Positions 1-64,000 of a stretch of 64,000 nt of DNA are shown here, in pieces. The DNA comes from Micromonospora sp. MA102. Lineage in GTDB: Bacteria; Actinomycetota; Actinomycetes; Mycobacteriales; Micromonosporaceae. The position numbers and the translations under genes were made by a program. Where the stretch lies: contig NZ_JAMWEG010000003.1 of assembly GCF_025460765.1 (NCBI RefSeq), positions 496,001 to 560,000 of the forward strand. Direction: 5' to 3'. Below the pieces are notes generated by a model. The model was given only the letters and a program-made list of their open reading frames with translations. It was not told the DNA's origin and did no database searches. Numbering within the stretch: position 1 is the first letter of the stretch; each line of letters opens with the position of its first letter.

Positions 1-96
1 GGCTGCGCTACCCTAGAACGTCGGCTGTCCGCACCGCGCTGACCGTGCGCGCCCGCGGGCCGGCGAAAATCCCAGTTCCAAGCCCCAGGAAGAGAC
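1..96 (+). promoter_or_regulatory. rplK leader, possible -10 box
   Basis: Noncoding leader before rplK. TACCCT at 9-14 could be a -10 box, but its -35 partner would lie left of the window, so this is weak. A purine-rich ribosome binding site (AGGAAGAG) ends two bases before the rplK ATG. Nothing else recognisable. Confidence 0.3.
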
Positions 97-528
97 ATGC
101 CTCCGAAGAAGAAGCTCGTCAAGACGTTCACGCTTCAGCTGCCGGCGGGCCAGGCCACCCCGGCGCCGCCGGTCGGCCCCGCGCTCGGCCAGCACGGCGT
201 GAACATCATGGAGTTCTGCAAGTCCTACAACGCGCAGACCGAGTCGCAGCGGGGTGACATCGTCCCCGCCGAGATCAGCGTCTACGAGGACCGCACCTTC
301 ACCTTCGTGCTGAAGACCCCGCCCGCCGCCCGGCTGCTGATCAAGGCCGCCGGCGTGCAGAAGGGCTCGGGCGTCCCGCACACCCAGAAGGTCGGCTCGG
401 TGACCCGCGCCCAGCTGCGCGAGATCGCCGAGAAGAAGATGGCGGACCTCAACGCCAACGACATCGAGCAGGCTGAGAAGATCATCGCCGGCACCGCCCG
501 GTCGATGGGCCTGACCGTCGCCGACTGA
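97..528 (+). CDS. rplK: 50S ribosomal protein L11
   Basis: Large-subunit protein L11 of the GTPase-associated centre. It binds 23S rRNA helices 43/44 and contacts EF-G, EF-Tu and the L10-L12 stalk. The protein is 143 residues, normal for the family. The N-terminal domain has the conserved proline helix ([10 protein letters not shown], about residues 22-31), the thiostrepton contact region, without the usual resistance changes. The C-terminal rRNA-binding domain spans about 75-143. The ATG at 97 follows AGGAAGAG. It is co-directional with rplA 85 bases downstream, the usual L11 operon order; nusG would be expected just left of the window. Confidence 0.98.
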
Positions 529-613
529 CCTCGGTCGACCGCTCCACCCGGATCAGTTCGTGGGAGGGCCGCGCAGGTCGCCGGCCCGCCATAGACCACA
601 GGAGTTACGAGAA

Positions 614-1330
614 ATGCAGCGCAGCAAGAGCTACCGCAAGGCCGCCGAGGTCATCGACCGGTCGAAGTTCTACTCTCCCGCCGAGGCCGTCAAGCTGGCC
701 AAGGAGACCACCAACGTCAAGTTCGACGCCACGGTCGAGGTCGCGATGCGCCTCGGCGTCGACCCCCGCAAGGCGGACCAGATGGTCCGCGGCACGGTCA
801 ACCTGCCGCACGGCACCGGTAAGACCGCCCGCGTGATCGTCTTCGCCGCCGGCGCGAAGGCCGAAGAGGCCGCCGCCGCGGGTGCGGACGAGGTGGGCAC
901 CGACGAGCTGGTCGCCCGAATCCAGGGCGGTTGGCTGGACTTCGACGCGGCGATCGCCACCCCGGACCAGATGGCCAAGATCGGCCGGATCGCGCGGATC
1001 CTGGGCCCGCGCGGCCTGATGCCGAACCCGAAGACCGGCACGGTGACCATGGACGTCACCAAGGCCGTCGCCGACATCAAGGGCGGCAAGATCACCTTCC
1101 GGGTGGACAAGCACTCCAACCTGCACCTGATCATCGGCAAGGCCTCGTTCTCCGAGTCCCAGCTGATCGACAACTACGCGGCGGTGCTGGACGAGGTCCT
1201 GCGCGCGAAGCCGTCCGCCGCCAAGGGCAAGTACCTGAAGAAGGTCACCCTCACCACCACCATGGGCCCGGGCGTCCCGGTCGACCCGAACGCGGTGAAG
1301 AACCTGACCGAGGCCTCGGCCGAGGCCTGA
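614..1330 (+). CDS. rplA: 50S ribosomal protein L1
   Basis: L1 forms the mobile L1 stalk that handles E-site tRNA release. In many bacteria it also represses its own operon by binding the mRNA leader. The protein is 238 residues. The conserved loop [13 protein letters not shown] lies at 131-143, with the two-domain L1 fold either side. The frame is open back to 560, but the ATG at 614 gives the standard N terminus [10 protein letters not shown] and follows a GGAG site. It is second in the rplK-rplA unit, which ends at a strong hairpin 12 bases after the stop. Confidence 0.98.
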
Positions 1331-1341
1331 GCACGACTGCC

Positions 1342-1383
1342 CGGACGGGGCCCCGCCACCAGCTGGTGGCGGGGCCCCGTCCG
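1342..1383 (+). terminator. terminator of rplK-rplA
   Basis: A perfect 40-base palindrome with arms GGACGGGGCCCCGCCACCAG and its complement lies just after the rplA stop. It has no U tract, as is common for actinobacterial terminators. Confidence 0.8.
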
Positions 1384-1409
1384 TCTGTCCGGTGTGGCAG
1401 GCTCGGCAC

Positions 1410-2312
1410 ATGCGGCTCGAAGGGGTCTGGCTGCGATACCACCGGCGCGGTCCGTGGGTGCTCCGGCAGACCGACGTGGCGATCGGCCCGGGCGAGGTGG
1501 CGGTGGTGCTCGGGCGCAACGGGGTGGGCAAGTCCACCCTGCTCCAGCTCGCCGCCGGCGTGCTCCGGCCGACCCGGGGCCGGGTGGTCGACCGGCCGCC
1601 GGCCGTCGGCTGGGTGCCGGAGCGCTTCCCGGCCGACCAGCCCTTCACCGTGGGGGCCTACCTCGCCGCGATGGCCCGCATGGTCGGCCTCCCGGGCGCC
1701 GAGGCCGACCGGGCGGTGCGGCACTGGGTCGACCGGCTCGGCCTGGCGCGCTTCCACGCGGTGCGGCTGCCGGAGCTGTCCAAGGGCACCGCGCAGAAGG
1801 TCGGCCTGGCCCAGGCGCTGCTCCGCCCGCCCGGCCTGCTCGTCCTCGACGAGCCCTGGGAGGGGCTGGACGCCGCCACCCGCGACCTGGTGCCCGAGAT
1901 GATCGGCGAGGTGCTGGCCGAGGGCGGCGCGGTGCTGGTCAGCGACCACCGCGGCGAGACGGTCCGGCTCCCCGGCGCCCGCCACTGGTCGGTCGCCGAC
2001 GGCGCGGTCACCGAGGCGACGCCGTCCGGCGCCGGGGCCACCGTCGTGGTCGAGGTGTCGGTCCCGGCCGCCGCGGCCGCGGCCGCCGTCGCCCGGTTGC
2101 GCGCCGAGGGCCACCACGTCCTGCGGATACGCGACCACGCCGTCGCGCCCCCCGCCACGCGACCCGGGTCCGACTCCCCGTCTCCCGTCACCCGACCGGC
2201 GCCCGACTCCCCGTCCGCCACCGCTCGACCTGAGCCCGACTCCCCGTCCGTCGCCGTGGACCCGGCGTCCGGCGCCGGCCGGTCCGGCCCCGCGTCCGAG
2301 GTGGCCCGGTGA
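1410..2312 (+). CDS. ABC transporter ATP-binding protein
   Basis: Cytoplasmic ATPase subunit of an ABC system, probably paired with the membrane protein that starts inside its last codons. Walker A GRNGVGKST is at 35-43, the signature is the variant LSKGT at 123-127, and Walker B LLVLDEP is at 143-149. After the roughly 200-residue ATPase core comes a short extra domain, then a Pro/Ser-rich tail of three near-identical 11-residue repeats (about 251-283, core PDSPS). The ATG at 1410 matches the expected N terminus; a GTG at 1392 is possible but would sit next to the terminator. The substrate is unknown; the small partner resembles simple ABC-2-type exporters. Confidence 0.85.
   Translation: MRLEGVWLRYHRRGPWVLRQTDVAIGPGEVAVVLGRNGVGKSTLLQLAAGVLRPTRGRVVDRPPAVGWVPERFPADQPFTVGAYLAAMARMVGLPGAEADRAVRHWVDRLGLARFHAVRLPELSKGTAQKVGLAQALLRPPGLLVLDEPWEGLDAATRDLVPEMIGEVLAEGGAVLVSDHRGETVRLPGARHWSVADGAVTEATPSGAGATVVVEVSVPAAAAAAAVARLRAEGHHVLRIRDHAVAPPATRPGSDSPSPVTRPAPDSPSATARPEPDSPSVAVDPASGAGRSGPASEVAR
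2160..2258 (+). repeat. three 33-bp in-frame tandem repeats
   Basis: Units start at 2160, 2193 and 2226 and share the core CGACTCCCCGTC. They are an exact multiple of three, so the ATPase gains three 11-residue Pro/Ser-rich units near its C terminus. Confidence 0.8.
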
Positions 2313-2998
2313 CCGCCCTGGTCCGGCTGCGGCTGGCCGGCTTCCTGCGTACCGGGCGGGCGCTGGCACCGGTGCTGGCCGGCCTGCTGGCCCTCGGCGT
2401 CCTCTACGGCGGCGGCCGGGCCCAGCCCGCGGAGGCCTACGGCGTCTCGGCGGTGGTGCTGTTCCCGGTGCTGGCCTGGCAGACCAAGATCCTCCTCGAC
2501 GTCGAGCCCGACGTGCAGCGCCGGCTGGCCCGGGTGGTGGTCGGCCCGGCCCGGGAGCGCGCCGCCGGCCTGCTCGCGGCGGCCGTGGCCGGCCTCGCCA
2601 CGATCGCCGTCGCGCTGGTATTCCCCTGGCTGGTCGGCGGGGTGACCGGTCCCAGCGGGCCGGGGGACCGGCCGCTGGTCCAGGGGCTGGCGCTCGGCCT
2701 CTGGGCCCACCTGCTGGCCCTGCCGGCGGCGGTGGCGCTGGGCGCCCTGGCCAGCCGGGCGATCACCCGCACCGCCGGCTACGGCGTCGCCGTGCTCACC
2801 GTCGGTGCGGTGGCCGCCGTGGTCCTCGGCCTCTCCCGCTCGGTGGCTCCCTGGCTCGTGCCGCCGGTGCTGCCCACCGCCCGGGCGCTGGCCGGCCCGC
2901 TGGCGGCACCCACCGGCGTGCTGCTGACCGCCTGGGCGCTGGCCTGGGCGGCCGTGGCGCTGGCCGGCTACGCCTGGGGCCGCCGGAGCCGCGCCTGA
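2309..2998 (+). CDS. multi-pass membrane protein, ABC permease partner
   Basis: A 229-residue hydrophobic protein with about six predicted membrane helices, Ala/Leu/Val-rich throughout, ending in a short basic tail (WGRRSRA). The GTG start overlaps the stop of the upstream ATPase gene by four bases, so the two are translationally coupled and probably form one transporter. I do not recognise a specific family. The length and the single-ATPase pairing are consistent with an ABC-2-like exporter half, but that is inference. It lies between the L11-L1 and L10-L7/L12 operons. Confidence 0.7.
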   Translation: MTALVRLRLAGFLRTGRALAPVLAGLLALGVLYGGGRAQPAEAYGVSAVVLFPVLAWQTKILLDVEPDVQRRLARVVVGPARERAAGLLAAAVAGLATIAVALVFPWLVGGVTGPSGPGDRPLVQGLALGLWAHLLALPAAVALGALASRAITRTAGYGVAVLTVGAVAAVVLGLSRSVAPWLVPPVLPTARALAGPLAAPTGVLLTAWALAWAAVALAGYAWGRRSRA

Positions 2999-3024
2999 GT
3001 GACCGGGCGCACTCCGGGGGCGAT

Positions 3025-3053
3025 TTGGTGGTTCGGGACGGGTCGCGTAACCT
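3025..3053 (+). promoter_or_regulatory. probable sigma-70-type promoter of rplJ-rplL
   Basis: TTGGTG (3025-3030), a 17-base spacer and TAACCT (3048-3053) lie about 260 bases before rplJ. Transcription from here would begin at the start of the L10 leader. Confidence 0.6.
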
Positions 3054-3060
3054 AGTCGCG

Positions 3061-3309
3061 TAGTTCCACCCAAAGACCGCTGGTCACCGTGCCCCGGCAC
3101 GGTCGAAGGTCCCGCGACGACGGGCGACCCGCGCAGGGCGGCAAGCGAAATTCGGTGCAGTGCGTGGTCCGCCGACCGCGCCCGTCGCGCCGGCCCTCGC
3201 CCCGTGCGCCCTGCGCCGGGGCTTTTCTCGTTGTCGTGATGCCTCCGCCGCCGTCGCGAGCCCTGCTCGTCGCCGGCGTACCAGCTCCGAGCAACGAGAG
3301 AGGAGGGAC
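3061..3309 (+). promoter_or_regulatory. L10 (rplJL) leader with attenuator
   Basis: About 250 noncoding bases before rplJ. CCAAAGACCGCTGGTC near 3070 resembles the start of known L10 leaders. A terminator-like stem GCCCCG/CGGGGC (3199-3204 with 3217-3222) is followed by TTTTCTCG. The loop of that stem holds CGCCCTGCGC (3207-3216), which is exactly complementary over ten bases to GCGCAGGGCG at 3131-3140, so the two pairings exclude each other. The layout fits L10-L12 autoregulation by transcription attenuation; the family is established, the specific switch is my reading. Confidence 0.75.
3199..3226 (+). terminator. attenuator hairpin in the rplJ leader
   Basis: A 6-bp GC stem with a 12-base loop, followed by four Us. 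It competes with the 10-bp long-range pairing 3131-3140/3207-3216. Confidence 0.6.
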
Positions 3310-3855
3310 ATGGCGGACAAGCCGATCCGGGCCGACAAGGCCACGGCCGTCGCCGAGCTGACCGAGAGCTTCCGCAACGCGGGAGCGACCGTGCTGACCG
3401 AGTACCGCGGGCTCACGGTTTCGCAGCTCACGCAGCTGCGGCGCTCGCTCGGCAAGGAGACCAGCTACACGGTCGCGAAGAACACGCTGGCCAAGCGTGC
3501 CGCGACCGAGGCGGGCATCTCCGGCCTCGACGAGCTGTTCACCGGTCCTACCGCGCTGACTTTCGTTTCGGGCGACGTCGTCGAGGCGGCGAAGGGGCTT
3601 CGCGAGTTCGCGAAGGCCAACCCGAAGCTCGTCATCAAGGGCGGTGTCTTCGAGGGCAAGGCCATTTCCGCGGCCGAGGTCACGAAGCTCGCCGACCTGG
3701 AGTCCCGCGAGGTGCTGCTGGCGAAGCTGGCCGGCGCCATGAAGGGCAACCTGAGCAAGGCCGCGGCCCTGTTCCAGGCTCCGCTCGCCAAGACCGCGCG
3801 TCTGGCGGCCGCTCTGCAGGACAAGCGCGAGAAGGAGGGCGCCGAGGCGGCCTGA
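3310..3855 (+). CDS. rplJ: 50S ribosomal protein L10
   Basis: L10 anchors L7/L12 dimers to the ribosome and forms the base of the factor-recruiting stalk with L11. The L10-L12 complex usually also binds its own leader RNA. The protein is 181 residues with the typical N-terminal rRNA-binding domain ([12 protein letters not shown]...) and a C-terminal helix carrying the L7/L12 binding sites. The ATG at 3310 follows a very strong site (AGAGAGGAGGGAC). The frame extends upstream to 3160 only because of GC-rich leader sequence. It is in an operon with rplL, 54 bases downstream. Confidence 0.98.
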
Positions 3856-3909
3856 GGCCACCCGGCGCACCCACGTTCTTAGTTTTCACTTTCAGAAAGG
3901 ACGCCAGAC

Positions 3910-4296
3910 ATGGCGAAGCTCAGCACCGACGAGCTGCTCGACGCGTTCAAGGAGATGACGCTGATCGAGCTCTCCGAGTTCGTGAAGCAGTTCGAGGAGA
4001 CCTTCGAGGTCACCGCGGCGGCTCCGGTCGCCGTTGCCGCCGCCGGCGGCCCCGCCGGCCCGGCCGCCGAGGCCGAGCCGGAGAAGGACGAGTTCGACGT
4101 CATCCTCGACGCCGACGGTGGCAAGAAGATCCAGGTCATCAAGGTCGTGCGCGAGCTGACCGGCCTGGGCCTCAAGGAGGCCAAGGACCTGGTCGAGGCC
4201 GCTCCGAAGGCCGTCCTGGAGAAGGCCAACAAGGAGACCGCCGAGAAGGCCAAGGCCAAGCTCGAGGGCGAGGGCGCCAAGGTCACCCTCAAGTGA
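3910..4296 (+). CDS. rplL: 50S ribosomal protein L7/L12
   Basis: The multicopy acidic stalk protein that recruits and stimulates translational GTPases. It has 128 residues: an N-terminal dimerisation domain (1-32), a flexible Ala/Pro/Gly hinge (about 35-60) and a C-terminal factor-binding domain with the conserved [11 protein letters not shown] helix near residue 80. It follows AGAAAGG and is second in the rplJ-rplL unit. A long hairpin 58 bases after the stop probably ends most transcripts before rpoB. Confidence 0.98.
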
Positions 4297-4353
4297 CCTT
4301 GAGTTCGACCTGACGCGCGTCCGGCTCACGTGAGTCGGGGCACACCGCGTCTC

Positions 4354-4391
4354 GGCGGGCGGTGATCCGGGGAACCGGATCGCCGCCCGCC
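4354..4391 (+). terminator. terminator or attenuator after rplL
   Basis: A 17-bp stem (GGCGGGCGGTGATCCGG and its complement, one G-U pair) with loop GGAA. There is no U tract. It lies between the ribosomal stalk genes and the RNA polymerase genes, where partial termination is known in other bacteria. Confidence 0.65.
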
Positions 4392-4714
4392 GTGTTGGTG
4401 GTACCCGGGGGCGGCGGTGTGAGCAGGGCGTCCGCAGCCCGGGGACCGGTGTCGCGCCGGTCCCTGTCGGTAGCCCGTCGGTGGGAAAGACACCCCGAGG
4501 GGTAACCGGCCCTTGACGCGACACGGGCCCGACAGGCACGCTGACACCAGCAAGACCTTCCGCGCTTGCAACGGCCGCCTCTCGGGTAAGGCAACGGCAG
4601 CACCACCGCCGCTCCACCCGAGCGGACCGGCAGGAACGTCGCGTTCCGAGCAGCCCGGTTGACCCGGTTTTCCGAGGTCCCGAGGCAAGTTCCGCGATGA
4701 CCTGCGGGGTGGGC
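4392..4714 (+). other. long noncoding rplL-rpoB spacer
   Basis: No convincing gene lies between the rplL terminator and the rpoB promoter. The spacer contains a perfect 8-bp hairpin GGGACCGG/CCGGTCCC (4442-4464) and, at 4518-4535, GCGACACGGGCCCGAC. The latter resembles the element shared by the rpsL and rpsJ leaders but with two inserted bases. Confidence 0.4.
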
Positions 4715-4743
4715 TGGACAGCGGTTAGCCTCTCGGCTACACT
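4715..4743 (+). promoter_or_regulatory. probable rpoB promoter
   Basis: TGGACA (4715-4720), a 17-base spacer and TACACT (4738-4743) give a good housekeeping match. It leaves a leader of about 120 bases before the rpoB TTG. Confidence 0.6.
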
Positions 4744-4870
4744 GCTAGTTTGCGCTGCCTTCCGACTTGACCCCTGCTCGGAAATGTCCGTTTACGGATA
4801 TTTCTGGTGGGGTCATTGGAGTGCACGCGTACCAGCCGTTCTGCAGCACCGGTCCTCGGAAGGACGCATC

Positions 4871-8302
<3,432 letters not shown>

Positions 8303-8309
8303 GGCGAGC

Positions 8310-8339
8310 GGTCGGGAGCCGGTCCGCCGGCTCCCGACC
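8310..8339 (+). terminator. rpoB-rpoC intercistronic hairpin
   Basis: A perfect 13-bp stem (GGTCGGGAGCCGG and complement) closed by a TCCG loop, without a U tract. It is more likely an RNA-processing or partial-termination element than a full terminator, because rpoC must be co-expressed. Confidence 0.6.
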
Positions 8340-8383
8340 CCGCCCGTTAGCTAGGCAGTACAGACGACGACATAGGGGACATA

Positions 8384-12271
<3,888 letters not shown>

Positions 12272-12282
12272 GCAGTAGGAAA

Positions 12283-12318
12283 CGACGAGGCCCCCGGCAT
12301 CCGCCGGGGGCCTCGTCG
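12283..12318 (+). terminator. rpoBC terminator
   Basis: A 16-bp perfect stem CGACGAGGCCCCCGGC with complement and loop ATCC, eleven bases after the rpoC stop. Confidence 0.8.
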
Positions 12319-12371
12319 CGTTCCGGGACGTGTCGAGCCGCCGGGGGGCGCGTCGGGGCATGATGGTGGGC

Positions 12372-12740
12372 ATGACGACCGTGCCCGGGCAGGTGCCCGT
12401 CGTTGCGCAGGGGCACCGCCACCCGCTCGACCCGGAGCCGGTCCGTTCGACCAAGGCCCGCGCCGTCTTCGCCCTCGGGCTGATCGGGGCACTCACCGGC
12501 TTCTTCCTCGGCGGGGTGGTGCCCGCGACCATCGCGCTCACCCTCGCCCGGCAGGCCCGCCGGGAGGCGTACGTGTCGGGTGGTTTCCTCACCGGCGCCG
12601 GCTGGCTGCGCCGGGGGGAGCAGCTGGCCTGGACGGGCCTGCTGCTCGCGGCCGTCGCGATGGTGGCGGCCGTGGTGATCGGCCTGGTCCGGCTGGCGGG
12701 CGCCCCGTTCGGGCACGACTTCGCCCCGAACGTCGACTGA
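12372..12740 (+). CDS. small two-helix membrane protein, DUF4190-like
   Basis: A 122-residue protein with two clear membrane segments (about residues 35-60 and 88-112) separated by a basic loop (ARQARREAYVSGG). The pattern of a hydrophobic helix, an arginine-rich loop, GGFLTGAG and a second helix resembles the DUF4190 group, whose function is unknown. The start is uncertain: ATG codons at 12360, 12363 and 12372 are in frame, and I chose the last because the earlier ones leave no room for a binding site. It is unrelated in function to the adjacent rpoC and separated from it by the rpoBC terminator. Confidence 0.65.
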   Translation: MTTVPGQVPVVAQGHRHPLDPEPVRSTKARAVFALGLIGALTGFFLGGVVPATIALTLARQARREAYVSGGFLTGAGWLRRGEQLAWTGLLLAAVAMVAAVVIGLVRLAGAPFGHDFAPNVD

Positions 12741-12847
12741 CCGGGCGGGGGAGCGCCCTCGCGCCCGACCCCGCCGGCGCGACGCGCGACGGTAGCCTGG
12801 CCGGTGTCCGCCGCGCGGTGGGCGAGCCACGTCGACAGGAGGACCCC

Positions 12848-13684
12848 GTGACGGAACCGGCCCCGCCGCCGGGAGGCGACCCGACCCGCCCCGGCACCGG
12901 GCCGGACGCGGCCGGGCCGCCGCAGTCGGCCCCGCCCGGGTCCTGGCCGCCCGCCGGGCCGTATCCGCCGGCGCCGCCCGGCTCCCCGTCACACCACGCC
13001 GGGCACCCGGCTCCGCCCGCCGCCGCGGCGTGGGGCTCCCCGTCACCTCACCCGGGGTACGCGGCCGGACCGTCGGCTCCGTCCGGTTCCCCGTCGCAGC
13101 ACGCCGGCTACCCGGCCCCTGCCGCCCCCGGACCGGTGACTCCGGCCGGGTGGCCGGCGGCCGGGGCGTACCCGGGGAACCAGCCGGCGACCGGCGGTGG
13201 GTGGGCGGCGCCGGGGAGCGCACCGGCCGGCGGTGGCTGGGGTCCGGTGCCTCCGGCGTCGGTGCCGCCGCCCCCGCGCGAGGAGCCGCGCCCGCCGAAG
13301 CGCGTCGACGCGGTCCCGGGCACCCCGTTCGGGGTGGTCCACCTGGACGTGCCGCCGGTCACGTCGGGGCTCGCCATCGGGTCCCTGGTGATCGGGGTCG
13401 CCTCGATCCTGGTGTCGCTGCTGGTCCTCTGCTTCGGCGTCGCCGGGCCCAACTACGGCGGGGCCTGGGCCGCCGGGGCGTTCACCGTGCTGGGGGTTAT
13501 CGCGGGTACGGCGGCCGTCGTGGCGGGGCTGCTGGCCCGGCGGCAGATCCGGCGTCCGGCGCCGCCGCCGGCCGTGCGGTTCACGGGGCGCGGCCTGGCC
13601 ATCGCCGGGCTCAGCTGCGGGGGAGTGGGCCTGCTGGTGAGCCTGGGCGGGCTGGTGCTGGCCCTGGTGGTGCAGATCACGTGA
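12848..13684 (+). CDS. Pro-rich DUF4190 membrane protein
   Basis: A 278-residue protein with an N-terminal region of about 160 residues that is Pro/Gly/Ala/Ser-rich and disordered, with loose repeats of the type GSPSxHxGYP. A C-terminal membrane domain has three hydrophobic stretches (about 178-200, 208-230 and 250-275) around the basic loop LLARRQIRR and the GRGLAIAGL motif of DUF4190. The GTG at 12848 follows AGGAGG; upstream codons in frame lack a site. The function is unknown. The Pro-rich cytoplasmic arm plus membrane anchor is a common actinobacterial layout. It probably forms a unit with the similar gene upstream. Confidence 0.75.
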   Translation: MTEPAPPPGGDPTRPGTGPDAAGPPQSAPPGSWPPAGPYPPAPPGSPSHHAGHPAPPAAAAWGSPSPHPGYAAGPSAPSGSPSQHAGYPAPAAPGPVTPAGWPAAGAYPGNQPATGGGWAAPGSAPAGGGWGPVPPASVPPPPREEPRPPKRVDAVPGTPFGVVHLDVPPVTSGLAIGSLVIGVASILVSLLVLCFGVAGPNYGGAWAAGAFTVLGVIAGTAAVVAGLLARRQIRRPAPPPAVRFTGRGLAIAGLSCGGVGLLVSLGGLVLALVVQIT

Positions 13685-14083
13685 CCCGGTCGACCGGTCC
13701 GGCCGCGCATTGACCGGCTATGACCGGTATGCCGGGATGTCCAGTGCGCGGGTGGAACCGGGGCCGCCGGGCCGAGCGCCGGGGAAGCCGGTACACTTGT
13801 CACCGTAGGTGCCCATGACGGGCGCGTGGGCACGATGCGATCGGCCGGCGGACCGCGATGCGGTTCTCCCGAGCCGCTCCGTTTTGACCCGCGCGGCTGT
13901 GGTAGGTACTCTTTCCCCTTGTGCCCGGGCCAGCCCGGGCAATGCGTGCGTGCGCTGGAGCCGGTGAACCGGTGATCGCGCGGCCGCACGACAGAGCCGC
14001 AAGACCTGGCGTCGGGAGTTTCCTGCGCCGGTGACAAAAACCCGGTAGGACACGCGAGTGACCGTGCCGGGACCGTGACTTGG
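13685..14083 (+). other. noncoding region before rpsL
   Basis: About 530 bases between the DUF4190 gene and rpsL carry no believable gene. They hold the str-operon promoter at 13884-13912 and the leader element at 14082-14103. A second TACACT at 13792-13797 lacks a matching -35 box. Confidence 0.5.
13884..13912 (+). promoter_or_regulatory. probable str operon promoter
   Basis: TTGACC (13884-13889), a 17-base spacer and TACTCT (13907-13912). This is the best housekeeping promoter match in the region and gives an rpsL leader of nearly 300 bases. Confidence 0.6.
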
Positions 14084-14103
14084 GCGACACGCCCGACCGC
14101 GGG
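14082..14103 (+). promoter_or_regulatory. leader element shared with rpsJ leader
   Basis: GCGACACGCCCGACCGCGGG (14084-14103) is identical to 18908-18927 in the rpsJ leader. Its first part can fold as GGGCG-ACA-CGCCC (14082-14094). It sits 114 bases before the rpsL start. Role unknown. Confidence 0.55.
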
Positions 14104-14217
14104 TGCTGGGACCCCCGTCAGGTGGCCCTGGTTGCAAGGTAGGAGAGCCGTCCATCAGGCCGGCTAGAGCAGACGGCGCGGTCGCCTCGCAGCGGCCGAA
14201 GGGAGCGGAGAAACCCG

Positions 14218-14592
14218 GTGCCCACCATTCAGCAGCTGGTCCGAAAGGGCCGTCAGGCCAAGACGACCAAGACCAAGACCCCGGCGCTCAAGGGGTCTCC
14301 CCAGCGTCGCGGCGTGTGCACCCGCGTGTACACCACCACCCCCAAGAAGCCGAACTCGGCGCTGCGCAAGGTCGCTCGTGTCAAGCTCAGCAGCCAGATC
14401 GAGGTGACCGCCTACATCCCGGGCGTCGGCCACAACCTGCAGGAGCACTCGATCGTGCTCGTCCGCGGCGGCCGTGTGAAGGACCTCCCCGGCGTGCGGT
14501 ACAAGATCGTTCGCGGCTCGCTGGACACCCAGGGTGTCCGCAACCGCAAGCAGGCTCGCAGCCGCTACGGCGCGAAGAAGGAGAAGAGCTGA
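14218..14592 (+). CDS. rpsL: 30S ribosomal protein S12
   Basis: Decoding-centre protein of the small subunit. It has 124 residues. K43 (in TPKKPNS) and K88 (in GRVKDLPG), the classical streptomycin-resistance positions, are both wild-type lysine. The GTG at 14218 gives the standard N terminus [12 protein letters not shown] and follows GGAG. First gene of the str operon rpsL-rpsG-fusA-tuf, one base before rpsG. Confidence 0.98.
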
Positions 14593-14593
14593 C

Positions 14594-15064
14594 ATGCCGC
14601 GTAAGGGACCCGCTCCGCGGAAGCCGCTGGTCGCTGACCCGGTGTACAACTCGCCGCTGGTCACCCAGCTGGTGAACAAGATCCTGATGCGCGGTAAGCG
14701 CCAGCTCGCCGAGCGCATCGTGTACGCCGCCCTGGAGGGCTGCCGCGAGAAGAGCGGCACCGACCCGGTCGTCACGCTCAAGCGCGCCATGGACAACGTC
14801 AAGCCCACCCTCGAGGTGCGCAGCCGCCGGGTCGGTGGCGCCACCTACCAGGTGCCGGTCGAGGTCCGCCCGGCCCGCGCGACCACCCTTGGCCTGCGCT
14901 GGCTGGTGACCTACTCCAAGGCCCGTCGCGAGAAGACCATGGTCGAGCGGCTGATGAACGAGCTGCTGGACGCGAGCAACGGCCTCGGTGCCGCCGTCAA
15001 GCGGCGCGAGGACACGCACAAGATGGCCGAGTCCAACAAGGCCTTCGCGCACTACCGCTGGTAA
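14594..15064 (+). CDS. rpsG: 30S ribosomal protein S7
   Basis: Primary binder of the 3' major domain of 16S rRNA, which nucleates assembly of the small-subunit head. In E. coli it is also the translational repressor of the str operon. It has 156 residues, standard for the family, with the conserved N terminus [11 protein letters not shown] (actinobacterial form) and the C-terminal [15 protein letters not shown]. The ATG at 14594 lies one base after the rpsL stop, so the two are coupled. A perfect hairpin follows before fusA. Confidence 0.98.
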
Positions 15065-15070
15065 CACCTT

Positions 15071-15099
15071 GGTTCCGGCGCCCACGAGGCGCCGGAACC
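15071..15099 (+). terminator. rpsG-fusA intercistronic hairpin
   Basis: A perfect 12-bp stem GGTTCCGGCGCC with loop CACGA, six bases after the rpsG stop. There is no U tract. It could lower read-through into fusA or act as a processing site. Confidence 0.5.
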
Positions 15100-15139
15100 G
15101 CCACCAGTTGTGTCTAGACGACGATAAGTAGGGATTGAA

Positions 15140-17236
<2,097 letters not shown>

Positions 17237-17458
17237 CGCTCACCTGAGCTGACCCGATGATCCGGGGCGGTCGCGGGAGGGTCTCCCGCCCGCGGCCACC
17301 TCGGTCGAGTTGTGTGAATTCCGGGCCTGTAGGCTTCATCGCCGCAGAACCCACCAAAGGCTCTCCGGCCGTCAGGTCGGAAAGGCTGTCGACAGAGTCC
17401 TAAGCGCCGACCGGCGCACCGGGGCGAACGAACCAAGAAAGTCCACAGGAGGACACCA
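17237..17458 (+). promoter_or_regulatory. fusA-tuf spacer, possible tuf promoter
   Basis: A 222-base spacer. A modest 7-bp hairpin GCGGGAG/CTCCCGC lies at 17273-17289. TAGGCT (17330-17335) could be a -10 box for a separate tuf promoter, but the -35 match (GAGTTG) is poor. AGGAGGAC just before the tuf GTG is a strong ribosome binding site. Confidence 0.3.
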
Positions 17459-18652
17459 GTGGCGAAGGCGAAGTTCGAGCGGACTAAGCCGCACGTCAAC
17501 ATCGGCACCATTGGTCACATCGACCACGGTAAGACGACGCTGACGGCGGCCATCACGAAGGTCCTGCACGACCAGTTCCCGGACCTCAACCCGTACACGC
17601 CGTTCGACGAGATCGACAAGGCGCCGGAGGAGAAGGCCCGCGGCATCACGATCTCGATCGCGCACGTCGAGTACCAGACCGAGGCGCGTCACTACGCGCA
17701 CGTCGACTGCCCCGGTCACGCCGACTACATCAAGAACATGATCACCGGTGCCGCGCAGATGGACGGCGCGATCCTGGTGGTGGCGGCGACCGACGGCCCG
17801 ATGCCGCAGACCCGCGAGCACGTGCTGCTGGCCCGTCAGGTCGGTGTGCCGTACATCGTCGTGGCGCTCAACAAGAGCGACATGGTCGACGACGAGGAGC
17901 TCCTGGAGCTCGTCGAGCTCGAGGTCCGCGAGCTGCTCTCGTCGCAGGAGTACCCGGGTGACGACCTGCCGGTCGTCCGGGTCTCGGCGCTGAAGGCCCT
18001 CGAGGGTGACCCCGAGTGGACCGGCAAGCTCATGGACCTCATGAACGCTGTCGACACCGCGATCCCGCAGCCGGAGCGCGAGACCGAGAAGCCGTTCCTG
18101 ATGCCGATCGAGGACGTGTTCACGATCACCGGTCGTGGCACCGTCGTCACCGGTCGCGCCGAGCGCGGCATCCTCAAGCCGAACGAGGAGGTGGAGATCG
18201 TCGGTATCCGCGAGAAGTCGCAGAAGACGGTCTGCACCGGTATCGAGATGTTCCGCAAGCTGCTCGACGAGGCCCGCGCGGGTGAGAACGTCGGTCTGCT
18301 GCTGCGTGGCATCAAGCGCGAGGACGTCGAGCGCGGCATGGTCGTCATCAAGCCGGGCACCACGACCCCGCACACGGAGTTCGAGGCGACGGTCTACATC
18401 CTCTCCAAGGAGGAGGGCGGCCGGCACACCCCGTTCTTCCAGAACTACCGTCCGCAGTTCTACTTCCGGACCACGGACGTCACCGGCGTCGTCACGCTGC
18501 CCGAGGGCACCGAGATGGTCATGCCGGGCGACAACACCACGATGTCCGTGAAGCTGATCCAGCCCATCGCGATGGAGGAAAACCTCAAGTTCGCGATCCG
18601 GGAGGGTGGCCGCACGGTCGGCGCTGGTCGCGTCACCAAGATCGTCAAGTGA
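17459..18652 (+). CDS. tuf: elongation factor Tu
   Basis: Delivers aminoacyl-tRNA to the ribosomal A site as a GTP complex. It has 397 residues, full length. G1 GHIDHGKT is at 19-26, then [13 protein letters not shown] and NKSD, with domains II and III intact to the C-terminal [10 protein letters not shown]. The GTG at 17459 follows AGGAGGAC. Last gene of the str group. The 222-base spacer from fusA suggests that part of its transcription is independent, as expected for the most abundant cell protein. Confidence 0.98.
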
Positions 18653-18667
18653 GCTGGGTAACCCCGA

Positions 18668-18697
18668 TTAGCGTCGCCGCCGGTCGTGCGGCATACT
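18668..18697 (+). promoter_or_regulatory. possible S10 operon promoter
   Basis: TTAGCG (18668-18673), an 18-base spacer and CATACT (18692-18697), just after tuf. A moderate match; it would give a roughly 300-base leader before rpsJ. Confidence 0.35.
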
Positions 18698-18768
18698 AGT
18701 CAGGTTGCGTAACGACGGTCAGTTACCTGCGTCTGGTTAACGCTGGACCTCCGGGTGACAGACAGTCT

Positions 18769-18812
18769 CGCGTAGGGTGGTTGATCGCCCCTGGCGGTCA
18801 ACCACCCTCGCG
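18769..18812 (+). promoter_or_regulatory. 20-bp hairpin in the rpsJ leader
   Basis: CGCG, one bulged T, then AGGGTGGTTGATCGCC pairs with GGCGGTCAACCACCCT and CGCG around a CCT loop, giving 20 pairs with one G-U. It could end read-through from tuf or be part of a leader regulating the S10 operon. It has no U tract. Confidence 0.6.
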
Positions 18813-18907
18813 CGGCGTCCAGGTCGCGGTCACCGCGATCGGCGCCATGACCCACCGCGTGGTCGGAAATCGCTCCGGAGCATCGGGGCGGAGCCCGGCC
18901 CACGGGC

Positions 18908-18933
18908 GCGACACGCCCGACCGCGGGGGTCGG
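18908..18933 (+). promoter_or_regulatory. rpsJ leader element shared with rpsL leader
   Basis: Exact copy (18908-18927) of the 20-nt element at 14084-14103. Here it overlaps two small stems: GGGCG/CGCCC (18904-18918) and CCGACC/GGTCGG (18917-18933). A further 5-bp stem CCTGT/ACAGG lies at 18943-18962. The rest of the 350-base spacer shows no gene. Confidence 0.55.
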
Positions 18934-19005
18934 CGAAGTGGGCCTGTGCCAGCCGGTACAGGCGCCCGCAACACAGCGGCATCGAGAGAAGGAACAGAAG
19001 CCACC

Positions 19006-19314
19006 ATGGCGGGACAGAAGATCCGCATCCGGCTCAAGGCCTATGACCACGAGGTCGTCGACTCCTCGGCTCGGAAGATCGTCGAGACGGTGACGCGTAC
19101 CGGGGCGCAGGTCGCTGGCCCGGTGCCGCTGCCCACGGAGATCAACCGTTTCTGCGTCATCCGCTCGCCGCACAAGTACAAGGACTCGCGCGAGCACTTC
19201 GAGATGCGCACGCACAAGCGTCTGATCGACATCATCGACCCGACCCCGAAGACGGTCGACTCGCTCATGCGCCTCGACCTGCCGGCTGGCGTCGACATCG
19301 AGATCAAGCTGTAG
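19006..19314 (+). CDS. rpsJ: 30S ribosomal protein S10
   Basis: Small-subunit head protein that also serves as NusE in antitermination complexes with NusB. It has 102 residues, the standard actinobacterial length, with the conserved start [16 protein letters not shown] and the loop [11 protein letters not shown]. The ATG at 19006 follows AGAAGGAACAG. The frame continues far upstream only through leader sequence. First gene of a 21-gene S10/spc block, 11 bases before rplC. Confidence 0.98.
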
Positions 19315-19325
19315 GGACCGGACAA

Positions 19326-19991
19326 ATGGACAGGCAAGTCAAGGGGATCCTGGGCGCAAAGCTCGGCATGACCCAGGTCTGGGACAACAACCGCGTTGTT
19401 CCCGTGACCGTGGTTCAGGCCGGCCCGTGCGTCGTGAGCCAGGTTCGTAGCGCCGACAAGGACGGTTACTCCGCGGTCCAGCTGGCGTACGGGGCCATCG
19501 ACCCGCGCAAGGTCAAGAAGCCGGTCGCCGGGCACTACGCCAAGGCGGACGTCGCGCCGCGCCGGCACATCGTCGAGCTGCGCACCTCCGACGCCGCGGA
19601 CTACTCGCCGGGCCAGGAGGTCACGGTCGAGGAGTTCCCGGCCGGCGTGACCATCGACGTCACCGGCAAGACCAAGGGCAAGGGCTACGCCGGCCCGATG
19701 AAGCGGCACGGCTTCCACGGTCTGCGCGCGAGCCACGGTGTCGAGCGCAAGCACCGCTCGCCGGGCTCGATCGGCGCCTGCGCGACCCCGGGTCGCGTCT
19801 TCAAGGGCACCCGGATGGCGGGTCGGATGGGTGGCGTTCGCTACACCGTCCAGAACCTGACCGTCCAGGCGGTGGACACCGACAACAACCTCCTGCTCGT
19901 CCGCGGCGCCATTCCGGGCCCGAAGGGCGCGCTGGTCCTGGTCCGCACCGCGGCCAAGACCAAGGTCAAGAAGGGCGGTGCGGCCAAGTGA
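19326..19991 (+). CDS. rplC: 50S ribosomal protein L3
   Basis: Early-assembly large-subunit protein whose extended loop approaches the peptidyl transferase centre. It has 221 residues. The conserved segment [23 protein letters not shown] (about 130-150) is intact. The ATG at 19326 follows GGGACCGG closely. Its stop overlaps the rplD GTG by four bases. Confidence 0.98.
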
Positions 19992-20638
19992 CCACCGTTG
20001 ACGTCCTCAACGTCGAAGGCAACAAGGCCGGCTCCGTCGAGCTGCCCGCCGACATCTTCGACGCTCAGGCCAACATCCCGCTGATGCACCAGGTCGTGGT
20101 GGCTCAGCTGGCGGCGGCCCGGCAGGGCACGCACAAGACCAAGACCCGCGGCGAGGTCTCCGGTGGAGGCAAGAAGCCGTACAAGCAGAAGGGCACCGGT
20201 CGTGCCCGCCAGGGCTCGATCCGCGCGCCGCAGTTCGCCGGCGGTGGCGTGGTCCACGGCCCGGTGCCGCGCGACTACAGCCAGCGCACCCCGAAGAAGA
20301 TGAAGGCCGCCGCCCTGCGTGGCGCCCTCTCCGACCGGGCGCGCGCCGGCCAGGTGCACGTCGTCGAGGCGTTCGTCTCGGGCGAGAAGCCGTCGACCAA
20401 GGCCGCGCTGGCCACGCTGGCGAAGCTGACCGAGGCCCGTCGGGTCCTGGTCGTGCTGAGCAGCACCGACGAGCTGAACTGGGTGTCGCTGCGCAACGAG
20501 CCGCGCGTGCACCTGATCGAAGCCGGCCAGCTCAACACGTACGACGTGCTGGTGGCCGACGACGTGGTCTTCACGAAGGAGGCCCTGGACGAGTTCCTGG
20601 GCGTTCCCGCCGAGACCACCGAGGAGGGTGGCAAGTGA
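19988..20638 (+). CDS. rplD: 50S ribosomal protein L4
   Basis: Lines the polypeptide exit tunnel with L22. In E. coli it is also the autogenous repressor of the S10 operon. It has 216 residues, with the conserved tunnel-loop sequence [15 protein letters not shown] near 60-75, the macrolide-relevant region, without obvious insertions or deletions. The GTG at 19988 overlaps the rplC stop, and the gene overlaps rplW by four bases at its end, so the three are translationally coupled. Confidence 0.98.
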
Positions 20639-20937
20639 GCACGATCGCCGATCCGCGCGACATCATCGTCGCCCCGGTCGTCTCGGAGAAGAGCTACAGC
20701 GAGCTGAACCGGAACTGGTACACCTTCCTGGTGCACCCGGACGCCAACAAGACCGAGATCAAGATCGCTATCCAGCAGATCTTCAACGTCCGCGTCCTGA
20801 CGGTCAACACGCTCAACCGCGAGGGCAAGCGCAAGCGCACCAAGACCGGCTTCGGTCAGCGCAAGTCCACCAAGCGGGCGATCGTGAAGCTGGCTGACGG
20901 TGACCGTATCGAGGCCTTCGGCGGCCCGGTCAGCTGA
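20635..20937 (+). CDS. rplW: 50S ribosomal protein L23
   Basis: Lies at the tunnel exit and docks trigger factor, SRP and the SecY complex. It has 100 residues with the conserved actinobacterial start [20 protein letters not shown]. The GTG overlaps the rplD stop by four bases, with AGGGTGGCAAG as binding site in the rplD end. It precedes rplB by 12 bases. Confidence 0.97.
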
Positions 20938-20949
20938 GGGGTGTAGACA

Positions 20950-21789
20950 ATGGCTATCCGTAAGTACAAGCCGACGACGCCGGGCCGGCGTGGCTCGAGC
21001 GTCGCCGACTTCGCCGAGATCACCCGGTCGACGCCTGAGAAGTCGCTGCTGGCTCCGCTGCCGAAGAAGGGCGGACGCAACGCCCACGGCCGGATCACCA
21101 CGCGTCACCACGGTGGCGGCCACAAGCGGCAGTACCGTCTGATCGACTTCAAGCGGGTCGACAAGGACGGTGTGCCGGCGAAGGTCGCGCACATCGAGTA
21201 CGACCCGAACCGCACCGCGCGCATCGCGCTGCTGCACTACGCCGACGGCGAGAAGCGCTACATCATCGCGCCGAAGGACCTGAAGCAGGGCGACCGGGTG
21301 GAGTCGGGGCCGAGCGCCGACATCAAGCCGGGCAACAACCTGCCGCTGCGCAACATCCCGGTCGGTACCACCATCCACAACGTGGAGCTGCGTCCGGGCG
21401 GCGGCGCCAAGCTGGCCCGCTCGGCCGGCGTCGGCATCCAGCTGCTCGGCCGTGAGGGCGTGTACGCGACCCTCCGCATGCCGTCCGGTGAGATCCGGCG
21501 GGTCGACGTGCGCTGCCGCGCCAGCATCGGCGAGATCGGCAACGCCGACCAGTCGAACATCAACTGGGGTAAGGCCGGCCGGATGCGGTGGAAGGGCAAG
21601 CGCCCGACCGTCCGTGGTGTGGCCATGAACCCGGTGGACCACCCGCACGGTGGTGGTGAGGGTAAGACCTCCGGTGGTCGCCACCCGGTCAACCCGCAGG
21701 GTAAGCCCGAGGGCCGCACCCGTCGTAAGGGCCAGCCGAGCGACCGGCTGATCGTCCGCCGCCGCTACGCCACGCGTAAGCGCGGCTGA
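20950..21789 (+). CDS. rplB: 50S ribosomal protein L2
   Basis: Highly conserved large-subunit protein needed for subunit association and peptidyl transfer. It has 279 residues. The catalytically implicated histidine region ([12 protein letters not shown]) is present near residue 225, and the basic C terminus ([10 protein letters not shown]) is intact. The ATG at 20950 follows GAGGGGTG. It sits between rplW and rpsS with short spacers. Confidence 0.98.
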
Positions 21790-21801
21790 GGGAGATAAGA
21801 C

Positions 21802-22083
<282 letters not shown>

Positions 22084-22123
22084 CGCCGCGGGCATACGGA
22101 TAGAGGAACAAGGGGTTACAGCG

Positions 22124-22579
22124 ATGCCAGGAAAGGGCGACGCTCCGGTGCTTCCGGGCGCGCGGGCGGTTGCGCGGCACGTGCGCATCTCGCCGATGAA
22201 GGCGCGCCGGGTGGTCAACCTCGTCCGCGGCCTGCCCGCGAAGGAGGCGCTCACGGTGCTGCAGTTCGCGCCGCAGGCTGCGAGCGAGCAGGTGTACAAG
22301 GTGCTCGCGAGCGCGATCGCCAACGCGGAGAACAACGAGCGGCTGGACCCCGATGCGCTGCTCGTCAGCGAGGCGTTCGTCGACGAGGGCCCGACGATGA
22401 AGCGGTTCCGGCCGCGCGCGCAGGGCCGGGCGTACCGGATCCGCAAGCGGACCTGCCACATCACCGTGGCGGTCGAGGCGGTCGCGCCGGCCGCGCCGAA
22501 GAAGTCGGCGAAGAAGGCCGCCCCGGCCAAGCAGGCCGAGGCCGCTGAGGGGCAGAGCACGACGGAAGGTGCCGAGTAA
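22124..22579 (+). CDS. rplV: 50S ribosomal protein L22
   Basis: Exit-tunnel protein whose beta-hairpin meets L4. It has 151 residues. The conserved core runs to about residue 120 ([16 protein letters not shown]), followed by an actinobacterial Ala/Lys/Glu-rich tail of about 30 residues (start APKKSAKKA). The macrolide-sensitive hairpin region is intact. Its stop codon overlaps the rpsC start (TAATG). Confidence 0.97.
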
Positions 22580-23448
22580 TGGGTCAGAAGGTTCACCCCA
22601 CTGGGTTCCGGCTCGGCATCTCGACCGACTGGAAGTCCCGCTGGTTCGCGGACAAGCTCTACAAGGACTACATCGGCGAGGACGTCAAGATCCGCCGGAT
22701 GATGTCCAAGGGCCTCGAGCGCGCCGGTATCTCCAAGGTCGACATCGAGCGCACCCGGGACCGGGTCCGCGTCGACATCCACACCGCCCGGCCGGGCATC
22801 GTCATCGGCCGTAAGGGTGCGGAGGCCGACCGGATCCGCGGCGAGCTGGAGAAGCTCACCGGCAAGCAGGTCCAGCTGAACATCATCGAGGTGAAGAACC
22901 CCGAGTCGGACGCGCAGCTGGTCGCCCAGGGCGTCGCCGAGCAGCTGTCCAGCCGGGTCAGCTTCCGTCGGGCCATGCGCAAGGCGATGCAGTCCGCGAT
23001 GAAGAACCCGGTCTGCAAGGGCATCCGGGTGCAGGTGTCGGGTCGTCTCGGCGGCGCCGAGATGAGCCGGACCGAGTTCTACCGCGAGGGCCGGGTCCCG
23101 CTGCACACGCTGCGGGCCAACATCGAGTACGGCTTCTTCGAGGCCCGTACCACCTTCGGCCGGATCGGCGTGAAGGTCTGGATCTACAAGGGCGACGCCG
23201 TCCCGGGCCGGGAGGCTCCGGCCGAGACCGGTCCGTCCCGCCCGCGCCGTGACCGCGGTGACCGCCCCGAGCGGCCGCGCCGTGGCCGGTCGGGTTCGTC
23301 GGGCACGACCGCCGGTGGCACCGAGGCCGGCCGGGCTGCCGCGACCACCATCGCGCAGCAGGCCGAGACGCCGAGCGGCGAGCCGGTTGACGCCGGCGCC
23401 GTCGCCGCGGCCGCCACTCAGCCGGCAGAAACGCAGCAGGAGGGCTGA
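22579..23448 (+). CDS. rpsC: 30S ribosomal protein S3
   Basis: mRNA-entry protein with helicase activity together with S4 and S5. It has 289 residues, longer than the E. coli protein (233). The KH domain GRKG loop is at 77-80, and the C-terminal S3 domain runs to about 210. Then an Arg/Pro/Ala-rich, probably disordered extension of about 75 residues follows, a known actinobacterial feature. The ATG overlaps the rplV stop, and rplP starts three bases after its end. Confidence 0.97.
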
Positions 23449-23451
23449 CAG

Positions 23452-23877
23452 ATGCTGATGCCGCGCAAGCCCCCGAAGGGCTTCCGCAAGCCGCACCACC
23501 CGGACCGCAGTGGCGCGTCCAAGGGCGGTAACCGGGTGGTGTTCGGCGAGTTCGGGATCCAGGCTCTCGAGCCGGCCTACGTGACCAACCGCCAGATCGA
23601 GTCGGCGCGTATCGCGATGACCCGTCACATCAAGCGTGGCGGCAAGGTCTGGATCACGATCTTCCCGGACCAGGCCCTCACCAAGAAGCCGGCGGAAACC
23701 CGCATGGGTTCCGGTAAGGGTTCGCCCGAGTGGTGGGTCGCCAACGTCAAGCCGGGGCGGGTTCTCTTCGAGATGTCCTTCCCCAACGAGCAGATCGCGC
23801 GAGAGGCGATGCGTCGCGCGATCCACAAGCTCCCGATGAAGTGCCGCATTGTTACGCGCGAAGTGGGTGAATCCTGA
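23452..23877 (+). CDS. rplP: 50S ribosomal protein L16
   Basis: Large-subunit protein at the A site, important for tRNA positioning and the target region of orthosomycins. It has 141 residues, beginning [13 protein letters not shown]. An alternative start two codons downstream is possible. The conserved [14 protein letters not shown] segment (about 80-95) is present. The ATG at 23452 follows GGAGGG and its end overlaps the rpmC ATG by one base. Confidence 0.97.
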
Positions 23878-24113
23878 TGGCAGCGGGCGTCAAGGCCTCC
23901 GAGCTGCGTGAGCTCTCCGAGGAGGAGCTGGTCACGAAGCTGCGCGAGGCGAAGGCGGAGCTGTTCAACCTCCGCGTGCAGGCCGCAACCGGGCAGCTGG
24001 ACAACAACCGGCGGCTGCAGGTCATCCGTCGGGAGATCGCCCGGATCTACACGATCATGCGTGAGCGTGAGCTGGGTCTCTCGGCCGCGCCGACTGAGGT
24101 GACTGCATCATGA
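23877..24113 (+). CDS. rpmC: 50S ribosomal protein L29
   Basis: Small helical protein next to the tunnel exit, part of the trigger-factor and SRP docking site with L23. It has 78 residues, two long helices, with the conserved [16 protein letters not shown]-type segment at about 30-45 and [15 protein letters not shown]. It is coupled to rplP (ATG overlaps the stop) and to rpsQ (four-base overlap). Confidence 0.96.
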
Positions 24114-24385
24114 GTGAGAACACGACCGCCACCGCGCGGGCCCGTCGCAAGGTTCGCGAGGGCCTCGTGGTCAGCGACAAGATGGAAAAGACCGTTGTGG
24201 TCGAGGTCGAGGACCGGGTCAAGCACGCGCTGTACGGCAAGATCATGCGCCGGACCAGCAAGCTGAAGGTCCACGACGAGCAGAACTCGGCCGGCATCGG
24301 CGACCGGGTCCTGATCATGGAGACCCGGCCGCTGTCCGCCACCAAGCGGTGGCGGCTCGTGGAGATCCTCGAGAAGGCCAAGTAG
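24110..24385 (+). CDS. rpsQ: 30S ribosomal protein S17
   Basis: Primary 16S rRNA binder of OB fold. It has 91 residues with the conserved [12 protein letters not shown] strand (about 25-36) and the motif THKLKVHDE-like [10 protein letters not shown]. The ATG at 24110 overlaps the rpmC stop by four bases. The 97-base gap to rplN holds a strong hairpin and corresponds to the S10/spc operon boundary known from other bacteria. Confidence 0.97.
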
Positions 24386-24433
24386 CGAAGGCTCGAGCTC
24401 GGCCGGGTTCGGTCGGGCGCAGGTTCCGCCAGG

Positions 24434-24458
24434 CTCCGGCCGCCCCCGGCGGCCGGAG
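24434..24458 (+). terminator. hairpin at the S10/spc boundary (rpsQ-rplN)
   Basis: A perfect 11-bp stem CTCCGGCCGCC with a three-base loop, 48 bases after the rpsQ stop and without a U tract. I see no clear promoter after it, so it is more likely a partial terminator or processing site. Confidence 0.55.
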
Positions 24459-24482
24459 AACCGGCAGACATAGGAGATAGAC

Positions 24483-24851
24483 GTGATTCAGCAGGAGTCG
24501 CGACTGCGCGTCGCCGACAACACGGGTGCCCGGGAGATCCTGTGCATCCGGGTTCTCGGTGGCTCCGGTCGGCGCTACGCGAGCATCGGCGACGTCATCG
24601 TGGCCACGGTCAAGGACGCGATCCCCGGTGCCGGTGTGAAGAAGGGCGACGTCGTCAAGGCCGTCGTCGTTCGCACCGCCAAGGAGAGGCGGCGGCCGGA
24701 CGGCTCGTACATCCGCTTCGACGAGAACGCCGCCGTCATCATCAAGGACGGTGGGGACCCGCGCGGTACCCGCATCTTCGGCCCGGTGGGCCGGGAGCTG
24801 CGGGACAAGCGGTTCATGAAGATCATCTCTCTCGCGCCGGAGGTGTTGTGA
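24483..24851 (+). CDS. rplN: 50S ribosomal protein L14
   Basis: Subunit-interface protein that binds 23S rRNA helix 95 and the silencing factor RsfS. It has 122 residues, standard, with the conserved start [16 protein letters not shown]. The GTG at 24483 follows TAGGAGATAG. First gene of the spc-type segment; its stop overlaps the rplX GTG by four bases. Confidence 0.97.
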
Positions 24852-25168
24852 CCGTGAAGGTCAAGAAGGGCGACACGGTCGTCGTCATCGCCGGCAAGGA
24901 CAAGGGTGCCAAGGGCAAGGTCATCGCGGCCTACCCGCGGCAGGACAAGGTCCTGGTCGAGGGCGTGAACCGGGTCAAGAAGCACACTCGCATCAGCACC
25001 ACCCAGCGTGGCGCCAAGACCGGTGGCATCGTCACCCAGGAGGCCCCGATCCACGTCTCGAACGTGCAGGTCCTGGACTCCGACGGCAAGCCGACCCGCG
25101 TCGGCTACCGGGTGGACGACAACGGCCAGAAGGTCCGCATCGCGCGTAGCACCGGTAAGGACCTCTGA
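24848..25168 (+). CDS. rplX: 50S ribosomal protein L24
   Basis: Assembly-initiator protein of the large subunit. It has 106 residues when started at the GTG at 24848, which overlaps the rplN stop and gives [14 protein letters not shown]. The frame is open much further upstream only as a shadow of rplN. The KOW motif [10 protein letters not shown] is at about 17-26. The stop overlaps the rplE ATG by one base. Confidence 0.97.
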
Positions 25169-25737
25169 TGACCACGGCTACCGAAACCAAGACCCTGCCG
25201 CGCCTCAAGGAGCGGTACCGCAACGAGGTCGTGGCGAAGCTGCAGGAGCAGTACAGCTACGGCAACCCCATGCAGGTGCCCGGGCTCGTCAAGATCGTCG
25301 TCAACATGGGCGTCGGCGAGGCCGCTCGGGACGCCAAGCTGATCGACGGCGCCGTCCGCGACCTGGCCACGATCACCGGCCAGAAGCCGCTGGTGCGGCG
25401 GGCGACCAAGTCCATCGCGCAGTTCAAGCTGCGTGAGGGCATGCCGATCGGCGCCAAGGTCACCCTGCGGGGCGACCGGATGTGGGAGTTCCTGGACCGG
25501 CTGCTCTCGATCGCGCTGCCGCGTATCCGCGACTTCCGCGGCCTGGACGGGCGCAAGCTCGACGGCCACGGCAACTACACGTTCGGTCTGACCGAGCAGT
25601 CGGTGTTCCACGAGATCGACCAGGACAAGATCGATCGCCAGCGGGGCATGGACATCACGGTGGTCACGACCGCCACGACCGACGACGAGGGCCGGGCGCT
25701 GCTCAAGCTCCTGGGCTTCCCGTTCAAGGAGAACTGA
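25168..25737 (+). CDS. rplE: 50S ribosomal protein L5
   Basis: 5S rRNA-binding protein of the central protuberance, contacting P-site tRNA and S13. It has 189 residues with the conserved [18 protein letters not shown] segment (about 32-49) and [15 protein letters not shown] (about 112-126). The ATG overlaps the rplX stop by one base. The rpsN gene follows with a one-base gap. Confidence 0.97.
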
Positions 25738-25738
25738 G

Positions 25739-25924
25739 ATGGCCAAGAAGGCGCTGATCCTCAAGGCGGCCGCGAAGCCGAAGTTCTCGGTTCGCGCGTA
25801 CACCCGCTGCCAGCGGTGCGGGCGTCCGAAGGCGGTCTACCGCAAGTTCGGTCTCTGCCGGGTGTGCATCCGGGAGATGGCCCACCGCGGTGAGCTGCCC
25901 GGCGTGTCCAAGGCTTCCTGGTAA
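25739..25924 (+). CDS. rpsN: 30S ribosomal protein S14, type Z (zinc form)
   Basis: Head protein of the small subunit in its short zinc-ribbon form. It has 61 residues, with C24, C27, C40 and C43 in two CxxC pairs. This is the form replaced by a zinc-free paralogue under zinc starvation in many Actinobacteria (established for the family; the paralogue is not in this window). The ATG lies one base after rplE. Sometimes named rpsZ. Confidence 0.96.
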
Positions 25925-26020
25925 TAGCCCGGCGCGCTTCGCGCGTCAGCTGAACTGTCTCTTCGCCGTAGGCCCCGGGCCTGGCCCGGGGAACCCCGGC
26001 GAGAAAGGTTGACGAATTTC
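25925..26020 (+). other. rpsN-rpsH spacer with two small hairpins
   Basis: A 96-base spacer holding CGCGC/GCGCG (25933-25945) and CCCCGGGC/GCCCGGGG (25973-25991). GAGAAAGG at 26001-26008 is the ribosome binding site for rpsH. Confidence 0.45.
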
Positions 26021-26428
26021 ATGACGATGACCGACCCGATCGCAGACATGCTCACGCGTCTGCGTAACGCCAACCAGGCGTACCACGACCGGGTGACGAT
26101 GCCCTACTCGAAGATCAAGGCGAACATCGCCGAGGTCCTCAAGGCCGAGGGTTACATCGCCACCTGGGCCGTCGAGGAGCCCGAGGAGGGCGTCGTCGGC
26201 AAGCGACTGGTCGTCGAGCTGAAGTACGGCCAGAACCGGGAGCGGAGCCTGGCCGGCATCAAGCGCGTGTCCAAGCCCGGTCTCCGGGTGTACGCCAAGT
26301 CGGACGGGCTCCCGCGGGTGCTCGGCGGGCTGGGCGTGGCGATCATTTCGACGTCCCAGGGGCTGCTGACCGACCGGCAGGCCCGCAAGCGGAGCGTTGG
26401 CGGGGAAGTCCTCGCCTTCGTCTGGTAA
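26021..26428 (+). CDS. rpsH: 30S ribosomal protein S8
   Basis: Central-domain 16S rRNA binder. In E. coli it represses the spc operon. It has 135 residues from the ATG at 26021 ([17 protein letters not shown]). A TTG at 26009 is in frame, but the homologous start is the ATG. The conserved C-terminal [20 protein letters not shown] is intact. rplF follows in 16 bases. Confidence 0.97.
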
Positions 26429-26444
26429 CGGGAGACAGGTAGAA

Positions 26445-26987
26445 ATGTCGCGTATTGGACGTAAGTCGATCCCGGTGCCAGCCGGCGTCGACGTCACCAT
26501 CGACGGCCAGACCGTCAAGGTCAAGGGCCCCAAGGGCGAGCTGAGCCACGTACTGGCCGAGCCGATCAGGGCGGAGCGGGGCGAGGACGGCACGCTGCAC
26601 GTCAACCGGCCCAACGACGAGCGCAAGGCCAAGGAGCTGCACGGCCTGAGCCGTACGCTGGTGGCCAACATGATCGTCGGCGTGACCGAGGGCTACCGCA
26701 AGAGCCTCGAGATCGCCGGCACCGGTTACCGCGTGACCGCCAAGGGCAAGGACCTCGAGTTCGCCCTCGGCTTCTCGCACCCGGTGCTGGTTCCGGCCCC
26801 GGAGGGCATCACCTTCACGGTGGAGCGGCCGACGCTGTTCCACGTGGCCGGCATCGACAAGCAGCAGGTCGGCGAGGTCGCCGCCAACATCCGGAAGATC
26901 CGCCCGCCGGAGCCCTACAAGGGCAAGGGCGTGAAGTACCAGGGCGAGGTCATCCGCCGCAAGGCTGGAAAGGCAGGTAAGAAGTGA
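26445..26987 (+). CDS. rplF: 50S ribosomal protein L6
   Basis: Large-subunit protein near the sarcin-ricin loop. It has 180 residues from the ATG at 26445 ([15 protein letters not shown]), following ACGGGAGACAGG. The conserved C-terminal block [14 protein letters not shown] is present at about 150-165. The stop overlaps the rplR GTG by four bases. Confidence 0.97.
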
Positions 26988-27373
26988 GCGCCACGCTGCT
27001 CAAGCGCCGCCGCGGCGTCGCCGCCAAGCGGGCCGTCGGGCGTGCGCGCCGGCACTTCCGGGTCCGCAAGAACGTCAGCGGCACCACCGAGCGTCCCCGC
27101 CTGGTCGTCACCCGCTCCCTGCGGCACATCGTCGCCCAGATCGTGGACGACACCAAGGGTCACACCCTGGCGTCGGCCTCGACCATGGACGCCTCGCTGC
27201 GCGGCGCCGAGGGCGACAAGAGCGCCCTGGCCGGCAAGGTCGGCGCCCTGCTCGCCGAGCGCGCCAAGGCCGCCGGCGTCTCGAAGGTCGTCTTCGACCG
27301 CGGTGGCAACCGGTACGCGGGGCGGGTCGCCGCGCTTGCCGCAGCCGCCCGCGAAGCCGGGCTCGAGTTCTAG
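26984..27373 (+). CDS. rplR: 50S ribosomal protein L18
   Basis: 5S rRNA-binding protein of the central protuberance. It has 129 residues with an Arg-rich N terminus and the conserved [16 protein letters not shown] stretch (about 37-52), ending with the usual GREAGLEF-like EAGLEF. The GTG overlaps the rplF stop. It precedes rpsE by 33 bases, which contain a strong AGAGAGAAGGAAGG site. Confidence 0.97.
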
Positions 27374-27406
27374 AAACCCCGTCACGAGAGAGAAGGAAGG
27401 CTGCTG

Positions 27407-28021
27407 ATGCCAGGTCAACAGCGCCGTGGCGGCGGGTCCGGTGGCAACGAGGGTGGTCGCCGCGACAACCGCCGTGAGGGCGGCCGCGGAAACGCGCCCG
27501 TCGAGAAGACCCCGCACCTCGAGCGGGTCGTCGCGATCAACCGCGTCGCCAAGGTCGTGAAGGGTGGTCGTCGCTTCAGCTTCACCGCCCTGGTGATCGT
27601 GGGCGACGGCGACGGCACCGTCGGTGTGGGCTACGGAAAGGCCAAGGAGGTGCCCGCGGCGATCGCCAAGGGTGTCGAGGAGGCCAAGAAGCACTTCTTC
27701 AAGGTGCCGCGGATCGGCCAGTCGATCCCGCACCCGGTGCAGGGCGAGGACGCGGCCGGTGTGGTGCTGCTCAAGCCGGCTTCGGCCGGTACGGGTGTCA
27801 TCGCCGGCGGTCCGGTCCGTGCCGTGCTGGAGTGCGCGGGCATCCACGACGTGCTCTCCAAGAGCCTCGGCTCGTCGAACCCGATCAACATCGTGCACGC
27901 CACGGTGGCGGCCCTGAAGGCGCTCGAGTCGCCGGAGCAGGTCGCGGCCCGTCGTGGTCTGCCGGTCGAGGACGTCGCGCCGGCCGCCATGCTGGCGTCG
28001 CGGGCGGGGGTGGCGTCCTGA
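27407..28021 (+). CDS. rpsE: 30S ribosomal protein S5
   Basis: Fidelity protein of the mRNA entry site, and the spectinomycin-resistance locus. It has 204 residues with a Gly/Arg-rich N-terminal arm of about 35 residues, then the double-stranded RNA-binding-like domain ([19 protein letters not shown]). The loop KVVKGGRR, where spectinomycin resistance arises, is wild type. The stop overlaps the rpmD ATG by one base. Confidence 0.97.
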
Positions 28022-28203
28022 TGGCACGCCTGAAGGTCACCCAGGTCCGGTCCGAGATCGGGACCAAGAAGAACCAGCGTGACTCGCTGCGTTCGCTCGG
28101 TCTCAAGCGGATCAACGACGTGGTGGTCAAGGAGGATCGGCCGGAGATCCGGGGCATGATCTTCACGGTCAACCACCTCGTGAAGGTCGAGGAGGTCGAG
28201 TAA
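28021..28203 (+). CDS. rpmD: 50S ribosomal protein L30
   Basis: Small large-subunit protein of 60 residues. The sequence [18 protein letters not shown] with the [10 protein letters not shown] motif is diagnostic. The ATG at 28021 overlaps the rpsE stop by one base, and the stop overlaps the rplO ATG by one base. All three genes are translationally coupled. Confidence 0.96.
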
Positions 28204-28646
28204 TGACGATCAAGGTGCACCACCTGCGCCCGGCGCCCGGAGCCAAGACCGACAAGACCCGGGTGGGTCGCGGTGAGGGCTCGAAGGGCAAGACCGCCGG
28301 TCGCGGTACCAAGGGTTCCAAGGCCCGGAAGAACATCTCGGCGGCGTTCGAGGGTGGGCAGATGCCCATCCACATGCGCCTGCCGAAGCTGAAGGGCTTC
28401 AAGAACAAGTTCAAGGTCGTCTTCCAGGTGGTGAACCTGGACCGGCTCGCCGAGCTCTTCCCGAACGGCGGCCAGGTCGGCCCGGTCGAGCTGATTGAGG
28501 CCGGTGCGGTCCGCAAGGGCCACCCGGTCAAGGTGCTCGGCACCGGCGACCTCGGCGGTGTGGCGCTCCAGGTGTCGGCGCACGCGTTCAGCGCGTCGGC
28601 CAAGGAGAAGATCACCGCGGCCGGCGGCTCGGTCACCGAGCTGTAA
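28203..28646 (+). CDS. rplO: 50S ribosomal protein L15
   Basis: Late-assembly large-subunit protein. It has 147 residues with the Gly/Lys/Arg-rich N-terminal extension ([20 protein letters not shown]) and the C-terminal globular domain ending in GGSVTEL. The ATG overlaps the rpmD stop. Last gene of the S10/spc block; a hairpin begins ten bases after its stop. Confidence 0.97.
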
Positions 28647-28655
28647 GGCACTCAT

Positions 28656-28691
28656 GGCGCCCGCTCAGTTGTCCGCAACTGGGCGGGCGCC
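28656..28691 (+). terminator. terminator between rplO and secY
   Basis: GGCGCCCGCTCAGTTG and its near-complement (one mismatch) around a TCCG loop, ten bases after the rplO stop. Confidence 0.7.
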
Positions 28692-28879
28692 GTGCTCTAC
28701 CTGGCGAATGTGCGCCGGGTAACATCGGATTCGTTTTATGTAGCCGGGCGCATCTGCCCGGACCCGGGTCGGGCTGTTAGAGTCCCTTCCCAGCTATGGA
28801 TATCGGGCGCTCCGCCCGGCACCCACCCCGCTCCGCCAGGGATCATCACCGGCGGCCCGCGTCGCGCAGGAGGAAGAAG
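28692..28879 (+). other. rplO-secY spacer
   Basis: About 190 noncoding bases. They must carry the secY promoter if the upstream hairpin terminates, but I find no clear -35/-10 pair; TAACAT (28720-28725) and TAGAGT (28778-28783) are only partial. AGGAGGA at 28868-28874 is the secY binding site. Confidence 0.4.
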
Positions 28880-30205
28880 TTGCTGTCCGCCTTTCTCAGT
28901 GCGTTCCGTACGCCTGACCTGCGCAAGAAGCTGCTGTTCACAGTAGGCATCATCGCGGTCTACCGGTTGGGCGCCACGCTGCCCAGCCCGGGCGTGTCGT
29001 ACGGCAACGTGCAGAAGTGCCTCGACACCGTCCAGGGCGGCACCGGTGTGCTGGGCCTGCTGGACCTCTTCTCGGGTGGCGCGCTGCTCCAACTCTCGGT
29101 CTTCGCGCTGGGCATCATGCCCTACATCACCGCGTCGATCATCCTGCAGCTGCTGACCGTGGTCATCCCGCGTCTGGAGCAGCTCCGCAAGGAGGGGCAG
29201 GCCGGCCAGGCGAAGATCACCCAGTACACCCGCTACCTGACGCTGGGCCTGGGCATCCTCCAGTCCTCGGCGTTCGTGGCGCTGGCGCGCTCGGGTCAGC
29301 TCTTCAACAACCAGTGCGACCAGTTCCCGATCGTCCCGCGGGGCACCGGCATCCCGGACTGGCTGACGCTGACCATCCTGGTCATGACGATGACCGCCGG
29401 CACCGGCATGGTGATGTGGCTCGGTGAGCTGATCACCGACCGGGGCGTCGGCAACGGCATGTCCGTGCTGATCTTCACCTCGATCGCGGCCCGGCTCCCC
29501 AGCGAGGGCTGGAAGATCAAGACCACCAAGGGCTGGGGGATGTTCCTCCTCGTCATCGCCCTGGTCCTGCTGGTCATCACCGCGGTCACCTTCATCGAGC
29601 AGGCGCAGCGCCGGATTCCGGTGCAGTACGCCAAGCGCATGATCGGCCGGCGGATGTACGGCGGCACCTCCACCTACATCCCGCTCAAGGTGAACCAGGC
29701 CGGTGTCATCCCGGTCATCTTCGCCTCGTCGCTGCTCTACCTGCCGACGCTCGCCCTCCAGTTCTTCGACCAGAACAACCCGGGGAAGACCCAGGCCTGG
29801 ATCCAGAACCACATCGTGAAGGCCGCCGCGCCGGAGCACATCGCGATCTACTTCCTGTTGATCATCTTCTTCACGTACTTCTACGTGTCGATCACGTTCA
29901 ACCCGACCGAGGTCGCGGACAACATGAAGAAGTACGGCGGCTTCGTGCCGGGCATCCGCCCCGGCAAGCCGACCGCCGAGTACCTCGACTTCATCCTCAG
30001 CCGGATCACCCTGCCGGGCGCGCTCTACCTGGGCATCGTCGCGATCCTGCCGAACTTCTTCTTCATCTGGCTCGACAACCAGCAGTTCCAGAACTTCCCG
30101 TTCGGCGGCACCGCTGTGCTCATCATGGTCGGCGTCGGTCTGGAGACCGTGAAGCAGATCGAGAGCCAACTCATGCAGCGGAACTACGAAGGGTTCCTGC
30201 GGTAG
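28880..30205 (+). CDS. secY: preprotein translocase subunit SecY
   Basis: Channel subunit of the SecYEG translocon in the plasma membrane. The product is 441 residues with ten membrane helices from the TTG start at 28880, which gives the standard actinobacterial N terminus MLSAFLSAFRTPDLRKK and lies five bases after AGGAGGA. The longer open frame from 28796 adds a non-homologous Arg-rich segment. The cytoplasmic loop RRIPVQYAKRM and the C-terminal IESQLMQRNYEGFLR are intact. adk starts directly at the stop codon. Confidence 0.97.
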   Translation: MLSAFLSAFRTPDLRKKLLFTVGIIAVYRLGATLPSPGVSYGNVQKCLDTVQGGTGVLGLLDLFSGGALLQLSVFALGIMPYITASIILQLLTVVIPRLEQLRKEGQAGQAKITQYTRYLTLGLGILQSSAFVALARSGQLFNNQCDQFPIVPRGTGIPDWLTLTILVMTMTAGTGMVMWLGELITDRGVGNGMSVLIFTSIAARLPSEGWKIKTTKGWGMFLLVIALVLLVITAVTFIEQAQRRIPVQYAKRMIGRRMYGGTSTYIPLKVNQAGVIPVIFASSLLYLPTLALQFFDQNNPGKTQAWIQNHIVKAAAPEHIAIYFLLIIFFTYFYVSITFNPTEVADNMKKYGGFVPGIRPGKPTAEYLDFILSRITLPGALYLGIVAILPNFFFIWLDNQQFQNFPFGGTAVLIMVGVGLETVKQIESQLMQRNYEGFLR

Positions 30206-30859
30206 ATGCGACTCGTTCTGGTTGGCCCGCCGGGCGCGGGCAAGGGCACGCAGGCGGAGTTCATCGCCGCGCACCTCTCGGTGCCCAAGATCTCGACCGG
30301 TGACATCTTCCGGGCCAACGTCTCCCAGGGCACCCCGCTGGGGGTCGAGGCGAAGCGGTACATGGACGCCGGCAAGCTGGTGCCGGACGAGGTCACCATC
30401 AACATGGTGCGGGACCGGCTCGCCGAGCCGGACGCCGGCGAGGGCTTCCTCCTCGACGGCTTCCCGCGCACGACCCCGCAGGCCGCCGCGCTGGACAAGC
30501 TCCTGGCCGACCTCGGCACGGCACTGGACCTGGTGCTGGAGCTGGTCGTCGACGACGACGAGGTGATCCGGCGGCTCTCCGGCCGGCGCACCTGCCGGGG
30601 CTGCGGCAAGATCTGGCACGTCGAGTTCGACGCCACCACCCGCGAGGGTGTCTGCGACCGGTGTGGCGCCGAGCTGTTCCAGCGGGACGACGACAAGCCG
30701 GAGACCATCGCGGCCCGGCTGCGGGAGTACGCCGAGAAGACCGCGCCGCTCGTCGACTACTACGGCGCCCAGGGCAAGCTCGTCGGCATCGACGCGACCG
30801 GCCCGGTGGAGGACGTCACCGTCCGCGCCATCGACGCCCTTCGCTCGTACGGCGGCTGA
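30206..30859 (+). CDS. adk: adenylate kinase
   Basis: Interconverts ATP + AMP and 2 ADP in the cytoplasm. It has 217 residues, the long type with LID domain. The P loop GPPGAGKGT is at 7-15 and DGFPRT at about 84-89. The LID carries a zinc-type cysteine set at C130, C133, C150 and C153. The ATG immediately follows the secY stop. The secY-adk-map order is classical. Confidence 0.97.
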
Positions 30860-30948
30860 CGTCCCGCCGGACTGCGGCGGATAGAGTGCGAACAGCGGGG
30901 TACGTGCGACGTGCCCCGCTGGTCCGCGCAACGAAAGGTGTCGCCTCC

Positions 30949-31800
30949 ATGCGTCGTCCCCAGCTGGACATCCAGCTGAAGACCCCTGAGCAGATCGAGC
31001 TGATGCGGGCCGCCGGTCTGGTGGTCGCCCGCGCGCTGCGCCGGATGCGGGAGGCGGTCGCCCCCGGCGTCAGCACCGCCGATCTCGACGCGATTGCCGA
31101 GGCCACCATCCGGGAGGCCGGCGCGGTCCCGTCGTTCAAGGGCTACCACGGCTTTCCGGCATCGATCTGCTCGTCGGTCAACGAGCAGGTGGTGCACGCC
31201 ATCCCGTCGTCCGAGCAGGTGCTCCGCGAGGGCGACCTCATCTCGATCGACTGCGGTGCGGTGCTCGACGGGTGGCACGGCGACGCGGCCATCACGGTCG
31301 GCGTCGGCGAGGTCGAGCCGGCCCTGCTGAAGATGGCCGCGGTCGCCGAGGACGCCATGTGGGCCGGCATCGCCGCCGCCGCACGGGGCGCGGCGAGCGG
31401 CAAGGGCCGGCTCACCGACATCTCGCACGCGGTGGAGACCACGGTCCGCAAGGGCGGCCGGTACGGCATCGTCGACGGCTACGGCGGGCACGGCATCGGC
31501 ACCGAGATGCACCAGGACCCGCACGTGCTGAACCACGGGCGCCCGGGCAAGGGCCCGCGTCTGGTGGCGGGCATGGCGCTGGCCATCGAGCCGATGATCA
31601 CCATGGGCTCCGCGCGTACGGTCGAGCTGGCCGACGGCTGGACCGTGGTGACCCGCGACCGGTCGATGGCGGTGCACGTCGAGCACTCGATGGCGTTGCT
31701 GGACGACGGCGTCTGGGTGCTGACCGCCGAGGACGGCGGCCGGGCCCGGCTCGGCGACCTGGTCACCGCACGCCAGCCCGCCGACTCGCCGGCCGTCTGA
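30949..31800 (+). CDS. map: type I methionine aminopeptidase
   Basis: Removes the N-terminal methionine from nascent proteins. It has 283 residues from the ATG at 30949. The five metal ligands can be placed: D101 and D112 ([16 protein letters not shown]), the histidine in [10 protein letters not shown], the glutamate in LAIEPM and the glutamate in HVEHSMAL. It follows GAAAGG. It lies 89 bases after adk; TAGAGT at 30882-30887 could be part of a weak internal promoter. Confidence 0.96.
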
Positions 31801-31878
31801 CCGGAATCGGTCCGCTCGGGCGGTCGGGGCCTCGCCGTCCCGCCCGCGGGCGGTTCCCCGCGTTGGCGGGACGGTGTC

Positions 31879-32391
31879 ATGCTTGCCGGCATGGACGGGC
31901 GGAGCGGAATGCGGGCGGCCGACGCCGACCGGGAGGCCACGGCGGAGCGGCTCCGGGTGGCGCTGGAGGAGGGCCGGCTCGGCCTGCACGAGTACGACGA
32001 GCGGCTGGCCCGGGCGTACGGCGCCAAGACCTACGCCGACCTGGACGAGGTGGTGGCGGACCTGCCCGGCCCGGCGCCGGCGCAGCGCTCCGCGGTGGCG
32101 CCCGTGCCACCGCCGCCGTCACCGGTGACCGGGGACGGTGGGCCGGTGGCCGGGGGCGCGCGGTCCCGGCTGCTCGGGCTCTGGACGCCGTGGCTGCGGG
32201 TCGCCGGGATCCTGGTCCCGATCTGGGTCCTCGTCTCGATCGGCTCCCGGGACCTGGCGAACTTCTGGCCGGCCTGGGTGCTCGGCCCGTGGGGCGCCCT
32301 GCTGGTGATGCAGTCGGTCGGGCTGATCGGCGGCGGCCATCCGGGGCACCCGGGCCGACCCCGTCGCCGGGAGCGGCGCGGCCGGCGCTGA
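31879..32391 (+). CDS. DUF1707 domain membrane protein
   Basis: A 170-residue protein. Residues about 11-63 match the DUF1707 signature ([15 protein letters not shown], then [12 protein letters not shown] and [13 protein letters not shown]). A Pro-rich linker and two membrane helices (about 105-125 and 128-150) follow, then a very basic C terminus ([11 protein letters not shown]). The function of DUF1707 is not known. The start may instead be the ATG at 31891; neither has a good binding site, so the mRNA may be nearly leaderless. It interrupts the usual map-infA adjacency. Confidence 0.75.
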
Positions 32392-32463
32392 CCGGTTGCC
32401 TGTGGCGGTGGTCACAGCGGGCGCGGGATTTCCTGCGGCCGGGGGACCGGCCGGGTGGCCGGT

Positions 32464-32493
32464 TTGGCGACGGCGCGCAGGCGGGCGTACACT
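32464..32493 (+). promoter_or_regulatory. probable infA operon promoter
   Basis: TTGGCG (32464-32469), an 18-base spacer and TACACT (32488-32493), about 155 bases before infA. It would drive infA to rplQ. Confidence 0.55.
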
Positions 32494-32648
32494 TTCAGAT
32501 CGGCGCACAGCGTCCACTCCGGCATGCCCACCCTGCGCTTCGGTGGGAGTCGGAGCCGCGGCTGGCTCGGGCTCGGCGAATCCTCGCCGGAGCCCGTGTA
32601 AGACGTTGTGGGCCGTCCGGAGCAACCGACGTCAGGACAGCGGAGGAC

Positions 32649-32870
32649 ATGCCGAAAAAAGACGGAGCCATCGAGATCGAGGGTCGGGTCATCGAGCCCC
32701 TGCCGAACGCCATGTTCCGGGTGGAGCTCGCGAACGGCCACAAGGTGCTGGCTCACATCAGCGGCAAGATGCGGCAGCACTACATCCGCATCCTGCCGGA
32801 GGACCGGGTTGTCGTCGAGCTCTCGCCGTACGACCTGACCCGCGGGCGCATCGTCTACCGCTACAAGTAA
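32649..32870 (+). CDS. infA: translation initiation factor IF-1
   Basis: OB-fold factor that occupies the A site during initiation. It has 73 residues from the ATG at 32649 ([14 protein letters not shown]), behind GCGGAGG. The motif [19 protein letters not shown] is diagnostic. The frame is open far upstream by chance, but no homologous sequence precedes this start. It leads rpmJ-rpsM-rpsK-rpsD-rpoA-rplQ. Confidence 0.98.
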
Positions 32871-32961
32871 GCCTGACGACGGCCGGGACGTCCCGTGTCC
32901 GTCTTCGACGTCCGGGTCGCGCACCGTCGCGTCTCCGGGCCAGATGGGAAGTAAGGCAACC

Positions 32962-33075
32962 GTGAAGGTCAAGCCGAGCGTCAAGAGGATCTGCAACAAG
33001 TGCCGGGTGATCCGCCGGCACGGCCGGGTCATGATCATTTGTTCTGACCCGCGCCACAAGCAGCGCCAGGGCTGA
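32962..33075 (+). CDS. rpmJ: 50S ribosomal protein L36 (zinc form)
   Basis: The smallest ribosomal protein, 37 residues, with a zinc ribbon of C11, C14, C27 and H32. The GTG at 32962 gives [14 protein letters not shown] and follows GGAAGTAAGG. This is the zinc-containing form; many Actinobacteria keep a zinc-free copy elsewhere. It lies between infA and rpsM as usual. Confidence 0.96.
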
Positions 33076-33339
33076 ACCGTTCCCGCCGACCGTGACGAGC
33101 GGCGGCGGAACCGGCCCGGGTTCGCAGATCCCGCACACACATCACCAGCTCGTCCCAGCCGCGAGCGGTACGCAGCGCGTACTTCCTCGTGGTTGACCCC
33201 CGGTCGGAGGCCGGGGCCCGCTCGGGCAGCGACCGATCCCGGTCGCCGGCGCTGAACGCGCCGGAAGGACAGGGACGGACGGTAGCGGGGTGGGACGGGT
33301 CCACACCTCCGCACAACATCACGAGGAGTACGCCCGCAC
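33076..33339 (+). other. rpmJ-rpsM spacer
   Basis: A 264-base noncoding spacer. An imperfect inverted repeat (CCGTTCCCGCCG with CGGCGGCGGAACCGG, near 33078-33113) follows rpmJ. TTGACC at 33193-33198 could be a -35 box but has no matching -10. ACGAGGAG at about 33320 precedes rpsM. Confidence 0.4.
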
Positions 33340-33720
33340 ATGGCACGTCTAGTCGGCGTGGACCTCCCCCGCGACAAGCGGTTGGAGATCGCGCTCACCT
33401 ACATCTTCGGGGTCGGTCGCACCCGTGCCCTGGAGACGCTCGCCGCCACCGGCATCTCGCCGGAGAAGCGCGCTCGGGACCTCACGGACGAGGAGCTCGT
33501 GCAGCTCCGCGACCACATCGAGGCCAACTACCAGGTTGAAGGTGACCTTCGCCGCGAGGTCGCCGCAGACATCCGCCGCAAGGTCGAGATCGGCTGCTAC
33601 GCGGGCATCCGGCACCGCCGGGGCCTGCCCGTCCGTGGCCAGCGGACCAAGACCAACGCGCGGACCCGGAAGGGCCCGAAGCGGACCGTCGCCGGCAAGA
33701 AGAAGCCCGGCAAGAAGTAA
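33340..33720 (+). CDS. rpsM: 30S ribosomal protein S13
   Basis: Head protein forming intersubunit bridges B1a/B1b and contacting P-site tRNA. It has 126 residues with the conserved [14 protein letters not shown] start and [19 protein letters not shown] tail region. The ATG at 33340 is preceded by CACGAGGAG at some distance. rpsK follows after 18 bases. Confidence 0.97.
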
Positions 33721-33738
33721 CTAGGAGCGCACAGACTT

Positions 33739-34146
33739 ATGCCACCGAAGGCTCGTGCCGGAGCCGCCGTCAAGAAGGTCCGGCGCAAGGAACGCAAGAA
33801 CGTCGCCCACGGGCAGGCGCACATCAAGAGCACCTTCAACAACACCATCGTGTCCATCACGGACCCGACCGGTGCGGTCATCTCCTGGGCCTCCTCGGGC
33901 CAGGTGGGCTTCAAGGGCTCGCGCAAGTCGACCCCGTTCGCCGCGCAGCTGGCCGCCGAGGCCGCCGCGCGCCGGGCCATGGATCACGGCATGCGCAAGG
34001 TCGACGTGTTCGTCAAGGGCCCCGGCTCCGGCCGGGAGACCGCCATCCGTTCGCTGCAGGCCGCCGGGCTGGAGGTCGGGCAGATCTCCGACGTCACCCC
34101 GCAGCCGCACAACGGATGCCGTCCGCCGAAGCGTCGTCGGGTCTGA
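33739..34146 (+). CDS. rpsK: 30S ribosomal protein S11
   Basis: Platform protein near the E site, binding the Shine-Dalgarno helix region. It has 135 residues with the conserved [15 protein letters not shown] segment (about 26-40) and the C terminus [13 protein letters not shown]. The ATG at 33739 follows CTAGGAGC. It lies between rpsM and rpsD, each gap under 20 bases. Confidence 0.97.
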
Positions 34147-34159
34147 GAGGTAGAGAGAG

Positions 34160-34786
34160 ATGGCTCGTTACACCGGTGCTGACTGCCGCCGTTGCCGGCG
34201 GGAGAAGATGAAGCTGTTCCTCAAGGGCAGCAAGTGCGATGGCCCGAAGTGCCCGTTCGAGTCCCGGCCGTTCCCGCCCGGGCAGCACGGCCGCGGCCGC
34301 ACCAAGGAGACGGAGTACCTGCTCCAGCTCCGTGAGAAGCAGAAGGCTCGCCGGGTCTACGGCGTGCTGGAGAAGCAGTTCCGCGGTTACTACGAGGAGG
34401 CCGTGGGCAAGCAGGCGAAGACCGGTGAGGTCCTCCTGCAGATCCTTGAGTCGCGGCTGGACAACGTGGTCTACCGGGCCGGCTACGCCGGTTCCCGGGA
34501 CATGGCCCGCCAGCTGGTCAAGCACGGTCACTTCACGGTGAACGGCAAGAAGGTCGACATCCCGTCGTACCGCGTCAAGGAGCACGACATCATCGAGGTG
34601 CGGGAGAAGAGCAAGCAGCTCACCCCGTTCGTGGTGGCGCAGGCTCAGGCCGGTTCGCGGTCGGTTCCGGCCTGGCTCGAGGCGATCCCCAGCCAGATGA
34701 AGATCCTCGTGCACTCGCTCCCGGCCCGCCAGGTGATCGACACCCAGGTCCAGGAGCAGCTGATCGTCGAGCTCTACTCCAAGTAA
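34160..34786 (+). CDS. rpsD: 30S ribosomal protein S4 (zinc form)
   Basis: Primary 16S binder at the mRNA entry, and translational repressor of the alpha operon in E. coli. It has 208 residues with an N-terminal zinc site C9, C12, C26 and C31. The S4 RNA-binding domain (LESRLDNVVYRAGYA) is at about 95-110. The ATG at 34160 follows GAGAGGTAGAGAG. A strong hairpin separates it from rpoA. Confidence 0.97.
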   Translation: MARYTGADCRRCRREKMKLFLKGSKCDGPKCPFESRPFPPGQHGRGRTKETEYLLQLREKQKARRVYGVLEKQFRGYYEEAVGKQAKTGEVLLQILESRLDNVVYRAGYAGSRDMARQLVKHGHFTVNGKKVDIPSYRVKEHDIIEVREKSKQLTPFVVAQAQAGSRSVPAWLEAIPSQMKILVHSLPARQVIDTQVQEQLIVELYSK

Positions 34787-34797
34787 GGGCTCGTTGC

Positions 34798-34825
34798 GGT
34801 GGCCCGCCCTCCGGGGCGGGCCACC
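34798..34825 (+). terminator. rpsD-rpoA intercistronic hairpin
   Basis: A perfect 12-bp stem GGTGGCCCGCCC closed by a C(TCCG)G tetraloop of the UNCG class, 11 bases after the rpsD stop and without a U tract. Confidence 0.55.
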
Positions 34826-34882
34826 GGAACAGTTTGTGTCGTGGGCGTCAAATAGCGGGCGCCCCGGAAGAGAAGAGAAAAG

Positions 34883-35905
34883 ATGCTCATCAGCCAGCGA
34901 CCGTCTCTCTCCGAAGAGTCGATCAACGAGACCCGCTCCCGGTTCACCATCGAGCCGCTGGAGCCGGGCTTCGGCTACACCCTGGGCAACTCGCTGCGGC
35001 GCACGCTGCTGTCGTCCATCCCGGGTGCGGCGGTCACCTCGATCAAGGTCGACGGTGTCCTGCACGAGTTCACCACCATCCCCGGTGTCAAGGAGGACGT
35101 GGTCGAGCTCGTCATGAACATCAAGGAGCTCTGCGTCAGCTCCGAGCACGACGAGCCGGTCAGCATGTACCTGCGCAAGCAGGGCCCGGGCGACGTGACC
35201 GCCGGTGACATCCAGCCCCCGGCCGGTGTCTCGGTGCACAACCCGGACCTGAAGCTCGCCACCCTGAACGGCAAGGGCCGGCTCGACATGGAGCTGACCG
35301 TCGAGCGGGGTCGTGGCTACGTCACGGCGGCGCAGAACAAGCAGTCGGGTGCCGAGATCGGCCGGATCCCGGTCGACTCGATCTACTCGCCGGTGCTCAA
35401 GGTGACCTACCGGGTCGAGGCGACCCGTGTCGAGCAGCGGACCGACTTCGACCGGCTGATCATCGACGTCGAGACCAAGCCGTCGATGGGCCCGCGCACC
35501 GCGCTGGCCTCGGCCGGCTCGACGCTGGTGGAGCTGTTCGGGCTGGCCCGGGAGCTGGACGAGACCGCCGAGGGCATCGACATCGGGCCGTCCCCGCAGG
35601 ACGCCCAGCTGGCGGCCGACCTGGCCCTGCCGATCGAGGAGCTGGACCTCACCGTCCGCTCCTACAACTGCCTCAAGCGCGAGGGCATCAACTCCGTTGG
35701 TGAGCTGATCGGGCGTACCGAGGCCGACCTCCTCGACATCCGCAACTTCGGCCAGAAGTCGATCGACGAGGTCAAGATGAAGCTCGCCGGGATGGGCCTG
35801 GGGCTGAAGGACTCGGCTCCGAACTTCGACCCGGCGCACGTCGTGGACGCCTTCGGCGAGGCCGACTACGACACCGACGACTACCGCGAGACCGAGCAGC
35901 TCTAG
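34883..35905 (+). CDS. rpoA: DNA-directed RNA polymerase subunit alpha
   Basis: Dimeric assembly platform of RNA polymerase. It has 340 residues: an N-terminal dimerisation domain to about 230 (with [18 protein letters not shown] near 32-49), a linker, and a C-terminal DNA/activator-binding domain with [13 protein letters not shown] and [14 protein letters not shown]. An acidic tail follows. The ATG at 34883 follows AGAAGAGAAAAG. Confidence 0.98.
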
Positions 35906-35939
35906 TCCGCGCTGCCGCCACACCTGAGGAGCACCAAGC

Positions 35940-36500
35940 ATGCCCACGCCCACCAAGGGCCCCCGCCTCGGCGGCAGCCCCGCGCACGAGCGGCTGATGC
36001 TGGCCAATCTGGCCACCGCGCTGTTCCAGCACGGCAAGATCCAGACCACCGAGACGAAGGCCCGGCGGCTGCGTCCGCTGGCCGAGCAGCTGATCACCAA
36101 GGCCAAGCGGGGCGACCTCGCCGCGCGGCGTCGGGTGCTCGGCGTCGTCAAGGACAAGGACGTGGTCTACGCCCTGTTCGACCAGATCGCGCCCCGGTAC
36201 GCCAACCGCAACGGTGGCTACACCCGGATCGTGAAGACCGGCCCGCGCAAGGGTGACGCCGCTCCGATGGCGATCATCGAGCTGGTGGAGGAGCTTCAGG
36301 TCGCCGAGCCCAAGGCGAACAAGAAGACCGCCGCCCGCAAGGCCGCCCAGCAGGACAAGGTCGAGGCCCTGGCCCCGGCCGAGGAGACCCCGGCGTCGGC
36401 TCCGGCCGACCAGGACTCCGAGCCGCCGGTGCACGCCTCCGGCGACACCGCTGAGTCGCGCGAGGACAGCGACGAGGCCGGCGAGAACGACAAGGCCTGA
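35940..36500 (+). CDS. rplQ: 50S ribosomal protein L17
   Basis: Tunnel-exit region protein. It has 186 residues. The conserved domain runs to about residue 117 (the [19 protein letters not shown] segment). A 65-residue Ala/Glu/Asp-rich acidic extension follows, found in many Actinobacteria and probably disordered. The ATG at 35940 follows TGAGGAGCACC. Last ribosomal gene of the infA-rplQ unit, with a terminator 16 bases after its stop. Confidence 0.97.
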
Positions 36501-36516
36501 GCACAGGCTGCAACGT

Positions 36517-36551
36517 CGGGCCCGGTACCCCCTCGCGGGGTGCCGGGCCCG
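36517..36551 (+). terminator. terminator after rplQ
   Basis: CGGGCCCGGTACCCC pairs with CGGGGTGCCGGGCCCG around CTCG. The stem ends 21 bases before the truA start, so read-through must feed truA unless it has its own promoter. Confidence 0.7.
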
Positions 36552-36571
36552 ACGGCATGAGGAGGTACGAG

Positions 36572-37405
36572 GTGGACGAGCGGATCCGGCTGCGGCTGGA
36601 CGTCTCGTACGACGGCACCGATTTCTCCGGCTGGGCCGCCCAGCCCGCCCGCCGCACGGTCGCCGGGGTGCTCATGGAGACCCTGGACCTGGTCCTCGGC
36701 GCGGGCACCGCGACCGGGCTGACCGTGGCCGGCCGCACCGACGCCGGTGTGCACGCCACCGGGCAGGTCTGCCACCTCGACCTGCCGGCCGAGGTGTGGC
36801 GGCAGTACGACGGGAGGCTGCTGCGCCGGCTGGCCCGGCTGCTCCCGCCCGACGTGCGGGTGCGGGCGATGACCGAGGTGCCGGCCGACTTCGACGCCCG
36901 CTTCTCGGCCACGTTCCGCCGCTACGAGTACCGGGTGACCGACGCGCCGTGGGGCGCCGAGCCGCTGCGCCGCACCGACACCCTCGCCTGGCCGAAGCCG
37001 CTGGACCTGGCGGCGCTGAACGCCGCCGCGGCCGGCCTGGTGGGGGAGCACGACTTCGCCGCGTACTGCCGGCGCAAGGAGAACGCCACCACGCTGCGCG
37101 AGGTGACCCGGCTGGACTGGCGGCGCGAGCCGGACGGGATCCTGGTCGCCACGGTGCAGGCCGACGCGTTCTGCCAGAACATGGTGCGCAGCCTGGTCGG
37201 CGCCATGCTGGTGGCCGGGGACGGCCGCCGGCCGGTCGAGTGGCCGGCGGGCCTGCTGGACCGCCGGGAACGCGCCAGCGAGGTGACCGTGGCGCCCGCG
37301 CACGGGCTGGCCCTGGTCGAGGTCGGCTACCCGGCCGACCCGGCCGAGTACGCCCGCCGCGCCGACCTCACCCGCCGGCTCCGGGTGCCGGTCGCCGAGG
37401 GCTGA
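36572..37405 (+). CDS. truA: tRNA pseudouridine synthase A
   Basis: Makes pseudouridine at positions 38-40 of the tRNA anticodon stem. It has 277 residues from the GTG at 36572, which lies six bases after AGGAGG; an in-frame ATG at 36557 is upstream of that site. The catalytic aspartate is D57 in GRTDAGVHATGQ (54-65). The second conserved block FCQNMVRSLVGAML is near 205. It is the usual neighbour of rplQ. Confidence 0.96.
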   Translation: MDERIRLRLDVSYDGTDFSGWAAQPARRTVAGVLMETLDLVLGAGTATGLTVAGRTDAGVHATGQVCHLDLPAEVWRQYDGRLLRRLARLLPPDVRVRAMTEVPADFDARFSATFRRYEYRVTDAPWGAEPLRRTDTLAWPKPLDLAALNAAAAGLVGEHDFAAYCRRKENATTLREVTRLDWRREPDGILVATVQADAFCQNMVRSLVGAMLVAGDGRRPVEWPAGLLDRRERASEVTVAPAHGLALVEVGYPADPAEYARRADLTRRLRVPVAEG

Positions 37406-37415
37406 GCACAGCGGA

Positions 37416-37452
37416 ACGGCCCGCCGCCCCCGGAACGGAGACGACGGGCCGT
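37416..37452. terminator. bidirectional terminator, truA / membrane protein
   Basis: ACGGCCCG and CGGGCCGT arms with an 18-21 base middle lie between two convergent genes. Confidence 0.55.
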
Positions 37453-37463
37453 GGTGGCCAAGC

Positions 37464-38717
37464 TCAGTTGCGGGTGCTGTCCTGGCCGGCGGTGCCCTCG
37501 GTCGGACCGTCGGTGGGCTGGCTGGCCATACCGCCGCTGGCCCGATGCTCCAGCACGCCCCGGTTCAGGTAGACCTCGATCATGTCGTACAGGATGTCCC
37601 GGGCCTTCGTGTCGCCGGAGCTGATCCGTTCCCCGTCGGCCCGGGTGACGACGCAGTAGGCGAGGTAGTGGCCGCGGACCTGCCAGCCGACCCGGGCGGC
37701 GGCCGTGGCCACCACCTCGGTGTCCTTGTCCGCCGCCATGCCGCGGAACCGGCCCTGCCGTTCGTCCAGCATCGGGCGGATCCGGTCGCGCGCCCGCTGC
37801 GCGCTGGCCACGTCGGTGAGGTTGAACAGGCCGGCGGTGAGCAGGTGGTCGCCGTCGGGGGAGCGGAGGGTGGCCCGGACCACCTGGTTGCAGCCGAGAC
37901 GGACCAGCAGGTCGGCGATCTCGCCGGTGGCCGCGACCGCGCAGCTGGCGCTGGAGTGCGTCTTCAGCACCCGGTATGCCGGCTGCCCGTCGGCCACCAC
38001 GAGCTGCTGGCCGGGGAAGACCTCCTTGGCGGTGAGCGCCGCCTGGTCGGTGTCCCGGGAGTCCAGGTCGGTGCCGTCGGGGGCGGCGGACTGCTCCACC
38101 ACCGGCTGGCTGCTCTGCTGGCTGGCCGGTGGCGTGGCGGTCCGGTCCTCCAGGAGGGCGGCGACGGCCAGCCCGGTGAGGGCGAGCAGCATCAGCACGG
38201 CGGCGCCGCCGATCAGCACCTGCCAGGCCCGGCCGCCGCGCCGGCGATCGGCCCGGCGGGACCGGGTCAGGTCCAGCGGATCGGTGGTCCGGACGATCGG
38301 GTCGGCCGGCGTCGACGTCGTGGGGGTCGACGCCGCGTGGGTCGATGCCGCGTGGGTCGATGCCGCCGGCCTCGGCGCCGCGGCCGGCGTCGGCTGCGGT
38401 GCCGGTGCCGGTGGCGCGGGCGATGGCACGGCGGGCGTGGGCTGCGGCACGGGAGCGGGCTCCCGGGGCGGTGCGGGCCGGCTCGGCGCCGGAGCTGGGG
38501 GCGCCGGGGCCGGCGCCCGGGCGACGTCGGCGGCCGGTCGGGTGGGCCGGACCGGTGGCGGCAGCGACGGGGTGGGGAAGCGGGACGGCGAGGGACCCGC
38601 AGGCGGAGCCGCCGCGTCCCCGGGCACGGACGGGTCCGACCCGGGCCGCGGGTACTCCAGGAAGGCGTCCTCATCGGACTCGTACCGATACACCATGTTG
38701 GCTACAGTAGGGGCCAT
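37464..38717 (-). CDS. Pro-rich single-pass membrane protein
   Basis: A 417-residue protein of unknown function. The start is the ATG at 38717 (MAPTVANMVYRYESDEDAF), with AAAGGGAC just before it. Residues about 25-160 are Pro/Ala-rich and cytoplasmic, including ASTHA repeats and a basic stop-transfer flank (RRADRRRGGR). One membrane helix lies at about 167-190. The C-terminal domain of about 225 residues is predicted outside and has three cysteines (in SSCAV, LGCNQ and AYCVV). No family recognised. It is divergent from the methyltransferase gene, with about 95 bases between. Confidence 0.7.
   Translation of the reverse strand: MAPTVANMVYRYESDEDAFLEYPRPGSDPSVPGDAAAPPAGPSPSRFPTPSLPPPVRPTRPAADVARAPAPAPPAPAPSRPAPPREPAPVPQPTPAVPSPAPPAPAPQPTPAAAPRPAASTHAASTHAASTPTTSTPADPIVRTTDPLDLTRSRRADRRRGGRAWQVLIGGAAVLMLLALTGLAVAALLEDRTATPPASQQSSQPVVEQSAAPDGTDLDSRDTDQAALTAKEVFPGQQLVVADGQPAYRVLKTHSSASCAVAATGEIADLLVRLGCNQVVRATLRSPDGDHLLTAGLFNLTDVASAQRARDRIRPMLDERQGRFRGMAADKDTEVVATAAARVGWQVRGHYLAYCVVTRADGERISSGDTKARDILYDMIEVYLNRGVLEHRASGGMASQPTDGPTEGTAGQDSTRN
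38311..38370 (-). repeat. four 15-bp in-frame repeats
   Basis: Units start at 38311, 38326, 38341 and 38356 on the plus strand, with consensus GTCGATGCCGCGTGG. They encode five-residue ASTHA-type repeats in the Pro-rich arm of the membrane protein. Confidence 0.75.
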
Positions 38718-38813
38718 TGTCCCTTTCGTGGGTAATATCGGCAAAATCTCGCGGAGTGGCGTCCCGTCCTGCCCGCCGTACCGTCGCGGGCGCCGCTCCC
38801 GGCCGGTGCGACA

Positions 38814-39428
38814 ATGCCCGACGTGACCGGCGACCACTACTTCACCGCTGAACCCACGACCCCCGCCCAGCCGCGCGAGGTCGAGTTCTCCGTCGCCGGG
38901 CGCGACTACACCCTCGCCTCGTCCGCCGGCGTCTTCTCCGCCGCCCGGCTGGACCCCGGGACCGCGGTGCTGCTGCGCAAGGCCGACCTGCCCGCGTACG
39001 ACGCCACCGGTCCACTGCTCGACGTCGGATGCGGCTTCGGGCCGATCACCTGCGTGCTGGCCAGCAGCGCGCCGGCCGCCACCGTCTGGGCGGTCGACGT
39101 CAACCAGCGGGCCCGCGACCTCACCGCCGCCAACGCCACCCGGGTCGGCGCTGCCGACCGGGTCCGGGTGGCCGCGCCCGACGACGTACCCGCCGACGTC
39201 GAATTCGCCGAGATCTGGTCCAACCCGCCCATCCACATCGGCAAGGCGGAGCTGCACGAGCTGCTGCGGCGCTGGCTGCCCCGGCTCACCCCGGACGGGG
39301 TGGCCTGGCTGGTCGTCGCCCGGCACCTCGGCGGCGACTCGCTGCACCGCTGGCTGGTCGAGCAGGGCTGGCGGGTCGAGCGGCACGCCAGCCAGAAGGG
39401 CTACCGGGTGCTCCGGGTCACCCGGTAA
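38814..39428 (+). CDS. class I SAM methyltransferase, RsmC/RlmG-like
   Basis: A 204-residue methyltransferase with one Rossmann domain. SAM-binding motif I is LLDVGCGFGPI at 68-78, the acidic residue of motif II is in AVDVNQ (93-98), and the catalytic motif IV is NPPIHIGK at 137-144. NPP with IHxGK is typical of the MTS domain of RsmC/RlmG, which methylate guanine N2 in rRNA. It is half the length of RsmC, so it is the catalytic half only; the true substrate is not determined. The start may be the GTG at 38823. Confidence 0.8.
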   Translation: MPDVTGDHYFTAEPTTPAQPREVEFSVAGRDYTLASSAGVFSAARLDPGTAVLLRKADLPAYDATGPLLDVGCGFGPITCVLASSAPAATVWAVDVNQRARDLTAANATRVGAADRVRVAAPDDVPADVEFAEIWSNPPIHIGKAELHELLRRWLPRLTPDGVAWLVVARHLGGDSLHRWLVEQGWRVERHASQKGYRVLRVTR

Positions 39429-39469
39429 TCCGGTGTCGCTCGCCCCCGCCCCTCGGGGAGGATGCCCGC

Positions 39470-41146
39470 GTGGGATACGTGGACGTGGCAGGGGTCAGGC
39501 ACATCCTCCCGGACGGCCGGGAACTCTTCGCCGAGGTGTCGTTCCGGGTCGGTGAGGGCGCCAAGGTGGCGCTCGTCGGCCCCAACGGCGCCGGCAAGAC
39601 CACCCTGCTGCGCATGGTCGCCGGCGACCTGCCGGTGAAGACCGGCGCCGTCGCCCGCGCCGGCGGGCTCGGCGTGATGCGCCAGTTCATCGGCATGATC
39701 GGTGACGAGTCGACCCTCGCCGACCTGGCGCTGTCGCTCGCCCCGCCCGCGCTACGGGACGCAGGTCGCCGCCTCGCCGACACCGAGGCGGCCATGCGGG
39801 CGGCCGAGGTCCGCGGCAAGTTCAGCAGCGCCGCCGGCAAGGCGCAGCTCGCGTACGCGGACGCCCTGGCCGCCTGGGGCGAGACCGGCGGGTACGACGC
39901 CGAGGTGCTCTTCGACACCGTCGCCACCATCGTCCTCGACCTGCCCTGGGACGCCGCCCGGGAGCGACCGGTGCGGACCCTGTCCGGCGGCCAGCAGAAG
40001 CGGTTCGCGCTGGAACTGCTGCTCCGCGGCCCCGACGAGGTGCTCCTCCTCGACGAGCCGGACAACTTCCTCGACGTACCCGGCAAGCGCTGGCTGGAGG
40101 CCCGGCTGCGCGAGTCCGGCAAGTCCGTGCTCTACGTCTCGCACGACCGGGAACTGCTCGCCCAGACCGCCGACCGGGTGGTCGCCGTGGAGGGCGGCAG
40201 CGCGTGGGTGCACCCGGGTGGCTTCGCCAGCTGGCACGAGGCCCGCGTCGCCCGGCACGCCCGACTCGACGAGCTGCGCCGCCGCTGGGACGAGGAGCAC
40301 CAGAAGCTGCGCGAGCTGATGCTCATGTACAAGCAGAAGGCCGCGTACAACGACGGGCTGGCCTCCCGCTACCAGGCCGCGCAGACCCGGCTGCGCAAGT
40401 TCGAGGAGGCCGGGCCGCCGCCCGTACCCCCGAAGGAGCAGGACATCCGGATGCGCTTGACCGGCGGGCGGACCGGGAAGCGCGCGGTGATCGCCGAGCA
40501 GCTCGAACTGGACGGCCTGACCTACCCCTTCGACCTGGAACTCTGGTACGGCGACCGGGTCGCGGTGCTCGGCGCGAACGGGACCGGGAAGTCGCACTTC
40601 CTGCGCCTGCTCGCCCGCGGTGGCACCGACCCGGACCCGGCCAACATCCCGGTCGACGGGGCGAAGCTGACGCCCGTGGCGCACGGCGGCCAGGTGCGCC
40701 TCGGCGCGCGGGTCCGGCCCGGCCACTTCTCGCAGACCCACGACCGGCCCGAGCTGATGGAGAAGACGCTCGTCGACATCCTGTGGCGGGGCGACGAGCA
40801 CCGGGCCGGCATGGACCGGCACGCGGCCATGGCCGCACTGTCCCGGTACGAGCTGGCCGGGCAGGGTGACCAGCGGTTCGGCACCCTCTCCGGCGGCCAG
40901 CAGGCGCGCTTCCTCGTGCTGCTGCTGGAGCTGTCCGGGGCGACCCTGCTGCTGCTCGACGAGCCGACCGACAACCTCGACCTGGCCTCCGCCGAGGCCC
41001 TCGAAGCGGGGCTGGACGCGTTCGCCGGGACGGTGGTGGCGGTCACCCACGACCGGTGGTTCACCCGCTCCTTCGAGCGGTTCGTGCTGTTCCGCGGCGA
41101 CGGTGAGGTGGTGGAGACCCCGGAGCCGGTCTGGGACGTCGGGTGA
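39470..41146 (+). CDS. ABC-F family ATPase
   Basis: A soluble 558-residue protein with two ABC domains and no membrane part, the ABC-F layout of translation factors and some antibiotic-protection proteins. Domain 1 has GPNGAGKTT (37-45), LSGGQQKR and LLLDEPDNFLD. Domain 2 has GANGTGKSH (368-376), LSGGQQAR and LLLDEPTDNLD. The connecting linker (about 250-330) is charged and helical, as needed to reach the peptidyl-transferase centre. The GTG at 39470 follows GGGGAGGA. A housekeeping role (EttA-like) and drug protection cannot be told apart by eye. Confidence 0.85.
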   Translation: MGYVDVAGVRHILPDGRELFAEVSFRVGEGAKVALVGPNGAGKTTLLRMVAGDLPVKTGAVARAGGLGVMRQFIGMIGDESTLADLALSLAPPALRDAGRRLADTEAAMRAAEVRGKFSSAAGKAQLAYADALAAWGETGGYDAEVLFDTVATIVLDLPWDAARERPVRTLSGGQQKRFALELLLRGPDEVLLLDEPDNFLDVPGKRWLEARLRESGKSVLYVSHDRELLAQTADRVVAVEGGSAWVHPGGFASWHEARVARHARLDELRRRWDEEHQKLRELMLMYKQKAAYNDGLASRYQAAQTRLRKFEEAGPPPVPPKEQDIRMRLTGGRTGKRAVIAEQLELDGLTYPFDLELWYGDRVAVLGANGTGKSHFLRLLARGGTDPDPANIPVDGAKLTPVAHGGQVRLGARVRPGHFSQTHDRPELMEKTLVDILWRGDEHRAGMDRHAAMAALSRYELAGQGDQRFGTLSGGQQARFLVLLLELSGATLLLLDEPTDNLDLASAEALEAGLDAFAGTVVAVTHDRWFTRSFERFVLFRGDGEVVETPEPVWDVG

Positions 41147-41176
41147 GGGCGCGCCGACCGGCATAGGGTGGATCTC

Positions 41177-42130
41177 GTGACTGAGATGACCTACCGCCGG
41201 CTCGGCGACTCCGGACTCGTGGTGTCCGTCGTCGGCATCGGCTGCAACAACTTCGGCCGCAAGCTCGACCTCGACGGCACCCGCGCGGTCGTGGACGCCG
41301 CGCTCGACGCCGGGATCAACTTCTTCGACACCGCCGACATCTACGGTGAGCCGCAGGGCAGCTCCGAGGAGCTGCTCGGGCAGGCGCTCAAGGGCCGCCG
41401 GGACGACGTGGTGGTCGCCACCAAGTTCGGCATGGACATGCACGGGTTGAACGGGCCGGACCACGGCGCCCGGGGCGCCCGCCGCTACATCGCCCGGGCG
41501 GTCGAGGCGTCCCTGCGCCGCCTCGACACCGACCACATCGACCTCTACCAGATGCACGAGCCCGACCCGGGCACCCCGATCGACGAGACCCTCGCCGCGC
41601 TGGACGACCTGGTCACCGCCGGCAAGGTGCGCTACCTCGGCAACTCGAACTTCGCCGGCTGGCAGATCGCCGACGCCGACTGGACCGCCTCCTCCCAGGG
41701 CCGCACCCGCTTCATCTCCGCGCAGAACCACTACTCGCTGCTGGAGCGGAGCGTCGAGGCCGAGGTGATCCCGGCGTGCGAGCGGTTCGGCCTCGGCATG
41801 CTGCCGTTCTTCCCGCTGGCCAACGGCCTGCTGACCGGCAAGTACAAGCGGGACGAGGCCCCGCCCGCCGGCAGCCGGCTCTCCGGCGGCGGCCGGTACG
41901 CCGAGCGCCTCGCCGCCGCCGACTGGGACACCATCGAGGCCGTCGAGGCGTACGCGGCCGAGCGCGGGATCAGCATGCTCCAGGTGGCCATCGGCGGGCT
42001 CGCGGCCCGGCCCGCGGTGACCTCGGTGATCGCCGGCGCCACCACGCCCGAGCAGGTACGCGCCAACGCCGAGGCGGGCACCTGGCAGCCCACCGACGAG
42101 GACCTCGACACCCTCGACGCGATCCTCTGA
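41177..42130 (+). CDS. aldo/keto reductase
   Basis: NADPH-dependent oxidoreductase of the AKR superfamily, resembling the YghZ/Kv-beta-like group. It has 317 residues. The catalytic tetrad is visible: D51, Y56, K83 and H127 (in FFDTADIYG, ATKFG and YQMHEPD). The GTG at 41177 follows GGGTGGA; a TTG-type start at 41168 or the ATG at 41186 are alternatives. The substrate is unknown. It lies 30 bases after the ABC-F gene and may share its transcript. Confidence 0.85.
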   Translation: MTEMTYRRLGDSGLVVSVVGIGCNNFGRKLDLDGTRAVVDAALDAGINFFDTADIYGEPQGSSEELLGQALKGRRDDVVVATKFGMDMHGLNGPDHGARGARRYIARAVEASLRRLDTDHIDLYQMHEPDPGTPIDETLAALDDLVTAGKVRYLGNSNFAGWQIADADWTASSQGRTRFISAQNHYSLLERSVEAEVIPACERFGLGMLPFFPLANGLLTGKYKRDEAPPAGSRLSGGGRYAERLAAADWDTIEAVEAYAAERGISMLQVAIGGLAARPAVTSVIAGATTPEQVRANAEAGTWQPTDEDLDTLDAIL

Positions 42131-42140
42131 CCGACCCCAC

Positions 42141-42176
42141 GCTGCCCCGGCCCGCCTCTCCGGCTGCCGGGGCAGC
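42141..42176 (+). terminator. terminator after the aldo/keto reductase
   Basis: Stem GCTGCCCCGG/CCGGGGCAGC with a 16-base loop, ten bases after the stop codon. Confidence 0.65.
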
Positions 42177-42218
42177 ATGCTGTCCGCCCCCGGTCACACC
42201 GTCTGAACGGACAGCATG
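42176..42218. repeat. 11-bp inverted repeat before the thi promoter
   Basis: CATGCTGTCCG (42176-42186) and CGGACAGCATG (42208-42218) are perfect complements separated by 21 bases. It begins at the last base of the preceding terminator and could extend it or be an operator. Confidence 0.5.
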
Positions 42219-42291
42219 ACGTGAGTGAGAGGTCACGCGCTGTCCCCGTGCTCCATCTGGGACGGTCGGTGGGAAATTCCCCATCCGCCCC

Positions 42292-42320
42292 TTGGCGGAT
42301 CCGCGCCCACGTCGTACGGT
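42292..42320 (+). promoter_or_regulatory. probable thi operon promoter
   Basis: TTGGCG (42292-42297), a 17-base spacer and TACGGT (42315-42320), just upstream of the TPP riboswitch. Confidence 0.6.
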
Positions 42321-42336
42321 AGGCCCGCAAGTGACC

Positions 42337-42425
42337 CACGGGAGCCCGGTGCCACCGGGCTGAGAGGGGGGCTGGAAGCCCCCGACCGTCGAACCTGATC
42401 CGGGTAATGCCGGCGCAGGGAGGAG
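42337..42425 (+). promoter_or_regulatory. TPP riboswitch (THI element)
   Basis: Thiamine pyrophosphate aptamer. The conserved CTGAGA is at 42360-42365, and GAACCTGATCCGGGTAAT followed by GCCGGCGCAGGGA begins at 42391; both are hallmark segments. The 3' edge of the aptamer runs directly into GGGAGGAG, the ribosome binding site of thiE, with no terminator stem between. Control is therefore most likely at translation initiation. Confidence 0.95.
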
Positions 42426-42432
42426 AGTTGCC

Positions 42433-43059
42433 GTGCCGTCCCTGGGACGACTGCATCTGATCACCGACACCCGGCCGGGGCGGGAGCCCCTCGCTGTGCT
42501 GCGTGCCGCCCTGCCGGTGGCCCGCGCCGAGCTGGTCGTCCAGGTCCGGGTGGAGGACGACGCCACCGATCGGGAGGCGTACGAGCTGGCCGGCCGGGTG
42601 GTCGGGCTGTGCCGGCCGTACGGGGCGACGTGCCTGGTCAACGACCGGCTGCACGTGGCGCTGGCGGTCGGCGCCGCCGGGGGCCACGTCGGCGCGGAGG
42701 ACCTGCCGGTGGCGGCCGCCCGCCGGGTGCTCGGCGTCGGCGCCGTGCTCGGCGCGACCGCGCGGGAGCCGGGCGGCGCCGCCGCGGCGGTCGCCGCCGG
42801 GGCCAGCTACCTGGGCGTGGGCCCCTGTCACGCGACCACCACCAAGTCCGGCCTGCCCGAGCCGATCGGCCCGGCCGGGCTGCGCGCGGTGGCCGGTGCC
42901 GTGGACGTGCCGGTGATCGCCATCGGCGGGGTGACCGCCGCGTCGGTGCCGGCGTTGCGGGCCGCCGGGGCGTACGGGGTGGCGGTGGTCGGTGCGCTGT
43001 CCGGCAGCCCCGATCCCGGCCGCACGACCGCCGAGCTGATCGAGGCGCTGGCGTGCTGA
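42433..43059 (+). CDS. thiE: thiamine-phosphate synthase
   Basis: Joins HMP-pyrophosphate with the thiazole phosphate to give thiamine phosphate. It has 208 residues, a TIM barrel. Present are N70-D71 (the magnesium site), GGHVGAEDLP (83-92) and the phosphate loop GVGPCHATTTK (128-138). The first motif, normally QxRxK, reads Q37-V-R39-V-E41, so the usual lysine is glutamate. The GTG at 42433 follows GGGAGGAG, the riboswitch-controlled site. First gene of the thi operon; overlaps thiO by seven bases. Confidence 0.88.
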   Translation: MPSLGRLHLITDTRPGREPLAVLRAALPVARAELVVQVRVEDDATDREAYELAGRVVGLCRPYGATCLVNDRLHVALAVGAAGGHVGAEDLPVAAARRVLGVGAVLGATAREPGGAAAAVAAGASYLGVGPCHATTTKSGLPEPIGPAGLRAVAGAVDVPVIAIGGVTAASVPALRAAGAYGVAVVGALSGSPDPGRTTAELIEALAC

Positions 43060-44131
43060 CCCGACCGGACGTCGCCATCGTGGGGGCGGGACCGGTCGGG
43101 CTGGCGATCGCGTGGCGGTGCGCGTCCCGTGGGCTGCGCGTGACCGTCCACGATCCCGCTCCCGGCTCCGGGGCCTCGCACGTCGCCGCCGGGATGCTCT
43201 CCCCGGTCGCCGAGGCGTACTTCGGTGAGCACGAGCTGACCGCCCTGCTCGCCGAGTCCGCCGCCCGCTGGCCCCGCTTCGCCGCCGACCTGGCCGAGGC
43301 GGCCGGCGCCGACGTCGGCTACCGGGCCGACGGCACCCTGGTGGTCGGGCTCACCGCCGACGACCTGGCCGAGGCGCGGCGGCTCTGGTCGTACCAGCAG
43401 GGGTTGGGACTGCCGATCACGCTGCTGCGCCCCTCGGAGCTGCGCGACCGCGAGCCGGCGCTGGCCCCGCGCGTGCGTGGCGGCGCGGTCGCGCCCGGCG
43501 ACCACCAGGTCGACCCGCGCCGGCTGGTCCCCGCGCTGCGGGCGGCGGCCGAGCGGGTCGGCGCGGTGCTGAGCCCGGCCCGGGTCGGCGCGCTGTCCGA
43601 GGTGGACGCGGAGGTCACCGTGGTGGCGGCCGGCTGCGGCGCCGCCGCGCTGACGGGGGTGCCGGTCCGGCCGGTCAAGGGCCAGGTGCTCCGGCTCCGC
43701 GCGCCCGGTCGCGGCGCGCCGGACTTCCGGCACGTGATCCGGGGGTACGCCGACGGCGAGTCGGTCTATCTCGTGCCCCGGGACAGCGGCGAGGTCGTGG
43801 TCGGGGCGACCGTCGAGGAGCGCGCCGACACCGAGGTGACCGCCGGGGCGGTGCTCCGGCTGCTCCGCGCCGCCGTCGACCTGGTGCCGGAGCTGGCCGA
43901 GTACGACCTGGTGGAGGCGACCGCCGGGCTGCGCCCCGGCACGCCGGACAACGCGCCGATCATCGGGCCGCTGCCCGGCCGGCCCGGCGTGCTCGTCGCC
44001 ACCGGGCACCACCGGCACGGCATCGTGCTCACCCCGGTCACCGCCGACCTGGTCACCGAGCTGATCGTCACCGGCGAGCCGGACCCGATGCTCGCCCCCT
44101 TCACCCCGGACCGGTTCGGGAAGGAGCCCAG

Positions 44132-44141
<10 letters not shown>
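43053..44141 (+). CDS. thiO: glycine oxidase ThiO
   Basis: FAD enzyme that oxidises glycine to iminoglycine, the C-N donor for thiazole synthesis in aerobes (replacing ThiH). It has 362 residues from the GTG at 43053, with the dinucleotide-binding GAGPVG at 11-16 and the C-terminal substrate/FAD motif around ATGHHRHGIVLTP. It overlaps the thiE end and the thiS start. The ThiO choice, together with thiS and thiG next door, fits an aerobic actinobacterium. Confidence 0.92.
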
Positions 44142-48188
<4,047 letters not shown>

Positions 48189-48193
48189 GCGCC

Positions 48194-48229
48194 GCCGGGG
48201 GCCGGGCCGCTGGTCGACCCGGCCCCGGC
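48194..48229. terminator. terminator between thiC and the convergent gene
   Basis: GCCGGGGGCCGGG pairs with CCCGGCCCCGGC (one mismatch) around an 11-base loop, between two convergent stop codons. Confidence 0.65.
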
Positions 48230-48233
48230 AGGC

Positions 48234-51200
48234 TCAGTCGCGGTGGTGCCGGCCGGTACGCAGCGACCGGGCGTCGTCCGCGTTGTCGTCCGAGGCGAGC
48301 CCGGCGACCCAGTCGACGTACTCCTCGTCCTGGGCGGCGAGCGGTTCGGCTTCGCGGTCGACCTCGCCCGGCTCGGCACCCTTGCCGCGGTTACGTCGGA
48401 ACAGGCTGCGCCGGGCCTTGGACTTCCCGCCGGCCGCCTCGGGGTCCGCGCCGGCCCCGGACCCGTCGGCGTGCCGGCCGCCGGATGCGCCGCCGGTCGC
48501 CTCCGGGACCGGACCGTCCCAGGCCGGAAGGACCGGGCTGGCGACCTCCGGGGCCCGGTCGGTGGCGCCGCCGGCCTCGGGGCCGGTGGTCTTCGGGAGC
48601 CGGCCCGTGGTCTCCGGGGCCGGACCGCTGGAGTCGGTGTCCGCCGGGACCGGGCCGGTGGGGGCGGTGGTGTCCGGGGTCCGGGGGGTGGGCGGCGGGG
48701 CGGTCGGGCCGGCGGGGCGGGCGCTGGCGAGGGCTTCCCAGCCGGTGCTCCGGCCCAGGTCGGGCAGGGCCCGGTGCCGGGGACGTGGCGCCGGCTCGGG
48801 CCGGGCGGGGCCGGCAGCCGGGGCGCCCTCGGCGCCGGCGTCCCGACCGGCGGCCGGGCCGTCCGGTGCTGCCGGCTGCGTGCCACCGCGCGGGGTGACC
48901 GGCCAGTTCGCGGCGGGCGCGACCGGCCAGGCCGGCCGGACGTTGCCCGGGGTCACGTCCTCGAAGATCGGGATCCGCGGCCGGGGTGACGCCGGGGGCT
49001 CGGGCAGGTCGGCCGGCACCGGCTCCGGGTCGAAGAAGAAGCTCCGCCGCTCGCCTGCGGCCGGCGTGCCGCCGCCGCTCGGGTTCGCCTCCGCCGGTGC
49101 CGGCGCCCCCGGCACGTCCGCGGGCCGCGCCGTCCCGGGCTCCTCGGCGCCGGTCGACGGGGTCTGCGCGGTGGTGGCCGGGATGCCTTCGGCCGGCGTG
49201 GAGGGGTGGTCGGGCCCGCTTCCGGCCGGCTCGGCGGCGGTGCCGTCCCGCCTGCTTCCGGCTCGCGCGGAGGTGCCGTCCACCGTGGCGGTGACCGGCG
49301 CAGCCGTGGTGTCCGCGGTGGTCGCGGTCGGCTCGGTGGTGCTGGCGGGTGCGGTGGTCGGGGTCGGCTCGGGCGCCTGGTCCGGGGCCGTCCGGGTGGT
49401 ACGCGGCTTGCGGGTGCGCTTCGCGCGGCCGGCCGGAGCCGGCGCGGCCGTTGTGGAATCACTCGCCTCGGCCGCTGCCGCCGTGCCGGGGGCGCCCGCC
49501 AGGGTGGCATCGTCCGCCGATCGGGCCGCCGACGGAGCGTCGTCCGCCGGTCGGGCCACTGGCCGAGCGTCGTCCGCCGGCCGGGCCGGCGAGGGCGTGT
49601 CGTCCGCCGAGCGGGGCGTGGGTGTCGAGGAGGCGGCGGCGCGGCTCCGCCTGGATCGCGTCGGCCGCGTCGGAGTGGCCGTCGGCGCCGGCTCGGCGGG
49701 GACGGCCTCGGCCACCTCGGGCTCCGCCGCCGCTTCCGTCCGGTCCAGCGCCGGACGCGGCGCGACGGCCGAGGATTCGGTCCGGCCCGTGGTCCTCGTG
49801 GCCGCCGGGAGCACCGGCTCCGCCGTCGGCCCGGGAGGCGTGACCGGTTCCGCTGCGACGGCCGGTGCCTCGGTCCGGCCGGTGGCCCTCGTGCCCTCGG
49901 TGTGCGCTGCCGCCGGGAAGGCGGGCTCCGCCGGCGGGGTGGGACGCGTGACCGGCTCCGGTCCCGCCGGCGGGGTCGGGCGGCCGGCGGCGAGCACGTC
50001 GATGGCCGAGGTCCGCCGTCCCGGGGGCGGCGACCCGGGCAGCTTCCCGAGGCTGGTGTCCTCGGACGGCCGGTCCGGACGTGGGAAGTCCGAGCCCTGC
50101 TCCGGGGAGGGGGCGGACGCGGTCGGCTCGTCGAAACCGTGGCCGTCCGAGGTCACCTCGTGGGCCACGCCCGGCGCGACGGCCGCCGTCGCGGACGGTC
50201 CGTCCGGGGCCGGCGCCAAGTGCCGCGCGGCGATCTCGTCGGCCGTGCCGGGCCATGCCGGGGTGCCGGGCGCGACGGCCGGCCTGTCCGCACCGTGCGC
50301 GTCCGGGGCCGGACCGCTCGCCCCGGCGGCGTCGGAGGGAGGTGCCGCGTCGAACCGGTGTCGCATCGAGCCCGGCCGGGTCGCGTCGCGCTCGACGGCG
50401 AAGCCCGGCCCGTGCACCGGTGTCGCCTCGTCCGGGTCCGCCGGCCGCTCGGGGGCGGGACGACCCTGGGGCCGGCGGGTGAGCCCGGCCGGTACGGGTG
50501 CCGGGGTGAGCCCGCCGGCGGCCGGCCAGTCCCAGTGGGCGGGGCTGGGGGCCCCGGCGGGGCGCACGGGCAGCGGGGCGGCGGAAGCCGGGTCGGCCGG
50601 GTTGGGCGGGTCCGGAGTGGCCGGCGACGGCGGCAGGGCCTGGAGGATGTCGGTCGGTTCGATGGCGCCGGGCTCGTCGGCCGTGGTCACCGGTCGGGGC
50701 AGCACCGTGGTGGCGGTCGAGCCGAGCGCTCCGGCGGCGACCGCGATGAGCGCGCCGTAGTAGGGCGCGAGCTGGTAGCGGTCGGCCGCGGTGCCGGGGC
50801 CGGCGGTCAGGTAGGCGAAGGCCAGCAGGACCGGGCCGGCCGCGCCGGCCGCGCCGCCGACCAGCGGCAGGTAGCCGGCCCGGCGGGCCAGCGCGCCGAC
50901 CGCCGCGCCGGCCAGCAGGGCCAGGGTGGGCAGCAGCAGCATGGCCAGGCGCTCGGCCGTGGCCGCATCCAGCCAGGACGGTTCGAGGACACCGAGACGT
51001 ACGGTGGGCAGCGTGCCGGCCGACGCGACCGACGGCGCCACGGAGATCAGGGCGAGCAGCCAGACGGCCGCGGCGGTGAGCGCGATGCTCCAGCCGAACG
51101 GTGGCTTGAGCAGCACGGCGATCGCCGCGCCCGCCCCGACCACCGCGCCGAGGATGGCGCAGATGCCGACCGCCCACACCGGGTCGACGGTGCCGCCGAG

Positions 51201-51536
51201 CTCGGCGGCGCGGGCCGGCTGCATGCAGAGCGGGGCGACCACGATCGCGCCCAGCCCGCTGACGCCGGCGATGGAGAGCAGCTCGGTGGTGCCGGCCGGG
51301 GAGTCGTCCCGGCGGGCGAGGCGTTCGGTGAGGACGGCCCCGGCGACCGTGGCGACCGCGGCGAACCAGCCGACCCAGGCGAGCTGGGCGGGCCACCGGT
51401 TCACCGAGTCGTCGACGAACGCGCCGTCGAGGCGTACGGCGCCGAAGCCGTACGCGATGCCCAGCTGGCCGGCCCCGGCCAGCACGCTCACGCCGAGCGC
51501 CGTGAGCAGCAGCCTGCCCCACGTCCGAAAGGCCAT
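48234..51536 (-). CDS. giant membrane protein with disordered tail
   Basis: A 1100-residue protein of unknown function. Start ATG at 51536 (MAFRTWGRLLLTALG). Residues 1 to about 290 hold roughly eight to ten membrane helices rich in Ala/Gly/Leu. The remaining 800 or so residues are Pro/Ala/Thr/Asp-rich low complexity without hydrophobic segments, ending with a basic patch (RRSLFRRNRGKG) and an acidic C terminus containing EYVDWVAGLASDD. Tandem repeats are visible in DNA (49511-49630). No catalytic motif found. The tail is predicted cytoplasmic; it may be a scaffold, but that is a guess. Confidence 0.7.
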   Translation of the reverse strand: MAFRTWGRLLLTALGVSVLAGAGQLGIAYGFGAVRLDGAFVDDSVNRWPAQLAWVGWFAAVATVAGAVLTERLARRDDSPAGTTELLSIAGVSGLGAIVVAPLCMQPARAAELGGTVDPVWAVGICAILGAVVGAGAAIAVLLKPPFGWSIALTAAAVWLLALISVAPSVASAGTLPTVRLGVLEPSWLDAATAERLAMLLLPTLALLAGAAVGALARRAGYLPLVGGAAGAAGPVLLAFAYLTAGPGTAADRYQLAPYYGALIAVAAGALGSTATTVLPRPVTTADEPGAIEPTDILQALPPSPATPDPPNPADPASAAPLPVRPAGAPSPAHWDWPAAGGLTPAPVPAGLTRRPQGRPAPERPADPDEATPVHGPGFAVERDATRPGSMRHRFDAAPPSDAAGASGPAPDAHGADRPAVAPGTPAWPGTADEIAARHLAPAPDGPSATAAVAPGVAHEVTSDGHGFDEPTASAPSPEQGSDFPRPDRPSEDTSLGKLPGSPPPGRRTSAIDVLAAGRPTPPAGPEPVTRPTPPAEPAFPAAAHTEGTRATGRTEAPAVAAEPVTPPGPTAEPVLPAATRTTGRTESSAVAPRPALDRTEAAAEPEVAEAVPAEPAPTATPTRPTRSRRSRAAASSTPTPRSADDTPSPARPADDARPVARPADDAPSAARSADDATLAGAPGTAAAAEASDSTTAAPAPAGRAKRTRKPRTTRTAPDQAPEPTPTTAPASTTEPTATTADTTAAPVTATVDGTSARAGSRRDGTAAEPAGSGPDHPSTPAEGIPATTAQTPSTGAEEPGTARPADVPGAPAPAEANPSGGGTPAAGERRSFFFDPEPVPADLPEPPASPRPRIPIFEDVTPGNVRPAWPVAPAANWPVTPRGGTQPAAPDGPAAGRDAGAEGAPAAGPARPEPAPRPRHRALPDLGRSTGWEALASARPAGPTAPPPTPRTPDTTAPTGPVPADTDSSGPAPETTGRLPKTTGPEAGGATDRAPEVASPVLPAWDGPVPEATGGASGGRHADGSGAGADPEAAGGKSKARRSLFRRNRGKGAEPGEVDREAEPLAAQDEEYVDWVAGLASDDNADDARSLRTGRHHRD
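49511..49630 (-). repeat. four 30-bp in-frame repeats
   Basis: CGTCCGCCGA/G recurs at 49511, 49541, 49571 and 49601, an exact 30-base period, giving ten-residue units of the type RPADDAPSAA in the tail of the membrane protein. Confidence 0.8.
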
Positions 51537-51611
51537 GTCGGGCACGTTACGGCCCGGTGCACCCGATCGCCACCTTGCCACCCGTGGCGCGGCGAGATGG
51601 CGTCGGCGTGG

Positions 51612-51920
51612 CTACTTCAGCTCGACCAGCCGGGCCAGGTACGTGGTGTCGCCGACGTTGGTCAGCATGTGCACGGCGCCGGGGTCGCGGTAGACCACCC
51701 CGCCGGTCGGCTCGTCGGCGTCGATGGTGGTGCCGTCGATGGTCTGCACCACGTTCTTGGCGCCCTGGACCGCCACCACCAGGTACGGGTGGTCGTGCCG
51801 GTGCAGCGGCTGCCGCTCGCCCGGCTCCAGCCGGATGTGCCAGACGCGTACCCGGTCGTTCTCGAAGACGATCTCCTGGCCCACCGGACCGAGTTCGACG
51901 TCGGCGGAGAGGTCGGTCAT
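51612..51920 (-). CDS. small cupin-domain protein
   Basis: A 102-residue single-domain cupin. Motif 1 is partly present (GERQPLHRHDHPY with H40 and H42; the usual glutamate is not seen). Motif 2 is DPGAVHMLTN with H84. Metal binding is plausible, but the enzyme activity is unknown. The ATG at 51920 overlaps the stop of the oxidoreductase gene by four bases, so the two are translationally coupled. It is last in the minus-strand unit ATPase-LLM-cupin. Confidence 0.85.
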   Translation of the reverse strand: MTDLSADVELGPVGQEIVFENDRVRVWHIRLEPGERQPLHRHDHPYLVVAVQGAKNVVQTIDGTTIDADEPTGGVVYRDPGAVHMLTNVGDTTYLARLVELK

Positions 51921-52867
51921 CGTGGTCCGCCCAGCTGGGGGAGCACCTCGGCGGCGATGAGCTCCACGTGGTCGAGGTCGTCGAAGTCGATCAGCCGCAG
52001 ATGCACCCGGGTGGCCCCGATCGCGGCGAACTCGCCGAGCCGGTCGACGAGCTGAGCGGGGGAGCCGACCACCGGGTCCTCCGGCGGGAGCGCGCTCTTG
52101 ACGTGCAGCGGCGCGGCCCGGCGCTGCGCCTCCGCGTCGGTGCGCCCGATGGCCACCACGATCCCGGCGGAGAGCACGAGCGGCGCCCGTTCCGACGCGG
52201 CGCGGCCGGTCCGGTCGCACGCCTCGCGGACCCGTTCGTACGCGGCGGCCGTGTCGGCGACGGTCTTGAACGGCATGTTGAATTCGTCGGCGTACCGGGC
52301 GGCCAGTTCCGGGGTGCGCTTCGGGCCGCGGCCGCCGACGATCACCGGCGGGCCGGGCTGCTGCACCGGCTTGGGCAGCGCGGGCGCGTCGACCAGCCGG
52401 TAGTGGTCCCCGGTGAAGCTGTAGGTCTCGCCGAGCGGGGTGCGCCACAGCCCGGTGACGATCTCCAGCTGTTCGGCCAGCCGGTCGAACCGCTCGGTGA
52501 CGGCCGGGAACGGGATGCCGTAAGCGGTGTGTTCGCGCTCGAACCAGCCGGCGCCGATGCCCAGCTCGACCCGGCCGCCGCTCATCTGATCGACCTGGGC
52601 GACCATCACGGCCAGCGGCCCGGGCAGCCGGAAGGTGGCCGAGGTGACCAGGGTGCCGAGCCGGATCCGGGAGGTCTCCCGGGCCAGCGCGGCCAGCGTC
52701 AGCCAGGCGTCGGTGGGGCCGGGCAGCCCGGGCTCGTCGCCCATGGCGCGGTAGTGGTCGGCCCGGAAGAAGCCCTCGAAGCCGGTCTCCTCGACCAGCC
52801 GGGCGAACCGGAGCTGGTCGTCGTAGCTCGCACCGCGGTGCGGCTCGGTGAAGACGGACACCCGCAT
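51917..52867 (-). CDS. LLM-class F420/flavin-dependent oxidoreductase
   Basis: A 316-residue TIM-barrel luciferase-like protein. Conserved features are the MRVSVFTEPH start, FRADHY, the RIRLGTLVT strand, the GGRVELGIGAGWFEREH block (near 103-117) and the VIVGGRGPKRTPELAARYAD segment. Such enzymes are F420- or FMN-dependent; F420 is likely in this lineage. The ATG at 52867 follows the ATPase gene by two bases. Its coupling to an NMT1-type ABC importer recalls alkanesulfonate import plus monooxygenase (SsuD-like), but the substrate cannot be read from sequence. Confidence 0.88.
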   Translation of the reverse strand: MRVSVFTEPHRGASYDDQLRFARLVEETGFEGFFRADHYRAMGDEPGLPGPTDAWLTLAALARETSRIRLGTLVTSATFRLPGPLAVMVAQVDQMSGGRVELGIGAGWFEREHTAYGIPFPAVTERFDRLAEQLEIVTGLWRTPLGETYSFTGDHYRLVDAPALPKPVQQPGPPVIVGGRGPKRTPELAARYADEFNMPFKTVADTAAAYERVREACDRTGRAASERAPLVLSAGIVVAIGRTDAEAQRRAAPLHVKSALPPEDPVVGSPAQLVDRLGEFAAIGATRVHLRLIDFDDLDHVELIAAEVLPQLGGPR

Positions 52868-52869
52868 GG

Positions 52870-53655
52870 TCAGACTCCTCCCGCGACGACGCCCTCGGTG
52901 GCGTCGCGCTCCATCAGCAGTTCGTGCAGCTCGGCGCTGATCCGGGCCACCTCGGCCAGGTGCGCGTGGCGGCCCAGGGTGCGGGGCCGGGGCACGGCCA
53001 CCTCGACGACCTCGCGGATCCGGCCGGGGCGCGGGCTGAGCACGACGACCCGGTCGGCGAGCAGCACCGCCTCGTCGATCGAGTGGGTGACGAAGACGAT
53101 TGTCGCCTTCGTCTCCATGTGCACCCGCTGGAGTTCGCCGGAGAGTTCCTCGCGGGTGAGTGCGTCGAGCGCGGAGAAGGGTTCGTCCATGAGCATCACC
53201 CGGGGCTCGCCGATCAGCGAGCGGCAGAGCGAGACCCGCTGCTGCATGCCGCCGGAGAGCTCGTGGGGGAGGCGCTTCTCGAAGCCGCCCAGCCCGGCCA
53301 TCTCCAGCAGTTCGCGGGCCCGGTCGCGGTGCTTGGCCCGGCTCCAGCCGAAGATCTCCACCGGCAGCAGGACGTTGTCCAGAACGGTGCGCCAGGGCAG
53401 CAGCGCGGGCCGCTGGAACAGCATGGCGACGTCCTGGCGGGGCTTCGTGATCGGCGTGCCGGCCACGGTGATCTCGCCCTCGGTGACCGGGAGCAGGCCG
53501 GCGACCATGCGGAGCAGGGTGGACTTGCCGCACCCGGAGCGGCCGAGGACGGCCACGAACTCACCGTCGGCGACGTCGAGGTCGATGCCGCGCAGCGCCT
53601 CGACCCGCCCCGAGCGGCCGTCGAAGGTGCGGGACACCCCGGACAGTCGGATCAT
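52870..53655 (-). CDS. NMT1/SsuB-type ABC transporter ATPase
   Basis: A 261-residue importer ATPase of the nitrate/sulfonate/taurine type. Walker A GRSGCGKST is at 38-46, the Q-loop lies in FQRPALLPW, the signature LSGGMQQR is at 133-140 and Walker B MLMDEPF at 154-160, then the H-loop VTHSIDEA. The ATG at 53655 has AAGGGAG ten bases upstream; a GTG at 53676 is in frame but has no site. It is the only ATPase near the divergent binding protein and permease, so the three likely form one transporter. Confidence 0.88.
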   Translation of the reverse strand: MIRLSGVSRTFDGRSGRVEALRGIDLDVADGEFVAVLGRSGCGKSTLLRMVAGLLPVTEGEITVAGTPITKPRQDVAMLFQRPALLPWRTVLDNVLLPVEIFGWSRAKHRDRARELLEMAGLGGFEKRLPHELSGGMQQRVSLCRSLIGEPRVMLMDEPFSALDALTREELSGELQRVHMETKATIVFVTHSIDEAVLLADRVVVLSPRPGRIREVVEVAVPRPRTLGRHAHLAEVARISAELHELLMERDATEGVVAGGV

Positions 53656-53717
53656 CTCCCGCCGGCTCCCTTCCACAGTCGCTGTCGTGAGCCGGGCTAG
53701 CGTAGCGGGCAGGCGTC

Positions 53718-53746
53718 CTTATAGCACCATCCAGGGTGGACGTCAG
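53718..53746 (-). promoter_or_regulatory. probable promoter of the ATPase-LLM-cupin unit
   Basis: On the minus strand CTGACG (53746-53741), a 17-base spacer and TATAAG (53723-53718). The -35 overlaps a GACGTCAG motif that recurs in the divergent promoter region. Confidence 0.5.
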
Positions 53747-53798
53747 TCTCCTTTCCGTCAGGCACTTTCGTTTCCGTTCCGCAACCCGTACGCCCGCC

Positions 53799-53806
53799 TG
53801 ACGTCA
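53799..53806. promoter_or_regulatory. TGACGTCA palindrome in the divergent region
   Basis: A perfect 8-base palindrome. A related GGACGTCAG lies at 53738-53746, on the other promoter. Candidate operator pair; on the plus strand CTGACG (53798-53803) and TACGCT (53819-53824) form a weak promoter with a short 15-base spacer. Confidence 0.35.
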
Positions 53807-53847
53807 TCGGCCTTCTCGTACGCTGTTGCGCGCGAAGAGTCCCCTCA

Positions 53848-53922
53848 CGACGGTCCCGTCGGCGCCCCCTCCTGCCGACACCGTCGGACCCACGACCCGA
53901 CCGGGCGAACATGCCCTGGTCG
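53848..53922 (+). promoter_or_regulatory. two consecutive hairpins in binding-protein leader
   Basis: Hairpin A: CGACGGT and GTCGGC pair with GCCGAC and ACCGTCG (53848-53886, three-base bulge). Hairpin B: CCGACCGGGC with GCCCTGGTCGG (53897-53922, one bulged T). AAAGGA follows, then ATG-GTG-CAC-TGA (53931-53942), whose stop overlaps the real start. Confidence 0.45.
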
Positions 53923-53941
53923 GAAAGGACATGGTGCACTG

Positions 53942-54970
53942 ATGAGAAGGCTGACCCGTACGGTCGCCGCCGCCGCGCTGTCCACCGCCCTCGCCCTCGT
54001 CGGCGGTTGCAGCAGCGACTCGGACAAGTCGGAGGACGCCAAGGGCGGCAACGGCGCGGCGCTGGAGAAGGTGACCTACCTCACCTCGTTCGGCAACTTC
54101 GGCCGTGACTCCTATGCCTGGGTGGCGAAGGAGAAGGGCTTCTTCAAGGAGGCCGGCTTCGACGTCGACATCAAGCCCGGCCAGGGCACCGGTGGGGTGG
54201 TCCAGGTCGCCGGGGGTCAGGCGGACTTCGCCCCGGTCGACCTGACCGGCGCGATCCTCCTGTACGCCAACGGTCAGGCCAAGGACTTCGTCGCCGTGGC
54301 GGCGATCCAGCAGCGCACCATGGCCGCCATCGCCACGGTCGAGGGCAAGAACATCGCCACTCCGAAGGACCTCGAGGGTAAGAAGCTCGCCGACACCCCC
54401 ACCTCCGTCGTGCGCATGCTCTTCCCGACGTACGCCAAGCTGGCCGGCATCGACGCCAGCAAGGTGACCTGGGTCAACGGTGAGGCGCAGGGTCTCATCG
54501 GCATGCTCGGCTCGGGCGCGGTCGACGGCATCGGCCAGTTCGTGGTCGGCCAGCCCACCATCCAGACGGTGACCAAGAAGACGCCGGTCGTGCTGCCGTA
54601 CAGCAACGTGATGCAGGACCTCTACGGCAACGTGCTGGTCACGTCCAGCAAGATCGCCAAGGAGAAGCCGGAGATGGTCAAGCGCTTCACCACGGCGCTG
54701 CTCAAGGGCCTGGATTACTCGCTGGCCCACCCGGAGGAGGCGGGCGAGATCCTGAAGAAGAACGTGCCGGCCGCCAACCCGGCCGCGGCCGCCGCCGAGC
54801 TCCAGCTGATGGCCGCGTACGTCCGTTCCAACAACTCCGGCACCGCGATCGGCACCGTGGACAACGAACGGGTGGCCAAGACCATCGCCCTGCTCCAGGG
54901 CGCGGGCGCGCTCAAGCAGAATCTCACCCCCGACCAGATCATCGACTTCAACCTCGCGCCGAAGGCCTGA
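53942..54970 (+). CDS. NMT1/SsuA-type ABC substrate-binding lipoprotein
   Basis: Extracytoplasmic binding lipoprotein. It has 342 residues with a lipoprotein signal: basic MRRLTR, a hydrophobic stretch and lipobox LVGGC with C23 acylated. The mature part has the NMT1/ThiY/SsuA fold features (FFKEAGFDVDI, GGQADFAPVD, then PKDLEGKKLADTP). Related proteins bind nitrate, sulfonates, taurine or pyrimidine precursors of thiamine. The thi operon nearby makes a thiamine precursor conceivable, but no riboswitch precedes this gene. The permease follows after 100 bases. Confidence 0.88.
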   Translation: MRRLTRTVAAAALSTALALVGGCSSDSDKSEDAKGGNGAALEKVTYLTSFGNFGRDSYAWVAKEKGFFKEAGFDVDIKPGQGTGGVVQVAGGQADFAPVDLTGAILLYANGQAKDFVAVAAIQQRTMAAIATVEGKNIATPKDLEGKKLADTPTSVVRMLFPTYAKLAGIDASKVTWVNGEAQGLIGMLGSGAVDGIGQFVVGQPTIQTVTKKTPVVLPYSNVMQDLYGNVLVTSSKIAKEKPEMVKRFTTALLKGLDYSLAHPEEAGEILKKNVPAANPAAAAAELQLMAAYVRSNNSGTAIGTVDNERVAKTIALLQGAGALKQNLTPDQIIDFNLAPKA

Positions 54971-54990
54971 CCGGTCGGCTCGGGCAACGG

Positions 54991-55027
54991 GGGTGCGGCC
55001 CGCCGGGACACCCGGCGGGGCGCACCC
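54991..55027 (+). terminator. hairpin between binding-protein and permease genes
   Basis: GGGTGCGGCCCGCCGGG pairs with CCCGGCGGGGCGCACCC (one mismatch) around ACA, 20 bases after the stop. Probably lowers permease expression relative to the binding protein. Confidence 0.6.
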
Positions 55028-55071
55028 CCTTCGCGTGCCGGTCGTCGCGCCGGCCGAGAGAGGAGGACACG

Positions 55072-55911
55072 TTGACGCAGTTGACCGGGACCCGCACCGG
55101 GGCGCCGGCACCGGTGGAGCCCGCCACCGCTCCGCGCCGGCTCGTCGTACGCCCGGCGGCGGTGGGCCTGCCGGCGCTCGGGCTGGTCATCGCGGTGGCC
55201 GCCTGGTGGTTGGTCACGTCGGGGCTGCATCTGGTCCACCCGGCCGCGCTGCCCCCGCCGCAGGCGGTGTGGCGTTCGCTGGTCGGCACCACCGACGTGC
55301 TGCTGCCGGCGTTGGGCATCACCACCTGGATGACCCTGCTCGGCTTCCTGCTCTCGTCGCTCGCCGGGGTGCTGATCGGGATGGCGCTGGCCGCGTCCAG
55401 CCGGGTGGAGCGGATGTTCGCCCCGCTGCTCGTGGCGGTCAACGCGGTGCCGAAGATCGCCTTCGGCCCGCTGCTGGTGATCTCGGTGGGCTGGGGGCAG
55501 AAGCCCATCCTGACCATGGTGTTCCTGCTCTGCTTCTTCCCGATCGTGCTCTCCACGGCGACCGGGCTGACCACCACTCCCGCGGACCTGGCCGAGCTGG
55601 GCCGCTCGCTGAACGCGTCCTGGTGGCAGGCGTTCCGGAAGGTCCGCTTCCCGGCCGCGCTGCCGCAGATCTTCGTCGGGTTGAAGGTGGCCATGCCGCT
55701 GGCCGCGATCGGCGGGGTGATCGGGGAGTTCTACTCGGACCGGCCGGGGCTGGGCTACCAGATCCTCCAGTACAACGGCGCCGGCGACACCGCGACCGCG
55801 TGGGCGGCGATCGTGCTGGTGGCGGTGATGAGCATCGTGCTCTACTCGGCCCTCAGCCTGGTCGAGCGCCTGGCCCTGCCGTGGGTCCGCGCCACCACCT
55901 CGGCCCGCTGA
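55072..55911 (+). CDS. ABC transporter permease, SsuC/ThiX type
   Basis: A 279-residue inner-membrane permease with about six helices. The cytoplasmic EAA-type loop (LAELGRSLNASWWQAFRKVRFPAALPQ, near 178-204) that docks the ATPase is clear. The TTG at 55072 lies five bases after AGGAGG. It is downstream of the binding lipoprotein; the matching ATPase is encoded divergently at 52870-53655. Substrate unknown. Confidence 0.9.
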   Translation: MTQLTGTRTGAPAPVEPATAPRRLVVRPAAVGLPALGLVIAVAAWWLVTSGLHLVHPAALPPPQAVWRSLVGTTDVLLPALGITTWMTLLGFLLSSLAGVLIGMALAASSRVERMFAPLLVAVNAVPKIAFGPLLVISVGWGQKPILTMVFLLCFFPIVLSTATGLTTTPADLAELGRSLNASWWQAFRKVRFPAALPQIFVGLKVAMPLAAIGGVIGEFYSDRPGLGYQILQYNGAGDTATAWAAIVLVAVMSIVLYSALSLVERLALPWVRATTSAR

Positions 55912-55918
55912 CGGCTGC

Positions 55919-55952
55919 TCCCGGCAGGAGGCGTCTCCGCCTCCTGCCGGGA
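55919..55952. terminator. bidirectional terminator
   Basis: A perfect 15-bp stem TCCCGGCAGGAGGCG with loop TCTC, between two convergent genes. Confidence 0.8.
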
Positions 55953-55963
55953 AGCCGCCGCGA

Positions 55964-57145
55964 CTAGCCGGCCAGGCGCCAGCGACCGCCGCGGGCGACG
56001 AGCGTGGTCAGCGCCTGCGGCATCAGGCCGGAGTGGTTGTCCGGGGTCATCCGGATCGGCCCGGAGAGGCCGTCGAGCTGCGCGGTCTCCAGGACCTCGC
56101 GCAGGGCGCCCCGGTCCACCTCGCCCGGCTCGCCGCCGGCCCGCAGTTCGGCGTCGGCGATGAGCTGGACGGCGTCGGCGGCGAACGACGAGAAGCCGTT
56201 GTAGCCGCCGAACCGGGCCGTGTACTCCTGGAACCACTGCCGCCGGGCGGCCTTGGCCGGGGTGGTGGCGATGACGTCGTCGATCACCATGGTCTGGGTG
56301 AAGATCAGGGTGGTCTGCTCGGTGGACCGGGCGGAGGCGCCCAGGAAGAGGTCACCGGCCGCCGAGGCGTCGAAGAAGAGCGCGCCCGGGTAGCGGCCCT
56401 GTCGGGCGGTGGCGGCCGCCAGGGACGCCTGCTCCGGCGGGGTCCAGACGACCATCGCGTCGGGCTTCTTGGCGGTCAGGTTGGCGATCTGGGTGCTGAC
56501 CTCCGTGTCGGTGGTCCGCACCGACTCGGCGCGGGTCAGTTTGATGTCGGCCTTGTCGAACTGGCTGTCCAACGCGGCCAGCCCCTCCTCGCCGTACTTG
56601 TCGGCGCTGTGCAGCACGGCCACCTTGCGGATGTTGCGGCGGACCAGCTCGGTGGTGAGGGCCGCGGCGCTGTCCGCCGCATTCGGCGCCAGCTTGAAGA
56701 CATAGCGGCGTTCGGCGACGGGTTCCGTGACCTCCCCGGAGGAGGCGAGCGCGATGGTGGGAATGAGCTTCTCACCGATCGTGCGGGCGGCCCCGATCGC
56801 ACATTCGTTGCAGCCGCCCATGATGATGGCGCTGACCCGCGAGTCAGCGCTGAAATCGTTGATGTTCCGCAACGATTCCGCGGCGTCGGAGCGGTTGTCC
56901 TTCACCTTCAGTTCGATCTTCCGGCCACCCAGCGCGCCGGAGGAGTTCAACTGCTCCTTCTTCAGTTCCAGGGCCCGCTGGTAGACCTTGCCGATCGATG
57001 CGTAGGCGCCGGACAGTTCGAGGTCCGCGGCGATCACGATCGGACTGGTGTCCCGCGGTTCCCCGCCGATCCCGCAGCCGGTGAGCGTGGTGGCCAGCAC
57101 GGCCGATGCGAGCACCGCGATGCTCGCGGAGCGGATGGGGCTCAA
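55964..57145 (-). CDS. branched-chain-amino-acid-type binding lipoprotein
   Basis: A periplasmic-binding-fold type I protein (Leu/Ile/Val-receptor family). The product is 393 residues from the TTG at 57145, five bases after GGAGGA; the longer frame to 57334 is not homologous. Signal with lipobox LTGC (C24). The mature part shows ADLELSGAYASIGKVYQRALELKK, then NDFSADSRVSAIIMGG and RYVFKLAPNAADSA, typical of the family. No permease or ATPase gene accompanies it, so it may be a sensor partner rather than a transporter part. It is divergent from cvnA. Confidence 0.85.
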   Translation of the reverse strand: MSPIRSASIAVLASAVLATTLTGCGIGGEPRDTSPIVIAADLELSGAYASIGKVYQRALELKKEQLNSSGALGGRKIELKVKDNRSDAAESLRNINDFSADSRVSAIIMGGCNECAIGAARTIGEKLIPTIALASSGEVTEPVAERRYVFKLAPNAADSAAALTTELVRRNIRKVAVLHSADKYGEEGLAALDSQFDKADIKLTRAESVRTTDTEVSTQIANLTAKKPDAMVVWTPPEQASLAAATARQGRYPGALFFDASAAGDLFLGASARSTEQTTLIFTQTMVIDDVIATTPAKAARRQWFQEYTARFGGYNGFSSFAADAVQLIADAELRAGGEPGEVDRGALREVLETAQLDGLSGPIRMTPDNHSGLMPQALTTLVARGGRWRLAG

Positions 57146-57592
57146 CTCAGTCCTCCAGGTGCGGCGCGGGCCAGCGCCCGACCACCGCCGCTCGTCCGTC
57201 CTCAGTGGAGGATCGGGATTGGTGTGCCGTACGGTGTGCGCGAAGCCTGCAAAACCTTGCCAATGCCGGGCCCTGTGGTCAAGCGCGGATGCCGGGAGTC
57301 GTTTCGGGACAGCCGTCCCACATGCTGGGGACACGGAACGTTAACCGACAATTACTGCGCAGATGCATCCGACCACTCTGGAGTGACATGCCCTGTTCAG
57401 GGGGCTGGAGAAAAGAAGGTATTAGGTGATCGGATCACGGGTTGCGTCAGCCCCGACCGTTTCCTGCCTCACTGCCGCTTCCCAAACAGGATCTCGTCTG
57501 ATGAAATCGCGGCCGTGCCGCGCGTGGCGCTGGCCGCTGCACCAGGCACGGGTCGGCGGGTCAAGCGTGGAAGAAACGACGGAGGCGATGTC
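57146..57592. other. divergent spacer, binding protein / cvnA
   Basis: About 450 noncoding bases. The clearest signal is GTGATC-G-GATCAC (57426-57438), a perfect palindrome 155 bases before cvnA. CCCTG/CAGGG lies at about 57392-57403. Promoters are not clear; a minus-strand TTGACC (57282-57277) has only a weak -10. GGAGG precedes the cvnA GTG. Confidence 0.45.
57426..57438. promoter_or_regulatory. GTGATCGGATCAC palindrome
   Basis: A perfect 6+1+6 inverted repeat upstream of cvnA, in the divergent spacer. Candidate operator for a dimeric regulator; the regulator is unknown. Confidence 0.4.
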
Positions 57593-60500
57593 GTGAGCAC
57601 CGGACCTACGACCCTGCCCGAGAGCCCCGACGCCGATGGGCGGAACCGGCGCCGGCGCCTGCCTCGGCTGCGTGACGCGCGGATCCGCTCCAAGCTCGCC
57701 CTCATCCTCGTCGTCCCGGTCGCGGCCGTCATCGCACTGGCAACTATCCGACTCGTCTCGGTCGGCGAGGGCGCGTACGAGGCCAACCGGATCCGGTCGC
57801 TGACCGCGCTGTCGATCGACGTCTCGGCGCTCACTCAGGACCTGCACAAGGAGCGGATGGCGGCGGCGTCCTTCCTGGTCGCGCCCAACCAGAAGCCGGA
57901 CGCCTACAACCTGCGGGTCCGCAGCACGGACGAGCGGATCGCGGCCTACCGGGACGAGCGGGGCAGGCTCGGCGACGTGCCGGCCTCGGTGCGCGACCGG
58001 CTCAAGGTGATCGACGACCACCTGGCGACGCTCAACGGCACCCGCCAGGAGGTGCTGGACCGGCAGCAGATGCCGGTCTCCGAGGCGAGCCTGCGCTACG
58101 GCATCATCCTCGACGACCTCGTCGCGTACGGCGACACGCTGGCCCAGCAGCCCGGCGCGGAGGCCCTGGCCGACGCCCGCCGCGCGGTGGCCGCCTTCGC
58201 CCACGCCAAGGCGGAGGTCGCCGAGGAGGAGGCGGTCGCCTTCACGGCGCTCTCCGCCGGCCGGATCGACGAGGAGCAGTTCTCCTCCTTCGTGGCCACC
58301 CTGACCGGCCAGCAGGAGGCCCTGCTGTCCTTCTCCCGGGCCGCCGAGCCGGCCCAACGGTCCCTGGTGGACCGCACCGTCTCCGGCGACGCCGTGCTGC
58401 TCTCCGACCGGGTCGCCAACGACATCTCCCGCTCGGTCGGTCAGGTCCCGCTGGTCACCCGGGACGAGGCCGCCGCGGCGGTCGGCGCGGTCGGCGACCT
58501 GATGCGGTGGGCCGAGATCCAGCTCCAGGACGAGCTGCTCGCCGACGCCGACGCGGTGCGCTCCGACGTCATCCGGCAGGCCGTCGTGGAGAGCCTGCTG
58601 GTGCTGCTCACCCTGGCGATCGCCGTGACGCTGGCCGTGGTGCTGGCCCGCTCGCTCAACGACTCGCTGCGCCGGCTGCGCGAGGGCGCGCTGGCGGTGG
58701 CGAACCACGACCTGCCCGATGCGGTGAGTCGGCTGCAGAACGTCAACGCCATCGGCGACGGCGGCGTGGACGAGATCGTCCAGCAGGTCCGGGACCCGAT
58801 CAAGCTGACCAACCGCGACGAGGTCGGCCAGGTGGCGTCGGCGTTCAACGTGGTCCACCGGGAGGCGGTCCGGGTGGCCGCCGAGCAGGCCGCCCTGCGG
58901 ACCAGCGTCTCGGCGATGTTCCTCAACCTGGCCCGCCGCTCGCAGAGCCTGGTCGACCGGATGATCGGCGAGCTGGACGCGATCGAGCGCAGCGAGGAGG
59001 ACCCGAAGCGACTGGCCCAGCTCTTCGAGCTGGACCACCTGGCCACCCGGATGCGCCGCAACGACGAGAACCTGCTGGTGCTTGCCGGAGCCGACTCGGC
59101 CGTGCCGCGCCGCGACGACGCGCTCCTGGTCGACGTGCTGCGCGCCGCCCAGTCCGAGGTGGAGCTCTACAACCGGATCGAGTTCGGCACGGTCGACACC
59201 GACATCTCGGTCGCCGCGCACGCGGTCAACGACGTGGTCCGTCTGGTCGCCGAGCTGCTGGACAACGCCACGCGGTTCTCGCCGCCGAACACCATCGTGG
59301 TGGCCGACGGCCGCCGGATCCGCGACTACGTGCTCATCCAGGTCGAGGACCGCGGCCTCGGGCTCAGCGACGAGCAGCTCGACTCGCTCAACCGCCGGCT
59401 GGCCGCCCCGCCCACGGTCGACGTGGCCGCGTTCCGGCTGATGGGTCTGGCCGTGGTCAGCAGGCTCGCCTCCCGCTACGGGATCCGGGTCGAGCTGCGC
59501 CGCAACGTCGAGGGCGGCACCGTCGCCCAGGTCACCCTGCCGAACGCCACGGTGGTGCTGCCGGCGAACCGGGGCCAGGCCCCGCTGACCCGCCCGCGCC
59601 AGCCGCTCGCCGTCGAGCAGTCCCCGCTCAGCCAGGTGGGTGCCTCCGACGCGCTGGCCGGCGCGGGCCGGGCCGGCACGGCCACCCTGGCCGACCAGTG
59701 GCGCAGCACCGCCACGCCGCCGCCCGCCCGCTGGCAGGCGCCGGCCGAGGCCCGGGATACCGCCCCGGCCGTCCAGCTCGGCGCGACCGGCGCGCTGCCC
59801 ACCGTGCCAGCGCCGGTCGCCTCCGCCCCGCCGGCCCCCGTCGCCCCGGCCCCGGTCTCCGGCGCCGGCTGGTCGGCGGGCGGGCCGACGGTCGCGCACC
59901 CCGCGCTCGACCCGCTGCCCCACCGGACGCCGGGCGGCGAGGCGGCGACGGGCGCCCCGGCGGCGCCGCCGGCCTACCAGCCGGCCGCACCGGCCCCGGC
60001 CGTCGAGCCCACTCCGGCGGCCCCGGCGGCCCCGGTGGTGGCCCGCTCGGCCCGCCCGGCCGAGGCGCCGATCTTCCGGGAGATGGAGGCGGTGTGGTTC
60101 CGCTCGCACGGCGAGGACGAGACCACCATCTTCACCCGCCCCCGGTTCGACGAGGAGCCGCCGCCGGCGCAGCCCGCCGCCGCCGCGCAGCCCACCGCGG
60201 TCGCGCAGCCCGCCGGCGCGTCGCCGCTGCCGAAGCTGCCGACCCGCACCCCGGGCGCCCAGGCGGGCGGGCTCAGCACGCCACCGCCGTACACCCCGCC
60301 GGCGGTGCCGTCCCCGGCGCCCGCCGCGGCCGTACCCCCGCCGGCACCGACACCGCCGCCGATCGACCCGGAGGCGTGGCGCACGGCGGCCGATGAGGGG
60401 TGGTCGCGGGCCAGCAAGGCCGCGGAGCCCAGCAACGGCGGCACCACCCGTTCCGGCCTGCCCAAACGGGTGCCGCAGGCGCAACTCGTGCCCGGCGGTA

Positions 60501-60646
60501 TCGAGCCGAAGGGCAGCCGGGCCTCCGCCCGGCGCACCCCGGACGAAGTACGTGGCCTGCTGTCGGCCTACCACCGCGGTGTCCAGCGGGGTCGGACGGC
60601 CGGCGCGGACCTGAACAGCACCTCGACCAAGGAGACGAACCGATGA
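57593..60646 (+). CDS. cvnA: conservon sensor kinase with NIT-type domain (CvnA)
   Basis: A 1017-residue membrane kinase-like protein, first gene of a conservon. Membrane helix 1 is at about 34-55. An extracytoplasmic helical region (about 60-330) with LHKERMAAASFL and RSTDERIAAYR fits the nitrate/nitrite-sensing (NIT) domain. Helix 2 is at about 334-352, then a HAMP-like segment. The HATPase has ELLDNATRFSPP (554-565) and VEDRGLGLS (584-592). A standard H-box is not obvious; H482 in ELDHLATRMRR is the best candidate. Residues after about 640 are a Pro/Ala-rich tail of more than 350 residues. The GTG at 57593 follows GGAGG. Confidence 0.88.
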   Translation: MSTGPTTLPESPDADGRNRRRRLPRLRDARIRSKLALILVVPVAAVIALATIRLVSVGEGAYEANRIRSLTALSIDVSALTQDLHKERMAAASFLVAPNQKPDAYNLRVRSTDERIAAYRDERGRLGDVPASVRDRLKVIDDHLATLNGTRQEVLDRQQMPVSEASLRYGIILDDLVAYGDTLAQQPGAEALADARRAVAAFAHAKAEVAEEEAVAFTALSAGRIDEEQFSSFVATLTGQQEALLSFSRAAEPAQRSLVDRTVSGDAVLLSDRVANDISRSVGQVPLVTRDEAAAAVGAVGDLMRWAEIQLQDELLADADAVRSDVIRQAVVESLLVLLTLAIAVTLAVVLARSLNDSLRRLREGALAVANHDLPDAVSRLQNVNAIGDGGVDEIVQQVRDPIKLTNRDEVGQVASAFNVVHREAVRVAAEQAALRTSVSAMFLNLARRSQSLVDRMIGELDAIERSEEDPKRLAQLFELDHLATRMRRNDENLLVLAGADSAVPRRDDALLVDVLRAAQSEVELYNRIEFGTVDTDISVAAHAVNDVVRLVAELLDNATRFSPPNTIVVADGRRIRDYVLIQVEDRGLGLSDEQLDSLNRRLAAPPTVDVAAFRLMGLAVVSRLASRYGIRVELRRNVEGGTVAQVTLPNATVVLPANRGQAPLTRPRQPLAVEQSPLSQVGASDALAGAGRAGTATLADQWRSTATPPPARWQAPAEARDTAPAVQLGATGALPTVPAPVASAPPAPVAPAPVSGAGWSAGGPTVAHPALDPLPHRTPGGEAATGAPAAPPAYQPAAPAPAVEPTPAAPAAPVVARSARPAEAPIFREMEAVWFRSHGEDETTIFTRPRFDEEPPPAQPAAAAQPTAVAQPAGASPLPKLPTRTPGAQAGGLSTPPPYTPPAVPSPAPAAAVPPPAPTPPPIDPEAWRTAADEGWSRASKAAEPSNGGTTRSGLPKRVPQAQLVPGGIEPKGSRASARRTPDEVRGLLSAYHRGVQRGRTAGADLNSTSTKETNR

Positions 60647-61050
60647 ACAGGCCAGCGGCCATGCAGGACATGGGTTGGCTGCTCACCAACTTCGCCGACA
60701 GCGTGGCGGGCATCGCCCACGTGGTGGCGGTGTCCGCGGACGGGCTGCTGCTCGCCTCCTCCCGCGACCTGCCGACGGATCGGGCCGACCAGCTCGCCGC
60801 GATCACGTCCGGCGTGGTGAGCCTGACCGAGGGTGCCGCCCGGATGTTCAGCGCCGGCGGGGTGCTCCAGACCGTCATCGAGATGGACAGCGGATACCTC
60901 TTCCTCATGTCGATCAGCGACGGCTCGTCGATGGCCGTACTGGCCGCGCGGAGCTGCGACGTCGGTCAGGTGGGCTACGAGATGGCGCTGCTGGTGGAAC
61001 GGGTCGGCCAGGCGCTGGTCCCGCTTCCGAGGGACGCCGTCCGGCCCTGA
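60643..61050 (+). CDS. cvnB: roadblock/LC7 protein (CvnB)
   Basis: A 135-residue roadblock/LC7 domain protein, the second conservon member. It is expected to act with the small GTPase-like CvnD, as MglB does with MglA. Conserved features are the start MGWLLTNFADSVAGIAHVV and SADGLLLASS (about 30-40), then a C-terminal helix ending ALVPLPRD. The ATG at 60643 overlaps the cvnA stop by four bases. Confidence 0.92.
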   Translation: MNRPAAMQDMGWLLTNFADSVAGIAHVVAVSADGLLLASSRDLPTDRADQLAAITSGVVSLTEGAARMFSAGGVLQTVIEMDSGYLFLMSISDGSSMAVLAARSCDVGQVGYEMALLVERVGQALVPLPRDAVRP

Positions 61051-61115
61051 CCGGCCGTCCGGTGACCTGGTGATCCGGAGCCCGTCGGCTCCGTACGAGG
61101 GGAGGTGATCGCGAG

Positions 61116-61478
61116 ATGGAACCACGACGAGATCCGCGTGGCGCGCTGGTGCGGCCGTACGCGGTCACCCGTGGCCGCACCGAGCCGTTGCAGAACATCG
61201 CGCTCGAGGCGGTGCTGTCGTGCACGCCCACCCAGTCGGCCGAGGCGCGGTTCGCCGGGCACGACAAGTACCGCATCGCCTCGGTCTGTGAGGGCCGGGC
61301 ACAGTCGCTGGCGGAGATCGCCGCTTACACCCGGATGCCGCTGGGCGTCACCCGGGTGCTGGTCGCCGACATGGTGGCCGAGGGCCTGCTGACGCTACAC
61401 ACTGCCGCTCCCGCGACGGGGTTCGCGGCGCGCATGAACCTGCTTGGAAGGGTGCTAAGTGGACTTCGCGAACTATGA
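61116..61478 (+). CDS. cvnC: DUF742 protein (CvnC)
   Basis: A 120-residue DUF742 protein, the third conservon member. It has the typical LVRPYAVTRGRT motif (about 8-19) and a C-terminal winged-helix-like region (SLAEIAAYTRMPLGVTRVLVADMVAEGLL). The biochemical role is not established. The ATG at 61116 follows AGGGGAGGTGATC. Its end overlaps the cvnD GTG by 20 bases. Confidence 0.92.
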   Translation: MEPRRDPRGALVRPYAVTRGRTEPLQNIALEAVLSCTPTQSAEARFAGHDKYRIASVCEGRAQSLAEIAAYTRMPLGVTRVLVADMVAEGLLTLHTAAPATGFAARMNLLGRVLSGLREL

Positions 61479-62076
61479 CCCCGCCGGGGCGAACCGCAGC
61501 CGGGAGATCATCTCCGCGAAGATCGTCATCGCGGGCGGCTTCGGGGTGGGCAAGACCACCCTGGTCGGCGCGATCTCCGAGATCCAGCCGCTGACCACCG
61601 AGGCGCTGATGACCGCGGCGGGTGTCGGCATCGACGATCCGTCGAAGGTGCCCGGCAAGGAGACCACCACGGTCGCCATGGACTTCGGCCGGATCACCAT
61701 GGCCGAGGACCTGATCCTCTATCTCTTCGGCACGCCGGGCCAGACCCGCTTCTGGTTCATGTGGGACGAGATCATCCGGGGTGCGGTGGGCGCCGCAGTG
61801 CTGGTGGACACCCGCCGGATCACCGACGCCTTCGCGCCGCTGGACTACTTCGAGAACCGGAACCTGCCGTACGTGGTGGCGCTCAACCGGTTCGACGACG
61901 CGCCGCAGTACGAGCTGGAGGAGGTCCGCGAGGCGCTGGCCATCTCGCCGGACGTGCCGCTGGTGATGTGTGACGCGCGGCGGCGCGAGTCGGTCAAGCA
62001 GGTGCTGGTGACGGTGGTCGAGCACGCCATGCTCCGGCTCCAGGCCGAGCACGGCTTCGCGGCGCCGGTCGGCTGA
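61459..62076 (+). CDS. cvnD: conservon GTP/ATP-binding protein (CvnD)
   Basis: A 205-residue small G-domain protein, the fourth conservon member. The P loop GGFGVGKTT is at 26-34, the switch-2 motif GTPGQTRF at 91-98, and the base-specificity motif is N143-R-F-D146 in place of NKxD. It probably cycles at the membrane under control of CvnB. The GTG at 61459 overlaps cvnC. Its stop lies 18 bases from the convergent nnaR gene. Confidence 0.93.
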   Translation: MDFANYDPAGANRSREIISAKIVIAGGFGVGKTTLVGAISEIQPLTTEALMTAAGVGIDDPSKVPGKETTTVAMDFGRITMAEDLILYLFGTPGQTRFWFMWDEIIRGAVGAAVLVDTRRITDAFAPLDYFENRNLPYVVALNRFDDAPQYELEEVREALAISPDVPLVMCDARRRESVKQVLVTVVEHAMLRLQAEHGFAAPVG

Positions 62077-62083
62077 CGCGGCG

Positions 62084-62113
62084 CCGGCTGCGGGTCAGTC
62101 GACCCGCAGCCGG
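62084..62113. terminator. bidirectional terminator, cvnD / nnaR
   Basis: A perfect 13-bp stem CCGGCTGCGGGTC with loop AGTC. The stem contains the nnaR stop codon (62095-62097 on the minus strand). Confidence 0.75.
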
Positions 62114-63183
62114 TAGCCGCGCTTGACGACGGTCTGCACCACGCGGGGGGCGTCGAGCCCGACCCGCAGGCGGGCGACCGCCATCTCCACCGCGTGCTCG
62201 TCCGCGCCCCGGGGCAGGGTACGCAGCAGGGCGGTGCGGGACAGCACCTTCCCGGGCGCGGCCGCCAGCGCCCGCAGCACCGCCATCGGTGCGGGCGCGA
62301 GCGGGCGCAGCTCGCCGTCCACGACCGCGGCGTGCCCGCGCAGGGTCAGCAGGTGCCCGCCGGCCTTCACGGTCACCGTCCGGCGGGGCAGCTCGTCGAC
62401 GATCGTCCGCACCAGGGCGCCGAGCCGGGCCCGGGTCGGGGCGCTCACCGGCACGCCCCGCCGCACCAGGGGCTCGGCCGTGACCGCGCCGACGCAACTG
62501 GCCAGCACGTCACCGCGCAGCGCCGCCAGCACCGTCTCGGTCCGGTCCCCGGCCGCCCGCAGCAGCGCCTCGGCCGCCGGGGCGGAGGTGAACGTCACGG
62601 CGTCGACCATCCGCCCGGCGACCAGGTCGATCAGCCGGTGCAGCGGCGCCGGGTCGGTCGGCGGCGCCCAGCGGTAGACCGGCACCTCGATCACCGTGGC
62701 CCCGGCCGACTCCAGCGCCTCGGTGCACTCCGGCTGCCGCTCGCCGTGCAGTTGCAGCGCGACGACCTGGCCGGCCACCCCGCGCCGGACCAGGTGCTCG
62801 ACCACCTCGTCGCAGCTCTCCGAGGCGGGGGACCAGTGCTCGCGCAGCCCGGCCGCCCGGATCGCGCCGGTCGCCTTGGGCCCGCGGGCCACCACGTACG
62901 AGCGGGACAGAACGCCGCGCAGCGGCTCGGCCAGCCCCCAGCCCTCGGCCGCCTCCAGCCACCCGCGCATCCCGATCCCGGTGTTCGCCATGAGGACGTC
63001 CGGCGGGCGCTCCAGGCAGGTGCGGGTGGCCTCGCGCAGATCGGTGTCGTCGGCCAGCGGCACGATCCGCAGCGCGGGGGCGAGCACCACGCGCGCGCCG
63101 CGCCGCTGGAGCAGCGCGGCCAACTCGTCGCGCCGCCGGTCCGCGGTAACCCCGATGGTGAAGCCGGCCAGTTCCTCCCGCAT
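62095..63183 (-). CDS. nnaR: HemD-winged-helix regulator, NnaR-like
   Basis: A 362-residue fusion of a uroporphyrinogen-III-synthase-like domain (about 1-255) and a C-terminal winged-helix OmpR-type DNA-binding domain (about 265-362, with PAPMAVLRALAAAPGKVLSR and VVKRGYRLRV). This is the layout of NnaR, an activator of nitrate/nitrite assimilation in Actinobacteria working with GlnR (established family knowledge). The ATG at 63183 overlaps the nirD stop by one base and follows GGAGGAG. Whether the HemD part is catalytic cannot be judged here. Confidence 0.85.
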   Translation of the reverse strand: MREELAGFTIGVTADRRRDELAALLQRRGARVVLAPALRIVPLADDTDLREATRTCLERPPDVLMANTGIGMRGWLEAAEGWGLAEPLRGVLSRSYVVARGPKATGAIRAAGLREHWSPASESCDEVVEHLVRRGVAGQVVALQLHGERQPECTEALESAGATVIEVPVYRWAPPTDPAPLHRLIDLVAGRMVDAVTFTSAPAAEALLRAAGDRTETVLAALRGDVLASCVGAVTAEPLVRRGVPVSAPTRARLGALVRTIVDELPRRTVTVKAGGHLLTLRGHAAVVDGELRPLAPAPMAVLRALAAAPGKVLSRTALLRTLPRGADEHAVEMAVARLRVGLDAPRVVQTVVKRGYRLRVD

Positions 63184-63521
63184 CACTCCTCCTGCCGCAG
63201 CCGCACCTCGACCAGGCCGTCCCGGCAGCGCACCTCGTGCCGCCGCAGCGCCACGCCCGGGAGGTCCAGGCACCGCCCGGTGGTCAGGTCGTAGACCTGC
63301 TTGTGCAGCGGCGACGCGAGCGTCGGCAGGCCACCCCGGCTGCCCACGATCCCCCGGGACATCACCTGCGCGCCGCCGACCGGGTCGAGGTTGTCGACCG
63401 CGTACAGCTCGCCACCGGTGCGGAAGAGCGCCACCTGCACCCCGTCGACCAGGGCGGCCACGCCCCGGTCCGGGTCCAGCCGGTCCAGCGGGCAGACCGC
63501 CGTCCAGTCCAGCGTCCTCAT
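63183..63521 (-). CDS. nirD: nitrite reductase small subunit
   Basis: Small subunit of assimilatory NADH nitrite reductase. It has 112 residues with a Rieske-like fold, but the cysteine/histidine cluster ligands are not both present (SPLHKQVYDL has only the second-box remnant), as usual for NirD. The ATG at 63521 overlaps the nirB stop by four bases. It is co-transcribed with nirB and the nnaR-like gene. Confidence 0.92.
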   Translation of the reverse strand: MRTLDWTAVCPLDRLDPDRGVAALVDGVQVALFRTGGELYAVDNLDPVGGAQVMSRGIVGSRGGLPTLASPLHKQVYDLTTGRCLDLPGVALRRHEVRCRDGLVEVRLRQEE

Positions 63522-64000
63522 CGCCGTACCTCCGGAAGGCCCAGCGCGACCGGCCGGCGGCGATCGTCGGCGCCCGGCGGCGCGCCGCGGGCCGGCACCG
63601 GCTGGCCGCGCTCGACGGCGAAGGTGATGGACGGGTCGGGCACGTCGGGGGCGTTGACGAAGGAGGTGAAGCGGCGCAGCCGCTCCGGGTCCTCCAGCAC
63701 GTCCCGCCACTCGTCGGAATATCCGGCGGCGTGCCGGGCCATGGCCGCGTCGAGGTCGGCGCAGAGCCCCAGCGAGTCGTCCACGAGCACCGACCGGAGG
63801 TGGTCGAGCCCGCCGTCCATCGCCTCGATCCAGGCGGCCGTGCGCTGCAACCGGTCGGCGGTGCGGACGTAGAACATCAGGAACCGGTCGATGAGGGTGA
63901 CCAGCTCGGCGGTGCTCAGGTCGGTGGCGAACAGGTCGGCGTGCCGGGGCCGGAAGCCGCCGTTGCCGCCGACGTAGAGGTTCCAGCCGCTCTCGGTGGC
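63518..64000 (-). CDS. nirB: nitrite reductase large subunit, C-terminal part
   Basis: The C-terminal 160 residues of NirB, cut by the right edge of the window. The start of the visible part (ESGWNLYVGGNGGFRPRHADL) is the conserved end of the siroheme/iron-sulfur domain, followed by FMFYVRTADRLQRT-type helices. The cofactor cysteines lie outside the window. NirB reduces nitrite to ammonium with NADH. Its stop overlaps the nirD start. Confidence 0.9.
   Translation of the reverse strand, partial: ATESGWNLYVGGNGGFRPRHADLFATDLSTAELVTLIDRFLMFYVRTADRLQRTAAWIEAMDGGLDHLRSVLVDDSLGLCADLDAAMARHAAGYSDEWRDVLEDPERLRRFTSFVNAPDVPDPSITFAVERGQPVPARGAPPGADDRRRPVALGLPEVRR

Follow-up and report, generated by a model that had tools for sequence, protein, structure and literature searches.

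In E. coli, the str and S10 operons are controlled by autogenous ribosomal protein leaders, with S7 acting on the former and L4, the autogenous regulator of the S10 operon, acting on the latter. These leaders are RNA structures and use a different protein for each operon. WhiA is an ancient regulator that is best known for sporulation. The available portions of PMC11701221 describe a core, GAYACRCY, that precedes the rpsJ operon in the majority of the whiA-bearing species studied there, including Actinobacteria, and that is followed downstream by a second motif specific to the clade. In M. gallisepticum, the same portions give EMSA, MST and reporter evidence for WhiA binding to the rpsJ promoter, where WhiA on the core and the second motif represses rpsJ and ATP relieves the repression. 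In S. venezuelae, the part of PMC3781837 at hand places a WhiA ChIP-seq peak 75 bp from the rpsJ start and describes WhiA targets without consistent orientation that share GACAC alone, with no further conserved flanks over all targets. According to the same text, rpsJ is down in the whiA mutant, indicating activation, and the targets also include infA (a strong one), rpsH, efp and rpsA, which are expressed less in the mutant. Beyond WhiA, excerpts of PMC3207917 describe 5' UTR stretches shared by infA/infC and by rpoA/rpsM in M. tuberculosis, and the accessible text of PMC8470358 presents ribosomal protein control in the Actinobacteria as a subject of which almost nothing is known.

The 64-kb window analyzed here, meaning the whole stretch of DNA under study, contains two exact copies of the 20-mer GCGACACGCCCGACCGCGGG on the + strand, at 14084-14103 and 18908-18927. 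The first base of each copy lies 134 nt before the start of rpsL and 98 nt before that of rpsJ, respectively. Both belong to a longer element, CGACACRCCCGACCGCGKGGGTCGG, which we describe with R1, a sequence-only model built from 40 instances and applied with a match threshold of E<=0.05. The relevant features of the window are as follows.

13884..13912, + strand: predicted housekeeping promoter of rpsL, TTGACC-N17-TACTCT (pattern match; predicted +1 about 166 nt before the element)
14085..14109, + strand: 25-bp element CGACACGCCCGACCGCGGGTGCTGG, leader of the str operon, 133 nt ahead of the rpsL start codon (R1 26.7 bits, genome E 5.6e-5)
14086..14093, + strand: GACACGCC, fitting by its sequence the WhiA core GAYACRCY given in the available portions of PMC11701221
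14218..14592, + strand: rpsL, ribosomal protein S12, GTG start at 14218 (PF00164, 138.9 bits)
18690..18709, + strand: -10-like region GGCATACTAGTCAGGTTGCG upstream of the rpsJ element, recognized by eye (kept in L009 and L010; the strict promoter pattern misses the region)
18909..18933, + strand: 25-bp element CGACACGCCCGACCGCGGGGGTCGG, leader of the S10 operon, 97 nt ahead of the rpsJ start codon (R1 31.5 bits, genome E 1.7e-6)
18910..18917, + strand: GACACGCC again, with the same fit to the core from those portions of PMC11701221
19006..19314, + strand: rpsJ, ribosomal protein S10, ATG start at 19006 (PF00338, 134.3 bits)

A first-pass annotation of this DNA had reported an exact 20-mer common to the rpsL and rpsJ leaders, and the search of the 7.0 Mb genome bears this out: there are two exact copies and no further one, a single copy with one mismatch, none with two and eight with three. 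The reversed 20-mer pattern, used as a control, matches the genome more often than the real one (23 versus 11 matches), and the matches with three mismatches are therefore regarded as background. Within the window, a tolerance of up to three mismatches returns two matches, against a mean of 0.24 in 100 dinucleotide shuffles, none of which reached two. The annotation's description of both genes as translation components likewise holds, with Pfam assigning S12 to rpsL and S10 to rpsJ, and S12, EF-G and EF-Tu to the str operon of the window. Its GTGG(G)CC sequences are present after the 20-mer, as GTGGCCC and GTGGGCC, but they follow at about 18 and 10 nt rather than at 20-30. The one-mismatch copy (G000:C27:3564-3583, - strand; locus L003, about 1501-1520) sits between genes for a CinA-family protein and a helix-turn-helix protein, as assigned by Pfam, the latter being, at a guess, ClgR-like. 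It scores 20.8 bits under R1 and lacks the right half of the element and, given this absence and the fact that a congener (G095) has only two R1 matches, it may be due to chance. We also considered a wider regulon and rejected it, since after the two sites and this copy the R1 matches in the genome fall to 16.2 bits or less and G095 has no more than its two.

R1 matched 109 of the 118 genomes from the class (94 of the 100 of good quality). Among the 30 loci drawn from the best R1 matches, all present the element in sense direction with rpsJ (21) or rpsL (9) directly downstream on the same strand, and rpsL or rpsJ likewise lies downstream in all of 40 further loci, which we chose for low GC content or pairing. 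In one Streptomyces, CGACACACCCGACCGCGTGGGTCGG precedes both genes. In a set of loci collected by rpsL similarity (L009-L049 and L062), the element scores at least 13.6 bits in 26 of 41 rpsL leaders (25 at 14 bits or above, and L036 at 13.6) and in 11 of 18 rpsJ leaders; L044, where the leader runs off the contig and the wrong stretch was taken, is left out of these 41 and of the instance set described below. Leaders that lack the element score -8.5 or less, and its presence is thus nearly all-or-none per leader. It is absent from several Microbacteriaceae, from Brevibacterium, from Acidimicrobiia and Nitriliruptoria loci, and from the rpsJ leaders of L011-L013, L015 and L021.

A draw of 119 genomes from the phylum, in which 83 non-matching genomes are known by count only, yielded 16 matches to R1, ten in class members and six in others. 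All six of the latter (18.4-21.5 bits) were inspected and none lies near rpsL or rpsJ. Among 52 rpsL and rpsJ leaders from non-actinobacterial loci, a set that excludes Firmicutes rpsL leaders, none exceeded 10 bits and the best scored -14.0. In 42 genomes with both sites, most of them picked because both had matches, the rpsJ copy scores as high as or higher than the rpsL copy in 40 cases. Identity between the two sites of a genome at variable columns is 0.774, versus 0.726 when permuted (31 distinct pairs), a difference that we do not use as evidence of coevolution because shared ancestry explains it equally well. The matches in 109 of the 118 class genomes and the 42 genomes with both sites strongly support a common signal ahead of the str and S10 operons.

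The instance set comprises 109 distinct sequences (63 from rpsL and 46 from rpsJ), which align without gaps or any change in length. Ten of the 25 columns are invariant, column 7 alternates between G and A and column 18 between G and T, and columns 12-15 vary moderately; the invariance is partly circular, because instances were selected with a pattern allowing one mismatch. Since columns 12-15 all vary, the possibility raised in the annotation that conservation reflects an internal gene is unlikely. The median distance from the element to the start codon is -90 for rpsL (-190 to -59) and -96 for rpsJ (-315 to -57). Dyad symmetry was evaluated and is not claimed, because the 8 of 12 pairs found in the window form are reached by 15% of shuffles; the Streptomyces form has 9 of 12 pairs, reached by 0.9%.

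Upstream of the element, a TTGACN-N16-19-TANNNT promoter is found in 43 of the 63 rpsL instances and in none of 109 shuffled leaders, the control consisting of one mononucleotide shuffle per leader. The predicted start precedes the element by 15-193 nt in the rpsL instances with a promoter, and by 166 nt in the window. Because these canonical promoters stand upstream, the element is predicted to lie inside the rpsL transcript. For rpsJ, a recognizable upstream promoter is present in only 3 of 46 instances, one of them (L038) overlapping a second copy of the element; from these few cases and the -10-like stretch recognized by eye, the rpsJ element may also lie within the transcript. Locus L038 carries copies 315 and 57 nt upstream of rpsJ, and it is the upstream copy that overlaps its promoter, TTGACG-N18-TAGAGT. 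No -10-like hexamer occurs at a fixed offset from the element, the best offset accounting for 4 of the 109 instances. With this result and with rpsL promoters located upstream, a promoter box alone, the annotation's alternative, can be set aside.

The first half of the element, GACACRCC, fits the WhiA core GAYACRCY in 102 of the 109 instances, including both copies in the window. The source genome encodes a single WhiA (G000:C9) with all three Pfam domains (PF10298, PF14527 and PF02650). This protein is identical at 239 of 320 residues (75%), and at 68 of 83 in the helix-turn-helix stretch, to the WhiA chain of PDB 8dy9, which we take to be S. venezuelae WhiA with RNA polymerase. Because the shared 25-base element contains a WhiA docking sequence, one protein probably tunes both operons together. 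The annotation had proposed a common leader RNA signal or binding site; the common signal stands, the RNA structure does not, and the binding site is the better half of that proposal, most likely for the DNA-binding protein WhiA. With good confidence, we read the two copies as paired WhiA operators that couple the str operon to the S10 operon and through which WhiA, downstream of the housekeeping promoter, would adjust the transcription of both together. Under this model, the 20-mer would be the conserved part of two composite operators in rpsL and rpsJ leader DNA, with the core GACACRCC read by the WhiA helix-turn-helix domain and the conserved second half, GACCGCGKGGGTCGG, taking the auxiliary role, recognized either by the homing-endonuclease-like domain or by another protein. 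By analogy with the auxiliary motif of M. gallisepticum, it may be the WhiA domain that this half serves. Given the position of the sites downstream of a housekeeping promoter, WhiA would most likely modulate the two operons or block them in an adjustable way, and synthesis of the two ribosomal sets would follow the energy or growth state. The sequence of the element, its position and class-wide conservation and the whiA gene are results of this analysis, and the WhiA core and the binding of WhiA at rpsJ in S. venezuelae and M. gallisepticum come from the cited papers; that WhiA also binds at rpsL, what the second half does and in which direction control runs, we infer.

As in the M. gallisepticum system described in the available portions of PMC11701221, the rpsJ operon is preceded here by GAYACRCY. 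The second motif of M. gallisepticum is GTTGT, resembling a -35 box; its candidate counterpart here is the conserved second half, GCGKGGGTCGG, which differs in sequence. Unlike that system, the site lies within the predicted leader and has a twin at rpsL. The GACAC core is shared with the S. venezuelae rpsJ site, and the peak position given in the consulted part of PMC3781837 coincides with that of the element in Streptomyces leaders, where the 25-mer spans -84 to -60 of rpsJ (L062, Streptomyces sp.). The element is, however, far longer than the GACAC to which that part of the study limits conservation over all targets. The E. coli leaders control the same two operons, but through a separate RNA structure and protein for each, whereas here a single shared sequence without supported structure precedes both. 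The likeness to the M. tuberculosis stretches described in the excerpts of PMC3207917, where translation genes of an actinobacterium also share leader sequence, concerns other genes.

Several observations count against the assignment to WhiA. In 7 of the 109 instances, 6 of them in small genomes with leaders of about 50% GC, the core is AACACACC, which falls outside GAYACRCY, while the remainder of the element is intact. Its length and its constant sense orientation in 30 loci contrast with the pentamer and the inconsistent orientation in the part of PMC3781837 at hand, and the direction of control disagrees between the activation seen in S. venezuelae and the repression seen in M. gallisepticum. 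The infA leader of the window has no GAYACRCY-type core, though infA is a strong target in S. venezuelae, and the scarcity of recognizable promoters upstream of the rpsJ element also weighs against this assignment. The presence of whiA, finally, does not discriminate between genomes with and without the element: whiA was detected in 111 of the 118 class genomes and in 8 of the 9 lacking the element, and its near universality leaves no contrast. The element is also present in 6 of the 7 genomes without a whiA match, with an assembly completeness of 75-86% in five of the six and of 91% in the other. A missing match is weak evidence, since the control search with PF02650 returned only 3 of 14 known genomes and did not recover Bacillus subtilis, which carries the gene (PMC10714963).

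Some of these features would suit an element acting as RNA, that is, a short leader site recognized mainly by its sequence, bound by a ribosomal protein, another RNA-binding protein or the ribosome, and controlling translation or attenuation of both operons: its place within the predicted rpsL transcript, its invariable sense orientation, its length beyond the WhiA core and the integrity of the rest of the element where the core is altered. We nevertheless consider this explanation unlikely. RNAalifold predicted no pairs and no consensus fold on 40 sequences, no pair of columns covaries as a base pair among the 109 instances, and many of them lack intact CCGACC/GGTCGG and CCCG/CGGG pairings. 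The GGGCG/CGCCC stem noted in the annotation does pair in both window copies, but it is not kept elsewhere, is absent before the Streptomyces copies and was discarded as a general feature. In the flanks, where the annotation had suggested looking for co-variation, the outer stems (GGCCCAC/GTGGGCC, formed in the rpsJ leader of the window by the downstream GTGGGCC and an upstream GGCCCAC, and CTTTTAC/GTAAAAG) are striking in single leaders but barely exceed permutation over all instances, at 13.88 versus 13.32 ± 0.25 for 110 sequences including the wrong stretch of L044, with the highest of 200 permutations (13.97) above the observed value. The 16S and 23S rRNA of the genome show no similarity or complementarity to the element beyond shuffles (lowest 27/200 shuffles). 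No leader matched an Rfam family at its gathering score, the weak matches being Actino-ugpB (17.5 of 42.5 bits) and toga_FSE (26.7 of 40), and Table 1 of PMC7247131, with its 20 leader candidates, does not contain the element. A conserved RNA structure with covariation is therefore not supported.

A second promoter near the genes, marked by the element and dependent on WhiA and a WhiB-type protein, would agree with the overlap between the -315 copy and TTGACG-N18-TAGAGT in L038 and with the fall of rpsJ in the S. venezuelae whiA mutant, as given in the part of PMC3781837 at hand, but the absence of a -10-like hexamer at a fixed offset and the canonical promoters upstream of most rpsL instances make it very unlikely. 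The same proposal could draw on the WhiA chains of PDB 8dy7 and 8dy9, which presumably represent complexes with RNA polymerase and WhiB. An identity of the two 20-mers by chance, or recent copying between the leaders, would draw on the many near matches of the 20-mer in GC-rich DNA that the control counts reveal. Both operons, however, carry the element class-wide with different flanks, in keeping with the annotation's view that the differing flanks speak against a recent duplication; this conservation refutes the explanation, to which we assign next to no probability.

If both sites are indeed WhiA operators, the rpsJ site is essentially known, having already appeared in print, and the rpsL twin looks new as a WhiA target. 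The literature examined does not present rpsL as a target, and the gene has no occurrence in the main texts of PMC11701221 and PMC3781837; the check covered main texts and not supplements such as Table S1 of the latter, which may hold rpsL. A literature text search with CGACACGCCCG returned only titles on unrelated subjects. More tentatively, and at somewhat less than an even prospect, WhiA might clamp the str and S10 operons simultaneously across the class through near-invariant 25-bp composite operators in their leaders, as a global governor of ribosome production in the Actinomycetes; were the reader not WhiA, another factor would recognize an unstructured 25-nt leader signal nearly unchanged throughout the class. 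Such a circuit would tie the supply of ribosomes to a developmental regulator throughout the class, in agreement with the proposal of an ATP-sensing repressor in mycoplasmas. The well-kept site heading both operons offers a concrete handle on this control, with one candidate protein, two operators and clear, testable base changes.

Further sequences were observed in and around these leaders. In six small, low-GC genomes (L168-L173), where the leader copy has AACACACC, a second GACACGCC, followed by an A-tract, lies 186-258 nt upstream of rpsL, beyond the predicted promoter. In these genomes this copy may be the true WhiA core, or it may belong to the neighboring gene. Right after the predicted rpsL start site, L169, L170, L171 and L174 carry TGCTCTTTT..AGAGC, which we take to resemble the boxA antitermination signal of E. 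coli rRNA leaders. The rpsJ leader of the window contains a strong hairpin, GGGTGGTTG...CAACCACCC, at 18776-18806, upstream of the element, which is also present in L009 and altered in L010. Elsewhere in the window, a TPP riboswitch was identified at 42328-42438 on the + strand (62.3 bits, against a gathering score of 54.3).
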